NCBI RefSeq assembly: GCF_022848905.1
Contig: NZ_JAFIRA010000026.1
Span: 1 to 48,882, forward strand
DNA: 48,882 nucleotides
Direction: 5' to 3'
DNA from: Thermostichus vulcanus str. 'Rupite'
Lineage (GTDB): Bacteria; Cyanobacteriota; Cyanobacteriia; Thermostichales; Thermostichaceae
Position 1 is the stretch's first letter. Every line of letters begins with the position of its first letter. Positions 1 to 48,882 of the stretch are shown piece after piece. The position numbers were made by a program, and so were the translations under genes. The notes beneath the pieces are model-generated. The model saw only the letters and a list, made by a program, of their open reading frames with translations, was not told the DNA's origin and searched no databases.

Positions 1-199
1 GCTCCATGATGGTTGACTGTACTGATTGTCAAGGTTCTGGGAACGCCCGGGGCCATCTGCCTCATTGGCGCTTTACTAGCCTATGCCCCATAACCATGCC
101 CTGTCAACCCCCTGGAAGAGGTTTTTTTAGACAAAGAAGGGATCCGGATCCTCTCCCGTTAGACTGTGGGAGGTACTTTAGCGTGAGTCGGACGGCCTT

Positions 200-667
200 A
201 TGGCGATCGCAATTGGTGCTGCTGCCCCTGACTTCAGCCTGCCTGCGGTGGGGAAAGGGATCCCGAAGGGATCCCAAATTTCGCTGGGAGCCTATCGCGG
301 CAAGAGCAAGGTGTTACTGGCTTTTTACCCGGCAGACTTCTCCCCGGTGTGTACGAGTGAGATGAGTTGTTTTCGGGAAGATTGGGGAGCGTTTCGGGCA
401 GCGGGGTGTGAGATCTTGGGGATCAGCAGCGACCCAATCTCGAAACACCAAGAGTTTGCTGAACAGTTGAAGCTGGAGTTTCCGCTGCTGAGCGATGTGG
501 ATAGGGTGGTCAGTCGGCAGTATGGGGTGGATAGCCTACTGGGAACTCGCCGGGCTTACTTTGTGATAGATAGCCAAGGGATCCTGCGGTATCAGCATGT
601 AGAGTGGTTGCCGGTATTTAAGCGGGACAATCAAGAGCTGTTAGAGGCCTTGAAGGAAATTGTGTAG
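200..667 (+). CDS. Peroxiredoxin (AhpC/TSA, BCP/PrxQ-like)
   Basis: A 155-residue thioredoxin-fold peroxidase that would reduce H2O2 or organic peroxides in the cytosol. The peroxidatic site fits P-x3-[ST]-x2-C: Pro44, Ser48 and Cys51 in YPADFSPVC. Cys57 and a later Cys in AAGCEILG are possible resolving residues; I cannot tell a 1-Cys from a 2-Cys type. The length is normal for the family. The ATG lies in a GCGATCGC motif and has no clear Shine-Dalgarno (SD) sequence. Residues 19-25 (GIPKGSQ) are a small loop encoded by two GGGATCCC palindromes 5 bp apart, which looks like palindrome-driven loop growth. It converges on the glucosidase gene with a 13-bp gap. Confidence 0.9.
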   Translation: MAIAIGAAAPDFSLPAVGKGIPKGSQISLGAYRGKSKVLLAFYPADFSPVCTSEMSCFREDWGAFRAAGCEILGISSDPISKHQEFAEQLKLEFPLLSDVDRVVSRQYGVDSLLGTRRAYFVIDSQGILRYQHVEWLPVFKRDNQELLEALKEIV

Positions 668-680
668 AGCAATGGGGGGT

Positions 681-3041
681 TCAGACTGGGGAAAAGCTGA
701 GTTGATGCCTTTGTCCGTCATCTCTGAAGGAGAGAGGGGCATAGCCCAAGGGTTCAATGACCCAAGTACGGTTGGCAGGGATCCAGTTGCCCTGGCGGGG
801 GGTAATCTCCAGTAGCAGCTGAGCCTCGGTTTGCCGCAGATGGAAGGTGGTGGTTGCCCAGTCTCCTGCTTGGTAGTTGAGGGTGCGCCCATCATCTTCG
901 TAGAGGGTGAAGCTGCCGTCACCGGGGTAAAGGCGAAGGGTGAAGGGATCCCAGTTGGCGTTGGCAGTACAGGGTTGCACGGGAGCGAGAGGGAAAATGG
1001 CTCCTGCCCTGACAAAGAGGGGCATGTGGGCTAGGGGGGCAGGCGCGAGGATATGAGTAGGGCCGTGGTAAGACTGGCCGGTCCACCAGTCAAACCAAGT
1101 ACCTGCCGGTAGGTAAACTGCCCGTTGCCGGACGCCCGGGCGTACCACAGGGGCGGCTAGCAGCCAGGATCCCAGCATGGCTTGGTCAGAGAGGTCGTAG
1201 GTTTGTGGGTCATCCGGAAATTCGTAGAGCAGAGGCCGCAAAATGGGAGCTCCGGTTTGGCTGGATTCCCAAAACAGGCTGTAGAGGTAGGGCAGCAATT
1301 GGTAGCGCAGCTCGATGGCCTGCCGACAGATGGCTTCGACTTCTGGGCCAAAGCACCAGGGTTCGTGGGGGCGGGTACCCATGGCTGTATGGCCGCGCAT
1401 AAGGGGGTAGAGGATTCCCATTTGCATCCAGCGGGCGAACAGTTCTGGGCTGGCATTGCCCCCAAAACCGCCGATATCAGCCCCGACAAAGCTCACGCCC
1501 GATAGGCCCAAATTACAGAGCATGGGGAGAGACATTTCCAGGTGCTCCCAAGAGGACTGGTTATCACCTGTCCAAACGGCTGACCAGCGCTGGATCCCGG
1601 CATAGCCGGAGCGGGTCAGGACAAAGGGGCGTTGAGTGGGGTTGAGGCGTTCCAGTCCTTCGCGGCAGGCCCGGGCCATCATCAGGCCATAGAGGTTGTG
1701 GGTTTCGGCGTGGGTGGTGGGTTCGGAGGGGGATCCCTGGGGGGCATCGTGGGGGATATCGACGATCTGACCGCCATCTCCAAAGGGCCGATCATTGAGG
1801 GCAGGTTCATTCATGTCGTTCCAGATGCCGGCGACGCCCACTTGGGTGAGCACCTTTTGCCAGTCTCCCCACCATTGCCGTACTTCCGGGCGTAGAAAGT
1901 CGGGGAAGAGGGTTTTCCCGGGCCAGACGTACCCATGAAAAAGGTGGCCATCAGCGCGACGAATGAAGAAATCTTGGGCTACCCCCTCATCGAAGACGGC
2001 ATAGTCGGCTTCTGGGTCAAATTTGACGCCTGGATCCACAATGGTGACCACCTGGAATCCTGCTTGATGGAGTTGTGTGATTAACTCTTTGGGATCCGGA
2101 AACCGCAAGGGATCCCAGGTGAAGACCCGGTAGCCGCGCATGTAGTCGATGTCTAAGTAAAGGACATCACAAGGGATGTGTCGCTGTCGAAACTGCCGCG
2201 CTATGGCTTGTACTTGGGCAGCGCTGGAGTAGCTCCAGCGGCATTGCTGATAGCCTAGGGCCCAGAGAGGGGGTAGAGGGGTGCGGCCAGTGAGTTGGGT
2301 ATAGGTGTTCAGGACTTGAGCGGGGGTGGGGCCGTAGAGAAGGTAGTAGTCTAGCTCAGGGGCATGCACTTCGAGGGTCAGTTGCTCAGGATCTGTTTGG
2401 CCCAGATCAAACTGGCTCCAATGGGTGCAGTGGAGGAACAGCCCATAACAGAGGCCGGGACGAAGGCAGAGGGCAAAGGGAATGGCTTGGTAGAGATTGT
2501 CGCTGTGGGCATCGTAGTTCCAACAATCCTGCGTCCAGTGGCTGTAGCGTCTGCCCCGTTTGTTTAACAGGCCGGCCCGCTCCCCCAGGCCGTAGATCTG
2601 CTCTTGGGGATGGAGGTGCTTGTGCAGTTGGATCCCTTTGGCATCCCAACTGAGGTTGCGGTTACCTTCGATATCGGTGGCAAAGGGCTGCCCCTGGTGA
2701 TCTTGAAAGCGGAACCGAATTGGATCCCGGTCGATGTAAACCTGCACCAGAGCGGTAGATAGTTGCACCTGAGTTGGGCTTTCTTCTAGTTGAAAGGGAA
2801 CGGGTGGCCACTCCTCATCGGCAAGGGCTACATCCCAGGAACGACGGGGTAAGGGTTCTCCGGTGGGGCTGAAGCGCAGACGCAATAGGCGGGGGGTGAG
2901 GACTTGGACTGACCAACTTCCCTGGGTGCAGATCAACCGGATCCCAGTCGGATGCACCTGTAGTTGCTCAAGGGATCCGCAGGTTTGCTGTCGGGGTGGG
3001 CGGGCGGGAAATTGGGCAAAGACCTCAATCGGCTCCAGCAT
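681..3041 (-). CDS. Glycoside hydrolase family 31 alpha-glucosidase
   Basis: About 786 residues, a full-length GH31 enzyme expected to release glucose from alpha-glucans or oligosaccharides. The nucleophile motif IWNDMNEP (Asp near residue 409) and the acid/base motif WTGDNQSSW are both present, followed by VGADIGGF, as in family members. An N-terminal beta domain and a C-terminal beta-sandwich region flank the barrel. No signal peptide is visible, so it is probably cytosolic and works in glycogen or oligosaccharide turnover. I chose the ATG at 3041, giving MLEPIEVF. An in-frame GTG at 3065 is an alternative start, and a GGGATCCC lies between the two. Confidence 0.92.
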   Translation of the reverse strand: MLEPIEVFAQFPARPPRQQTCGSLEQLQVHPTGIRLICTQGSWSVQVLTPRLLRLRFSPTGEPLPRRSWDVALADEEWPPVPFQLEESPTQVQLSTALVQVYIDRDPIRFRFQDHQGQPFATDIEGNRNLSWDAKGIQLHKHLHPQEQIYGLGERAGLLNKRGRRYSHWTQDCWNYDAHSDNLYQAIPFALCLRPGLCYGLFLHCTHWSQFDLGQTDPEQLTLEVHAPELDYYLLYGPTPAQVLNTYTQLTGRTPLPPLWALGYQQCRWSYSSAAQVQAIARQFRQRHIPCDVLYLDIDYMRGYRVFTWDPLRFPDPKELITQLHQAGFQVVTIVDPGVKFDPEADYAVFDEGVAQDFFIRRADGHLFHGYVWPGKTLFPDFLRPEVRQWWGDWQKVLTQVGVAGIWNDMNEPALNDRPFGDGGQIVDIPHDAPQGSPSEPTTHAETHNLYGLMMARACREGLERLNPTQRPFVLTRSGYAGIQRWSAVWTGDNQSSWEHLEMSLPMLCNLGLSGVSFVGADIGGFGGNASPELFARWMQMGILYPLMRGHTAMGTRPHEPWCFGPEVEAICRQAIELRYQLLPYLYSLFWESSQTGAPILRPLLYEFPDDPQTYDLSDQAMLGSWLLAAPVVRPGVRQRAVYLPAGTWFDWWTGQSYHGPTHILAPAPLAHMPLFVRAGAIFPLAPVQPCTANANWDPFTLRLYPGDGSFTLYEDDGRTLNYQAGDWATTTFHLRQTEAQLLLEITPRQGNWIPANRTWVIEPLGYAPLSFRDDGQRHQLSFSPV

Positions 3042-3197
3042 CGGTTCGGGATCCCTGATCAACACCGCCTTAAAGACTAACCCAGCCGGTCAAAGACAAC
3101 TCATGCCCGCAACCAACTCTGCCGCCAGGGGAACCTCAACCGAAAAAGGCAGTAGCGATAATTGATAAGGAATGTAAATGTCGCTAGGGGACAGCGA

Positions 3198-4406
3198 ATG
3201 AAAATCAAGCTCCGAACCATGAAGCACCTCCCCACCCTGCTCTTTGTTTTGGGAATGGCGGTTGCTCCAGCTCCGGTGAGGGCCAATCCCGTCAGTGCGG
3301 AAGCGGTAATGACCTTACAGCAGGGAACCCATGCCCAAGCGCTACCCAGAGCCAGAACCGAACAACCCTTTCGCGTGACTTCTTTGGCCAATGGGCTAGA
3401 ACACCCCTGGGGTATGGCCTTTTTGCCGGATGGCTCAATTTTGGTGACCGAACGTCCGGGGCGACTGCGGCTAGTGACTGCGAACGGCTTGGATCCGCAA
3501 CCGATTGCTGGGGTGCCGGAGGTGGTGGCCCGGGGACAGGGAGGCTTGTTGGATGTGGTCTTACATCCTGAGTACGACGAAAATGGCTGGATTTACTTGG
3601 CTTACTCGGCAGCAGAGACGCCGGGATCCACGGCAGCGGGAACGCGAGTGGCACGAGCCAGGCTGGGGCTAGAGGGGCTTTACGATTTGGAAGTGATCTT
3701 CGACATGGCGCGGAAGACGCCGGCAGGGCAACACTTCGGGGCACGGCTTGCCTTCGATGAAGACGGCTTGCTCTACATTGCTACTGGGGATCGAGGTGAA
3801 CCGGATCGCGCTCAGGATCTGGGGGATCATGCCGGAAAAGTGCTGCGCCTCACCGACTCGGGTGGGATCCCTGCGGACAATCCTTTTGTAAATCAAGCGG
3901 GGGCTTTGCCAGAAGTTTATACCTATGGCAACCGCAACATTCAGGGCCTCACTCGTCACCCAGAAACCGGAGCGATTTGGTCCCATGAGCATGGGCCGCG
4001 CGGTGGCGATGAGATCAACATCCTTGCTCCAGGGGTGAACTATGGTTGGCCGCTGATCAGCCATGGGCGGGAATATACCGGTGGCCCTGTAGGGGAAGGA
4101 CGGTCGGAAGCTCCAGGTTTGGCCTCACCTCTGTTGCACTGGACCCCCTCCATTGCTCCTTCGGGCATGACGTTTTACACGGGCGAAGCCTTTCCAGAAT
4201 GGCAAGGGAATTTGTTTGTCGGGGCACTGGCGGGACAACATCTAGCCCGCTTGCAACTGGAAGGGGATCAGATCGTGGCGGAAGAGCGTCTTCTGGAGGG
4301 AGCCGTCGGGCGAATTCGCGATGTGCGGCAAGGGCCGGATGGCTTGCTGTATCTGCTCACGGATGCCCCCAATGGCTCCCTGTTGCGGTTGGAGCCGGCA
4401 TCCTAG
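3198..4406 (+). CDS. PQQ-dependent sugar (aldose) dehydrogenase, secreted
   Basis: A soluble glucose/sorbosone-dehydrogenase-fold beta-propeller of about 402 residues, similar to E. coli YliI. The blade motifs SLANGLEHPWGMAFLPDG, ILVTERPGRL, THEHGPRGGDEIN-like (SHEHGPRGGDEIN) and YGWPLISHG are typical of the family. A signal peptide runs from MKHLPTLLFVLG to about VRA/NPVS, so the protein is exported. The start could be the ATG at 3198 or the one at 3219; a weak purine stretch precedes the first. The family oxidises aldoses with PQQ. No PQQ synthesis genes are in the window, so the cofactor source is unknown. Confidence 0.9.
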   Translation: MKIKLRTMKHLPTLLFVLGMAVAPAPVRANPVSAEAVMTLQQGTHAQALPRARTEQPFRVTSLANGLEHPWGMAFLPDGSILVTERPGRLRLVTANGLDPQPIAGVPEVVARGQGGLLDVVLHPEYDENGWIYLAYSAAETPGSTAAGTRVARARLGLEGLYDLEVIFDMARKTPAGQHFGARLAFDEDGLLYIATGDRGEPDRAQDLGDHAGKVLRLTDSGGIPADNPFVNQAGALPEVYTYGNRNIQGLTRHPETGAIWSHEHGPRGGDEINILAPGVNYGWPLISHGREYTGGPVGEGRSEAPGLASPLLHWTPSIAPSGMTFYTGEAFPEWQGNLFVGALAGQHLARLQLEGDQIVAEERLLEGAVGRIRDVRQGPDGLLYLLTDAPNGSLLRLEPAS

Positions 4407-4455
4407 GTTAGAAATCTTGAGGGCTCTCCTCGTCAGAAGCGGGTAACGCACCAGA

Positions 4456-4503
4456 AAAAGCCGGCCATGGGTCGGTCAAGCCCACCTCCTGCCACCGGCT
4501 TTT
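4456..4503. terminator. Bidirectional terminator between the sugar dehydrogenase gene and psbH
   Basis: A 9-bp perfect inverted repeat (AAAAGCCGG at 4456-4464, CCGGCTTTT at 4495-4503) lies between two convergent genes. Read on the minus strand it ends in a run of Ts, and on the plus strand in TTTTG. The long loop of about 30 nt is the weak point. Confidence 0.55.
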
Positions 4504-4538
4504 GTATCCCACTTAAAATGGCACAGGCTATGGGAAGC

Positions 4539-4742
4539 TCAGAAGCTAAGGCTTTCCCAGGAGACGTTGATATTTTCCAGGAGCAGTGACTTGTTGTAAA
4601 TCTGCAGAATAATCAGCAAAAAGACGGTGAAAAGGCCCATGAAAACCGCCATCAGAGGCGTGGTTCCCCAGCCGGGAGCAACTTTACCGTATTCAGAGTT
4701 GAGGGGGCGCAACAGCTCGCCCAGTTTGGTACGAATGGCCAT
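4539..4742 (-). CDS. psbH: Photosystem II protein PsbH
   Basis: A 67-residue one-helix thylakoid protein of the PSII core, which stabilises the CP47 side and QB-site function. The conserved block [19 protein letters not shown] is followed by the membrane helix [20 protein letters not shown] and a short lumenal tail ending NVSWESL. These match PsbH almost word for word and the length is normal. It is divergent from psbN across about 230 bp, so the two probably have separate promoters there. Its 3' end faces the shared terminator at 4456-4503. Confidence 0.98.
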
Positions 4743-4975
4743 AGGTTCTCGCAGTAAGTCAGGAAAAGGACACTTGTCAACCAGTACAGACAGCTAACCG
4801 AGGGCGGCGATCCCCAGTGCCCCGCATTGCCAGCGTGGATCAGCTGAGGGCAAACCAGGCTCTAGCTTACAAAGATCAAGCTACCAGAATCTGGCTAACC
4901 GCTTTTGCCTTCGGCAAGGAATTGTAAACTTGTGTAATACTATAGTCTGATTCTCTCAGGATCGAAAGCACTGTT

Positions 4976-5107
4976 ATGGAACCCACTTTTTCCTTGATCG
5001 TGGCAATTGCGGTTGTCACCATTTGCATCACCGCCTTTGCCATTTACACGGCCTTCGGCCCTCCTTCTAAGGAGTTGCAGGATCCCTACGAGATGCACGA
5101 GGATTAA
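4976..5107 (+). CDS. psbN: PsbN protein
   Basis: A 43-residue single-helix thylakoid protein. The translation begins MEPTFSLIVAIAVVTICI and ends DPYEMHED, matching PsbN, including the typical YTAFGPPSKEL region after the helix. PsbN assists assembly and repair of PSII rather than being a structural subunit. The gene is divergent from psbH and only 27 bp upstream of dapF, so dapF may be co-transcribed. A -10-like TACTAT lies about 35 bp before the ATG. One GGATCC sits in the 3' part and encodes the DP of QDPY. Confidence 0.97.
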   Translation: MEPTFSLIVAIAVVTICITAFAIYTAFGPPSKELQDPYEMHED

Positions 5108-5134
5108 AGCCTGTCGCTTCGGGATCCGGTTCGC

Positions 5135-6016
5135 ATGTCTGCTCCGTTGCCATCGCCCCTCCCCTCCCGCCTTTCATTTCACAAGTATCAAGGGTTGGGG
5201 AATGACTTTATTTTGGTGGATAACCGCCAGCAGCCCCAGCCCTGTTTAACCCCCGAACAGGCCATTGCCCTTTGTGATCGCCGCTTTGGCATTGGGGCGG
5301 ACGGGGTGATTTTTTTACTGCCGGGGCAAGCGGGGGCGGATTTCAGCATGCGTCTCTTCAACAGCGATGGCTCTGAGCCGGAAATGTGCGGCAATGGGAT
5401 CCGTTGTTTGGCCCAGTTTTTGCACCGTTTGGGGATTCCCGGTCGAGAGGGTGCTTACCAAATTCACACCTTGGCAGGACGGATCGTGCCGCAGTTACGG
5501 GCGGATGGACAGGTCACTGTTGATATGGGGATCCCGCGCCTCCTCGCCGGCCAAATTCCCACAACCCTGGCTGAAGCTGAGCAAAAGGTGATCCAAAAAC
5601 CCCTCTCTGTGGCCGGACGAGAGTGGCAGGTGACCGGGGTGAGTATGGGCAACCCCCATTGCGTGACTTTCTTGGGAGCCGGTGAATCGTTAGAAGATCT
5701 GGATTTGCCGGTGGTGGGACCCCAGTTTGAGCATCATCCTGCTTTCCCTGAGCGGACCAACACAGAATTTGTACAAGTGCTCAGCCCGACTTGTCTGCGC
5801 ATGCGGGTTTGGGAGCGGGGAGCAGGGGCAACCCTGGCCTGTGGGACGGGAGCCTGTGCGGTTCTGGTGGCTGCGGTTTTGGAGGGACGGGCCGAACCCG
5901 AAGCCACGGTGGAGCTGCCGGGTGGAAACCTGGAGATTCGCTGGGATCCAAGTACCCAGCATGTGTTTATGACCGGGCCTGCCCTACATGTCTTCAGCGG
6001 TACAGTAGCTGAATAG
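5135..6016 (+). CDS. dapF: Diaminopimelate epimerase DapF
   Basis: A 293-residue cofactor-independent epimerase that converts LL- to meso-diaminopimelate for lysine and peptidoglycan synthesis. The two catalytic cysteines are visible: Cys85 in EMCGNGIRC, and a Cys near residue 236 in LACGTGACA. The N-terminal [14 protein letters not shown] motif is also typical. The first ~14 residues ([14 protein letters not shown]) are an extension before the family core, so a later start is conceivable, but the ATG at 5135 is the only good in-frame ATG. It follows psbN by 27 bp. Confidence 0.96.
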
Positions 6017-6042
6017 AGGCTGAATGGATCCCCATGAGTTGT

Positions 6043-6678
6043 TCAAGCTCCCAGACCCCATAGGAGAATTGCCACCAGAGATAGGATCCCGTAGGTAACA
6101 CTCCAGCCCTGCCGCCAGATCAGCACCACCAGGATCCCCATCAACACCAACCCCATGCCCAAGCCGATCTGCCGAAACAAGGGGTGCACCCGTGCTACTA
6201 GCCAGCGCTTCAGCCAGGGGAACCCTATGCCGAAAACCAGCGCTACTGCCGGTGGAATCAAATCCACCCGCTGCCATCCCCCCAATATGTAGAACCCACT
6301 CAGGCAAATCCCGAGGCAAAAAAACAGCACCCGCATGCCGGGATAGTCTTGCCGGTGGCTCATGGCTCGGCGGGAGGATTCCTCGGAGTTGGCCAACACC
6401 AATGGTTCCACTGCAAAACTTTCACTCCACTCCGGTGCATCGGCCTCTTGCCCGCGACACCACAGATAAACGTTGACTTTGCGGAGGTCTTGTAACATCG
6501 AGGCTTCGACAGCGGTACGGATAATCTCCATCAACTGCAGCGTATCTACCACATCCCCCGGCAGGCGCTCCAGTAGGACATTCAAAATCGGCCCCTTCAA
6601 CTCAGCTCGGCCAAACAGGCGCAAGTCCGCCAGTTTATAGTCGAGAATTTGGTTTAGGGTTTTGAGCTGGCGACGCAT
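6043..6678 (-). CDS. Conserved membrane protein of unknown function
   Basis: A 211-residue protein with a soluble N-terminal half (about 110 residues, charged, with GPILNVLLERLPGDVVDTLQ) and a C-terminal half with about four membrane helices (FFCLGICLSGFYIL, LIPPAVALVFGIG, LGMGLVLMGILVVLIW, YGILSLVAILLWGL). I do not recognise the family, although the style fits cyanobacterial hypothetical proteins. The ATG is abutted by GGGATCCC, which leaves no normal SD. It converges with dapF across 26 bp. Confidence 0.75.
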   Translation of the reverse strand: MRRQLKTLNQILDYKLADLRLFGRAELKGPILNVLLERLPGDVVDTLQLMEIIRTAVEASMLQDLRKVNVYLWCRGQEADAPEWSESFAVEPLVLANSEESSRRAMSHRQDYPGMRVLFFCLGICLSGFYILGGWQRVDLIPPAVALVFGIGFPWLKRWLVARVHPLFRQIGLGMGLVLMGILVVLIWRQGWSVTYGILSLVAILLWGLGA

Positions 6679-6780
6679 GGGATCCCGTAAAAAAGGGCAG
6701 CTGTCTGAGGGGAGCTTTCAACATAGCTAGTTTAACGAGTGGAGCTGAAATCCCGAGTGCAGCACACGCGTAAAGGCCGA

Positions 6781-7172
6781 TTAGCTTAAGGGCAACAGAA
6801 TGCGGAAACAGGTGCGACCCGGTTGGCTCTCCACCTCGATCCGGCCTTGGTGCTTGTCCAGGATGCGGCGCACGATATCCAACCCCAGGCCACTGCCTTC
6901 CCCAGCGGGTTTGGTGGTGAAAAACGGCTCGAAAATGCGTTCCCGTAGCTCAGCGGGGATCCCTGGGCCAGAATCGATAATTTCCACCACGGCTTCGGAT
7001 CCCTGCGGATAGGCCCGCACCTGCAACTGCCCTTTACCCTCCATGGCCTGAATGGCATTGTGAATCAGGTTCGTCCACACTTGGTTTAGCTCGTCGGGGT
7101 AACAGAGGATCTCCGGCAGAGGCTGGAAGTCACGAATGACTTCAATCCCCTGTTTGAGCAGGTTGTGGTGGT
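6781..7172 (-). pseudogene. Detached HATPase_c end of the hybrid kinase (after frameshift)
   Basis: This frame holds the missing C-terminus of the large kinase upstream. Starting near 7172 it reads HNLLKQGIEVIRDF, then the N-box NLIHNAIQAM, the G1 box DSGPGIP, the F box FFTTKP and the G2 box GSGLGLDIV, ending at 6781. No start codon or SD is placed to express it alone. Joined to the 5' frame it restores a complete histidine kinase catalytic domain. The break lies in a GTTGTGGTGGTG tract near 7163-7172, so a single-base indel (true or a sequencing error) explains it. Confidence 0.85.
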
Positions 7173-10100
7173 GAGCACCACCTCCAATCCCTCGGTGAGA
7201 GCGGCTCTGCTTTTTTCACCCGTACTGCTGAACCGGGCGTAACTGCGCAGGGCAAAGACGATCTTGGAAACCCGTTCGATGGCCAGGCTGATGTTGTGGC
7301 CGTTGCGCATTTGGCTGCTTAAATCCCGGGCCGTTTCTAAAATGTGTTCCCGCAAGGGATCCCTGAGCAAGGTTTGCCACCGCTGCGGTTGTTCGGTGAT
7401 GCCAATTTCCACCAACAGACTGGCCAATGCGTGCAAATCGAGGGATCCCAACTGCATATTTTCCAAGGCTTCTACTAAAGCACGGCGCAATTGTCGTTCT
7501 TGGCGGGGAGAGAGTGCCATCGAGGTTTGGCTACAACTTTGTACCAGCGCCAGAAAATCGGTTTGCCTCTCTGGAGAAAGCTGCTGAAACAACAAGGGCA
7601 AACTCCGCAGAGATCGTTCTAGAGCAGTGGTGATGTTACCAATCGAGGCGCGGATCGCACCCAGAGGTGTATTGATCTCATGGGCAATGTTGGCCACCAA
7701 TTGACCCAGAGCCGCCATTTTTTCCGATTGGATCAACTCCTGTTGGGTTGCCTTCAATTCTTCTAGGGCTTGGCTTAAGGCTTGAGTGCGCTCCCGAACT
7801 TGCGCCTCTAGGGTGCGGCTGTACTCCGCCATCAACTGTTCCGCCTGCTTGCGCTGGGTGATGTCTTGAAAGGCCACAACCCCGTAAATGACCTGACCCT
7901 GCTGGTTGTAGATTGGGGAGCCCCAACACTCCAGAGGGATCACTTGCCCCTCCGGATGAATTTCCATATCTTCAACACTGCTGGCCTGCCCCTGAAAAGC
8001 TCGCACCAAAGGCAAGTCCTGGACAGGATAGGGTTCTGTCGTACCGGCTTTGTACACTTGATACTGGTGAGATAAATCCTCAACCGCAGTCGTTTGCAAC
8101 ACAGGCCCACCCAACAGTTCTGTGGCACGACGATTGGCGTAGTAGGGGATCCCTTGGGGATCATAAACGGTTACCCCAACGGGCATGGCTTCGAGGATCT
8201 GGGCTAGGTGATTTTGGCTTTCTTTCACCTCGGCGTACAGTTGGGCATTGCTGATGGCGATGGCCGCCTGGCCGGAGAGCAGTTGCACCACCTCCAGACG
8301 GGCGGGGGTAAAGGCCGCCGCCGTTAAGTTGTTTTCCAGATAAACCAACCCCACCAACTGCCCTTGATTCAGCAACGGCGCACAGAGAATGGAACGCACC
8401 TGCCGGTGTTGAATGGAGGGATCCGTCGCAAACCCCCCTTCTTTGGCCGCATCCGCTAAAACCAGACTGGCTTGGGTACGCTGCACATAATTGAGCACCG
8501 ATTCTGGCAACGGGATCCCGGAAAACTCTGCCGGGGTTTGAGCCACCAACCGCAGTTCCTCCCCTTGTGCACCAGGATCTGACGCACCTTGATTCAGCAA
8601 CAATACCGCCTGCTGTGCCCCGGCATTTTCGATCAGAATTTGCATCAAAGTCGTCAGCAGCTTATCCAGTTCAATCTCTTGGGAGAGGGCTTGTGCCGCC
8701 TTGAGGACACTGGCCAGATCCAGCCGGGACGTGGGAGTACCCCCAGATGTAGACAGAATGCGAGTGATGCTGACAGGCTGATCGGAGCCCTCGAGAAAAG
8801 CAAGAGGATAGCGCTGCTCCAAATCCAGAGCTTTCGCGGGAGCTTGCCAACGGCGATAGGTGTGGTGGGCTAAACGGAAATAGGTGTAGGCAATTTCTTC
8901 AAAGTCCTGTTCCAAGTAAAATTCTGCCGCCAGTTCGTAGGCCAAAGCTTCTTCGTGGAGAAAGCCCCCTTGCTTCGCCCCTTGAATGGCCCGCCGGTAG
9001 GCTAGCATTGCCGTTTCTAAGGATCCCTGTTGTCGTGCCCATTCCGCCTCGAGCAAATCTACCTTGTGCTGGTAATTGGTCGGGGCATGACTGGCCCAGA
9101 AACGCAACTTCTGCAAATGGGTTTGGAAGCGCTCTTGGTAGGCCCCCCGCTGATCTTCCGCTTGTTGGGGGCGCAACCGACAGAGCGCCAGGGCCTCGTA
9201 AAAGGGGATTTGGCTGGAGATCATCAAACTGGCGGCGCTGAGTTGGTAGGTGGCAGCCTGTTGAGCGTGATCTAGCGCTTGTTCCTCCCGATGAAACAGG
9301 TAAGCCAACATACAGGCAGCCAGATGGTAGCCGTAGAGGGAGGTGTAGTTTTGGGTGGCTTGAAAGAAGGGCACCATTGCGGTTTCATCAAACGCGACCC
9401 CTCGCAGCTGGGCTGGATCCCCGTCGGGATCCGGTTGGTGCAGATTCAGGACAAACTGCTCCCAGATTTTGCAGTAGTTGGCATAAAAGTCTTGTTTGAG
9501 GTTGTGGAGCAATTCTTTGTAGGCCACTTGGTGCCCGCGAATGGATCCCAGCGGTTCCCCGCAGAGGGTGATGTTGGCGTGCCAGGTGGAAACAGCGGTG
9601 GTGGCCCACTCTAAATCCCCCACTTCTAGACCGGTGGTAATCGCCCGTTGCAGGTCTTGGGTGACGGTAGGGGCCGGATCCCGCCAGTGGCGGATGCAGG
9701 CATTGAGCAAGACTTCCACTTTGCATTGAATGGGACTGCGCCCTGGGGTGGGAAGAGCTGGCGGCGGCTGAACTGGTGCTGCACTGTCCGACGGAAAGGA
9801 AAAGCGTTCTAGCAGGTCTTGAGCGATTTGACCAAAGCGATATCCCAAAGCCAAGTCTTCAAAAATGCCGCACAACAAGAGGCCGTAGTAGGCATAAGCA
9901 AAGGGAGCCAGATAGGAGTTGCCCTGATCCAAACACAATTGCACCGTTGTAAAGACCAACTGCCCCAACACCTGCGGGCGGGCAATATAGGCAGGGCTAT
10001 GCAACATCACCAAAATTCGCATCGCCGCCAAATACTGGGGATCTTGCATTTCTGGCAAATGCAACAATTCCTCTGGGGCTTCCACCACAGGGGGATCGGC

Positions 10101-12752
10101 TCGCAAAGGGATCCCTAACCGTTCTAAGGCCGCCAAACCCAGATCCAACGCCTCAACCATCTGGTTTTGGGCAATGGTAGAGAGGATTTTGATCTCATCA
10201 ATGCGAGCCTGTTCCAGAGGGGTCTGACAATGGGCCAGGAGCCTGTTGGCCAAGTGCTCAGCTGCAGCAAAGTCTGTGTTCAGGTAGCCCACTTCCAAAG
10301 CCGCCAAATGCAGCTCCCAAACCAAAGCACGATTCTGTTCCCAAGCCTGCGGAGGCAGCAAATCCAGCCCCACCTGCAAATAACGAGCGGCAGAGGCATA
10401 GGCATTTTTCTGTTTGGCCTGTTGACCCGCTTGTAGATTCAGTTGAATCAGTTGCCAGCGGGAGGCATCCTCTTGAACCTGGGTTCTGCCTGCATTCAGT
10501 TGCGGCACAATTTCAAATTCAAACAGGTGCTCTTCTGTGGGGGTTGCTTGAGCCAGCAGCCATTGGCCAATCTGCCAGTGTTGGGATCCCTTTTCTGCGT
10601 CTGAGAGCAGCGAATAAGCCGCTTGTTGGATGCGGTCGTGGCGGAATTTCAGCTGGATATCCAGCTGCGATGCGGGCCAATCGTCTTGATCCGTTCCTGC
10701 TAGGGTGCCGTGGGCGTAACTCGCGGCTGTCTCCAAAAGGCGATACCGACCATCCAATGGAAACACCAACCCCTCCTGCAATGCAGGGCGCAGATCATCC
10801 CACAGGTGCGCCAAAGTGAGAGGGGATCCCGAATCAGTGCTAGCCAGGTTGGCCAGCAACCGCAGATCAAAGCTGGTGCCCACACACGCGGCCAGTTGTA
10901 GGGCTTGACGAGCACGCGCTGGCAACCCGCCAATTTTGCTCGCCATCAGATCCACCACATTGTCGGTGATGCCCTTGGCTGCGATTTGAGTTGTATCCCA
11001 AACCCATTCCCCGGACTGAAACCTGAGCAACTGTTCAGCCGCCAGGGTTTTCAAAAATTCTGTTGCAAAAAAGGCGTTGCCCTGGGTTTTGGCCTCGATC
11101 AAAGTGGCCAAGGAAGCACAGCGCTCGGTTGCAAGGCTGAGGGTATCCGCCAACCACGCCATCAAATCCTGGTGCTTCAGGTTATCCAGATGGATCTGGT
11201 GCAGTGTACCGTGGCGAAGCCCCTCGATCGTCAAGGCCAACGGATGAACAGCATCTCCAGTTCCCGAAAGAATTTCGTTGTCTCGGTAGGCTCCAATCAG
11301 GTACAAGTGGCGCAGTTCGGGATCCCGCAGCAGGGCTTGGAGCAGCTGTAGCGAGGCCGCATCCGCCCACTGCAAGTCATCCAGAAATACCACCAAAGGC
11401 CGCTGCGGTTGGGCGATGGCTCGTAAAAATTGCCCAAACAAAAAATGGAAGCGGTTCTGGGCCTCACGGGATCCAACACTGGGTACCGGGGGTTGGGATC
11501 CCAAAATCACCTGCAATGCTGGAATCACATCGATGAGCACCTGGGCATTCTGTCCCAAGGCGGATCCCAGCCGCTCTTGCCAACCCTGTAGCTCGCTATC
11601 ACTGGCCACCAACACCTGTTCACACCAACCGCCAAAGGCTTGAGCGATGGCAAAGTAGGGAATATCCCGTTTGTATTGCTCGTATTTACCTGCCACAAAA
11701 CAGCCGCGCCGCGCCGTGATCGGTCGATGCAATTCATGAATGAGGGCGGATTTTCCCACCCCGGCATACCCCCCCACCAACATCAGCTCCAGGGATCCCT
11801 GGCTGGCCCGTTCAAACCCTGCCAATAGCTCTTGGTATTCTCTCTCCCGTCCATACAGCTTCTGGGGAAATACCAACTGAGCCTGTCGTTCAGCTTGTCC
11901 CAACGGAAAAGGCTTGATTTCACCCTGGCTGCACCATTGTTCCAGACATCGTCTCAAATCGGCTGCCAAACCTGCGGCGGAAAGATACCGATCCTCAGCA
12001 TTTTTGGCCATCAACTTGTTCACCAAGTCAGCCACCGGTTGCGACACCTCCGGTCGTATCTGAGATAAGGGTGGCGGCGACAGGGCAATGTGGCTGTGAA
12101 TCAGTTCCAAGGGATCCTGGCTGGCAAAGGGGAGGTGTCCAGCCAGCAACTCGTAAAAGGTCACCCCGAGAGCGTAGAAATCGCTACGGTAATCGACGGC
12201 CCGATTCATCCGTCCGGTTTGTTCCGGTGAAAGGTAAGGCAGCGTTCCCTCCAACACTTTGGGATCTTGAAAGGGCAGGATCTCCCGCGATAACTGGGTA
12301 GAAATACCAAAATCAATAATCTTGACAGCGCCAGTGTTCGGATTGAGCAGAATATTGGCGGGGTTGAGATCTTTATGGATTACCTGTGCGGCATGGATCT
12401 CGGCCAAGATCTCGGCAATTGATAGTGCCAATTCCAAAAACTGTTCCAGATCAAGGTGTCCAGCCAAACCCAACCGGGCCAAAGATTCCCCACCAAAATC
12501 CTCTAGCACCATCAACAGCCGCCGCTGGTCTTGTTCGAGACCATAGACCTTGGCGATCCCTGGCAAATCGAGATGCCGCAGCAGGTCATATTCCCGCCGA
12601 AACCACGCCACCCGCTCCGGAGTAGGATCCGCTTCTTTGAGCACCTTTAACACCACCGGCAGACCATCCGACTGGCGAATGCTGCGATAAACCAGCGACT
12701 GCGCCCCCTCGTACAGCTTTTCGGTGATGCGGTAGCCAGATAGGGTGAACAT
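7086..12752 (-). CDS. HstK-type Ser/Thr kinase-AAA-GAF-PAS-histidine kinase, 3' end frameshifted
   Basis: An 1888-residue multidomain signalling protein. The order is: Ser/Thr kinase (about 1-280, with VIHKDLNPANILL and IIDFG); AAA ATPase (Walker A GYAGVGKS near 330, Walker B VVFLDDLQWAD near 450); a long helical region; GAF (about 1345-1505); PAS (about 1510-1625); and HisKA with AHEINTPLGAI near 1690. This is the architecture of the cyanobacterial dual kinases such as Anabaena HstK. The reading frame is lost near base 7170, so its own last ~30 residues (TTTTCSNRG onward) are out-of-frame sequence and the ATP-binding HATPase domain is cut off. If the frameshift is real, the Ser/Thr kinase half could work but the histidine kinase could not. 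No response regulator gene is adjacent. Confidence 0.9.
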   Translation of the reverse strand: MFTLSGYRITEKLYEGAQSLVYRSIRQSDGLPVVLKVLKEADPTPERVAWFRREYDLLRHLDLPGIAKVYGLEQDQRRLLMVLEDFGGESLARLGLAGHLDLEQFLELALSIAEILAEIHAAQVIHKDLNPANILLNPNTGAVKIIDFGISTQLSREILPFQDPKVLEGTLPYLSPEQTGRMNRAVDYRSDFYALGVTFYELLAGHLPFASQDPLELIHSHIALSPPPLSQIRPEVSQPVADLVNKLMAKNAEDRYLSAAGLAADLRRCLEQWCSQGEIKPFPLGQAERQAQLVFPQKLYGREREYQELLAGFERASQGSLELMLVGGYAGVGKSALIHELHRPITARRGCFVAGKYEQYKRDIPYFAIAQAFGGWCEQVLVASDSELQGWQERLGSALGQNAQVLIDVIPALQVILGSQPPVPSVGSREAQNRFHFLFGQFLRAIAQPQRPLVVFLDDLQWADAASLQLLQALLRDPELRHLYLIGAYRDNEILSGTGDAVHPLALTIEGLRHGTLHQIHLDNLKHQDLMAWLADTLSLATERCASLATLIEAKTQGNAFFATEFLKTLAAEQLLRFQSGEWVWDTTQIAAKGITDNVVDLMASKIGGLPARARQALQLAACVGTSFDLRLLANLASTDSGSPLTLAHLWDDLRPALQEGLVFPLDGRYRLLETAASYAHGTLAGTDQDDWPASQLDIQLKFRHDRIQQAAYSLLSDAEKGSQHWQIGQWLLAQATPTEEHLFEFEIVPQLNAGRTQVQEDASRWQLIQLNLQAGQQAKQKNAYASAARYLQVGLDLLPPQAWEQNRALVWELHLAALEVGYLNTDFAAAEHLANRLLAHCQTPLEQARIDEIKILSTIAQNQMVEALDLGLAALERLGIPLRADPPVVEAPEELLHLPEMQDPQYLAAMRILVMLHSPAYIARPQVLGQLVFTTVQLCLDQGNSYLAPFAYAYYGLLLCGIFEDLALGYRFGQIAQDLLERFSFPSDSAAPVQPPPALPTPGRSPIQCKVEVLLNACIRHWRDPAPTVTQDLQRAITTGLEVGDLEWATTAVSTWHANITLCGEPLGSIRGHQVAYKELLHNLKQDFYANYCKIWEQFVLNLHQPDPDGDPAQLRGVAFDETAMVPFFQATQNYTSLYGYHLAACMLAYLFHREEQALDHAQQAATYQLSAASLMISSQIPFYEALALCRLRPQQAEDQRGAYQERFQTHLQKLRFWASHAPTNYQHKVDLLEAEWARQQGSLETAMLAYRRAIQGAKQGGFLHEEALAYELAAEFYLEQDFEEIAYTYFRLAHHTYRRWQAPAKALDLEQRYPLAFLEGSDQPVSITRILSTSGGTPTSRLDLASVLKAAQALSQEIELDKLLTTLMQILIENAGAQQAVLLLNQGASDPGAQGEELRLVAQTPAEFSGIPLPESVLNYVQRTQASLVLADAAKEGGFATDPSIQHRQVRSILCAPLLNQGQLVGLVYLENNLTAAAFTPARLEVVQLLSGQAAIAISNAQLYAEVKESQNHLAQILEAMPVGVTVYDPQGIPYYANRRATELLGGPVLQTTAVEDLSHQYQVYKAGTTEPYPVQDLPLVRAFQGQASSVEDMEIHPEGQVIPLECWGSPIYNQQGQVIYGVVAFQDITQRKQAEQLMAEYSRTLEAQVRERTQALSQALEELKATQQELIQSEKMAALGQLVANIAHEINTPLGAIRASIGNITTALERSLRSLPLLFQQLSPERQTDFLALVQSCSQTSMALSPRQERQLRRALVEALENMQLGSLDLHALASLLVEIGITEQPQRWQTLLRDPLREHILETARDLSSQMRNGHNISLAIERVSKIVFALRSYARFSSTGEKSRAALTEGLEVVLTTTTCSNRGLKSFVTSSLCRRSSVTPTS

Positions 12753-12854
12753 AGACGTTCCGGTGCAGGAGAGAATCCCTGAGGGTTAGGGGATGCCTTA
12801 ATACTGCCTCAGGATCCCGAACTCGACCGCATCCGCATTAGGACAAAGAATACC

Positions 12855-13313
12855 TCAAACGCCCCCCATGACTCGGATCCCTACCCCTGGCAATCTTCTG
12901 GACTCGCCGGGATCCGACCGGAAGGTCACCACGACCCCAGAGATATTCCCGGCAAGGTCGGTAATGGGGGCAGCACTGGCGGAAAAGAAGTGCTCTGTTT
13001 GGGCCTTATCGATCAGTACGGTGGCGGGAGAGAGCCCCAGGGTTTTGCCCTGATTCAGCACTGCGGCCACCAAATCTGGATGAGGCTCCCGAGTTTCTTG
13101 ATTCAACCCCACCTCCAGCCGCATAACGTTCGGATCCGTCCCACTGACTCGGAAAAGAAACCCTTTTGCTGCCCCCAGTCAATCTGCTGCCTGCTGCACA
13201 ATCATCTGCAGCAGTTCGGGCAGCTCACGCCGATCCAGCAGCGCCAACCCAATCTGGTGTAAGGCGTTGAGATAGCGATTCTGAGCCAAAAGATCGGATG
13301 AGGCACTGGTCAT
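12855..13313 (-). pseudogene. Decayed GAF/PAS sensor fragment
   Basis: On the minus strand an ATG at 13313 opens a GAF-like start (LNALHQIGLALLDRRELPELLQMIV). It meets an in-frame TGA at 13181-13179 exactly where GAF domains usually have W (QAAD-stop-LGAAKGFLF). The same frame then continues into what reads as a PAS core (HPDLVAAVLNQGKTLGLS, then SASAAPITDLAGNISGVVVTF) and stops at 12855. Most of the GAF core is missing, so there is both a nonsense change and an internal deletion. No kinase or cyclase output domain follows. It lies directly upstream of the hybrid kinase, in the same direction. Confidence 0.7.
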
Positions 13314-13389
13314 CCTTGGCCTGCTGAAGTAGTAGTGAGTAAGACTGCTTCACGGTAGATCCGACTGTGGCTTTTGGGTAGTCTCATGT

Positions 13390-14676
13390 TCAGGATCTTT
13401 CAGGATCTATCCCTCGCCCTTCCTGCCCAGCCCCCAGTGCTGCTCCCAAAAGTAAGGTCACCAACAGATGGATCCGACCATCCAAGATCACCACATCCAA
13501 CAACCCAGAGGCCAGCCAAGCAACTAGCGCCAGGAGGATCCCCAACAGCACCCCCTCTTGAGTCTGCCTCCATGTCCGCCAGCTGCGCCACAGGATCCAC
13601 CCCCACAGCAGCAGATAGCCCAGCAAGATGGGGATCCCGCCCTCAACCGCCAGATGCAGATACCAATTGTGACAATGGCCCAATAGCTCCGGTGGATTTT
13701 GGGCATTGTACAGCTCGGCGAAGCTCTGCCATCCCCAGCCGGTTAGGGGACGTTCTTGCACCCTTTCCAGCGCAAAACGCCAGGCATCCACCCGATTGGC
13801 GGTGGAACTGAAATAAGTGGCCTGCGGGTCGAAGGTATCGGCCAAACGACTCCAGAGCAACCGTGGCACAACGGCTCGCCAACCGGGCCAATCCAAAGCC
13901 GCCGCCAAAGCAGCGATTCCCGAACCGATGAGGATCCCTAACCCCCACCAGCAGCGTCGGATCCCCAACCCCAGCAGCAACACCAAAGCCCCCACTCCCC
14001 AGCCATTGCGGGAGGCGGTCAAGATTAACAACAGGGATCCCAACCCAAGCGTGCTCCAGAGCCAGGCCGCTGTTGGCCAGTTGCCCTTCCCGTCCCGAGC
14101 CTTGTCCAACAACAGACCTGCTGCCAAGCAGAGGATGATCACCAGATAGATGGCCAGGATATTGGCTGAGGTAAAGGCTGCCGCCGGTCGCTCCCCCCCT
14201 GCCACCCCTATGATCCACATTGGCCCCAAAAACAGATCCCACCGCCAACCCCACAAAACCTCCCCCCAACCCAACAGCAGCAGCAGCCAGCTGCTCAGCA
14301 CCAGCACTTGTGCCAAGCGTTTGCGCTTCACCGCACCCGCCAGCACGCGGGCAAAAACTGGCAGCATCCCCAAAAAGGGCCAGTAATTGAACATGCCCGG
14401 TAAACTCAGCCGCCAATCGTGCCCCAGCAGGGCCACCACCACCACTGCCAAGCTCAACCCCAGAGCCAGCCGATGCAAGGGATCCCGCAACACCTCCCAC
14501 CCCCACTGGCCATAGCTGCGACCGAGGCCGAGCAGCACCAACAGTAAACTGGGGGCCAAATTCACCGGGATCAAGGCCGCCGCCGCCAAGAGCCATCCCT
14601 CTTGCCAGAAGGGGGGTATCCTTTGAGTTCCCCTAGAAGAAAGCGCAGAAGGTTCCCCAGCTGTAGAGGAGGACAT
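13390..14676 (-). CDS. O-antigen ligase/polymerase-like membrane protein (Wzy_C)
   Basis: A 428-residue polytopic membrane protein with about ten or more hydrophobic segments. The Wzy_C-type features are LTASRNGWG, then ANRVDAWRFAL, ERPLTGWGW and a loop GHCHNWYLHLAVEGGIP with the conserved H-N-x-Y pattern. Such proteins join or polymerise surface polysaccharide units. Cyanobacterial relatives include IctB, but this one is not close enough for me to use that name. The ATG shares its A with the TAA of the upstream ferredoxin gene (TAATG), and the SD (GAGGAG) lies inside that gene's last codons, so translation is coupled. Confidence 0.8.
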   Translation of the reverse strand: MSSSTAGEPSALSSRGTQRIPPFWQEGWLLAAAALIPVNLAPSLLLVLLGLGRSYGQWGWEVLRDPLHRLALGLSLAVVVVALLGHDWRLSLPGMFNYWPFLGMLPVFARVLAGAVKRKRLAQVLVLSSWLLLLLGWGEVLWGWRWDLFLGPMWIIGVAGGERPAAAFTSANILAIYLVIILCLAAGLLLDKARDGKGNWPTAAWLWSTLGLGSLLLILTASRNGWGVGALVLLLGLGIRRCWWGLGILIGSGIAALAAALDWPGWRAVVPRLLWSRLADTFDPQATYFSSTANRVDAWRFALERVQERPLTGWGWQSFAELYNAQNPPELLGHCHNWYLHLAVEGGIPILLGYLLLWGWILWRSWRTWRQTQEGVLLGILLALVAWLASGLLDVVILDGRIHLLVTLLLGAALGAGQEGRGIDPERS

Positions 14677-15059
14677 TACTCCTCCTCAAGGGGAAGCCCC
14701 GGTCTGACCCGTCCTTTGCCGAAGTAGCGCCCAAATTGCAACTCATACACCTCATCTTCATCCTGGGTCTCCACCCATAGCTCCGAGCGCGCATAGCCCA
14801 CACACAGCAGCCCATAACCCTGCTCCTTCAACTCCCGCGAGATCCCCATTGCTTCTGGTTGATAAAGGGATCCCTGTCGTACCCGCACCGCACAGGTGGT
14901 ACAGGCCCCATTGCGACAGGCAAACGGCAGCTGGATCCCTTGGGCTTCTGCGCTGGCCAAAATGTACTGATCGGCGGGCACCTGAATCAAATAGTGTCGA
15001 TCCCGTTGGCGATCGTGAATGTGAACCGGATAGGAGACAGCAGACTGGGGTGAAGTCAT
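14676..15059 (-). CDS. [2Fe-2S] ferredoxin, plant type, with C-terminal extension
   Basis: A 127-residue soluble electron carrier. The cluster ligands Cys48, Cys53 and Cys56 (ACRNGACTTC) and Cys86 (LLCVG) fit the plant-type Cx4CxxC...C pattern. After the usual fold, about 30 extra acidic residues follow (WVETQDEDEVYELQFG onward, ending LEEE). This marks it as one of the minor cyanobacterial ferredoxins rather than the main photosynthetic one. I chose the ATG at 15059; a TTG at 15068 is also in frame. Its stop codon overlaps the start of the ligase-like gene. Confidence 0.88.
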   Translation of the reverse strand: MTSPQSAVSYPVHIHDRQRDRHYLIQVPADQYILASAEAQGIQLPFACRNGACTTCAVRVRQGSLYQPEAMGISRELKEQGYGLLCVGYARSELWVETQDEDEVYELQFGRYFGKGRVRPGLPLEEE

Positions 15060-15204
15060 GGAGGACAATAGCGTTTTCCCGAAGCCAGATACCTTCTCAT
15101 GATCCCACAGGATTCTGTCCCGCTGATGTAACCGGAACCGTCTTATTGGGGATCCCAGGAGGGCTGGGATAATCTAAAAGCACACCCCTGAGGAGGGCAA
15201 CTCC

Positions 15205-15657
15205 ATGCTGGAAACCCCTAAGCCAGACCTGGCTCCACCAGACAAACTCCCTGTTCCCCTCTCTGCCGAGACTTTGGCCCAGCTGATCGAGAGCAATACC
15301 GAAAGTCGACCCTGGGGCACCTTTACCGTGCTTGAGGAGGGCCCCGGCTATAAAATCAAGCGAATCGTGGTGTTGCCCAAACATCGCCTCAGCCTACAAA
15401 TGCACTACCACCGCAGCGAACATTGGATTGTTGTGGCCGGCACCGCCAAAGTCACCTGTGGAGACGAAGAAAAAATCATCACCTCCAACCAATCCACCTA
15501 TGTGCCCCCCTGCACCCAACATCGCTTAGAAAATCCGGGTGTCATTCCGCTGGTGATCATCGAAGTACAAAACGGTCAGTACTTGGGCGAGGACGACATC
15601 ATTCGGTTTAGCGACGATTACGCCCGAACCAATGGCAGCCAACCCCAAAAAGCCTAA
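15205..15657 (+). CDS. Cupin protein, mannose-6-phosphate isomerase type II C-terminal family
   Basis: A 150-residue stand-alone cupin matching the C-terminal isomerase domain of bifunctional mannose-1-P guanylyltransferase/mannose-6-P isomerase. RPWGTFTVLEEG opens the domain. Metal ligands are likely His67, His69 and Glu72 or His73 (MHYHRSEHW), plus His106 in PPCTQHRLENPG. The family interconverts fructose-6-P and mannose-6-P on the way to GDP-mannose, so it may feed surface polysaccharide synthesis; the guanylyltransferase half is not here. A good SD (GAGGAGGG) precedes the ATG. Confidence 0.88.
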   Translation: MLETPKPDLAPPDKLPVPLSAETLAQLIESNTESRPWGTFTVLEEGPGYKIKRIVVLPKHRLSLQMHYHRSEHWIVVAGTAKVTCGDEEKIITSNQSTYVPPCTQHRLENPGVIPLVIIEVQNGQYLGEDDIIRFSDDYARTNGSQPQKA

Positions 15658-15728
15658 GCCTTCTGGCCGTGACCCGCTGAACCCGACTGAGCAACTCGGT
15701 TTGATCCCCCCCTTTGAGTGATTGCAGG

Positions 15729-16664
15729 ATGAAAGCCCTAGAAGCCGAGCACCTGAAAAAGTCCTACCAACAGGGGGGCAAAACGGTACAGGCGGTGGTG
15801 GATGTCTCCTTGGCCATTGCAGCGGGGGAGGTTCTGGCTTTTTTGGGGCCTAATGGAGCGGGTAAAACCACCACGATTAAAATGATTGCTGGATTGATTC
15901 GCCCGGATGCCGGTAGGGTACGCATTGTCGGGCGGGATCCCCACCGAGAGGAACAGGCCCTGGCGCAGGTGGGCGCGGTGCTGGAGGGCAATCGGAACCT
16001 TTACTGGCGGCTTACCCCTCTGCAAAACTTGGAATACTTCGGCGTATTGCGGGGCCTAACAGCCAAAACCGCTCGGCAACGGGGATTGGAGCTGCTAGAA
16101 ACCTTTGGGTTGATGGAAAAACAGGGGGTAGCGGTACAAACCCTTTCGCGGGGAATGCAACAAAAACTGGCGATTGCCACTGCCCTGATTCACCGTCCGG
16201 CTTTGCTGCTGTTGGATGAACCCACCTTGGGATTGGATGTGGAAGCAGCCCAAACCGTCAAGTCCCTGATTCGTCACATCGCTGCGGCGGGTCAGGCTAT
16301 CCTGCTCACCACCCATCAATTGGATATTGCTGAAGTGCTCTCGGATCAGGTGGCCGTGATTCAACAGGGGGTGATTATCGCCCAAGCACCAACCCGCGAA
16401 CTGATCCGACACTTTGCTGGCGCTGCCTCTACTTATCACATTGAGTTGGAACAAGCCATTGACAGTGAACGGGCTACTCAACTGGGATCCCTGGGCGTCG
16501 TGGTCGAGGAGCCCCATCGGTTGCGGTTCACCGGCTCCTCTGAGGAGTTGTATCGGATACTGGACAAAATGAACCCCATCCCCCTACTCAGCATTAAGCG
16601 AGCAGAAGCGGATCTCACCCATGTTTTTCTCAAGTTATTGAGAAAGGGAAATAGGCAGGGATGA
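15729..16664 (+). CDS. ABC-2 type transporter, ATP-binding subunit
   Basis: A 311-residue ABC ATPase of the DrrA/NodI class. Walker A is GPNGAGKTTT (from residue 40), the signature LSRGMQQKLAIA, Walker B LLLLDEPTLGLD and the switch His is in TTHQLD. About 90 extra C-terminal residues follow the ATPase core, as is usual in this class. It would drive export of a drug, lipid or polysaccharide with the permease encoded next, which overlaps it by ATGA. The substrate cannot be read from the sequence. An in-frame TTG at 15714 is a less likely start. Confidence 0.93.
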   Translation: MKALEAEHLKKSYQQGGKTVQAVVDVSLAIAAGEVLAFLGPNGAGKTTTIKMIAGLIRPDAGRVRIVGRDPHREEQALAQVGAVLEGNRNLYWRLTPLQNLEYFGVLRGLTAKTARQRGLELLETFGLMEKQGVAVQTLSRGMQQKLAIATALIHRPALLLLDEPTLGLDVEAAQTVKSLIRHIAAAGQAILLTTHQLDIAEVLSDQVAVIQQGVIIAQAPTRELIRHFAGAASTYHIELEQAIDSERATQLGSLGVVVEEPHRLRFTGSSEELYRILDKMNPIPLLSIKRAEADLTHVFLKLLRKGNRQG

Positions 16665-17434
16665 TCCAACTCTTTTTGGCCGAGTTAAAACGTTCCTGGA
16701 TCCAATACATTCGCTATCCCGTTGAGGCCCTAGGTGGGATCCTGATCACCACGTTTTTCTTCTATGCCTTGTTTGTTGGGGCTCAATACGTGGCGGGGCC
16801 AGCCTCCCAATTTGGAGAACGCTTAGATGCTGTGGTGATTGGCTATGTGTTGTGGACGCTGGTGATCTTTATCGTTAATGATATTGCTTTGAATTTACAG
16901 GTCGAAGCCCAAACCGGAACCCTGGAGCAAGTCTTGCTATCCCCTTTCTCGGCAGCATCTATTTTTTTGGCCCGCGCCTGTGCCAGTTTTTCGTTGCGCT
17001 TCGCATCGGTCACGGCCATTTTGCTGGTGATTTTAGCGCTGACGGGCAGCCGACTACAGTTCCCTCCCAGTTTAATCTTGCCCCTCGCCAGTGTGGTATT
17101 GGGAGCTTACGGATTTTCTTTTTTGCTTGGATCTGCCGCCCTCATTTTCAAGCGGATTCAACAGCTTTTGATCATCAGCCAGTTTGGTTTGTTGTTTCTT
17201 TTGGCTACTCCTACCGAAGAATGGCAGGGATCCCTGAAATGGGTGGGGCAAGCGTTACCGATGACGGCAGGAGCTGGGCTGTTGCGGGATGTGATGGTAC
17301 GGGATGTGGGCTTGGATGGGCTGCGACTGTTGATGGCTTTGATTACTGGGGTTGTGTATTTTGCTCTGGGGATGGTGGCCTTTCGCTGGTCAGTTCGGGT
17401 TGCCAAAGATCGCGGCATTCTGGGATCCCAGTAG
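16661..17434 (+). CDS. ABC-2 type transporter permease
   Basis: A 257-residue inner-membrane protein with six predicted helices, including GGILITTFFFYALFVGAQYV, VIGYVLWTLVIFIV and LLMALITGVVYFALGMVAF, and the ABC-2 coupling region LEQVLLSPFS. It overlaps the ATPase gene by four bases (ATGA), so the two form one exporter made in fixed ratio. No regulator or substrate gene adjoins it. It is followed by about 140 bp with small inverted repeats (TTGAGGCTCAA, CTGAG-CAG-CTCAG) that may end transcription but have no T-run. Confidence 0.9.
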   Translation: MIQLFLAELKRSWIQYIRYPVEALGGILITTFFFYALFVGAQYVAGPASQFGERLDAVVIGYVLWTLVIFIVNDIALNLQVEAQTGTLEQVLLSPFSAASIFLARACASFSLRFASVTAILLVILALTGSRLQFPPSLILPLASVVLGAYGFSFLLGSAALIFKRIQQLLIISQFGLLFLLATPTEEWQGSLKWVGQALPMTAGAGLLRDVMVRDVGLDGLRLLMALITGVVYFALGMVAFRWSVRVAKDRGILGSQ

Positions 17435-17574
17435 GGCTAATCTTCGGGATTGACATGAGATCTTGAGGAGACCTGAACATTGAGGCTCAACATGGAGCGG
17501 CGTACTCCGGTTACCCTCCCAAGGTTCTTAATGCGAAACTGAGCAGCTCTCAGCAGCCTTCATTTTCAACCAAC

Positions 17575-17772
17575 TTATACTGAGCGAGCGGAAAAATCGT
17601 CCGGCACAGCCACAACTCGACGGGTAAACAGAGCCTCAATGAGACGATCCAGCGCCACCAAATCATCCGGGTCAAAGTCACTTGACTCCAAAAGCTGATC
17701 CAACCGCTGCTCCTGACGAGAGGTGAGCATCTCGGTCTGTAAAATTTCTTCAATCAGGGAATGAACACGCAC
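17575..17772 (-). CDS. Small conserved cyanobacterial protein
   Basis: 65 residues, mostly helical and acidic (HSLIEEILQTEMLTSRQEQ, then LLESSDFDPDDLVALDRLIEAL), ending in a basic and hydrophobic tail (FTRRVVAVP). I cannot name a function. The composition resembles short cyanobacterial hypotheticals found beside many unrelated genes. The start is a GTG at 17772 and no strong SD is seen. It stands alone on the minus strand, facing the ABC permease gene. Confidence 0.65.
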   Translation of the reverse strand: MRVHSLIEEILQTEMLTSRQEQRLDQLLESSDFDPDDLVALDRLIEALFTRRVVAVPDDFSARSV

Positions 17773-18073
17773 AAAGATCCCCCCTCACCAGTCACCACCC
17801 CAACCTTAGCTAGCCCGAAACCTAGCCCTAAAGACAAAGCCCAGGCTTTAATCCTTCTCTTTCAAGGGTACTGGAGTGAATAACCCAGCAACCACAGAAA
17901 AAGTTCAGAAACAGCAAGATCAAAAAGATACAAAAAATAAAGTGTATGAGTTATTAATACTACGAGAATGCCCTGGAACGGCGAGGTTCGATGCGTCCAG
18001 AAGATACAATTTTAGAGATTTTAATGCTTGCTTTATAATCTGGAGATTCTCTGGGTTCTGGAGTGCTCCCCTT
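17773..18073. other. Intergenic region without a recognised gene
   Basis: About 300 bp, locally AT-rich (17870-18060), between the small conserved protein and the flotillin gene. A plus-strand open frame from about 17876 crosses into the antisense of flotillin and has no family signal. AAAGCCCAGGCTTT at about 17837-17850 is a short perfect hairpin. I see nothing else. Confidence 0.5.
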
Positions 18074-20008
18074 TTAGCCTTCTTCTTCAGATGGGATCCC
18101 CTGATGCACCTCAGCTTTGGGAGCGGGAGGATTGGCGTCTGGCTGCCGCAGTAAGAGCGCAACCCGTTCTAGCCAAGAGCCGAGTTTATCTTCTTTTAGG
18201 ATCCCACTCAGCAACTCTAGGCCGCTGCTAGAGAGCAATAGCTTATTAATTTCCGTAGCCGAGGAGCCATTGCCCATACTGCCCCCAAAACTGTAGATGC
18301 GGGCATCCCCTAAGACCCCCGGTTTGGGGGCGAGTGCCTCCAGTGTTTGGGGCAGTTGCTGGACGAGATCCGGCCACAGCTCTTTGATTAACTCAGCGGT
18401 GAGGGTGGCGGTGCTGACGGTGTTTTGAGCCGCTAATTTAGCTCGGATCCCTTCTGCCTCCGCCAGGGCTCGATCCCGTTCGGCTTCAGACAGAATACGG
18501 ATCGATTCTGCTTCAATTTGGGCTGCCTCTTGGGCAATTTGGGCTTGTCGTTTACGACGGAAGGCTTCAATCTCCACCACGTTGCGCTCGCTGATGTTGC
18601 GTTGTTCAGCCTCTTCTTCGGCAGAAATAATCGCCAACCGTTGACGACGTTCCGCTTGTTCCAGTTCACGGGCGGTTTGCACCCCACTTTCAGCTTTCAC
18701 TCGTTCCGCTTCGGCTAGTAGACTTTCGCGGCGTTTGTTAGCAATGGCAATTTGAGCTTCTTCCCGGGCAATTTGAGCCTGACGTTCAGCAGCCGCGATT
18801 TCCACCTGGGATCCCAGTCGGGCGGACTCAATCGCCTGTTGTCGTTGAATCTCGGCAGTTTCCGATTCCTGTTGTTGCAGGATTTGCACGATTTTAAGTT
18901 GTTTGTTGCGCTCCTCTAGGGCAATATCGGCATCAATTTGACTTTGCTGGATGGCCAGCTTTTTGCGGATCTCTTCTTCTTCTACCGATTGCATTTGTAA
19001 AATTTTATTCCGCTCCACAGTGGCAGCTTCTCGCACCTGTGCCTCTTGAATTTCTCGTTCTCGTTGGGCTTTCAGGGCTTCGAGTTGCAGCTGCTGCTCC
19101 ATACGGGCACTTTCTTTCTCCTGCTGAATCAGAAGGGATTGCTTCTCAGCATTTAGCTCTTTCTGTTCGATGGTGACTTGGGTGGTCAGTTCCACCTCTC
19201 GTTTTTGTTGGATGGATTTTTGAATGGTCTCGGTGCGGAGGCGAACTCCCTGGGCATCGAAGAAGTTGTTGGTATCGTAGGTGTCGCTTTCCTCTACTTC
19301 CGAAATAGCGATGTTGTTGAGAGTCAGACCAACTTTTTTAAGATCTGGCTCGATCAGATTGAGAACCTCTTGAGCAAAGCCCAATTTGTCTGAATCGATC
19401 TCGGCTAAGTTCTTGGTTTTGGCAGCAGCTCGAATCGCATCATCTGCTCGTTTTTCTAGAGCATTTTTGATGTCGTCGGGAGTAATTCGCCCTGCTTGAG
19501 ACAGTCTGGCTGCTGCCGTCAGCACATCTTCTTCGGTGGCATTGATACAGACAAAGAAGGTGACCCGCATATCCGCTCGCAGGTAGTCTTGGGTGCGCAC
19601 CGCCAGTTTTCCAGTGCGTTCCACATCAATGGAAATTTCCCGCAAGGGTACCCGCGTCAGCTCATGAAAACCCGGTAAAACGATGCAGCCGCCATTCAGG
19701 ATCACAGTCTTTTTCTTCGCCACAACCCCACCCGTGCGCACAAAGGCTTCGTTGTTAGGGGTGATGACATAAACGCGGGTATAAGCCCAAATGGCTAAGA
19801 GCAACAGAAAGACAATCGCCCCAGCCACCCCAGCAAAAAAGGTGGGGCCACTCAGTAGTTGGCCGCGGGCCGATAACGGGATCCCGCTGGTTTGGGTTGA
19901 AGTCGTCGGTAGCGGAGGGCGTTGCGGGAGAAGGGCAACCTGTGCCTGCGGCAGATCCAGCTCGCTGGGGATCGGCAAAGATTGCAGCAAGGTTAGCCAA
20001 AATAACAT
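18074..20008 (-). CDS. Flotillin-like SPFH/band-7 protein (YqiK/FloT type)
   Basis: A 644-residue membrane scaffold protein. One membrane helix lies at about 57-76 (FFAGVAGAIVFLLLLAIWAY), followed by the SPFH domain (about 80-270, with NEAFVRTGG and ISEVEESDTYDTNNFFDAQG). A very long Glu/Gln/Ala-rich coiled coil runs from about 270 to 550, and the C-terminal tail includes GVLGDARIYSFGGSMG. Flotillins cluster in membrane microdomains and affect fluidity and complex assembly. The usual NfeD partner is not next to it. The ATG sits behind GAGAGGGATCCCTG, so a GGGATCCC copy may supply the SD. Confidence 0.9.
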   Translation of the reverse strand: MLFWLTLLQSLPIPSELDLPQAQVALLPQRPPLPTTSTQTSGIPLSARGQLLSGPTFFAGVAGAIVFLLLLAIWAYTRVYVITPNNEAFVRTGGVVAKKKTVILNGGCIVLPGFHELTRVPLREISIDVERTGKLAVRTQDYLRADMRVTFFVCINATEEDVLTAAARLSQAGRITPDDIKNALEKRADDAIRAAAKTKNLAEIDSDKLGFAQEVLNLIEPDLKKVGLTLNNIAISEVEESDTYDTNNFFDAQGVRLRTETIQKSIQQKREVELTTQVTIEQKELNAEKQSLLIQQEKESARMEQQLQLEALKAQREREIQEAQVREAATVERNKILQMQSVEEEEIRKKLAIQQSQIDADIALEERNKQLKIVQILQQQESETAEIQRQQAIESARLGSQVEIAAAERQAQIAREEAQIAIANKRRESLLAEAERVKAESGVQTARELEQAERRQRLAIISAEEEAEQRNISERNVVEIEAFRRKRQAQIAQEAAQIEAESIRILSEAERDRALAEAEGIRAKLAAQNTVSTATLTAELIKELWPDLVQQLPQTLEALAPKPGVLGDARIYSFGGSMGNGSSATEINKLLLSSSGLELLSGILKEDKLGSWLERVALLLRQPDANPPAPKAEVHQGIPSEEEG

Positions 20009-20664
20009 CAGGGATCCCTCTCTACTTCAGATGAGTTCGTTCAGATGGGTCAGATAGACAAGAGCACTGTGAAGTGACATCCCATCACCTTCGCTACGTC
20101 CTGAGCATACAACAAGACCTTCACTCCTTAATTACAGCCCTTTAATGCTCCGCAGTCGCGTGTTGCGTAGCATTAGCGTTGCGTAGCATTAGCGTTGCGT
20201 AGCAACAATGCCTACGGCAGGCTGCGCCACCCCAAAAGTGAACGCGGGTTTGCGACAGCAACAGCTGTGTCCCTAATCAATTTCAAAAGTATGACCCTCC
20301 GGGTCGTCCGTAGGACGAGAGGCGTTGGCAAAGCCTATCGGAGACAGACGCGCTAGCGTGCCCTGGGTGCAAAGGGCTGTAAATAAATTAAGTTAATAAG
20401 CTATAAAGAATTATAAAGTTTGCCGCAAAGCCAGCCTGTTTGGGAATTAGGGCGGTCGAGCAAATGGTTTCCAAAACAAATGGGATCCCTGAAGGCCCCG
20501 GGACATGGCCCATCCCCCTGAGCAGAGGGCTCCAGAAAATGGGTAGATTGTTGTTGAAATCGATTTTTGGGTCGGCGAACAGGCTAGCGAACACAACCCA
20601 AGCTGGCTAGGTGTCCATTCTTTACTCCCTGCCACACTGCTTCTCACTCAATGTCACCCAATGT
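20009..20664. other. Long intergenic region holding repeat copy 1
   Basis: About 650 bp between the flotillin gene and the Ser/Thr kinase gene, which point away from each other. The middle is the 249-bp MITE-like repeat at 20133-20381, and an AT-rich stretch follows it. No protein-coding frame here looks real. Promoters for both flanking genes must lie here. Confidence 0.6.
20133..20381. mobile_element. MITE-like repeat, copy 1
   Basis: A 249-bp element bounded by a perfect 11-bp terminal inverted repeat (TACAGCCCTTT / AAAGGGCTGTA). AAT flanks it on both sides, a possible 3-bp target duplication. Inside are many small hairpins, e.g. GTTGC-GTA-GCAAC (20194-20206), GCCT-ACGGC-AGGC and CGTCC-GTA-GGACG (20305-20317). 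A 16-bp unit, GCGTTGCGTAGCATTA, is present in one more tandem copy than in the second element. There is no ORF, so any movement would need an outside transposase. Confidence 0.8.
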
Positions 20665-22098
20665 ATGAATGCCTCCCCCCTTTGGAACCAGCGGTACCAA
20701 CCGGAGCGACAACTGAGCAAGCGCAGCGGGCGGCAAACCTGGCTGGCAAGAGATCTCACCACATCAGAACCAGTGATCCTCAAGTTGTTGTTCTTCGGGC
20801 CGGATTTTGATTGGGCCGACCTCAAACTTTTCGAGCGGGAAGCCCAGATCCTGCAAACTCTCTCTCATCCGGCTATTCCCCAATACCGTGACCACTTCGA
20901 GATCACCCTTGAGGGCGGGCGTGGCCTAGCCTTGGTACAGACCTATATTGAAGCCCCTTCTTTACAGGAGTGGATCGATCAAGGGCGGCACTTCACAGAA
21001 CCCGAGGTGCGAACGCTGGCCAAAGCGCTGCTCGGGATCCTCATCTACCTACACAGCCTGCATCCCCCCGTCATTCACCGAGATCTCAAACCCAGCAACA
21101 TCCTGTTGGGATCCGACCAGCAGGTTTATCTGGTGGATTTTGGCTCGGTTCAGGCTGCTGCCCCACGGGAACAGGGATCCTATACGGTGGTGGGGAGCTA
21201 TGGCTATATGCCCCTAGAGCAATTTGGCGGCAGAACCGTCCCTGCTTCGGATCTCTACAGTTTAGGGGCTACCCTGATTCATTTGCTGACCGGACAACAT
21301 CCGGCAGATCTACCCCAGGAGGGATCCCGTGTGGTGTTCGAGCAAGCGGTTAATGTCAGCGTTCCCTTTCGGGATTGGTTGCGCTGGCTCACAGAGCCGT
21401 TGGTGGGGGATCGCCCGGCCTCAGCCCAACAAGCCCTAGAAGCCTTAGAGAACCTGGAACACCACCCAGGTTTGATCCGGCTAGAAGCGGCAACCGTACC
21501 GACGCGGCAACCGGCGGGTAGCCTTATTCAACTGAGCAAATCAGAACGGACATTTCAGGTAATCATCCCAGCCAATGGATTTTCTGGTGGTGTTTTGGTT
21601 TTGATCCCGTTTGCCATTGCTTGGAATTCTTTCATTACCTTTTTCACAATCATGTCGGTTGGGTTTGCTCCCTTTCCAGCCAATCTGGTGTTTGGCCTGT
21701 TCACACTCCCCTTTTGGACAGTGGGACTGGGGATGGTGGGAATGATTATTTATGGCTTATTTGGCAAAGCTCACCTGCACATCGACAGCGAACGAATTGG
21801 CTTAACCCATGAAGTCTTTGGCATCCCCTTTCGCAAAGTGCCCCGCAGTTGGAGACGCGATATTAACCGTCTAGAGCTGGTGCCCCGACATCACAAACGA
21901 GATTCGGATGGGGATCGGGTGGAGGTAAAGCCGCAGTTAAATATCTGGGCTGGCAACCGTAAATATGAATTGGGATCCGGGATCCCTTTGCAGGAGCCAG
22001 AGTTGGAGTGGCTGGCCTCGGAGCTGAGCCGTTGGTTAAAAGTACCCGTTACCTCCCAGGAATCTCTCCAAAGAGTAAGGCGAGATCTCAAAGGATAA
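20665..22098 (+). CDS. Membrane-anchored Ser/Thr protein kinase
   Basis: A 477-residue eukaryotic-type kinase. The kinase domain (about 1-270) shows the catalytic loop VIHRDLKPSNILL (Asp near 140) and VDFGS in place of the usual DFG-L. The ATP-binding Lys is probably in VILKLLFF. Two membrane helices follow (about 300-375, VLVLIPFAIAWNSFITFF and FTLPFWTVGLGMVGMIIYG). The tail is a PH-like domain in look (HIDSERIGLTHEVFGIPF to the end) with no name I can give. This layout occurs in cyanobacteria. I chose the ATG at 20665; a GTG at 20611 is in frame. It is bracketed by the two copies of the MITE-like repeat. Confidence 0.88.
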   Translation: MNASPLWNQRYQPERQLSKRSGRQTWLARDLTTSEPVILKLLFFGPDFDWADLKLFEREAQILQTLSHPAIPQYRDHFEITLEGGRGLALVQTYIEAPSLQEWIDQGRHFTEPEVRTLAKALLGILIYLHSLHPPVIHRDLKPSNILLGSDQQVYLVDFGSVQAAAPREQGSYTVVGSYGYMPLEQFGGRTVPASDLYSLGATLIHLLTGQHPADLPQEGSRVVFEQAVNVSVPFRDWLRWLTEPLVGDRPASAQQALEALENLEHHPGLIRLEAATVPTRQPAGSLIQLSKSERTFQVIIPANGFSGGVLVLIPFAIAWNSFITFFTIMSVGFAPFPANLVFGLFTLPFWTVGLGMVGMIIYGLFGKAHLHIDSERIGLTHEVFGIPFRKVPRSWRRDINRLELVPRHHKRDSDGDRVEVKPQLNIWAGNRKYELGSGIPLQEPELEWLASELSRWLKVPVTSQESLQRVRRDLKG

Positions 22099-22129
22099 GA
22101 CAAGACTTGGAACGGGGTAAAAGCTAATT

Positions 22130-22362
22130 TACAGCCCTTTCATGCTCCGCAGTCGCGTGTCGCGTAGCATTAGCGTTGCGTAGCAACAATGCCTACGGCA
22201 GGCTGCGCCACCCCAAAAGTGAACGCGGGTTTGCGACAGCAACAGCTGTGTCCCTAATCAATTTCAAAAGTATGACCCTCCGGGTCGTCCGTAGGACGAG
22301 AGGCGTTGGCAAAGCCTATCGGAGACAGACGCGCTAGCGTGCCCTGGGTGCAAAGGGCTGTA
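22130..22362. mobile_element. MITE-like repeat, copy 2
   Basis: A 233-bp element in the same orientation as copy 1, with the same 11-bp terminal inverted repeats. By eye it differs from copy 1 by two substitutions in the first 30 bp and by lacking one 16-bp internal unit; the remaining ~180 bp is identical, which implies a recent origin or ongoing conversion. No clear target duplication is seen (ATT on the left, CGT on the right). It lies in the 418-bp gap between the kinase and the dehydrogenase genes. Confidence 0.8.
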
Positions 22363-22516
22363 CGTACCATTGGAGATGTTTCGAAAATTCACTTCAACTG
22401 GGTATCCAAGGCCTTTAGCGGCTCCCAATCCTCAACCCCACTCCCTACGGCCTCTCTGACCCAGATCTACAGGAGATCCCTGTGTATGATAGGGAAGAGA
22501 GTTTAAGAAATGTAAA

Positions 22517-23245
22517 GTGACATCCTCATTATCGCAAGCAGTCATTTTGATCACAGGAGCAACGGGCGGCATTGGTAGTGTCCTTGTCCCCCGGTTGGCT
22601 CAGGCGGGATCCCATTTGGTCTTGGCAGCTCGACGGGCAGAACCTCTACAGGCTTTGGTGGAAAAAGCGACCGCTCATGGGGCCAGCTCCGCCACAGGGA
22701 TCCCTACTGATGTAACGGATTATGCCCAGGTGGAAGCTCTGGTTGCCCAAACGGTACAGCAGCATGGGCGCATCGATGTGCTGATTAACCTAGCCGGGGC
22801 CGGGATCCTAAAGCCTGCTCCTCAGATTACCCCTGAAGATCTGGAGCGCATGTTGTCGGTCAACCTCAAGGGCAGCTTCTACACGAGTCAGTGGGTTGCC
22901 AATCACATGCGTGAGCAGAAATCCGGACATATTCTCAATTTCCCTGGTATCTTGGGTCGCCATCCTATGGCCATGGCTTCTGCCTACTGTGCGGCCAAGT
23001 TTGGTGTGGCTGGGTTTAGCAAGTGCATGGCCGATGAGCTGAAGCGATTCGGAGTTAGATTCACCTTGTTTTACTTTGGCGGCGTAGACTCCCCCTTCTG
23101 GGATCCGATTAGCCTGAAAGTACAACGGGACAAAATGCTCAGCCCTGCCACCGCTGCCGAGGCAATCCTGTTTGCCCTTTCTGCACCTCCTAATGCCGTT
23201 CCCAGTGAAGTGGTGTTGCAGCCGGAGAGTCACCAATTCCTCTGA
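22517..23245 (+). CDS. Short-chain dehydrogenase/reductase family protein
   Basis: A 242-residue Rossmann-fold protein. The nucleotide-binding TGATGGIG (14-20), NLAGAG (91-96, variant of NNAG) and active-site YCAAK (Tyr157, Lys161) are present. ARR at 38-40 after the second strand suggests NADP(H). The usual catalytic Ser, 13 residues before Tyr, is Gly144 (NFPGILG), so the classical Ser-Tyr-Lys triad is incomplete. It may have another acid/base residue or a non-standard role. The start is a GTG at 22517 with a poor SD. The substrate is unknown. Confidence 0.85.
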   Translation: MTSSLSQAVILITGATGGIGSVLVPRLAQAGSHLVLAARRAEPLQALVEKATAHGASSATGIPTDVTDYAQVEALVAQTVQQHGRIDVLINLAGAGILKPAPQITPEDLERMLSVNLKGSFYTSQWVANHMREQKSGHILNFPGILGRHPMAMASAYCAAKFGVAGFSKCMADELKRFGVRFTLFYFGGVDSPFWDPISLKVQRDKMLSPATAAEAILFALSAPPNAVPSEVVLQPESHQFL

Positions 23246-23305
23246 CGGCAATTTCTTCGCAAAAAGAAAGCGCAAGGAGAAAGCATGCAAAGATTCTCAG
23301 GCCTG

Positions 23306-24718
23306 TTAGGCAGTAGGGGCACTTCCCTTGGCGATTTCACTGGCCCAATCCAGCAGACTGTTAACGGAATCGATATCCTGGGCTTCTGCGTAGAGGCGTA
23401 GTAAGGGTTCCGTGCCACTGCCACGAATCATGACCCAACTGCTATTGGCCAGGGTGAATTTGTGGCCATCCTGGTCAAAATGCTTGACAACGTTCTGCCC
23501 CAAAATCTCAGCTGGGGGATCCACATGGAGCCTTTTCAGAACTTGAGTTTGTTGGGTTTGATCGGTGAGGTGCAAGTCGCGGCGTTGGTACACAGAGGTG
23601 AATCCAGCTCGTTCTTGCAGAGTCTGGTAAATTTCGCTCAAGTCTTGCTTTGTTTCTGTGACGGCTTCGATTAGATACAGCCCCGAGAGCAGGGCATCCC
23701 GTTCAGGAATATGACCCAGGTAGCCGATCCCACCCGATTCTTCCCCGCCCAGCAACACCTCAGTGCTCATCATGCGCTCGGCAATATACTTGAAACCCAC
23801 GGGCATTTCCGTGATCGGTAGGCCGTAGTATTCTGCCACCTTAACGAAGAGCTCAGAACCACTAATGGTTTTGACAATTTCACCGCGCAAACCGCGCCGC
23901 CCTGCCAAATGATCGATCAGGATTGGAATAAGGATTTGCGGGCTGAGAAAGTTCCCGTGGCCATCAATAGCCGCAATCCGATCCGCATCTCCATCAAACA
24001 CTAGCCCGATTTTCAATGGAGCGGGATCCGCTGCAATGACCTGAGAAGACTTGCGCAGGTTTTGAGGTAGTGGCTCCGGAGGAACCCCCCCAAACAGGGG
24101 ATCCCGATAACCCTGCAATTCCGTGATGGTGTTTCCCAAAAGACGGGTGAGGCCGCCCGAGCCAGAGCCAAACATAGCATCCACCCAAATCTTGGCCGGG
24201 GATTTTTTGAGCGCGTCCAAATCCACAAAACGGCTCAGTTGAGTAACATAGCTTGGCCAGGGATCCCAGCTTTGAATCGGCGCCTTCTGGGTATTGACTG
24301 ATGACAGGTTTTGCATCTCCTGCTCAATTTCGGTGGTAACCTCCGGCGGCACGGATCCGCCAAAGCCTCCCTTGACCTTAAGGCCGGAATAATGGGCTGG
24401 GTTGTGACTGGCGGTGATCACCAAAGCTCCGTGGCATCCTTGTTCTTTGGCCGCCCAACTAAAGGCAGGGGTCGGAGCCGCACAAGCGGAGAGGTAAACC
24501 GGGATCCCTAGGCTGGCGACCACTTCCGCCGTATGAGCTGCAAATTGTTCTGAAAGAAAGCGGTTGTCATACCCGACCACGATCCCTGCGCCGGGGTAGG
24601 TGCGGGCCAACACTTGGGCACTGGCTTGGGCTGCAATGCCTAGCCGTTCAAAAGTGAAACCCTCAGCAATAACGGCGCGCCAACCATCGGTGCCAAAGCG
24701 AATTGGGGGGGTGGGCAT
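23306..24718 (-). CDS. Phosphoglucomutase/phosphomannomutase family enzyme
   Basis: A 470-residue alpha-D-phosphohexomutase that would interconvert hexose-1-P and hexose-6-P for glycogen or sugar-nucleotide synthesis. Features in order: RFGTDGWRAVI, the phosphoserine loop TASHNP (Ser104), the metal loop DGDADR (near 245), the sugar-binding GGEESGG, and the phosphate-binding RGSGTEPLLR. The start is uncertain: ATG 24718 gives the normal N-terminus MPTPPIRFG, while ATG 24745 adds nine residues rich in a GGATCC-encoded RDP. It ends facing the dehydrogenase gene. Confidence 0.93.
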   Translation of the reverse strand: MPTPPIRFGTDGWRAVIAEGFTFERLGIAAQASAQVLARTYPGAGIVVGYDNRFLSEQFAAHTAEVVASLGIPVYLSACAAPTPAFSWAAKEQGCHGALVITASHNPAHYSGLKVKGGFGGSVPPEVTTEIEQEMQNLSSVNTQKAPIQSWDPWPSYVTQLSRFVDLDALKKSPAKIWVDAMFGSGSGGLTRLLGNTITELQGYRDPLFGGVPPEPLPQNLRKSSQVIAADPAPLKIGLVFDGDADRIAAIDGHGNFLSPQILIPILIDHLAGRRGLRGEIVKTISGSELFVKVAEYYGLPITEMPVGFKYIAERMMSTEVLLGGEESGGIGYLGHIPERDALLSGLYLIEAVTETKQDLSEIYQTLQERAGFTSVYQRRDLHLTDQTQQTQVLKRLHVDPPAEILGQNVVKHFDQDGHKFTLANSSWVMIRGSGTEPLLRLYAEAQDIDSVNSLLDWASEIAKGSAPTA

Positions 24719-24876
24719 GACTTGTTGTATTGGATCCCGTCGCATCAACTCATAGCATGTTCTGAGTAAAAAAGCGGACGGTCACCACCTTGGTGCATTT
24801 CTGGGAATGAAAGGTAAATAAATTAAGTCTCTAAGCACGGGATCCCTACCCGAAATTTCTCGGATTGGGATGGATG

Positions 24877-24914
24877 CTTACCATTCCTAAATCTGAACTT
24901 AACAACTACTTAAC
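24877..24914 (+). promoter_or_regulatory. Probable Pho box upstream of the phnD-type gene
   Basis: CTAAAT at 24887, CTTAAC at 24898 and CTTAAC at 24909 repeat at exact 11-bp steps, preceded by CTTACC at 24877. Cyanobacterial Pho boxes, bound by the PhoB/SphR regulator, are tandem CTTAAC-type repeats with this spacing. They lie about 70 bp before the ATG of a phosphorus-type binding protein, which fits phosphate-starvation control. Confidence 0.65.
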
Positions 24915-24983
24915 CCTGGGCTGCTATTTTCTTTCTGTTCCTTGAAGAAAGATTAAGCCCTCACTGAGGAGTCAATACACACT

Positions 24984-25988
24984 ATGATGAAAACTTTCTT
25001 GGCCAGTCGTCGCTCTGTGCTCGTGGGTCTGGCTGCCACTGTGGCCGGTGCTTCGCTGGCTTTAACCGGATTGGTGCATGCCCAAGCCCAGGATTGCCCT
25101 CGCTCACCCCAGATGGATGAGCGTTTCTGTGACCGCGATGGCGACTTGGTGGCAGATGCCCCCGAAGATCCGAGCGAATGGATCGACCCAGATACCTTGA
25201 TCTTCGCCTATACCCCTGTGGAGGATCCCTCTGTTTACGAGAACGTTTGGGCTGAGTTTCTCGAGCACTTGGCGGAGGTGACTGGCAAAAACGTGGAGTA
25301 CTTCGGTGTGCAATCGAATGCGGCTCAGTTGGAAGCGATGCGGGCGGGCCGTTTGCACGTTACCGGCTTTAATACTGGCTCTGTCCCTTTGGCAGTGAAT
25401 GCTGTGGGCTTCCGTCCTTTTGCCATGATGGCTAGCTTGGATGGCAGCTTCGGCTACGAAATGGAAATCATCGTCCGGGCCGATAGCGATATCCAAACTC
25501 TTGAGGATGTCCGTGGACGGCAAATGGCCTTCACTTCCCCGACATCCAACTCTGGTTTCAAGGCTCCCTCAGCGTTGCTGCAGGCTGAGTTTGACATGAT
25601 CGAGGGTCGTGATTTTGAGGCGGTGTTCTCCGGTAGCCACGAAAACTCCATCTTGGGTGTGGTGAACGGGGACTATGATGTAGCCTCCATTGCCAACTCA
25701 GTGCTCACCCGTATGGACGCTCGCGGTGCAGTGAACAAAAATGATCTGCGGTCTATCTACGTGTCCCAAACCTTCCCGACCACCGGCTATGGGTATGTTT
25801 ACAACCTCAAGCCGGAATTGGCAGAAAAAGTGAAAGAAGCTTTCTTCACCTTTGAATGGGAGGGAACCAAGCTGGCAGAAGAGTTTGGCAAGAGTGGCGA
25901 AGAGCAATTCATTCCCATCACCTACAAAGAGTACTGGGAAGTCATCCGTCAGATCGATGAAATTCAGGGTGTGGAGTACAGACTCTAA
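24984..25988 (+). CDS. phnD: Phosphate/phosphite/phosphonate ABC transporter binding protein (PhnD family)
   Basis: A 334-residue periplasmic binding protein. The signal peptide has a twin-arginine look (SRRSVLVGLAATVAGAS, cleavage near HAQA/Q), so Tat export is possible. After it comes DCPRSPQMDERFCDRDGDLVAD, with two Cys (38, 49) and an EF-hand-like DxDGDxxxD loop at 50-58. The PhnD core follows (LIFAYTPVEDPSVYENVW; AGRLHVTGFNTGSVP; FTSPTSNSGFKAP, the phosphate-type loop). The gene has a good SD, a Pho-box-like upstream region and its own terminator. No permease or ATPase gene is adjacent, so it is an orphan component. The exact ligand is not readable. Confidence 0.88.
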   Translation: MMKTFLASRRSVLVGLAATVAGASLALTGLVHAQAQDCPRSPQMDERFCDRDGDLVADAPEDPSEWIDPDTLIFAYTPVEDPSVYENVWAEFLEHLAEVTGKNVEYFGVQSNAAQLEAMRAGRLHVTGFNTGSVPLAVNAVGFRPFAMMASLDGSFGYEMEIIVRADSDIQTLEDVRGRQMAFTSPTSNSGFKAPSALLQAEFDMIEGRDFEAVFSGSHENSILGVVNGDYDVASIANSVLTRMDARGAVNKNDLRSIYVSQTFPTTGYGYVYNLKPELAEKVKEAFFTFEWEGTKLAEEFGKSGEEQFIPITYKEYWEVIRQIDEIQGVEYRL

Positions 25989-26020
25989 GCCCAAATTGCT
26001 AAGTTCAGCCTAAGTGGATC

Positions 26021-26053
26021 GGGATCCCTGTTCAGCCAGGGATCCCTTTTTTT
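26021..26053 (+). terminator. Rho-independent terminator built from two GGGATCCC palindromes
   Basis: A perfect 10-bp stem, GGGATCCCTG (26021-26030) with CAGGGATCCC (26037-26046), has a 6-nt loop and is followed directly by TTTTTTT and more T-rich sequence. It sits 33 bp after the phnD-type stop codon. It is an unusually clear intrinsic terminator. Confidence 0.9.
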
Positions 26054-26113
26054 ATTTTTTTATTATTTATTGGTTTTGCTGGAGCACTACGAAGAGACTG
26101 ATTTTCCAATTCG

Positions 26114-26692
26114 TCAGGCTTGAATGCCCAAACGAGCCAGATCTCGCTTCACTTCAAAGGCCAATTCTCGATTGCGCGGTTCGGTGGCCAGGGCTTTTCT
26201 TAGGTAGGCTTCCGCCTGTTGATTTCGCCCTTCGTAGATCAAGTAATTGCCAAAGCGTTGATAGGCTAAGGCAAGAATATGCACGGCCTCACTGGAGTTG
26301 GGAAATCGCTTCAGCAGCGCCTCGGCTTGAGCCACCGCTGTGGGCAGTTGTCGATTGCGCCAAGCGGCTCTCACTCGGGCAATCCCCTCTTTCAGCAATT
26401 CCGAGTCAAGGGGAGCTTGTGAAGGGGATCCCGTGCGAATCACAACCTGTCCCTCTCGGCTAGAACCTGAGGAGGTATTCGAGGGCGGAGAAGATTGCCG
26501 TTGTGCGTCGTATCGCCGCCGTTGCTCTGGGTCGCTCAGTACCTGGTAGGCTTGGCGGATTTGCTGAAACCGTTCCCGGGATCCCTCCCCGGCCACATCG
26601 GGATGAAACTGCCGCGCCAACTGACGAAACGCCTGTTTAACTTCTTCCGTATCTGCTTCAGGAGACACGTTCAGGATCGCGTAGTAATCCAT
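26114..26692 (-). CDS. J-domain protein with C-terminal TPR-like repeats
   Basis: A 192-residue DnaJ-like co-chaperone. The J domain occupies 1-65, with the HPD tripeptide at 30-32 ([11 protein letters not shown]) that stimulates Hsp70. A Ser/Pro-rich linker follows, then a helical TPR-like part ([43 protein letters not shown]). There is no Gly/Phe or zinc-finger region, so it is a class III J protein. The ATG at 26692 starts the domain exactly; the open frame extends upstream without other support. It converges with the phnD-type gene. Confidence 0.85.
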
Positions 26693-27002
26693 AAACGGCA
26701 GCGAGTGTAAGTGAGAGAAAAAGGGGCTTGGGCCATGGGTTCTGGCAAACAATCTCCAGCCATGGCCCATCTGTACGCCAATCATGCCATGGCAACCGAG
26801 GCTTGACCAGTCATAGACCCGCCCTTTTGGATACGGCTTTATACCGTCACGAGTGTCTCCGCTTCTGCTGCTGCCGCCACCATCCACTCCCTAGCAGCTG
26901 TTGCTTCCCCAGTAGGACGGCAGACCGGGATCCGGTGTTAGACTTTGCCCAAGCCTTCTCCTCAGGTGAGGATCCCCCCTTTTTTTGCCAAACTCTTGCT
27001 GT

Positions 27003-27758
27003 ATGAGTGAAGCCCTTCACCAAGCCCTTGAAGATCAAGATCCACAACAGTTGTTGGCCCATTTACAGCAGGGGGAGAATATCAATGCTGCCGATGCCCA
27101 AGGATTTACGCTACTCCACAAAGCTGCTGTCCTTGGCAACTTGGAGTTATTGGATTTGCTCTTAGCTCATGGGGCTTCACCCCATGCTTTGGATTCAACT
27201 GGGGCAACTCCTTTGCATCTGGCTGCGGCTGGAGGTCACGTTAATCTTGTAAGTCGTCTTTTGCGGGCCGGTAGTGACATCAACCTTCAGGATCGGTATG
27301 GATATACCCCTTTACATCGGGCTGCCCTTACCGATCAAGCCGAAGTGATGAGTCTGTTCATTAAACAAGGTGCTAACAGCACAGCTCTCTTACACTGGTC
27401 TGCGGCAACCGGTCGCAAAAGCATTTTGGCTCGACTACTGGCGAAGGGATCCCCGGTGGATGCTGTGGATGAAATGGGTCGCACCCCTTTGCACGAAGCC
27501 TCTGCTCAAGGAAATTTGGGCATTGCTCGTTTTTTGTTGCTGTATGGAGCGAATGTAAATGCTCGCAATCGATATGGGGCAACACCCATGCACTGGGCTG
27601 CCTGGGAAGGGCATGTGCAAATGATGGAACTATTATTTGATAATGGAGCTGATCTAAACCCTCGTAATGAAGATGGACATACTCCTTTAGCCTATGCCCA
27701 AAAACGCCAGCATGAAATGGCGACTCAGTGGTTGCAAAGTAAAGGCGCAACTCTTTAG
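27003..27758 (+). CDS. Ankyrin-repeat protein
   Basis: A 251-residue protein made almost wholly of about six or seven ankyrin repeats (e.g. GFTLLHKAAVLGNLELLDLLLAHGA, then GYTPLHRAALTDQAEVMSLFIKQGA), with a short N-terminal helix. One repeat is degenerate (NSTALLHWSAATGRKSILARLL), lacking the usual first strand. There is no signal peptide or catalytic domain. Such proteins act as protein-binding scaffolds; the partner cannot be inferred. Base composition is lower in GC than the neighbours, with few GGATCC sites, which hints at a different history. Confidence 0.9.
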   Translation: MSEALHQALEDQDPQQLLAHLQQGENINAADAQGFTLLHKAAVLGNLELLDLLLAHGASPHALDSTGATPLHLAAAGGHVNLVSRLLRAGSDINLQDRYGYTPLHRAALTDQAEVMSLFIKQGANSTALLHWSAATGRKSILARLLAKGSPVDAVDEMGRTPLHEASAQGNLGIARFLLLYGANVNARNRYGATPMHWAAWEGHVQMMELLFDNGADLNPRNEDGHTPLAYAQKRQHEMATQWLQSKGATL

Positions 27759-28482
27759 GTGCAACTTTTTGCAGTTTTTAAGAGTACTAGGGCATCTGCA
27801 AATGAAATAAAAAAAGGAGAGAGGATGTTAGGGTTTCCTCCCTCCGAACTCTTCGTCGCGGTTAGCGTCAACGCTGTTTTGATTCTATCTGAAAATCACA
27901 TTCTTAGGATTACATTTTTTACTCCTTTCTTTCTTTGTTATAAGCTTTTATTATAAGAAGAATCAAGCTGAAATTAGGAATTAGGTAAAAGAATCACCCT
28001 TCTAAAAAATAGTCTGTATAGCGTCCATAGGGTCTACGTAGTCTATTTCCCTATTCCAGCATTCTCAGCCCAGAGATCCACAACAAAGACCTTCCGGCCA
28101 GCGAGCCGACCATCCGGGCTGCCCTCTACAACTTAGAAAGCTTAGAAAGAACTTATCTAAACTGACTCTCAATAAGGAAGCTCCTGTCCCTGGAGAAAGA
28201 GGGATCCCCGCCAAACGCAGGATGGCTAGTTCCGCTAGCGCAGGATCCCTGTCGCATCCAAGACAAGAGAGGAAGACTGATGGATATAACTCCACCACTC
28301 AACTTAAAGACAGCATATCCTTATTGAGACTAAATTGCAATACTATCCCCACTTATTTCGGGATCTCTTTGATAAAGACTTGCATTAAGTTGGGGGGTCT
28401 GGTAAAGTGCTTCCCTAAAAGGTAGTTGGCAATTATTTTCAGTTAGGGATCCCGGTAGCAGCGGGGCTGTGGAGTCGCAGGC
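27759..28482. other. 724-bp gene-poor region, AT-rich
   Basis: No supported gene. The first 250 bp are AT-rich with A/T runs. From 28031 a plus-strand frame without a start codon reads SLFPYSSILSPEIHNKD, then LPASEPTIRAALYNLESLER, and stops at about 28158. It could be the tail of a lost gene, but I cannot name it. Two GGATCC palindromes lie at about 28202 and 28243, around GCTAGTTCCGCTAGC. The promoter of the small downstream gene should lie after 28300. Confidence 0.5.
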
Positions 28483-28830
28483 ATGGCATGGCAACAGGTT
28501 CAGTCAGGCGTTTGGCATACCCATTTGGGCCAGTTGGCACCTCAGTGGTGGTTGGGTTGGAGTTCTGAGCGAGGCTTTCAGCTCTATCGCAAGGAGGATC
28601 AGGCCTCACCTGCTTTGAGGATTCGCTGCCAAGAGCAGGATCAATGGCTGGATGTGTTTCTCGGAACATCAGAACAGCATCCCCAACAGCGACGCAGTCT
28701 GATAGATCCCACTGCCCGGGTTGCTTTGCACTATCTGGAAGAGGAGCTGGCCCAGATTCAAATGCTGCAGCGTCCTCATGAACGGATCCCTGTGGATCTC
28801 TGGCAACGGCTGACCGCTCACAAAGGCTGA
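28483..28830 (+). CDS. Hypothetical protein, unknown function
   Basis: 115 residues, Trp- and Gln-rich, soluble, with a start that looks beta-rich (VWHTHLGQLAPQWWLGWSSERGFQLYRKE) and a helical end (ALHYLEEELAQIQMLQRP). I recognise no family. The ATG follows GCAGGC with only a weak SD. It precedes ldh by about 90 bp that contain a hairpin, so the two may share a transcript. Codon use matches the neighbours. Confidence 0.6.
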   Translation: MAWQQVQSGVWHTHLGQLAPQWWLGWSSERGFQLYRKEDQASPALRIRCQEQDQWLDVFLGTSEQHPQQRRSLIDPTARVALHYLEEELAQIQMLQRPHERIPVDLWQRLTAHKG

Positions 28831-28875
28831 GGAGTTTCCTCCCCCAAGTCTCCTATGCCAGTCGGATTAGAAAGG

Positions 28876-28914
28876 CCCTCGACGTAAGCTGGAGGAGAAC
28901 TACCGTCGAGAGGG
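28876..28914 (+). promoter_or_regulatory. Hairpin covering the ribosome-binding site of ldh
   Basis: CTCGACG (28878-28884) pairs perfectly with CGTCGAG (28904-28910), with two more pairs across a bulged A. The 3' arm contains GAGAGGG, the only good SD before the ATG at 28924. A closed stem would hide the SD. It has no T-run, so it is not a simple terminator. Confidence 0.45.
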
Positions 28915-28923
28915 TCATCGCTT

Positions 28924-29904
28924 ATGCCCGTTTCTGAAACTGGAACCCAGACGCTAGCGCATCCGCAAAGTTCTCGCCGCCTCCTCAAGGGATCCATCAT
29001 TGGGGCTGGACAGGTGGGCATGGCCTGTGCCTATTCGATGTTGATTCAAAACACCTTGGACGAGCTGGTGATCAGCGATATTGCCCGCGACAAGGTGGAA
29101 GGGGAAGTGATGGATCTGGTGCACGGGATCCCTTTTGTAGAACCAACACGGGTTCGTGCAGGTGAACTGGCGGATTGTGCCGGGTCGGATGTAGTGATTT
29201 TAACGGCAGGGGCTAAGCAGCGGCCTGGGGAAACCCGTTTGGATTTGGTGCAGCGCAACGTCGAGATCTTCAAGAGTTTGATCCCGGCTTTGATGGAGCA
29301 TTGCCCCGATGCCATCCTGCTGGTGGTGAGCAACCCCGTCGATATCATGACCTACGTCTCTCTGAAGCTGTCCGGTTTGCCCGCAAAGCAGGTGATTGGG
29401 TCAGGCACCGTTTTGGATACGGCCCGTTTTCGCTACCTGCTAGCGGAGCGCTTGGGGGTGGATCCGCGCAGCCTCCATGCCTACATCATTGGCGAGCATG
29501 GGGATAGTGAAGTGGCGGTCTGGAGCAAGGTCAATATGGCTGGCACCCCGATCGGAGAACTCTCGCCAGAATGGGATCCCGTCCATTTGGGGGATATCTT
29601 CGAGCAGGTGCGCAATGCTGCCTACGAAATCATCCGTCGTAAAGGGGCCACTAGCTATGCCATTGGTTTGGGGGTCACTCAGATTGTGCAAGCTCTACTG
29701 CGGGATCAGCACCGTGTTTTGACCGTCAGCAGCCTCACCCAAGGGGAATACGGCCTACCGGAGGTCTGTTTGAGTTTGCCTAGGATCATCGGGCGGCAAG
29801 GGGTAGAACGTACTCTCGGGATGTCCCTCACGGAGGTTGAGCAGAAACAACTGCACCACTCCGCGCATCTCTTGCGGCAAATTATCGACGATATTCAGTG
29901 GTAG
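28924..29904 (+). CDS. ldh: L-lactate dehydrogenase
   Basis: A 326-residue NAD-dependent enzyme for pyruvate/L-lactate exchange, used in dark fermentation. The nucleotide site is IIGAGQVG (25-32). Gln99 in [10 protein letters not shown] marks lactate rather than malate dehydrogenase (malate enzymes have Arg there). Arg105, the NPVD motif and catalytic His192 (GEHGDSE) are all present. The N-terminus carries ~20 extra polar residues ([18 protein letters not shown]). The SD GAGAGGG lies in the 3' arm of a hairpin. It is followed by trmB after 57 bp. Confidence 0.95.
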
Positions 29905-29961
29905 TCTGGGTGTTCCCAGCTTTTTTTGCCTGTTGCTGAACCTTGCGGCAGGAGGTGTTTG

Positions 29962-30687
29962 ATGGAACCGGATGTGCAACGGATAGGGCACTCCTCTGTG
30001 GCCCAACCCGCAGATTGCTCTTCTCGATCGGCTCCTCAACCCTGGGGGATTCGGTTGCAACAGGGTCTCAGCCACCGGGTACGACAACACGTCAACCCGT
30101 TGCAGGTGCAATACCAGCAACCTGCTTCGCCACCTCACTGGGAACGGGTGTACCGACGCTTGGCGCAGCCCTTTCACCTGGACATCGGTACGGGTAGTGG
30201 GCGGTTTTTGTTGCGCATTGCTCAAGAGCAGCCAGAGTGGAACTTTCTGGGGGTAGAAATTCGACAGCCCCTGGTGGAACGAGCCAATCGCTGGCGGGAT
30301 GAGCTGGGCCTTGACAATGTCCATTTTCTTTTTGGCAACATCAATGTGTCTCTGCGGCATCTGTTTGCTCCAGGGGACCTCAGCCGTGTCACCCTTCAAT
30401 TTCCGGATCCCTGGTTCAAAAAACGCCATCACAAACGGCGCGTGGTGCAGCCGCAACTGGTGGCAGACTTGGCCTTACTGCTGCGGCCGGGTAGCCCTGT
30501 ATTTCTGCAATCAGATGTTAAAGAGGTAGCCGAGGAGATGGTGGGGCGCTTCCTGGAGCACCCCCAGTTTTGGGATCCCTACGCGGGTCCCCTGGATCAC
30601 AACCCCCTTGGCATTCCAACCCAACGAGAGTGGCATTGCCAACAATTGGGCTTGCCCATCTATCGCTATTGGCTGGAGCGACGATAA
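29962..30687 (+). CDS. trmB: tRNA (guanine-N7-)-methyltransferase TrmB
   Basis: A 241-residue SAM-dependent enzyme that makes m7G46 in tRNA. The SAM site LDIGTGSGRFLL and the family signature QFPDPWFKKRHHKRR are clear, followed by SDVKEVAEEM. An N-terminal extension of about 50 Ser/Gln/Pro-rich residues precedes the core. The ATG is supported by the SD GGAGG at 29951-29955. It lies 57 bp after ldh and 45 bp before the CPBP protease gene, so a short operon is possible. Confidence 0.95.
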   Translation: MEPDVQRIGHSSVAQPADCSSRSAPQPWGIRLQQGLSHRVRQHVNPLQVQYQQPASPPHWERVYRRLAQPFHLDIGTGSGRFLLRIAQEQPEWNFLGVEIRQPLVERANRWRDELGLDNVHFLFGNINVSLRHLFAPGDLSRVTLQFPDPWFKKRHHKRRVVQPQLVADLALLLRPGSPVFLQSDVKEVAEEMVGRFLEHPQFWDPYAGPLDHNPLGIPTQREWHCQQLGLPIYRYWLERR

Positions 30688-30732
30688 TCAGGGGATAAGA
30701 TATAACCCGCTTGAGTTGGATCCTGTGCAGCG

Positions 30733-32358
30733 ATGTCTCACCCTGAAGCCGGAGCCTCTACTGACCCATCCTCTGCCCAGACCCAGGGCTGGCTGGCTGC
30801 TGGGTTTTCTCTTCGCCGTGGGATCCTCAATCTGTTTAGCCTTTTGGCCTTTTTGATTGTCGGGCTTTCTCTATCCAGCAGTTGGTTCCAACCGCCTCCC
30901 CAAACGCAACTGGATTTGTTTCAAACCCATCTGGCCCTACAAGCTTCCCGAACCCTGGACGATCCCCGTTATCAAGATTTGGCACGGGCTCTCCTGGGTC
31001 AGGATATCTTTCAGCTCGCCCTCAATCGCTACCAGCAAACCGCCGAGAATTATGCGGAACGTCTGAAACGCCTAAAACGCCTGGCTCAGCCGGTTCCTAC
31101 TGCTGTGACTGAAGCTTTAACGGGAACAGATACAGCTGCTCCTGAGCCAACGGAACCGTCACCCGTGGATCCTGTCCTGCTGGCCTCGATGCAGGATCTC
31201 CAGACAGAATTGGATGCCCTTTGGCTGCGCAGTGGGCTCCTTCATGCCTATCAAGAAAACTTGGAAGAGGCAGAACGGCAGTGGCAACAGCTGCTCGATC
31301 CAGAACGGCCTGTGGAGTTGGAATCCAGCCAGAAGGCGGTGGCACGGGTTTTGCAGGGGCTGTGGGGGACACCCCGGCGGATTTTGCCGGATGCCGAAGT
31401 GCAAATTCGCAATCATCTGGATGGCTGGTTTGAGGCTGTAGCCCTGCAACGGCTGTACCGTCTTCAACAGCGCAGCGATAGCCTGAATGCTCTCAATCAA
31501 CAGCAAGAGAAGCTAGCTTTGTCGGCTCTATTCCGACTAGCGGTGGTGGCTGGGATTCCAACGCTGGGGGCGTTGCTGGGCCTGCTGTTGCTGGTGGGCT
31601 GGGTAAGCTGGAGTCTCTGGCACAAACAACCGCTTTTGGGCCCTGCCTGGGATCCCCCTTGGCCGGGAATAGGGGTTCAGGCGGTGTTGACGGGTTGGTT
31701 TTTAGGATTCATTCTCCTCAATAGTGTGGTGCCCCAGCTCTATGGGATCATCCTTGGCTTACAGTCGCGACAGCTCAGTCCTTGGCACCAGGCGGTGGCT
31801 TTGTTTTTGACCTACAATTCCGGTGCCCTGTTGGGGGCAGGGTTGCTGTATCGCCTCTTGCATCGCTATCCTGCCTCCCCAAGGGTGCTGCAGGTGCGGC
31901 TGTTCGGCAGTTGGCTGTTGTGGGGGGTGTGTGGTTACTTGGTGGCCTTACCCTTGGTGGTGCTGGCAGCGGCTCTCTCGCAACTGCTATTGCCGCAAGC
32001 GGGGGGAGGGAACCCGATTTTGCCCCTGCTGCTGGATAGTCAGGGGTGGGGAGCACGGCTGGTGTTTTTTGCGGTGGTGTCTTTGTGTGCCCCAATTTTT
32101 GAGGAGGTGCTGTTTCGCGGTTTTTGGCTGGCGGCCTTGAGCCGTTATTTGCCCATGTGGGGGGCGGTGTTGGTGAGTGCCTTGACCTTTGCTCTCGCCC
32201 ACCTCAACCTCTCGGATCTACTGCCCCTGACCATGCTGGGGATCGTACTAGGGGTGATCTACAGCCACAGCCGCAACCTGCTGGCCCCGATGCTGCTGCA
32301 CAGCCTCTGGAATACCGGATCCCTGGTTACCTTACTGGTGCTGGGAGGGGCGCGTTAA
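30733..32358 (+). CDS. CPBP-family intramembrane glutamic endopeptidase
   Basis: A 541-residue membrane protein. One N-terminal helix (LFSLLAFLIVGLSLSSSW) is followed by a ~190-residue helical soluble part rich in Gln/Leu, then about eight membrane helices. The C-terminal CPBP (Abi) domain has EEVLFRGFW (Glu pair near 457), the FALAHLN His and the final HSLWN His, the catalytic set of this Rce1-like family. The long extracytoplasmic helical insert is specific to cyanobacterial members. The substrate is unknown. It meets the minus-strand J-domain gene end to end, with a 3-bp gap. Confidence 0.88.
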   Translation: MSHPEAGASTDPSSAQTQGWLAAGFSLRRGILNLFSLLAFLIVGLSLSSSWFQPPPQTQLDLFQTHLALQASRTLDDPRYQDLARALLGQDIFQLALNRYQQTAENYAERLKRLKRLAQPVPTAVTEALTGTDTAAPEPTEPSPVDPVLLASMQDLQTELDALWLRSGLLHAYQENLEEAERQWQQLLDPERPVELESSQKAVARVLQGLWGTPRRILPDAEVQIRNHLDGWFEAVALQRLYRLQQRSDSLNALNQQQEKLALSALFRLAVVAGIPTLGALLGLLLLVGWVSWSLWHKQPLLGPAWDPPWPGIGVQAVLTGWFLGFILLNSVVPQLYGIILGLQSRQLSPWHQAVALFLTYNSGALLGAGLLYRLLHRYPASPRVLQVRLFGSWLLWGVCGYLVALPLVVLAAALSQLLLPQAGGGNPILPLLLDSQGWGARLVFFAVVSLCAPIFEEVLFRGFWLAALSRYLPMWGAVLVSALTFALAHLNLSDLLPLTMLGIVLGVIYSHSRNLLAPMLLHSLWNTGSLVTLLVLGGAR

Positions 32359-32361
32359 CAC

Positions 32362-33414
32362 CTACTTTTTCTTGCCGAAAAGACGACCCAAAAATCCCCC
32401 GGAGTTGTCGTCTTTCTTGGGAGGGGGAGACACCACCTTCTGAGCTTGGCCCGTTTGACGAGTGGCGGCAGTTCCCGGAACCGGTTGTTGGGGGCCAGTT
32501 TGTTGCATCCAACGGCGTACCTCCAGCATCAACTCAGGATTGGTGGGTTCTAGACGGGTGACCTGCAAAAAGTCCGCTTTGGCCATGCCGGTATTCCCCT
32601 GCTTCAGGTGAGCAATGCCACGGTGTAGGTAGTAGCGGGCCACATTCGGCTCAGCACTGATGGCGAAGTTCAGGTATTGCACCGCATCCCGGTATTGCTT
32701 GCGCTCGATCATATCCAGGGCTTGAAGGAAGCGGGTTTCACTGGGGCTGAGCTTGGGGGCAGGGGGTTCGGTAGGAACCGTCGGAACAGATGGTGCAGAG
32801 GATGTAGCGGGAGTGGCCGTGACTCGCGGCGAGATCGGGGGAGTGCTGGCAGCGGCTCGGGGCGGGATCCCACCTAAGGTGCTGGAATTGCTGGTGCTAC
32901 GGGAACTGGTGGGGATCCCCTTGTAGCCAGCTTTAAGCAAGAGATAGGCCAGATTCAATTCGCTCAGTTGCTCGGTTTTGCTGAGGATCTCCTCCATGGA
33001 GTTGTATTGCTCCGCGGAGAGTTGCTGTACCCGCTTGATGTACTCCTCTTGCCAATTGGCGGACTCCGCCAGCCCCCTAACGGCTTCCCCATGCGGCCAA
33101 AGATCCGGGGGCGGTGCCTCCAAAAGGCGTTTGATCCGCATTTTAATTACCGCTTCGTACTCCCCTCGTTCCCGATCTTTAGAGAGGATTTCGTTGGCGG
33201 GACTGACCATTTTGGCAAACAGGAGATTGGCCCGTTCTGCTGCATCGGAATTGCCCACAAACCGATCCGGATGCAGAGATTTGGCGGCTTGCAGATAGCC
33301 GCGTCGGATCCCTTTGGAATCGGCGGTGAGGGGAACTCCCAGAATGGCATAATAGTCGGCTTCATACTTGGCTAACCCTCGGTTGATGCGGGGGACATCA
33401 CTGTTGGCTCCCAT
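32362..33414 (-). CDS. J-domain protein with proline-rich linker and TPR domain
   Basis: A 350-residue class III J protein. The J domain lies at about 18-90, with HPD at 48-50 (KSLHPDRFVGN). A helical region follows (to ~165), then a Ser/Thr/Pro-rich linker of about 60 residues with repeated GIP segments, TPR repeats (about 235-310, FLQALDMIERKQYRDAVQYLNFAI) and a basic tail GFLGRLFGKKK that could touch membrane or RNA. I chose the ATG at 33414; a GTG at 33423 also fits. It overlaps the end of the binding-protein gene by 43 bp, which suggests coupling. Confidence 0.85.
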   Translation of the reverse strand: MGANSDVPRINRGLAKYEADYYAILGVPLTADSKGIRRGYLQAAKSLHPDRFVGNSDAAERANLLFAKMVSPANEILSKDRERGEYEAVIKMRIKRLLEAPPPDLWPHGEAVRGLAESANWQEEYIKRVQQLSAEQYNSMEEILSKTEQLSELNLAYLLLKAGYKGIPTSSRSTSNSSTLGGIPPRAAASTPPISPRVTATPATSSAPSVPTVPTEPPAPKLSPSETRFLQALDMIERKQYRDAVQYLNFAISAEPNVARYYLHRGIAHLKQGNTGMAKADFLQVTRLEPTNPELMLEVRRWMQQTGPQQPVPGTAATRQTGQAQKVVSPPPKKDDNSGGFLGRLFGKKK

Positions 33415-34325
33415 AATTGCCACTTCTCCAAGATTTGCTGCAAGGTGCCATCCTCTGACAGAGTCGAGATCGCTTGATCCAAAGCCTGCTTTAAGGAAGG
33501 ATGTTGAGACGATACCACTCCCACCAGGGGAATGGGAGACAGGGGAGGCCCCGCGAGACGCAGTCGGGATCCCGATTGGCGCAGGTTCATGGCTGCAACG
33601 GGTTGATCGATGAGTACGGCATCCAACTGGCCAGCCTGTAACTGAACAAACAATCGCTCGGGGTTACTGGTGGCAAATAGACGGATGGCATTGCCTCTTC
33701 TCTCGTTGTACGCCTCCAACAAAGCTGCCCCTGTACTATTGACTACAATGCCCACTTTTCGGCCAAACAATTGCGATAGCTCCTCAATCGGTGGCTCCTC
33801 TCGCGCTAGGGGGACGGAGTCCTTTGGAGTGGGATCCCGGACGACTAAGCGTTGTGGGCTGAGATAGTAGGGCTGAGTGGCAAGAAACTGCTCGGGATCC
33901 AAACCAAGAGGTTCTCGGGCCCCTAGGATCAAATCCACTTCATCCGCTTGCAAAGCCGCCAACTGCTCGCTCCAGGCAATCACCACAGGGTTGACCTGGA
34001 TCTGCAGTGTTTGGGCAATTGCCTTCAGGATATCCCACTCAAAACCTGCGTAGGTTTCCCGCTCCAAGTCAGTGTAGAGATAAGCGCTACCCAGACTGGG
34101 ATCCAAACCAACACGAATCCATCCCCGTTCTTGAATTTCAGCCCAGCGGGAATCAGTGGCTTGATCTCCCTCATGGGCTGGGCTGGGCTGGGCTTGCCCC
34201 CACAGGTGTTCGGGCTGACTGTAGGCACGATGGGCGGTTGCGGCCCCGAATACCATCGCCGCCACGATCAAGGTAAAGCTGAATGTTCCCGCCCAAGGGC
34301 AGTGCCGCTGTTTTCTGTTGACCAA
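33372..34325 (-). CDS. Family-3 extracellular solute-binding protein (amino-acid type)
   Basis: A 317-residue periplasmic binding protein. The signal peptide is followed by AYSQPEH, then the family-3 core (RGWIRVGLDPSLG, YAGFEWDILKAIAQTLQI, VDLILGAREP, and the second-lobe start GRKVGIVVNSTG). The start is a TTG at 34325, chosen because TAGGAG lies 7 nt upstream and no ATG fits. It is an orphan: no permease or ATPase is near. Instead it runs 43 bp into the J-domain gene. Its ligand, probably an amino acid, is not readable. Confidence 0.85.
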   Translation of the reverse strand: MVNRKQRHCPWAGTFSFTLIVAAMVFGAATAHRAYSQPEHLWGQAQPSPAHEGDQATDSRWAEIQERGWIRVGLDPSLGSAYLYTDLERETYAGFEWDILKAIAQTLQIQVNPVVIAWSEQLAALQADEVDLILGAREPLGLDPEQFLATQPYYLSPQRLVVRDPTPKDSVPLAREEPPIEELSQLFGRKVGIVVNSTGAALLEAYNERRGNAIRLFATSNPERLFVQLQAGQLDAVLIDQPVAAMNLRQSGSRLRLAGPPLSPIPLVGVVSSQHPSLKQALDQAISTLSEDGTLQQILEKWQLWEPTVMSPASTEG

Positions 34326-34379
34326 CCTGCTACTCCTACCCGGCTCGACACCAATGAGACACTAATGATCTCAATCTTC

Positions 34380-35225
34380 TCAATCTTTTCCAGGTTGCTT
34401 CGGGATCCCCCCCACTGGAAACGAAACCGGCAAGGGCCGTACCTGGGCCAGTTCCTGCTGCATTGCGCTGTGCAACCAGCCATTGCTGGCCAGCAGTCTG
34501 CCACTATAAACATCCACCGGGCTGCCATCATAGGCGGTCACCTTACCCCCAGCTTCCCGAACCAAGACGATCCCTGCCGCAATATCCCAAGGGGAGAGGC
34601 CCCGTTCCCAGTAACCATCCAACTGACCCGTGGCCACATAGGCCAAATCCAGAGCCGCTGATCCACCCCGGCGTACCCCTTGGGTGAGATGGGTGAAATG
34701 GCAGAACTCAGCATAATTGTTGTCTGGGGTTTCGCGGCGGTCGTAGGCAAACCCGGTCACCAGCAGGCTATGGGATAACTCTTTAGTGGTGGAAACTTGG
34801 ATGGGCTTGTGGTTGCGGGTGGCCCCCATCCCTTGGCCGGCCCGAAACAGATCCCCCCGAAACACATCGCAGATTACCCCCAAAACGGGTTCTCGGCTTT
34901 GCAACAGACCAATGGAGACGGCAGCAAAGGGATAACCGTGGGCAAAGTTGGTGGTGCCATCCAACGGATCGATCATCCAAGCGTAGAGACCCTGGGCGGA
35001 TCCCTGTTGGCCGGATTCCTCCGTTAAGATGACATCTTCCGGAAAGTGCCGCCTGAGAATTTTTAAGATCAAGTCTTCAGAAGCTCGGTCCGCTGCAGTC
35101 ACCAAATCCCCCGGTCGTTTTTCTTCAACGGTCAAGGAATTACCCCCATAGCTGCGCAACAGAGCCGCTGCCTCTAGGGCTGCCTCGGAGGCAACATCCA
35201 AACGGCGGAGCAAAGCATCCGTCAC
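34380..35225 (-). CDS. Inositol monophosphatase family protein
   Basis: A 281-residue Mg-dependent phosphatase. Metal-site motifs EES (LTEESGQQ), DPLDGTTNFAHGYP and WDIAAG are all present in the right order. Family members act on inositol-1-P, histidinol-P or fructose-1,6-bisphosphate, and the sequence does not settle which. The start is a GTG at 35225 with the SD AGAGGT. The C-terminus (VGGIPKQPGKD) carries a GGATCC-encoded GIP. It sits 54 bp upstream of the binding-protein gene in the same direction. Confidence 0.9.
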   Translation of the reverse strand: MTDALLRRLDVASEAALEAAALLRSYGGNSLTVEEKRPGDLVTAADRASEDLILKILRRHFPEDVILTEESGQQGSAQGLYAWMIDPLDGTTNFAHGYPFAAVSIGLLQSREPVLGVICDVFRGDLFRAGQGMGATRNHKPIQVSTTKELSHSLLVTGFAYDRRETPDNNYAEFCHFTHLTQGVRRGGSAALDLAYVATGQLDGYWERGLSPWDIAAGIVLVREAGGKVTAYDGSPVDVYSGRLLASNGWLHSAMQQELAQVRPLPVSFPVGGIPKQPGKD

Positions 35226-35362
35226 TGCTGTACCTCTGTTAAGAACTTGTTACTTTAGAATAGCCTTGAGGCGCAGTACAGGCGGAACACTGGGACGAAT
35301 CGAATCTAGGTAGGGATCCTTAGATTAGATTTATCATTGTCATTTATTATTTGCTTGAGGGA

Positions 35363-35488
35363 TCAGTTGCCCCTGGGGGCAGGGGTTTGCCGATCCACCA
35401 CTGGAGCACCAACCGAGTTGCCACCGCTGCAACCAACCAAAAAGAGCCCCAGCACCAAAAAGCAGAGCAGGTGAGCTGAAGAACGCAT
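35363..35488 (-). CDS. Small predicted lipoprotein
   Basis: A 41-residue protein: a signal peptide with lipobox LFLVGC (Cys20) and a 21-residue mature tail rich in Gly, Pro and Val (SGGNSVGAPVVDRQTPAPRG). A good SD (CAGGAAACC before ATG) supports translation. Tiny lipoproteins like this are common; the function is unknown. It follows the SnoaL-like gene in the same direction. Confidence 0.7.
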   Translation of the reverse strand: MRSSAHLLCFLVLGLFLVGCSGGNSVGAPVVDRQTPAPRGN

Positions 35489-35561
35489 GGTTTCCTGCCT
35501 TGAAGAGCACAACTGACAGCACAGATTACCCCAAAGACCATCCCTGCTTAATGAAGATTCT

Positions 35562-36458
35562 TTAAGGGCTGGCTGGGGCTGCCAGGGATCCCTCCAGGGC
35601 AAGGCGGTCACTGACGGTAAGGCGGCGGCTCTCTAGGGTAACGCCGGTTTGGTTTACCAACATGACGGAGATCCACTCTGCACCGGGTTCCTTTGGGGCA
35701 TCCGCTTGCCGGAAAATCCCACCTGCCTGTAGGGGCTCAAGGGGGAAGGAGGTCACCGCAGGGTAGCCAGAAGGGGTGATGGGTTGTTCCGTAACCGCTC
35801 CCAAGAGCAACGAACGGGTCAGAGGTTCCGCCACAATTGCCTGCAAGGAATAGGTGGAACCTGGCTTGACCACATCCGGCAGATTTAGGGTGACGGTGGG
35901 GGGAGCCGAGCCGGAGGTGAGGGTGCTCGCTTCTCGTAAGACTTCTTGGTCGATCAACAGCAGTTGTTCAGGATTAGCCGGATCCGGGCGATAGCGATTG
36001 CGCACCAAGGTTGAGGCTTCCACCTGAAAACTACCGCGTACCGAAGCCTGGGATCCCCTCAGTTGGCTGGAGACATCGGCAATGATATCCGGGCCGACCT
36101 GCCGCCAGGACTCAATTTGTGCGGAGTAAGTGAGATCCGGGTGGTTGTCCCAAAGCGCTTGGATGGCACGTTCCACACCCTCTCGATCCAGGCCATCCCG
36201 ATGCCGGAATTCAGGACTGTAGGTGGCCATGACCCCTGCTAAGTCCCGCCGATTGGCCGCTTCGATCTGCTGATTGAGCAGATCAATGAGAGCTTTGGGG
36301 GGGGGATTCAAGACTTGGCGTTGGATCCCGCCTTCCAGTTGTGTCGGGGCTGGCTGGGCTAGAACCTCTATGGGAAAGACTGCCGCGAACAGGATCCCCA
36401 GACCTAGGGCAGAGGTGAGGGTGAAAAGCTGTTGCAAACCGACAAATGGGGAGCTCAA
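35562..36458 (-). CDS. Exported protein with an NTF2/SnoaL-like domain
   Basis: About 298 residues. A signal peptide (LFTLTSALGLGILFAAVFP, cleavage near VLA/QPAP) leads to a domain that looks NTF2-like (about 45-170: LLNQQIEAANRRDLAGVMATYSPEFRHRDGL) and a beta-rich C-terminal domain. The function is unknown; such proteins occur across cyanobacteria. I set the start at a TTG (36458) because GGAGG lies 7 nt upstream. The in-frame ATG at 36566 would overlap the start of the divergent rhodanese gene and put 36 odd residues before the signal peptide. Confidence 0.75.
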   Translation of the reverse strand: MSSPFVGLQQLFTLTSALGLGILFAAVFPIEVLAQPAPTQLEGGIQRQVLNPPPKALIDLLNQQIEAANRRDLAGVMATYSPEFRHRDGLDREGVERAIQALWDNHPDLTYSAQIESWRQVGPDIIADVSSQLRGSQASVRGSFQVEASTLVRNRYRPDPANPEQLLLIDQEVLREASTLTSGSAPPTVTLNLPDVVKPGSTYSLQAIVAEPLTRSLLLGAVTEQPITPSGYPAVTSFPLEPLQAGGIFRQADAPKEPGAEWISVMLVNQTGVTLESRRLTVSDRLALEGSLAAPASP

Positions 36459-36564
36459 ACCGGGGCCTCCAGCAAGCAAATCTGCATTCCAGTCTAGCCT
36501 TGCAGCGCTTAAGATCCAGAAGGTAGGCTCTAGCTCACGAAGTTTATCCAAAAGCAAATTCCTC

Positions 36565-36939
36565 ATGGCTCCCCATCACTCTCCTGCCTTTCTTGCCTTG
36601 GTTAACGATGCCAAAAGCCGCATCCAAGAGCTGACTGTTGAACAGGTGCGGCAGAAACAGCTACAAGGGGATCCCTTCTACTTTGTGGATGTGCGGGAAG
36701 AATCGGAATGGCAAGCGGGTCATGCTGCCGGGGCTATCCATTTGGGCAAGGGAATTATTGAGCGGGATATTGAAACTGCAATCCCCGATAAAGAGGCTGA
36801 GATCGTCCTTTATTGTGGGGGAGGGTTTCGCTCCGCTCTGGCAGCCGACAACCTGAAAAAGATGGGCTATCTAAACGTGATCTCCATGGACGGCGGGATC
36901 CGGAGTTGGCGGGAAGCTGGATTTCCTGAGGAAGTCTAA
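36565..36939 (+). CDS. Rhodanese-like domain protein
   Basis: A 124-residue single-domain sulfurtransferase. The active-site loop is YCGGGFRSA with catalytic Cys84, preceded by FVDVREESEWQAGHAAGAIHLG. The loop length fits a rhodanese rather than a Cdc25 type. It could carry persulfide sulfur for Fe-S or thio-modification; no partner is adjacent. No clear SD precedes the ATG at 36565. It is divergent from the NTF2-like gene. Confidence 0.9.
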   Translation: MAPHHSPAFLALVNDAKSRIQELTVEQVRQKQLQGDPFYFVDVREESEWQAGHAAGAIHLGKGIIERDIETAIPDKEAEIVLYCGGGFRSALAADNLKKMGYLNVISMDGGIRSWREAGFPEEV

Positions 36940-37154
36940 GGCTGGGGAGGCGGTGCAGTTTATGCGCTGGCCAGGGGTGGGGCACGACACCCGCAATGAA
37001 TCTAGCCTGGTCACGTTGGGTTGGATCGAGGATCGCTTCGCCGGACGGGGCTTTGGTTCGAGTTGTTGAAGGTGGATCCCAAGCCTGCCAACAGCCAACA
37101 CCCTTTTGGGGAATTCGTTTAAGATTGTGAACCTAGTGCTCACCTGGCTCGGCC

Positions 37155-38987
37155 ATGACTCAAACCTTGCCCCGCTTAGAGATTCCCGCCCGCCTACAGC
37201 AGTTGCGGCAGCTTTTGCAAGAAAAGGGTCTGGATGGATTTTTGGTGCCCTCGGCCGATGAGCATTTGAACGAATATTTGCCGAACCATCGCAAGCGGCG
37301 GCAGTGGATCACGGGCTTTACCGGTTCGGCGGGCGATGCCCTCGTGGGTCGGGATAAAGCCTGGCTGCTGGTGGATCCCCGCTATCACGAACAAGCTGAG
37401 CAGGAAGTGGATCTGAGCCTCTTTACCCTGATCAAATCTGGCTTGCCGGATCAGCCGAGCTTGATGGAGATCATCGAAGCGCTGGGATCCGGTTTTCGCT
37501 TGGGGGTGGATCCCTTCACGGTTTCGGTGGCTACGTATCGACAACTGAAAACCCATACTCAGGCAGGAGGGGTGTTGCTGATTCCCACCTCAGAAAACCT
37601 AGTGGATAGGGTGCGGCAGGGATCCGTACCTGGATCTGAAGCCTCTGAGGAAGTATCAAAGCCTTTTACCCAACCGATTTATGCAGTGCCCATCAGCCTG
37701 AGCGGAGCCACGATTGCCGAGAAGCTGAGCCAAGTCCGACAACACATGCAGCAAAAACGAGTTGGGTTGTTGCCCCTCACCAAGTTGGATCAAGTGGCCT
37801 GGCTGTTTAACCTGCGGGGATCGGATATTCCCTACAATCCGGTGTTTCGGGCCTATGGCTTGGTCAGTGCCCAAAAGACAGCTCTTTTTACCGACGTAGA
37901 GCGGCTGACTCCAGAAGCCCAGCTGAGTTTGCAAGAGGCGGGGGTGGAAGTCTTGCCCTATGACAGCTACGCGGAACACTTGCCTCTCTGGGCCAGAAGC
38001 GATGCTCCGGTGGGGCTGGATGCCAAACACACCACCCAAGGGACCCAGGATCTATTGCAGGATGTGGCCTGTCGGGAGCTGGATCACCCGGTCGAGGCCC
38101 TGAAAGCAATCAAAAATCCGGTGGAACTGGAGCAGATGCGGCAGGCCAATCGCAAGGCCAGTCGAGCCAAAATTCGCACCTTGGCCTGGATCGACCGGCA
38201 AATCCAACAAGGGATCCCGGTTAGTGAAGCCGATGTGGCAGCCACCATGGAACGACACTACCGGGAGGAAGGCCAGTGGCGGGGCTTGAGTTTCAATACC
38301 ATTGCCGGAGCTGGCCCCAATAGCTCGATTATCCACTACGGCACCCCGAATCCCGACAAACTTTTGCAGGTGGGTGAACTTTTCCTGCTGGATTCGGGAT
38401 CCCAATACGAAGGGGGAACCACCGACGATACCCGTACCGTTTGGATTGGCCAAGGGACAGCGGATCCGGTGCACCAACTCCGCTACACAGAGGTGCTCAA
38501 AGCCCATATTCAATGTGCCCGCCAGATTTTCCCGCCGGATACCTACGGAGCTTCTTTGGATGGCATCACCCGTTCTAGCCTTTGGCACGCCGGATTGGAC
38601 TACGGCCACGGTACCGGACATGGGGTAGGGGCCTTCTTAAATGTGCATGAGGGGCCAAACGGGATCCATCGACGGGCCAACACTGCCCTCAAGGTGGGCA
38701 TGATCACCAGCATTGAACCGGGCTACTACCTGCCGGGATGGGGCGGGATCCGCGTCGAGAACCTCTACGAAGTGGTAGCCATGCCGGAGCCAGAAGGATG
38801 GATGGGCTTTCGCTCTCTCACCTGGATCCCGTTTGATTGTCGGTTGATCGACTGGGGGCGACTGGACAGGGCCCAAACAGACTGGATTCATCGCTACCAC
38901 CAGCAGGTTTACGAGCTGCACCACGCCACCCTGGAGGCAGAAGAGGCTGCCTGGTTGAAACAGGCCTGTGGTTTGAACCTGTCTTGA
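37155..38987 (+). CDS. Xaa-Pro aminopeptidase (M24B, aminopeptidase P family)
   Basis: A 610-residue metallopeptidase of the long, three-domain type. Two creatinase-N-like domains fill about 1-310 and the pita-bread catalytic domain about 315-560. Metal ligands are the Asp pair in LLDSGSQYEGGTTDDTRTVW, His in GHGTGHGVGAFLNVHEGP, and Glu in SIEPGYY and RVENLYEV. It removes N-terminal residues ahead of proline in the cytosol. Several GGATCC-encoded surface loops are visible (e.g. QGSVPGSEASEE). The ATG at 37155 is well placed. Confidence 0.94.
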   Translation: MTQTLPRLEIPARLQQLRQLLQEKGLDGFLVPSADEHLNEYLPNHRKRRQWITGFTGSAGDALVGRDKAWLLVDPRYHEQAEQEVDLSLFTLIKSGLPDQPSLMEIIEALGSGFRLGVDPFTVSVATYRQLKTHTQAGGVLLIPTSENLVDRVRQGSVPGSEASEEVSKPFTQPIYAVPISLSGATIAEKLSQVRQHMQQKRVGLLPLTKLDQVAWLFNLRGSDIPYNPVFRAYGLVSAQKTALFTDVERLTPEAQLSLQEAGVEVLPYDSYAEHLPLWARSDAPVGLDAKHTTQGTQDLLQDVACRELDHPVEALKAIKNPVELEQMRQANRKASRAKIRTLAWIDRQIQQGIPVSEADVAATMERHYREEGQWRGLSFNTIAGAGPNSSIIHYGTPNPDKLLQVGELFLLDSGSQYEGGTTDDTRTVWIGQGTADPVHQLRYTEVLKAHIQCARQIFPPDTYGASLDGITRSSLWHAGLDYGHGTGHGVGAFLNVHEGPNGIHRRANTALKVGMITSIEPGYYLPGWGGIRVENLYEVVAMPEPEGWMGFRSLTWIPFDCRLIDWGRLDRAQTDWIHRYHQQVYELHHATLEAEEAAWLKQACGLNLS

Positions 38988-39052
38988 GGGCTGTAGGCTG
39001 GAAACCCTGGGGGATAATAATAAGAGATGTAAACTCCTCCAACCTTGCACTC

Positions 39053-39484
39053 ATGTCTTTCTGGAAACCTGTGTTGCTGTTGGCTGTGCTGCTGTTTGCC
39101 CTCATGGGATCCAACGGGATCCCGGCGGTACAAGCTGCTACTTTGGGCGGATCTCCCAACAATCGTGCGCAACAGGAGGTCGTGCTCCCCGCCAGTCCTG
39201 AGCAGGTCTTAAAAGCGGCTGAACAAGCCTTCCAGGTATGGAAACGGGGAGAGCTGGGATCCGTGGATACCCAGGCTATGGAAGTGAAAGGGATTTCCCG
39301 CACCAACTTTTTTAAGTTCGTGGATGATATCACCGTCTCGTTGTCCCCGGTGGAAGGGGATCCCGGTCAGACTCGTCTGCAGATAACTTCCGTAGGCCGG
39401 GTTGGGGAATACGATTTCGGTGGCAACCGGCGCAACATCAACGAGTATCTGGACACATTGCGATCTTTGCTGGAGCAGGGGTAG
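39053..39484 (+). CDS. DUF1499-like exported protein
   Basis: 143 residues: a signal peptide (FWKPVLLLAVLLFALMG, cleavage near VQA/A) and a domain resembling DUF1499 (VVLPASPEQVLKAAEQAF; NFFKFVDDITVSLSP; ITSVGRVGEYDFGGNRRNINEYL). The S-x-x-R-x-G-x-x-D-F-G-x-N-R pattern near the end is the family hallmark. The function is not known. It has its own short leader after the aminopeptidase gene; the SD CTCCTCC-like sequence upstream is on the wrong strand, so the RBS is weak. Confidence 0.78.
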   Translation: MSFWKPVLLLAVLLFALMGSNGIPAVQAATLGGSPNNRAQQEVVLPASPEQVLKAAEQAFQVWKRGELGSVDTQAMEVKGISRTNFFKFVDDITVSLSPVEGDPGQTRLQITSVGRVGEYDFGGNRRNINEYLDTLRSLLEQG

Positions 39485-39564
39485 GGTTTGTTGAGCCGAC
39501 AGCACCCTGACGGGATGAGCAGAATAAAGTCTGGGCAACCTACCATTTCCGGGGGCAAAGAAGG

Positions 39565-40500
39565 TTGAGCAAGCAGTCCCGCCTCTTGGGGGGGGAGGCA
39601 CCATCGATACCTTTAGTGGGTAAGCTTTTGAAGCGCTGGGGGCTTCTGACTTGGACGTTGCCTGCCTTGGCCTTTTTGCTGGCCTTTGCCCTCTACCCGC
39701 TGGGATACGCGCTGGTCATTTCCCTGTTTCGGTATCGATTGACGGATCCCACGGGCTCTAGGGCTTTTGTGGGTCTGCAAAATTATCTCCAGGCACTGCA
39801 GGATCCTCAGGTGCTGGGATCCCTGGGGAATACGCTACTCTTTGTCGGCGTAGCTTCTGGACTGGAGTTGATCCTGGGGTTGGGGATTGCGGTGTTGTTG
39901 GATCAGCGGCTGCCCGGTATGGCTTGGGTGCGGGCTTTGTTATTAACGCCGATGGCGCTGGCCCCAGTGGTGGCGGCCTTGGTGTGGCGGGCGCTGTACA
40001 ACCCGGATTTTGGCTTGGTGTCGCAACTGTTGAGGGGATTGGGGATCCCGTTGGGGCGCGGGTTAGTGGGAGAAGCCCACACCGCTCTCTGGGCTTTAAT
40101 TTGGGTGGATATCTGGCAGTGGACACCTCTACTGGCGATTACCCTTTTTGCCGGTCTACAAAGCCAACCCCCGGAACTCTTGCAAGCGGCTCAACTGGAT
40201 GGGGCCAATGGCTGGCAAGGATTTCGTTACATCTCTTTGCCACTGCTGAGGCCGGTATTGACGGTGGCACTGCTGCTGCGGGCGATGGAGCTGTTTAAGA
40301 TCTTCGACTCGGTGTTTGTGATCACGGGCGGTGGGCCGGGGCGAGCCACCGAGGTGCTCAACTACCACATTTTCAAAGTCGGCCTGACCTTTTTTGATGT
40401 GGGCTATGGGGCAGCGCTGTCGGTACTGCTGATGGGAATTGTGTCGGTATTCTTGGCCCTTTACGGCTGGGTTGTGGGCTGGGGGGATCGCGCGCCATGA
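39565..40500 (+). CDS. Carbohydrate ABC transporter permease, MalF/UgpA type
   Basis: A 311-residue inner-membrane protein with six helices and the EAA loop ELLQAAQLDGANGWQGFRYISLPLL that docks the ATPase. FDSVFVITGGGPGRATEVLNYHI is typical of sugar permeases. The start is a TTG at 39565, with AAAGAAGG upstream as a modest SD. It overlaps the next permease gene by ATGA. No binding protein or ATPase gene is near, so those subunits must be elsewhere. The substrate (a sugar or osmolyte such as glucosylglycerol) is not readable. Confidence 0.9.
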   Translation: MSKQSRLLGGEAPSIPLVGKLLKRWGLLTWTLPALAFLLAFALYPLGYALVISLFRYRLTDPTGSRAFVGLQNYLQALQDPQVLGSLGNTLLFVGVASGLELILGLGIAVLLDQRLPGMAWVRALLLTPMALAPVVAALVWRALYNPDFGLVSQLLRGLGIPLGRGLVGEAHTALWALIWVDIWQWTPLLAITLFAGLQSQPPELLQAAQLDGANGWQGFRYISLPLLRPVLTVALLLRAMELFKIFDSVFVITGGGPGRATEVLNYHIFKVGLTFFDVGYGAALSVLLMGIVSVFLALYGWVVGWGDRAP

Positions 40501-41411
40501 AGCTGCTGGAGAAGCCGGAACAAGTACCGACAACGGCTAGCGAGGTAGGCTCCAGGTTCGTCTGGGATCCCCGACACGCGGTCAAACGTCCCCTTCGTTG
40601 GCTGTACCCTCTGCTCCTGTATGGGCTGGTGGCGTTGGTGCTGCTGGTGTTCCTATTGCCGCTGGGGTGGATGCTGCTCATCTCCCTCAAAACCGGCCAG
40701 GGATCCCAAACCATTAACTTATTTCAATCCTTTCGGCCCAGCTGGGAAAACTACCGGGCGCTGTGGCAGGAGGTGCCGGTGGCCCGTTACTTGCTCAATA
40801 CTCTCATTGTCTCGGTGGGATCCACACTGCTGGCGCTCCTGTTGGGGATCCCGGCGGGCTATGGGTTGGCCCGTCAACCGGGCAGTTGGGCAAATGGGTT
40901 GGCCCTGGCATTGTTGGGGATCCGCCTGTTCCCGCCGATTGCGTTGCTGTTGCCCTTCTATTTGATGATGCGAGATCTGCGCCTACTGGATAGCTACACT
41001 GGGCTGATTCTGTTGCAGAGTGTGTTTAAGATCACCTTCGTCGCTTGGTTCATGCGTGGCTTTTTTGTGGGCATGCCACAGGTGTTGGAGGAAGCAGCAT
41101 TGGTGGATGGCTGTAGCCGCTGGGGGGCGTTTTGGCGGGTGGCGTTGCCGTTATCATTGCCGGGGGTGATCACCGTTAGCCTGTTGGGATTGATCTTTTC
41201 CTGGAACGACTTTTTTAGCCCGCTGGTGCTGTCGGGGGTGCGCACCCGCCTTTTAACCCTAGGCATCCTGGAAGCGTTTAGCACCTATGAGGTGGCCTGG
41301 GGACGGATGAGCGCTCTTGGGGTCATTGCGGTGTTGCCGGTGTTGCTCCTGGCCTTGGGTTTGCAGCGCTACTATGTGCGGGGGCTGACGGCAGGAGCGG
41401 TACGGGAATAA
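40497..41411 (+). CDS. Carbohydrate ABC transporter permease, MalG/UgpE type
   Basis: A 304-residue partner of the preceding permease, coupled by the ATGA overlap. Six helices, with EEAALVDGCSRWGAFWRVALPLSLPG as the EAA loop and FSWNDFFSPLVLSG near the end, as in MalG. The N-terminal ~35 residues are a cytosolic extension. Together with the MalF-like subunit it would form the membrane channel of a sugar importer; the ATPase is probably shared or encoded elsewhere. Confidence 0.92.
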   Translation: MKLLEKPEQVPTTASEVGSRFVWDPRHAVKRPLRWLYPLLLYGLVALVLLVFLLPLGWMLLISLKTGQGSQTINLFQSFRPSWENYRALWQEVPVARYLLNTLIVSVGSTLLALLLGIPAGYGLARQPGSWANGLALALLGIRLFPPIALLLPFYLMMRDLRLLDSYTGLILLQSVFKITFVAWFMRGFFVGMPQVLEEAALVDGCSRWGAFWRVALPLSLPGVITVSLLGLIFSWNDFFSPLVLSGVRTRLLTLGILEAFSTYEVAWGRMSALGVIAVLPVLLLALGLQRYYVRGLTAGAVRE

Positions 41412-41524
41412 CTAGAGTGATAACTTGCCCCCTCCGGCAAATGGATTGGGATCCCCTTGGCGAAAGGGTGGGATAGTGGAAAAGGGATCCCCTGCTGGTT
41501 TCTATTCTGGTTTCTATTTTTTTC

Positions 41525-42274
41525 ATGCTCACCGCGCCTGCTCTACAAACTCAACTGCATCCTCTGATTCAGCGCCTGTCGGAGGCGATCCTGAACATTT
41601 GGGGATCCAATCTCACCCTCGCACCCTATGATCTGCCGCAGGATCTGGGCTATGTGGAAGGTCGCCTGGATGGAGAGAAATTGCAAATCGAAAACCGCTG
41701 CTACCAAGGGGATCCCTTTCGCAAGCTGCACCTTGAGCTGGCCCGTGCCGGACAAAACCTAGATATTCTCCATTGCGTCATGTTCCCGCAGCCGCAGTAC
41801 CCGCTGCCGATGTTTGGCTGTGACATTGTGGCCGGTCGGGGGCAGGTCAGCGCCGCCATTGTCGATTTATCTCCGGTCACCCCCAGCTTGCCGGAACCTT
41901 ACGTCCAGGCATTAGAAGCCCTCGGATCCCGCTTGGCCCTGTTTCAGCACCGGCGAGAGCTACCCCAGTGGGGGAGTATTTTCTCCCCCTATTGTCTGTT
42001 TATTCGCCCCAGTGATGCCGAAGAAGCGGATCAATTCCTGGCCTTAGCCAGCCGCTACCTGGCCATTCACTGTCAGCTTGCCCAAGAAATCCCCCCCCAG
42101 ACGGATCCCAGCCAGATTCTGGCCAACTACCAAGGGCAACACCGCTACTGCAGCCAGCAACAGCAAAATGACCGTACCCGCCGCGTCTTGGAAAAAGCCT
42201 TTGGCCCCGAATGGGCAGAGCGCTATATGAACACAGTTCTGTTTGATTTGCCCCCTAGCCCTGGAGGGGATTGA
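41525..42274 (+). CDS. pcyA: Phycocyanobilin:ferredoxin oxidoreductase PcyA
   Basis: A 249-residue bilin reductase that makes phycocyanobilin from biliverdin IX-alpha with four electrons from ferredoxin, for phycobilisomes and phytochromes. The catalytic residues known in PcyA (Glu76, His88, Asp105 in the Synechocystis enzyme) line up with Glu71, His83 and Asp100 here, with a constant five-residue offset. The length is normal. The ATG follows a T-rich stretch without a clear SD. It stands alone, downstream of the sugar permeases. Confidence 0.96.
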   Translation: MLTAPALQTQLHPLIQRLSEAILNIWGSNLTLAPYDLPQDLGYVEGRLDGEKLQIENRCYQGDPFRKLHLELARAGQNLDILHCVMFPQPQYPLPMFGCDIVAGRGQVSAAIVDLSPVTPSLPEPYVQALEALGSRLALFQHRRELPQWGSIFSPYCLFIRPSDAEEADQFLALASRYLAIHCQLAQEIPPQTDPSQILANYQGQHRYCSQQQQNDRTRRVLEKAFGPEWAERYMNTVLFDLPPSPGGD

Positions 42275-42311
42275 AATCCTCAGAGCATCAGGCAGAGGAC
42301 TTTAGTCAGGA

Positions 42312-42668
42312 TTAGCCGGAGGCTTGTCCAGAAGGATCCCGCCAAATTGAGCCAGCCAGAAGCCGGTTATCCCACCGTAAGCCAGCCACCCCAACCCATC
42401 CTGTCACGATCCAGTCCATGCCCGTAATGACCAGCCAACGCCAACCCAATCGGGGATGGGATCCTACAACCTGGGGAAGTCCCACGGGAGAACGGAAACC
42501 AACCCAGCAAAGGTTCTGAGCCAAGCCAACGGTAAACCCCAAAAGCAGCAGCGTGGCCGAAAACTGCCAGCCGGATCCCTCCAGCCATCCTGCTACAGCA
42601 CCCCCCAACCCACTGGCCAAGCACCAGCGCCAAGAAAAACTTGTCAGGGGCCCTGTTCGGATGGACAT
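42312..42668 (-). CDS. Small hydrophobic membrane protein, unknown function
   Basis: 118 residues, Trp- and Gly-rich, with about three membrane segments (LASGLGGAVAGWLEG, SATLLLLGFTVGLAQNL, WLVITGMDWIVTGWVGVAG). The pattern resembles a group of cyanobacterial membrane proteins with GF.xGLAQ repeats, but it seems short for that group, so it may be truncated. The ATG at 42668 has GGAGGGTCA upstream on its strand, a usable SD. No function can be given. Confidence 0.55.
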   Translation of the reverse strand: MSIRTGPLTSFSWRWCLASGLGGAVAGWLEGSGWQFSATLLLLGFTVGLAQNLCWVGFRSPVGLPQVVGSHPRLGWRWLVITGMDWIVTGWVGVAGLRWDNRLLAGSIWRDPSGQASG

Positions 42669-42730
42669 TGACCCTCCCTCTCAACCCACGGGGTAGTTAG
42701 GGGAATCACGGAATCGATTGGCCTATTAAC

Positions 42731-43465
42731 CTAGCTAACGCTGGCCAAGATCCCCGGCTGCACCTGTCGGGGTACCACTGCCAAGCGATCCACATCGGCA
42801 CAGTAGGCCAGATCCGTCTCATTCTCCGGCCCAATCCCCAAAAGCCGTTGCCCATGACTGGAGCACCGCAACAATTGCAGCAGATTCCCCTGCCAAGTCT
42901 GATATAGGGCCAAGGCGGCAACCGCCTCATCGTTGCCCAGTTGCTCCAGATGGTTCTGACACCCCAGGCGATGTAAAATCCCCCCGGCACAGACGGTGTC
43001 TTCCAAAGAAAAAGCCCCTTCCCAGCCGGATCCCACCAGCCACACCTCCTCAAACCCCTCTGCTTTCAGAAAAGCCTCCACAGCTCCTAGGTTCACCAGG
43101 GCTGCCGTAATCACCACCGGGATCCCTTCCACCCGTTGCAGACTGCGGGTACCGTTGGTGGTACTCATAAAAATGCGCTTGTCCCGAACCCGTTCCGGTG
43201 TGTAGTCCAGGGGAGAATTTCCCAGATCAAAACCTGCCACGGTTTTGCCTCCCCGTTCCCCCGCCAACAGCCGCTTGGGGGCCGGCCAGCTTTGGCTCAC
43301 CTCCTGGAGCTGTTGCAAGTGGGCAAACACCTGTACCGCTTCTGCTCCAGCCGCCAGCGCCGTGGCAATAGTGGTGGTGGCTCGCAACACATCGATGGCC
43401 ACCGCACAATCAGGGATCCCGGACAGGGGCACCTGTTCAGGGGTATGAAAATGAAAAAACCGCAT
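42731..43465 (-). CDS. comB: Probable 2-phosphosulfolactate phosphatase (ComB family)
   Basis: A 244-residue Mg-dependent phosphatase of the ComB fold. The signatures [49 protein letters not shown] and LVGSGWEG, with [11 protein letters not shown], match the family well. In methanogens ComB makes sulfolactate for coenzyme M, which cyanobacteria do not make; the cyanobacterial role is unclear. It lies 57 bp downstream of the ABC-2-like permease in the same direction. Confidence 0.9.
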
Positions 43466-43522
43466 GAGGGGAGGGAATAAAGGAGCAAAATTTCAAGATT
43501 TGGGCGCAAACTGGGCGCACAA

Positions 43523-44296
43523 TCAAAATTGACGCCGTGCAAACACCAACACCGCCAGGATGAGCAGCAGGATTGTATAAACCAAGCCATAGAAGGCATC
43601 CCCTAGCAATTCTCCCGGCAGTGGAATTTGTCCGTAAACAGCGGCATCTCTCAGATTCAGGCGTTCCAGATCCGGCAAGACCAAGTAAATCACCTCGAAC
43701 ACCTTGCTCAATCCGCTATCCTCTACCAAATTGCTCAGTTGCAGCAGGGCACGGCTGGCGTGTCCCATGAGAAAAAGGGCAATCGTGTAGAGGGTAGCCA
43801 AAATCGAGGAGGTAAACACCCCAAACAGCAGCGCTGCCGCCACAATCAGCACCAGTTCCAGGAAGATAAACACTGCCGCCCAGAGAATGGCCAACAGGGG
43901 AATCTCCGCCTGTACCAGCCACAGGCCCAGCAGGAAAATAGCCGTCATGATTGCCAGCAGCACCGACAACAAGGCTGCTAGCCCCAGATGCTTACCAACG
44001 ATAAACTCCGCTCGGCTCATCGGTTTGGCGATCAACACATAGACGGTGCGTTTTTCGATTTCCTTGTTGACCAACCCCGTGCCAACGAAGATCGCCACAA
44101 TCAAGCCGAGAAAATGAATCGCCGCCAGCCCCAGATCCGCAATGATTTTGTTGTGGGCTTGGTTGGCCACCTGCGGGAGCAAAACAATGGCTCCCAGCAT
44201 GACCACGGCAAAGAGCATCACCAGGTAGAGGATCCGATCCCGAATTGTTTCCCGGAAAACGTTTTGGGCAATGGCCACCACTCGCAATGCATCCAT
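43523..44296 (-). CDS. ABC-2 type permease-like membrane protein
   Basis: A 257-residue protein with six hydrophobic segments. The N-terminal NVFRETIRDRILYLVMLFAV and VGTGLVNKEIEKRTVYVLIAKPMSRAEFIVGKH are typical of ABC-2 permeases that pair with a separate ATPase. No ATPase gene is adjacent. The in-frame ATG at 44308 would add four residues; I prefer 44296 (MDALRVVAIAQ). It is divergent from purS across about 60 bp, where both promoters must lie. Confidence 0.85.
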   Translation of the reverse strand: MDALRVVAIAQNVFRETIRDRILYLVMLFAVVMLGAIVLLPQVANQAHNKIIADLGLAAIHFLGLIVAIFVGTGLVNKEIEKRTVYVLIAKPMSRAEFIVGKHLGLAALLSVLLAIMTAIFLLGLWLVQAEIPLLAILWAAVFIFLELVLIVAAALLFGVFTSSILATLYTIALFLMGHASRALLQLSNLVEDSGLSKVFEVIYLVLPDLERLNLRDAAVYGQIPLPGELLGDAFYGLVYTILLLILAVLVFARRQF

Positions 44297-44358
44297 GTTT
44301 TGACCCAAAGCCGTGACAGTGTGGCTGCTACACTTGTAGCAGATCCAACATTCATTCT

Positions 44359-44616
44359 ATGCAGTTCCAGGCTCAAATCCAGATCCACCTGCGCCCCTCT
44401 GTGCTGGATCCCGCCGGGGTAGCGGTGCAGTCCAGCTTGCATCAGTTGGGCCATACCCAAGTGCAGCAGGTGCGCATCGGCAAGCATATTCAACTGCAAC
44501 TGGAAGCTCCGGATGCGGAAACGGCGCAGAAACGGGTGGGGGAATTGTGCGATCAACTGCTGGCCAATCCGGTGATCGAGACCTACGCCATTCGGGTGGA
44601 GCCTGTCGGTTCTTGA
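44359..44616 (+). CDS. purS: Phosphoribosylformylglycinamidine synthase subunit PurS
   Basis: 85 residues, the small structural subunit that bridges PurL and PurQ in step four of purine synthesis. The opening QIHLRPSVLDPAGVAVQSSL and the IGKHIQLQLEA, ANPVIETYAI parts are diagnostic. It is followed 42 bp later by purQ, the usual pair; purL is not in the window. Confidence 0.96.
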   Translation: MQFQAQIQIHLRPSVLDPAGVAVQSSLHQLGHTQVQQVRIGKHIQLQLEAPDAETAQKRVGELCDQLLANPVIETYAIRVEPVGS

Positions 44617-44658
44617 TGAATCTTGCCGATGGTCTTGCGATTGTCTTTAGGGATCCCT

Positions 44659-45336
44659 ATGTCCAGCGTTAAGTTTGGTATCGTCGTCTTTCCTGGCTCC
44701 AACTGTGACCGAGATGTAGCCTGGGTAACGCGGGGGTTACTGGGCTGTCCCACTCGCCTGATTTGGTATGCAGAGCGGGATTTGTCGGGGTTGGATGTGG
44801 TGGTGCTGCCAGGGGGCTTTAGCTACGGGGATTACCTCCGCTGCGGGGCTATCGCTCGCTTTGCCCCCGTGATGGGATCCCTGCAGGAGCATGTGGCGCG
44901 GGGGGGCTATGTGCTGGGGATTTGCAATGGCTTTCAGATCTTGACGGAGGCGGGCCTGCTGCCGGGGGCACTGGTGCGCAATGCTAACCTGCACTTTATT
45001 TGCGACCGAGTCGGCCTGCGCATCGAACGACAGGACTTGCTCTGGACGGGTGCTTATCCCGCCGGAGCCACGATTACCCTGCCGATTGCCCATGGAGAAG
45101 GCCGCTACACCTGTGATCCAGACACCCTTAAGCAGCTTCAGGATCAGGGGCAAATCGTCTTTCGCTATGACCCAGTTTCCCCGAATGGATCCCTGGATCA
45201 GATTGCTGGCCTTTGTAGCCCCTCCGGTCGCGTGCTAGGGCTAATGCCCCACCCAGAACGGGCCGCCGATCCAGATTTACCAGGACAGGATGGGATCCCC
45301 CTTTGGCAGTCGATTCTGCAGGGCTTGGCAGCTTAG
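44659..45336 (+). CDS. purQ: Phosphoribosylformylglycinamidine synthase subunit PurQ
   Basis: A 225-residue class I glutamine amidotransferase that supplies ammonia to PurL. The nucleophile is Cys in GICNGFQIL, with the His-Glu pair in [29 protein letters not shown] is the family fingerprint. The ATG at 44659 is preceded at once by TAGGGATCCCT, so a GGGATCCC copy may act as SD. The frame stays open 12 codons further up, but those residues do not fit the family. Confidence 0.96.
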
Positions 45337-45365
45337 ACAGGTGGACATCCAAGCGGGTTTCAAGC

Positions 45366-45779
45366 CTACTGCGGTTCCTGTAAGGACTGGGGCAAGACCT
45401 GACGTACCTGGTTCACCATGTCTTCGTGATCCACCACCGGCTTGGCAATATAGCCATCTGCCCCGCTCTGGGCCAAAAAGGCCTCCCGATCCCCTCGCAT
45501 GGCATGGGCCGTCACCAAAATGATGGGGATGGAGTTGCTCTTGGGATTTTCTTTCAACAGTTGGGCAATGCGGATCCCATCCACCGCCTCACCCCGAAAG
45601 GTGCTTTGGGACAGGGAAACATCCAGGAGGATGACATCCACCTCATGCCCCTGGGCCAACTGCAAAATTTGCTCCACATTCTGACTGTGGAAGACTTCGA
45701 AGCCACCCCGCCGCCGCAAGACCTTGTCAAAGACACGGGCATTAACGGGATCATCTTCCACCAGCAGCACTGTCGCCAT
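45366..45779 (-). CDS. Single-domain response regulator (CheY/DivK-like)
   Basis: A 137-residue receiver domain with no output domain. The acidic pocket Glu8-Asp9-Asp10, phosphoacceptor Asp53 (LLDVSLS), Thr90 and Lys113 (IAKP) are all in place. An insert between beta3 and the following helix (SQSTFRGEAVDGIRIAQ) is slightly longer than usual. It would pass signal by phosphotransfer or protein binding. It ends facing purQ. Confidence 0.93.
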   Translation of the reverse strand: MATVLLVEDDPVNARVFDKVLRRRGGFEVFHSQNVEQILQLAQGHEVDVILLDVSLSQSTFRGEAVDGIRIAQLLKENPKSNSIPIILVTAHAMRGDREAFLAQSGADGYIAKPVVDHEDMVNQVRQVLPQSLQEPQ

Positions 45780-45901
45780 GGTTTATCTAACTGTGGACTT
45801 TCACTGTGATCTTAGAAGGTCAAGGGGCAAGGGTTCTCCGCCAAAATGCTGAGAATTCCAATTGGAGCGCCAAAAGATCTACACCCCTACCGAGAACAAG
45901 A

Positions 45902-45926
45902 AAGCCGGAGGGATCCCCGCCGGCTT
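45902..45926 (-). terminator. Terminator downstream of psbB-psbT
   Basis: A 7-bp outer stem (AAGCCGG/CCGGCTT) encloses a GGGATCCC that can itself fold. On the minus strand it is followed by TTCTTGTTCT, which is T-rich. It lies about 70 bp after the psbT stop codon. Confidence 0.6.
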
Positions 45927-45998
45927 GCTAGAAAGGGAACTTGTCGGATCCCAGACCCCATTGGGCAGTGGCCTTAGCTCCCTCAAACAACTCTCAGA

Positions 45999-46097
45999 TT
46001 ACTTTTTGGTGATCCTGGGGGTTTCTCGAAAGGCAACAGCGAAGAACAGAACGCCCAGAGTCAGGAACAGGATAAAGGTGTAGGCAATGGCTTCCAT
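45999..46097 (-). CDS. psbT: Photosystem II protein PsbT
   Basis: A 32-residue single-helix PSII subunit at the monomer interface, helping repair of the acceptor side. The translation starts [19 protein letters not shown] and ends with the hallmark [10 protein letters not shown]. It follows psbB by 122 bp on the same strand, the widespread psbB-psbT order. An SD (GGAGG on the minus strand, within TTCGGAGGTTTCGT) is well placed. Confidence 0.98.
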
Positions 46098-46219
46098 ACG
46101 AAACCTCCGAATCGGATTTTTTTAAGATGGGCTTGATTTCAGATTAACTCGGAAGCGTCAGCACTCCATCCCTATCTCAGAACAGAGTGCCGACGGCAGT
46201 AGGCAAGGCCAACAGAGCC

Positions 46220-47752
46220 TTAGGCTTCCTGGGCTTTGCGAGTGGTGGGATCCCCCACTTTTTGGAAGACACCAAATTCCACCATCTCTTCGCTCATATC
46301 TGGGTCAATACCGGCAAACACATCCCGGAACAGGGTGCGGGCGCCATGCCAAATATGACCGAAGAAGAAGAGCAACGCAAAAACCGCATGGGCAAAGGTA
46401 AACCATCCCCTTGGGCTGGTATGGAAGGTACCATCCGCTTTCGGGGTTTCGCGGTCAAACTCAAACAACTGCCCCAACTGAGCTTTGCGGGCGTATTTCT
46501 TCACGGTAGCCGGATCGGTGAAGACTTGGCCGTCCAACTTGCCGCCAAAGAACTCAACCGTCACCCCCACCTGCTCAAAGCTGTAGCGAGACTCGGCTCG
46601 CCGGAAGGGAATATCTGCCCGTACCACACCATCGGCATCCCGCAAAATGACGGGGAAGGTCTCGAAGAAGTTAGGCAAGCGCTGTACGGTCAGCTCCCGC
46701 CCCTCTTGATCGCGGAACACAGGATAACCCAGCCACTCGGTCGCAATGCCATCCCCTTTGTTCATGGGGCCAGCGCGGAACAAACCACCCTTGGCCGGGC
46801 TATTGCCCACATAGTCGTAGAACAGCAGGGATCCCGGCAGAGAATCGTAGGCCTCGCTACGGGTCATACCGGCTTCCATAGCAGCATTCACCCGGCGGTT
46901 GATTTCCTGGTTGTAGTAGCCGGAATCCCACTGGTAGCGGGTTGGGCCAAACAGCTCCACCGGGGTCGTGGCACTGCCGTACCACATGGTACCGGCCACC
47001 ACAAACCCTGCGAAAAACACGGCGGCAATGGAGCTAGAGAGCACCGTCTCGATATTCCCCATCCGCAGGGCACGATACAAACGCTGAGGCGGACGAACCG
47101 TGAGGTGGAACAAGCCCGCAATGATACCGACAATCCCAGCAGCAATGTGATGGGCAACCACACCGCCCGCATTGTAGGGGTTAAACCCAGCAGGGCCCCA
47201 TTCCGGTGCCACCGGCTGCACATGGCCTGTGGTGGCATAGGGATCGCTCACCCACATCCCTGGGCCAAATACCCCGGTTAGGTGGAAAGCACCAAATCCA
47301 AAACAGAGGATCCCGGCCAGCAATAGGTGAATGCCAAACATTTTCGGCAAATCCAAAGCCGGCTCACCGGTGCGGGGATCCCGGAACAGCTCCAGATCCC
47401 AGTACACCCAGTGCCAACAAGCAGCCAAAAAGAGCAGACCTGACAAGACGATGTGGGCAGTGGCTACCCCTTCAAACGTCCAGAAGCCTGCATTGGCGAC
47501 GCTCTCGCCGTAAATATTCCAACCACCCCAGGAGTTTTCTACCCCAAGGCGAGCCATAAACGGCATGACAAACATGCCCTGACGCCACATTGGGTTCAGG
47601 ACAGGATCCGACGGATCGTAAATTGCAGTTTCATAAAGCGCCATCGATCCCGCCCAACCTGCTACCAAAGCGGTATGCATGAGGTGCACCGAGATCAGAC
47701 GACCTGGGTCATTCAGTACAACCGTATGGACCCGATACCACGGTAGTCCCAT
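46220..47752 (-). CDS. psbB: Photosystem II CP47 reaction-center protein PsbB
   Basis: A 510-residue chlorophyll-binding core antenna with six membrane helices and the large lumenal loop [19 protein letters not shown] starts the protein at ATG 47752. Chlorophyll-ligand His residues appear through [40 protein letters not shown] and the last helix [20 protein letters not shown]. The length matches CP47. It heads a psbB-psbT unit that ends at the 45902-45926 terminator. Confidence 0.99.
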
Positions 47753-48125
47753 AAAGTTCGGTCCTCCACGTTCTCCAACAATTGCGCGATATCCAGTCAA
47801 AAATTAAGCCAACATCTTCACCTGGGATCCCGACTTGAGCAGTCTCTCTAGCCAGTCTCTTCAGTGTCGAGGGGTGCCGCACCCGCCTGAACCCCTAAGC
47901 GCACCCGATAAGGATATCGCTCTCAGAATCTTCATCACGGGCATCAAACAGTATAACGAAACGCAACCGACCTGAGCGGTTTCAGGCAGGATGCCGTCTT
48001 GTTTGGCATCATCCTCCCAGATCTCTCGACAAAGATTAAAATCATGACTTAAAATGTAACAATACTTAGCAAATACAAGTGCTTTTCTAGCTCAGTCTAA
48101 AAGGTGTAGTGGGCCTAACAACTCT
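47753..48125. other. Divergent promoter region of psbB and the ferredoxin gene
   Basis: 373 bp with no gene. A -10-like TATACT on the minus strand lies at 47950-47955, about 200 bp before psbB, which would give a long leader. GATGCC/GGCATC (about 47991-48011) and CCTGA/TCAGG are small hairpins between the two units. The stretch 48030-48080 is AT-rich and should hold the ferredoxin promoter. I see no known regulator site. Confidence 0.5.
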
Positions 48126-48422
48126 ATGGCAACGATCCACTTCGTCAACGAAAACCAAGAGATCTTCGTCGCTGATGGCGCCAACCTACGGTTGAAGGCG
48201 CTGGAAAACCAGATCGATCTCTACAAAATGATGGCCAAGCTGATGAACTGCGGCGGCAACGGCCAATGTGGCACCTGTGTGGTGGAGATCGTGGAGGGCT
48301 TGGAAAATCTCTCCCCACGCACCCCAGCGGAAGAACGCAAACTCAAGCGCAAACCCGACAATTACCGTCTCGCCTGCCAGACCAAGGTGCTGGGGGATGT
48401 TTCCGTCAAGACCAAACCCTAA
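48126..48422 (+). CDS. [2Fe-2S] ferredoxin (Cx5CxxC type)
   Basis: 98 residues. Cluster ligands are Cys42, Cys48, Cys51 ([11 protein letters not shown]) and Cys84 (RLACQ). The five-residue gap between the first two Cys is the adrenodoxin-like spacing, unlike the plant-type Cx4C of photosynthetic ferredoxins. The surface is Lys-rich ([13 protein letters not shown]). It would carry electrons in the cytosol with an unknown partner. Such a ferredoxin next to psbB is, as I recall, common in cyanobacteria. It precedes psbM by about 85 bp. Confidence 0.9.
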
Positions 48423-48507
48423 ACAGGCCCTCTGTTCTTCCTCTCTGCGCAAGCTGTACCTGAGAGTGATATGCTGACTGCCAGTTGGGTTCGCGGCATG
48501 TGAAGCT

Positions 48508-48615
48508 ATGGAAACAAACTACTTGGGCCTTCTGGCCACGATCTTGGCGATTTTGGTGCCCGCTATTTTCTTGGTAATCCTGTATGTGCAAACCTCTAGC
48601 AAGTCCAGCGACTGA
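48508..48615 (+). CDS. psbM: Photosystem II protein PsbM
   Basis: A 35-residue single-helix subunit at the PSII dimer interface. [17 protein letters not shown] is followed by [18 protein letters not shown], matching PsbM, especially LVPxxFLxILYVQT. It follows the ferredoxin gene on the same strand. The 8 bp at its stop codon (ACTGATGC) recur 50 bp downstream within a direct repeat. Confidence 0.95.
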
Positions 48616-48621
48616 TGCCTT

Positions 48622-48661
48622 TTATCTAGGTCTAGTTATCCTAGTTATCTAGGTCTAGTTA
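48622..48661. repeat. Direct repeat downstream of psbM
   Basis: The 17-bp unit TTATCTAGGTCTAGTTA occurs at 48622-48638 and 48645-48661, a 23-bp period, with part of it (CCTAGTTA) also between. Flanking ACTGATGC copies (48611, 48661) suggest a local duplication. Confidence 0.8.
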
Positions 48662-48707
48662 CTGATGCTATGTCTGGGCTGAAGCTCAGAGAAGAAAGTT
48701 AGAAAGC

Positions 48708-48744
48708 AAAAGGGATCCCTTAACTCAGGATAGGGATCCCTTTT
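48708..48744. terminator. Bidirectional terminator-like hairpin made of two GGGATCCC
   Basis: A perfect 13-bp stem (AAAAGGGATCCCT at 48708-48720, AGGGATCCCTTTT at 48732-48744) with an 11-nt loop, about 90 bp after psbM. The U-run is only the four Ts of the stem, so termination may be partial. It would work on both strands. Confidence 0.7.
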
Positions 48745-48756
48745 GACTGTGTGGGT

Positions 48757-48882
48757 TTGACACTCCCCCGGTTAGAAACCGGGGGATTCTCCCTTCTAGC
48801 CCCTTGCAACCTTAGACTGCAAGGTATTCATGGAGTTCAGGGGATTGCCAACTACCCCATCCCCTGAGCCGACCCTACCTAT
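48757..48882 (-). mobile_element. Probable right end of an IS200/IS605-type (TnpB) element, cut by the window edge
   Basis: Read on the minus strand, this stretch holds three hairpins and then the tetranucleotide TCAA. The hairpins are TCAGGGGAT/ATCCCCTGA near 48839-48869, CCTTGCA/TGCAAGG near 48802-48824, and the tight CCCCCGGTT-AGA-AACCGGGGG at 48765-48785. GAATCCCCCGG...CCGGGGGAGTGTCAA is what I recall for right ends of IS605-type elements, where TCAA is the cleavage site and the preceding RNA forms the omega RNA. The tnpB gene would lie to the right on the minus strand, outside the window, so this is not proven. Confidence 0.5.

What the first reader, a model, noticed from the sequence alone, without database searches (positions are those of the whole stretch)
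48757..48882. TnpB-type element end with a chance guide next to psbM
Three hairpins and a TCAA boundary on the minus strand resemble an IS605-family right end and omega-RNA scaffold. If so, the guide would be host sequence just left of 48757, which leads into the GGGATCCC terminator stem. That palindrome is everywhere in this genome, so the guide could match many places.
Basis: partly seen in the sequence, partly recalled or inferred. Interest (0 to 1): 0.6.

Follow-up and report, generated by a model that had tools for sequence, protein, structure and literature searches.

The report
TnpB transposon end beside psbM
The last 126 bases of this cyanobacterial contig are the right-hand end of a jumping gene that has spread to 40 or more places in the genome and encodes a TnpB-type nuclease with its own guide RNA; it is a well-supported new member of a known family, not a strange new device, and its guide does not match many places.

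Summary
Window 48757-48882 (minus strand) is the right end (RE) of an IS200/IS605-type element cut off by the contig end. It holds the last 28 codons of tnpB, the stop, and a TCAA boundary. The RE occurs in at least 40 places in the genome. Every complete copy read out carries an intact tnpB of about 400 aa, is preceded by TTAC (28/28 checked) and ends in TCAA. One copy also has a Y1 tnpA; two others carry tnpA remnants; the rest lack it. Five insertions have gapless empty sites in relatives. The RE and tnpB 3' end form an omegaRNA scaffold with strong covariation across 23 cyanobacterial sequences, including the pseudoknot that ISDra2 omegaRNA uses. So the 'TnpB right end and omegaRNA' reading is supported.

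The 'promiscuous guide' reading is not. The guide is ACCCACACAGTCAAAA; GGGATCCC starts only at guide base 17. No other TTAC site matches its first 12 bases with two or fewer mismatches.

Most notable side feature: this TnpB keeps the RuvC D-E-D triad but has lost the zinc-ribbon cysteines, as have most of its closest relatives. It is a new member of a known kind.

The parts
48757..48882 (-). right end (RE) of an IS200/IS605-type tnpB element, truncated by the contig end
   Evidence: at least 40 genomic copies; shared TCAA boundary then unrelated flank
48796..48882 (-). 3' end of tnpB: last 28 codons (IGRVGSGDGVVGNPLNSMNTLQSKVARG) and TAG stop
   Evidence: same sequence closes the 403-411 aa TnpB ORF in other copies
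48757..48795 (-). non-coding part of RE, ending GTGTCAA
   Evidence: GTGTCAA invariant in the 23-sequence alignment
48764..48786 (-). omegaRNA terminal stem (arms 48786-48778 and 48772-48764)
   Evidence: 7 of 9 pairs with two-sided changes, 91% of cells paired (coordinates)
48802..48824 (-). omegaRNA variable hairpin (arms 48824-48816 and 48810-48802)
   Evidence: all 9 pairs with two-sided changes, 79% of cells of the 8-pair helix paired; alignment less certain here
48789..48835 (-). omegaRNA stem CUCC/GGAG enclosing the variable hairpin (48835-48832 with 48792-48789)
   Evidence: 98% of cells paired, two pairs with two-sided changes
48840..48858 (-). omegaRNA hairpin GGGG..UUGRCA..CCCC (arms 48858-48853, 48845-48840)
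   Evidence: four GC pairs kept almost everywhere, two-sided changes at 3 pairs
48758..48850 (-). pseudoknot: loop 48850-48846 with 3' terminal UGUCA 48762-48758
   Evidence: 100% of cells paired in 23 sequences, one-sided compatible changes at 3 pairs; same 3' positions (-6 to -2) as the ISDra2 pseudoknot (PMC10097598)
48873..48879 (-). 3' arm of a fourth omegaRNA hairpin (loop UGUAAUG); its 5' arm lies off the contig
   Evidence: 6 of 7 pairs with two-sided changes, 91% of cells paired
48741..48756 (-). predicted 16-nt guide, host DNA: ACCCACACAGTCAAAA
   Evidence: bases immediately 3' of TCAA; guide length taken from ISDra2 (PMC8612924, PMC10097598)
48708..48744 (.). host inverted repeat AAAAGGGATCCC/GGGATCCCTTTT, probable psbM terminator, not part of the element
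   Evidence: read directly from sequence; present at the psbM locus of relative G003 without the element
48508..48615 (+). psbM, neighbouring host gene
   Evidence: ORF read in sequence and conserved in genus relatives

Best explanation
The feature is the right end of a 1.3-kb, mostly tnpB-only IS200/IS605-family element inserted downstream of psbM. TnpA, supplied in trans by a copy that still has it, recognises the hairpin ends, excises the element as single-stranded DNA between TTAC and TCAA, and inserts it 3' of another TTAC. TnpB binds an RNA read from the 3' end of tnpB through the RE into the flank. The 16 or so host bases after TCAA become the guide and TTAC serves as the target-adjacent motif. 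After excision the rejoined site (TTAC + guide) is cut by TnpB and repaired from the sister copy, so the element is kept. Shown here: element identity, ends, TTAC/TCAA sites, empty sites, intact tnpB in other copies, omegaRNA covariation, guide position and uniqueness. Inferred from ISDra2: RNA processing, cleavage, trans-mobilisation and retention.
For: At least 40 RE copies and at least 40 LE copies. 30 full-length tnpB reading frames, none with a stop, and none in five congeners. Pfam PF07282 and PF01385 over cut-off, PF01797 for the TnpA of the full copy. Sequence match to solved TnpB/Cas12f chains. TTAC immediately 5' of 28/28 complete copies. Gapless empty sites for five insertions in one to four congeners each. 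One copy with tnpA+tnpB, 1768 bp, and two copies with tnpA remnants. omegaRNA covariation and pseudoknot. The same GTGTCAA end in relatives at 44-74% TnpB identity. tnpB pN/pS 0.12 over 435 pairs. Guide uniqueness.
Against: The window copy is cut off at 126 bases, so its own tnpB body and left end are not seen. No expression or cleavage data. This TnpB lacks the usual C4 zinc ribbon, so nuclease activity is not assured. One of the 30 copies has GVDQG for GVDRG. No Rfam family matches the RNA. Low pN/pS may reflect source lineages and conversion between copies; singletons alone give only about 0.37 of the neutral non/syn ratio.
Confidence: 0.9

Rival explanations
1. A structured transcription terminator or regulatory 3' UTR repeated after many genes, unrelated to a transposon.
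For: Strong hairpins at the 3' side of psbM; the genome is rich in GGGATCCC palindromes.
Against: The repeats carry an in-frame tnpB end, a paired left end at 1.3-1.8 kb, a TTAC target and empty sites in relatives. No terminator-like site was called here.
Confidence: 0.02
2. A dead element end: the tnpB system is inactive (zinc ribbon lost, tnpA gone in nearly all copies) and the copies are remnants.
For: Zinc-ribbon cysteines lost. tnpA intact in only one copy seen and decayed in two. Some sequence divergence between copies (median dS 0.18).
Against: 30/30 tnpB frames open, all length differences multiples of three, pN/pS 0.12. RuvC D-E-D invariant among nine family members. The family is absent from congeners, so it arrived or spread after the split. 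omegaRNA structure maintained.
Confidence: 0.12
3. A promiscuous guide: because the flank leads into the HIP-like GGGATCCC stem, this copy targets many genomic sites.
For: GGGATCCC occurs 4959 times and lies just beyond the guide.
Against: GGGATCCC occupies guide bases 17-24, outside a 16-nt guide. No TTAC site with two or fewer mismatches in the first 12 bases, and the total is no higher than the control word.
Confidence: 0.02

Closest known systems
ISDra2 of Deinococcus radiodurans (IS200/IS605; TnpB and reRNA/omegaRNA; PMC8612924, PMC10097598)
   Same: tnpB 3' end and RE give the RNA; guide is the flank after the RE; 5' target motif doubles as TAM; D-E-D RuvC site; pseudoknot pairing bases -6 to -2 with an upstream loop (about -94 to -90 here, -106 to -102 in ISDra2).
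   Different: TAM/target TTAC here, TTGAT in ISDra2; mostly tnpA-less copies in high number; zinc-ribbon cysteines missing. ISDra2 was not aligned directly; the relation is seen through PDB matches to TnpB/Cas12f chains.
IS608 (Helicobacter pylori), by my own knowledge
   Same: TTAC left cleavage tetranucleotide and TCAA right end as I recall them; tnpA and tnpB arrangement in the full copy.
   Different: Not compared by sequence here; most copies here lack tnpA.
IS1341-type tnpB-only elements (described in PMC3627910)
   Same: single tnpB gene, no terminal inverted repeats, no target duplication; proposed there to be possible tnpA-deleted derivatives.
   Different: Here the deletion series is visible in one genome: one intact tnpA+tnpB copy, two with tnpA remnants, many without.
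Planktothrix and other cyanobacterial relatives (L145-L156, L187-L198)
   Same: 44-74% TnpB identity, same GTGTCAA end in nearly all and the same omegaRNA fold.
   Different: Planktothrix (L145) and G170 (L192) relatives keep CSTCG of the zinc ribbon; the others in the alignment do not.

Membership tests
IS200/IS605 insertion sequence | Y1 HUH transposase TnpA in the full-length element | tested here: met
   one copy (C2:58.1-59.9 kb, L009) has PF01797 at 113 bits divergent from tnpB; the window copy itself cannot be seen
IS200/IS605 insertion sequence | insertion 3' of a fixed short target with no target duplication | tested here: met
   TTAC 28/28; five gapless empty sites
IS200/IS605 insertion sequence | subterminal hairpins at LE and RE | tested here: met
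   CCCCCGGTTTCTAACCGGGGG at both ends
IS200/IS605 insertion sequence | single-stranded excision and circle intermediate | not testable with these tools
   needs biochemistry
TnpB RNA-guided nuclease | RuvC D-E-D catalytic residues | tested here: met
   D177, E260, D342 of P0001 invariant in nine family members; 30/30 own copies keep MEDLS and DADWN, and the RuvC-I Asp (29 GVDRG, 1 GVDQG)
TnpB RNA-guided nuclease | C4 zinc ribbon (OrfB_Zn_ribbon/TNB) | tested here: not met
   the domain aligns to PF07282 above cut-off but the zinc cysteines are replaced: TSKTDHRTG...LFTGQDGYCC. Most closest relatives share the loss and share the omegaRNA. I therefore do not claim a canonical TnpB; I call it a zinc-less TnpB-family protein that by D-E-D site and RNA works like one
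TnpB omegaRNA (reRNA) | RNA from tnpB 3' end plus RE with pseudoknot next to the guide | tested here: met
   covariation and pseudoknot; expression not tested
TnpB omegaRNA (reRNA) | guide-directed, TAM-dependent cleavage | not testable with these tools
   needs cleavage assay

The most novel reading that the evidence does not exclude
A cyanobacterial clade of TnpB nucleases has shed the C4 zinc ribbon yet stays catalytically intact and under selection, and has driven a burst of tnpA-less elements (at least 40 copies of one family) that depend on TnpB and inter-copy recombination for their retention. That would make the role of the zinc ribbon, and the selfish-retention model of TnpB, testable in one genome.
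Probability: 0.3. Interest if true: 0.55.

Novelty: new member of a known kind. Interest (0 to 1): 0.33.

Why it matters
It turns a contig-end oddity into a defined TnpB system: known ends, known target motif, a covariation-supported omegaRNA, and 28 distinct natural guides in one genome. The mix of one tnpA+tnpB copy, two tnpA-decayed copies and many tnpB-only copies gives a natural setting to test whether TnpB helps elements persist. The zinc-less but otherwise intact TnpB departs from what was described as a strictly conserved motif (PMC3627910).

Tried and rejected
(1) Guide search used a guide one base off (I dropped the first A after TCAA); it was repeated correctly, and only that one counts. 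(2) Rfam search: nothing at gathering score, weak chance hits only. (3) The long own-sequence stem CAGGGGAT/ATCCCCTG, which dominates the single-sequence fold, is not kept in relatives; the conserved alternative is the GGGG/CCCC hairpin with the pseudoknot. (4) Looking for the left half of the psbM copy: none of the contig-end left ends matched the gene beyond psbM in G003. The matching left flank sits in front of another, complete copy on C2, and the joined flanks align to the G003 psbM locus (70%, gapped). I read this as a rearrangement between copies, or an assembly crossing; not settled.

Full report
What was checked. The window is one whole contig (C26) of a 3.7-Mb cyanobacterial draft genome. 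Its last 126 bases, 48757-48882, recur in at least 40 places. Many other contigs also start or end after about 124-128 bases of the same sequence (contig lengths). That is what a de Bruijn assembler leaves at a long repeat (inference). So the truncation at 48882 is an assembly effect.

What it is. In complete copies the sequence is the 3' end of a 1.3-kb element (mostly 1303-1361 bp) with one gene. The protein, about 400 aa, hits PF07282 and PF01385 above their cut-offs and TnpB/Cas12f chains in the PDB. The window holds its last 28 codons and stop (48796-48882, minus strand). Left boundary: TTAC|GAAAAGCAGCG. Right boundary: GTGTCAA|flank. TTAC precedes 28 of 28 complete copies, while bases further out and the first bases of the right flank show no fixed motif. 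One copy, on C2, is 1768 bp and also carries a divergent Y1 TnpA with PF01797 at 113 bits. Copies L010 and L035 keep tnpA remnants. The rest lack tnpA.

Insertion evidence. None of five congeners has this TnpB family. Joining left flank plus TTAC to right flank gave gapless matches across the junction for five insertions in congeners: L157, L165, L172, L177 and L186. At psbM, relative G003 has the gene and the same GGGATCCC inverted repeat without the element. The left flank that fits the psbM site lies before a different copy on C2. The joined sequence aligns to the G003 locus at 70% with gaps, which points to recombination between copies or an assembly crossing.

The RNA. I aligned 23 distinct right ends from this genome and from relatives at 44-74% TnpB identity. 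RNAalifold and pair counts support a terminal stem, a variable hairpin enclosed by CUCC/GGAG, a GGGG/CCCC hairpin, a fourth hairpin with loop UGUAAUG that straddles the contig end, and a pseudoknot joining the UUGRCA loop to the 3' terminal UGUCA. 88.6% of cells pair (71.1% in shuffles) and 153 cells have two-sided changes (54 in shuffles); no shuffle reached either value, and sliding the partners destroys the signal. ISDra2 omegaRNA makes its pseudoknot with the same 3' positions, -6 to -2 (PMC10097598). Rfam has no matching family. Part of the tnpB 3' coding signal overlaps the RNA, so some of the conservation is shared with the protein; two-sided changes are the part that speaks for RNA. 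The structure was partly read off these same sequences, so the shuffle and slide controls lean in its favour; the size of the gap is what convinces me.

The guide. By ISDra2 rules (16 nt after the RE; PMC8612924), the guide is ACCCACACAGTCAAAA (48756 down to 48741). GGGATCCC begins at guide base 17. But TTAC plus the first 12 guide bases with up to three mismatches gave 17 sites against 20 for the control word, and none kept TTAC with two or fewer guide mismatches apart from the locus itself, where TCAA replaces TTAC. The earlier one search used a guide shifted by one base and is discarded. The four A of guide bases 13-16 belong to the host inverted repeat, so in this copy the guide end might be partly sequestered in the terminator hairpin (inference, untested).

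Is tnpB alive? 30 full-length frames, none with a stop. Pooled pN/pS is 0.12, median dS 0.18. Singletons: 18 silent, 18 replacing, against 9.4 and 25.5 expected (1.1 stops expected, none seen). So recent mutations also show constraint, though weaker. Informative sites show all four combinations in 37% of pairs within 100 bases and about 60-80% further apart, so copies recombine and shared history inflates the pairwise figures. RuvC D-E-D is invariant in the family alignment. The C4 zinc ribbon is not: TSKTDHRTG...GYCC here and in most close relatives, while Planktothrix and G170 keep CSTCG. A 2013 survey called the C4 finger strictly conserved (PMC3627910); I did not find a paper describing this loss, but the library searched is partial.

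Verdict. The promiscuous-guide idea is not supported. It is a new member of a known kind, with a zinc-less TnpB as the point worth a specialist's look.

Noticed in passing
L157-L186 and relatives (alignment A2): TnpB of this family keeps D-E-D but lacks the zinc-ribbon cysteines; some relatives (Planktothrix, G170) keep CSTCG.
   Followed up: partly
G000:C2:58.1-59.9 kb (L009), L010, L035: Deletion series of tnpA: one intact copy, two with remnants, the rest tnpB-only. L035 sits just after a tRNA-like 3' end (GGTTCGAATCC).
   Followed up: partly
L157-L186 tnpB: Extensive mosaicism among copies by the four-gamete test, including a hybrid omegaRNA hairpin in L174.
   Followed up: partly
L177, L183, L185 within the omegaRNA region: A 27-base insertion (about CTCGTGCTCTGCACGGCACGGAGTGCT, itself partly palindromic) between two omegaRNA stems, in frame with tnpB.
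   Followed up: no
G000:C47:19808-20167 and C2:169.7 kb: The gene that follows psbM in G003 (a VOC-type gene, my reading) is broken up here: most on C47 next to another TnpB-type element, its last about 55 bp on C2 before an element copy.
   Followed up: partly
whole genome: 61 matches to PF07282, from several TnpB families, many with good zinc-ribbon scores.
   Followed up: no
48624-48661: Short direct repeats (ATCTAGGTCTAGTTA...) between psbM and its terminator.
   Followed up: no
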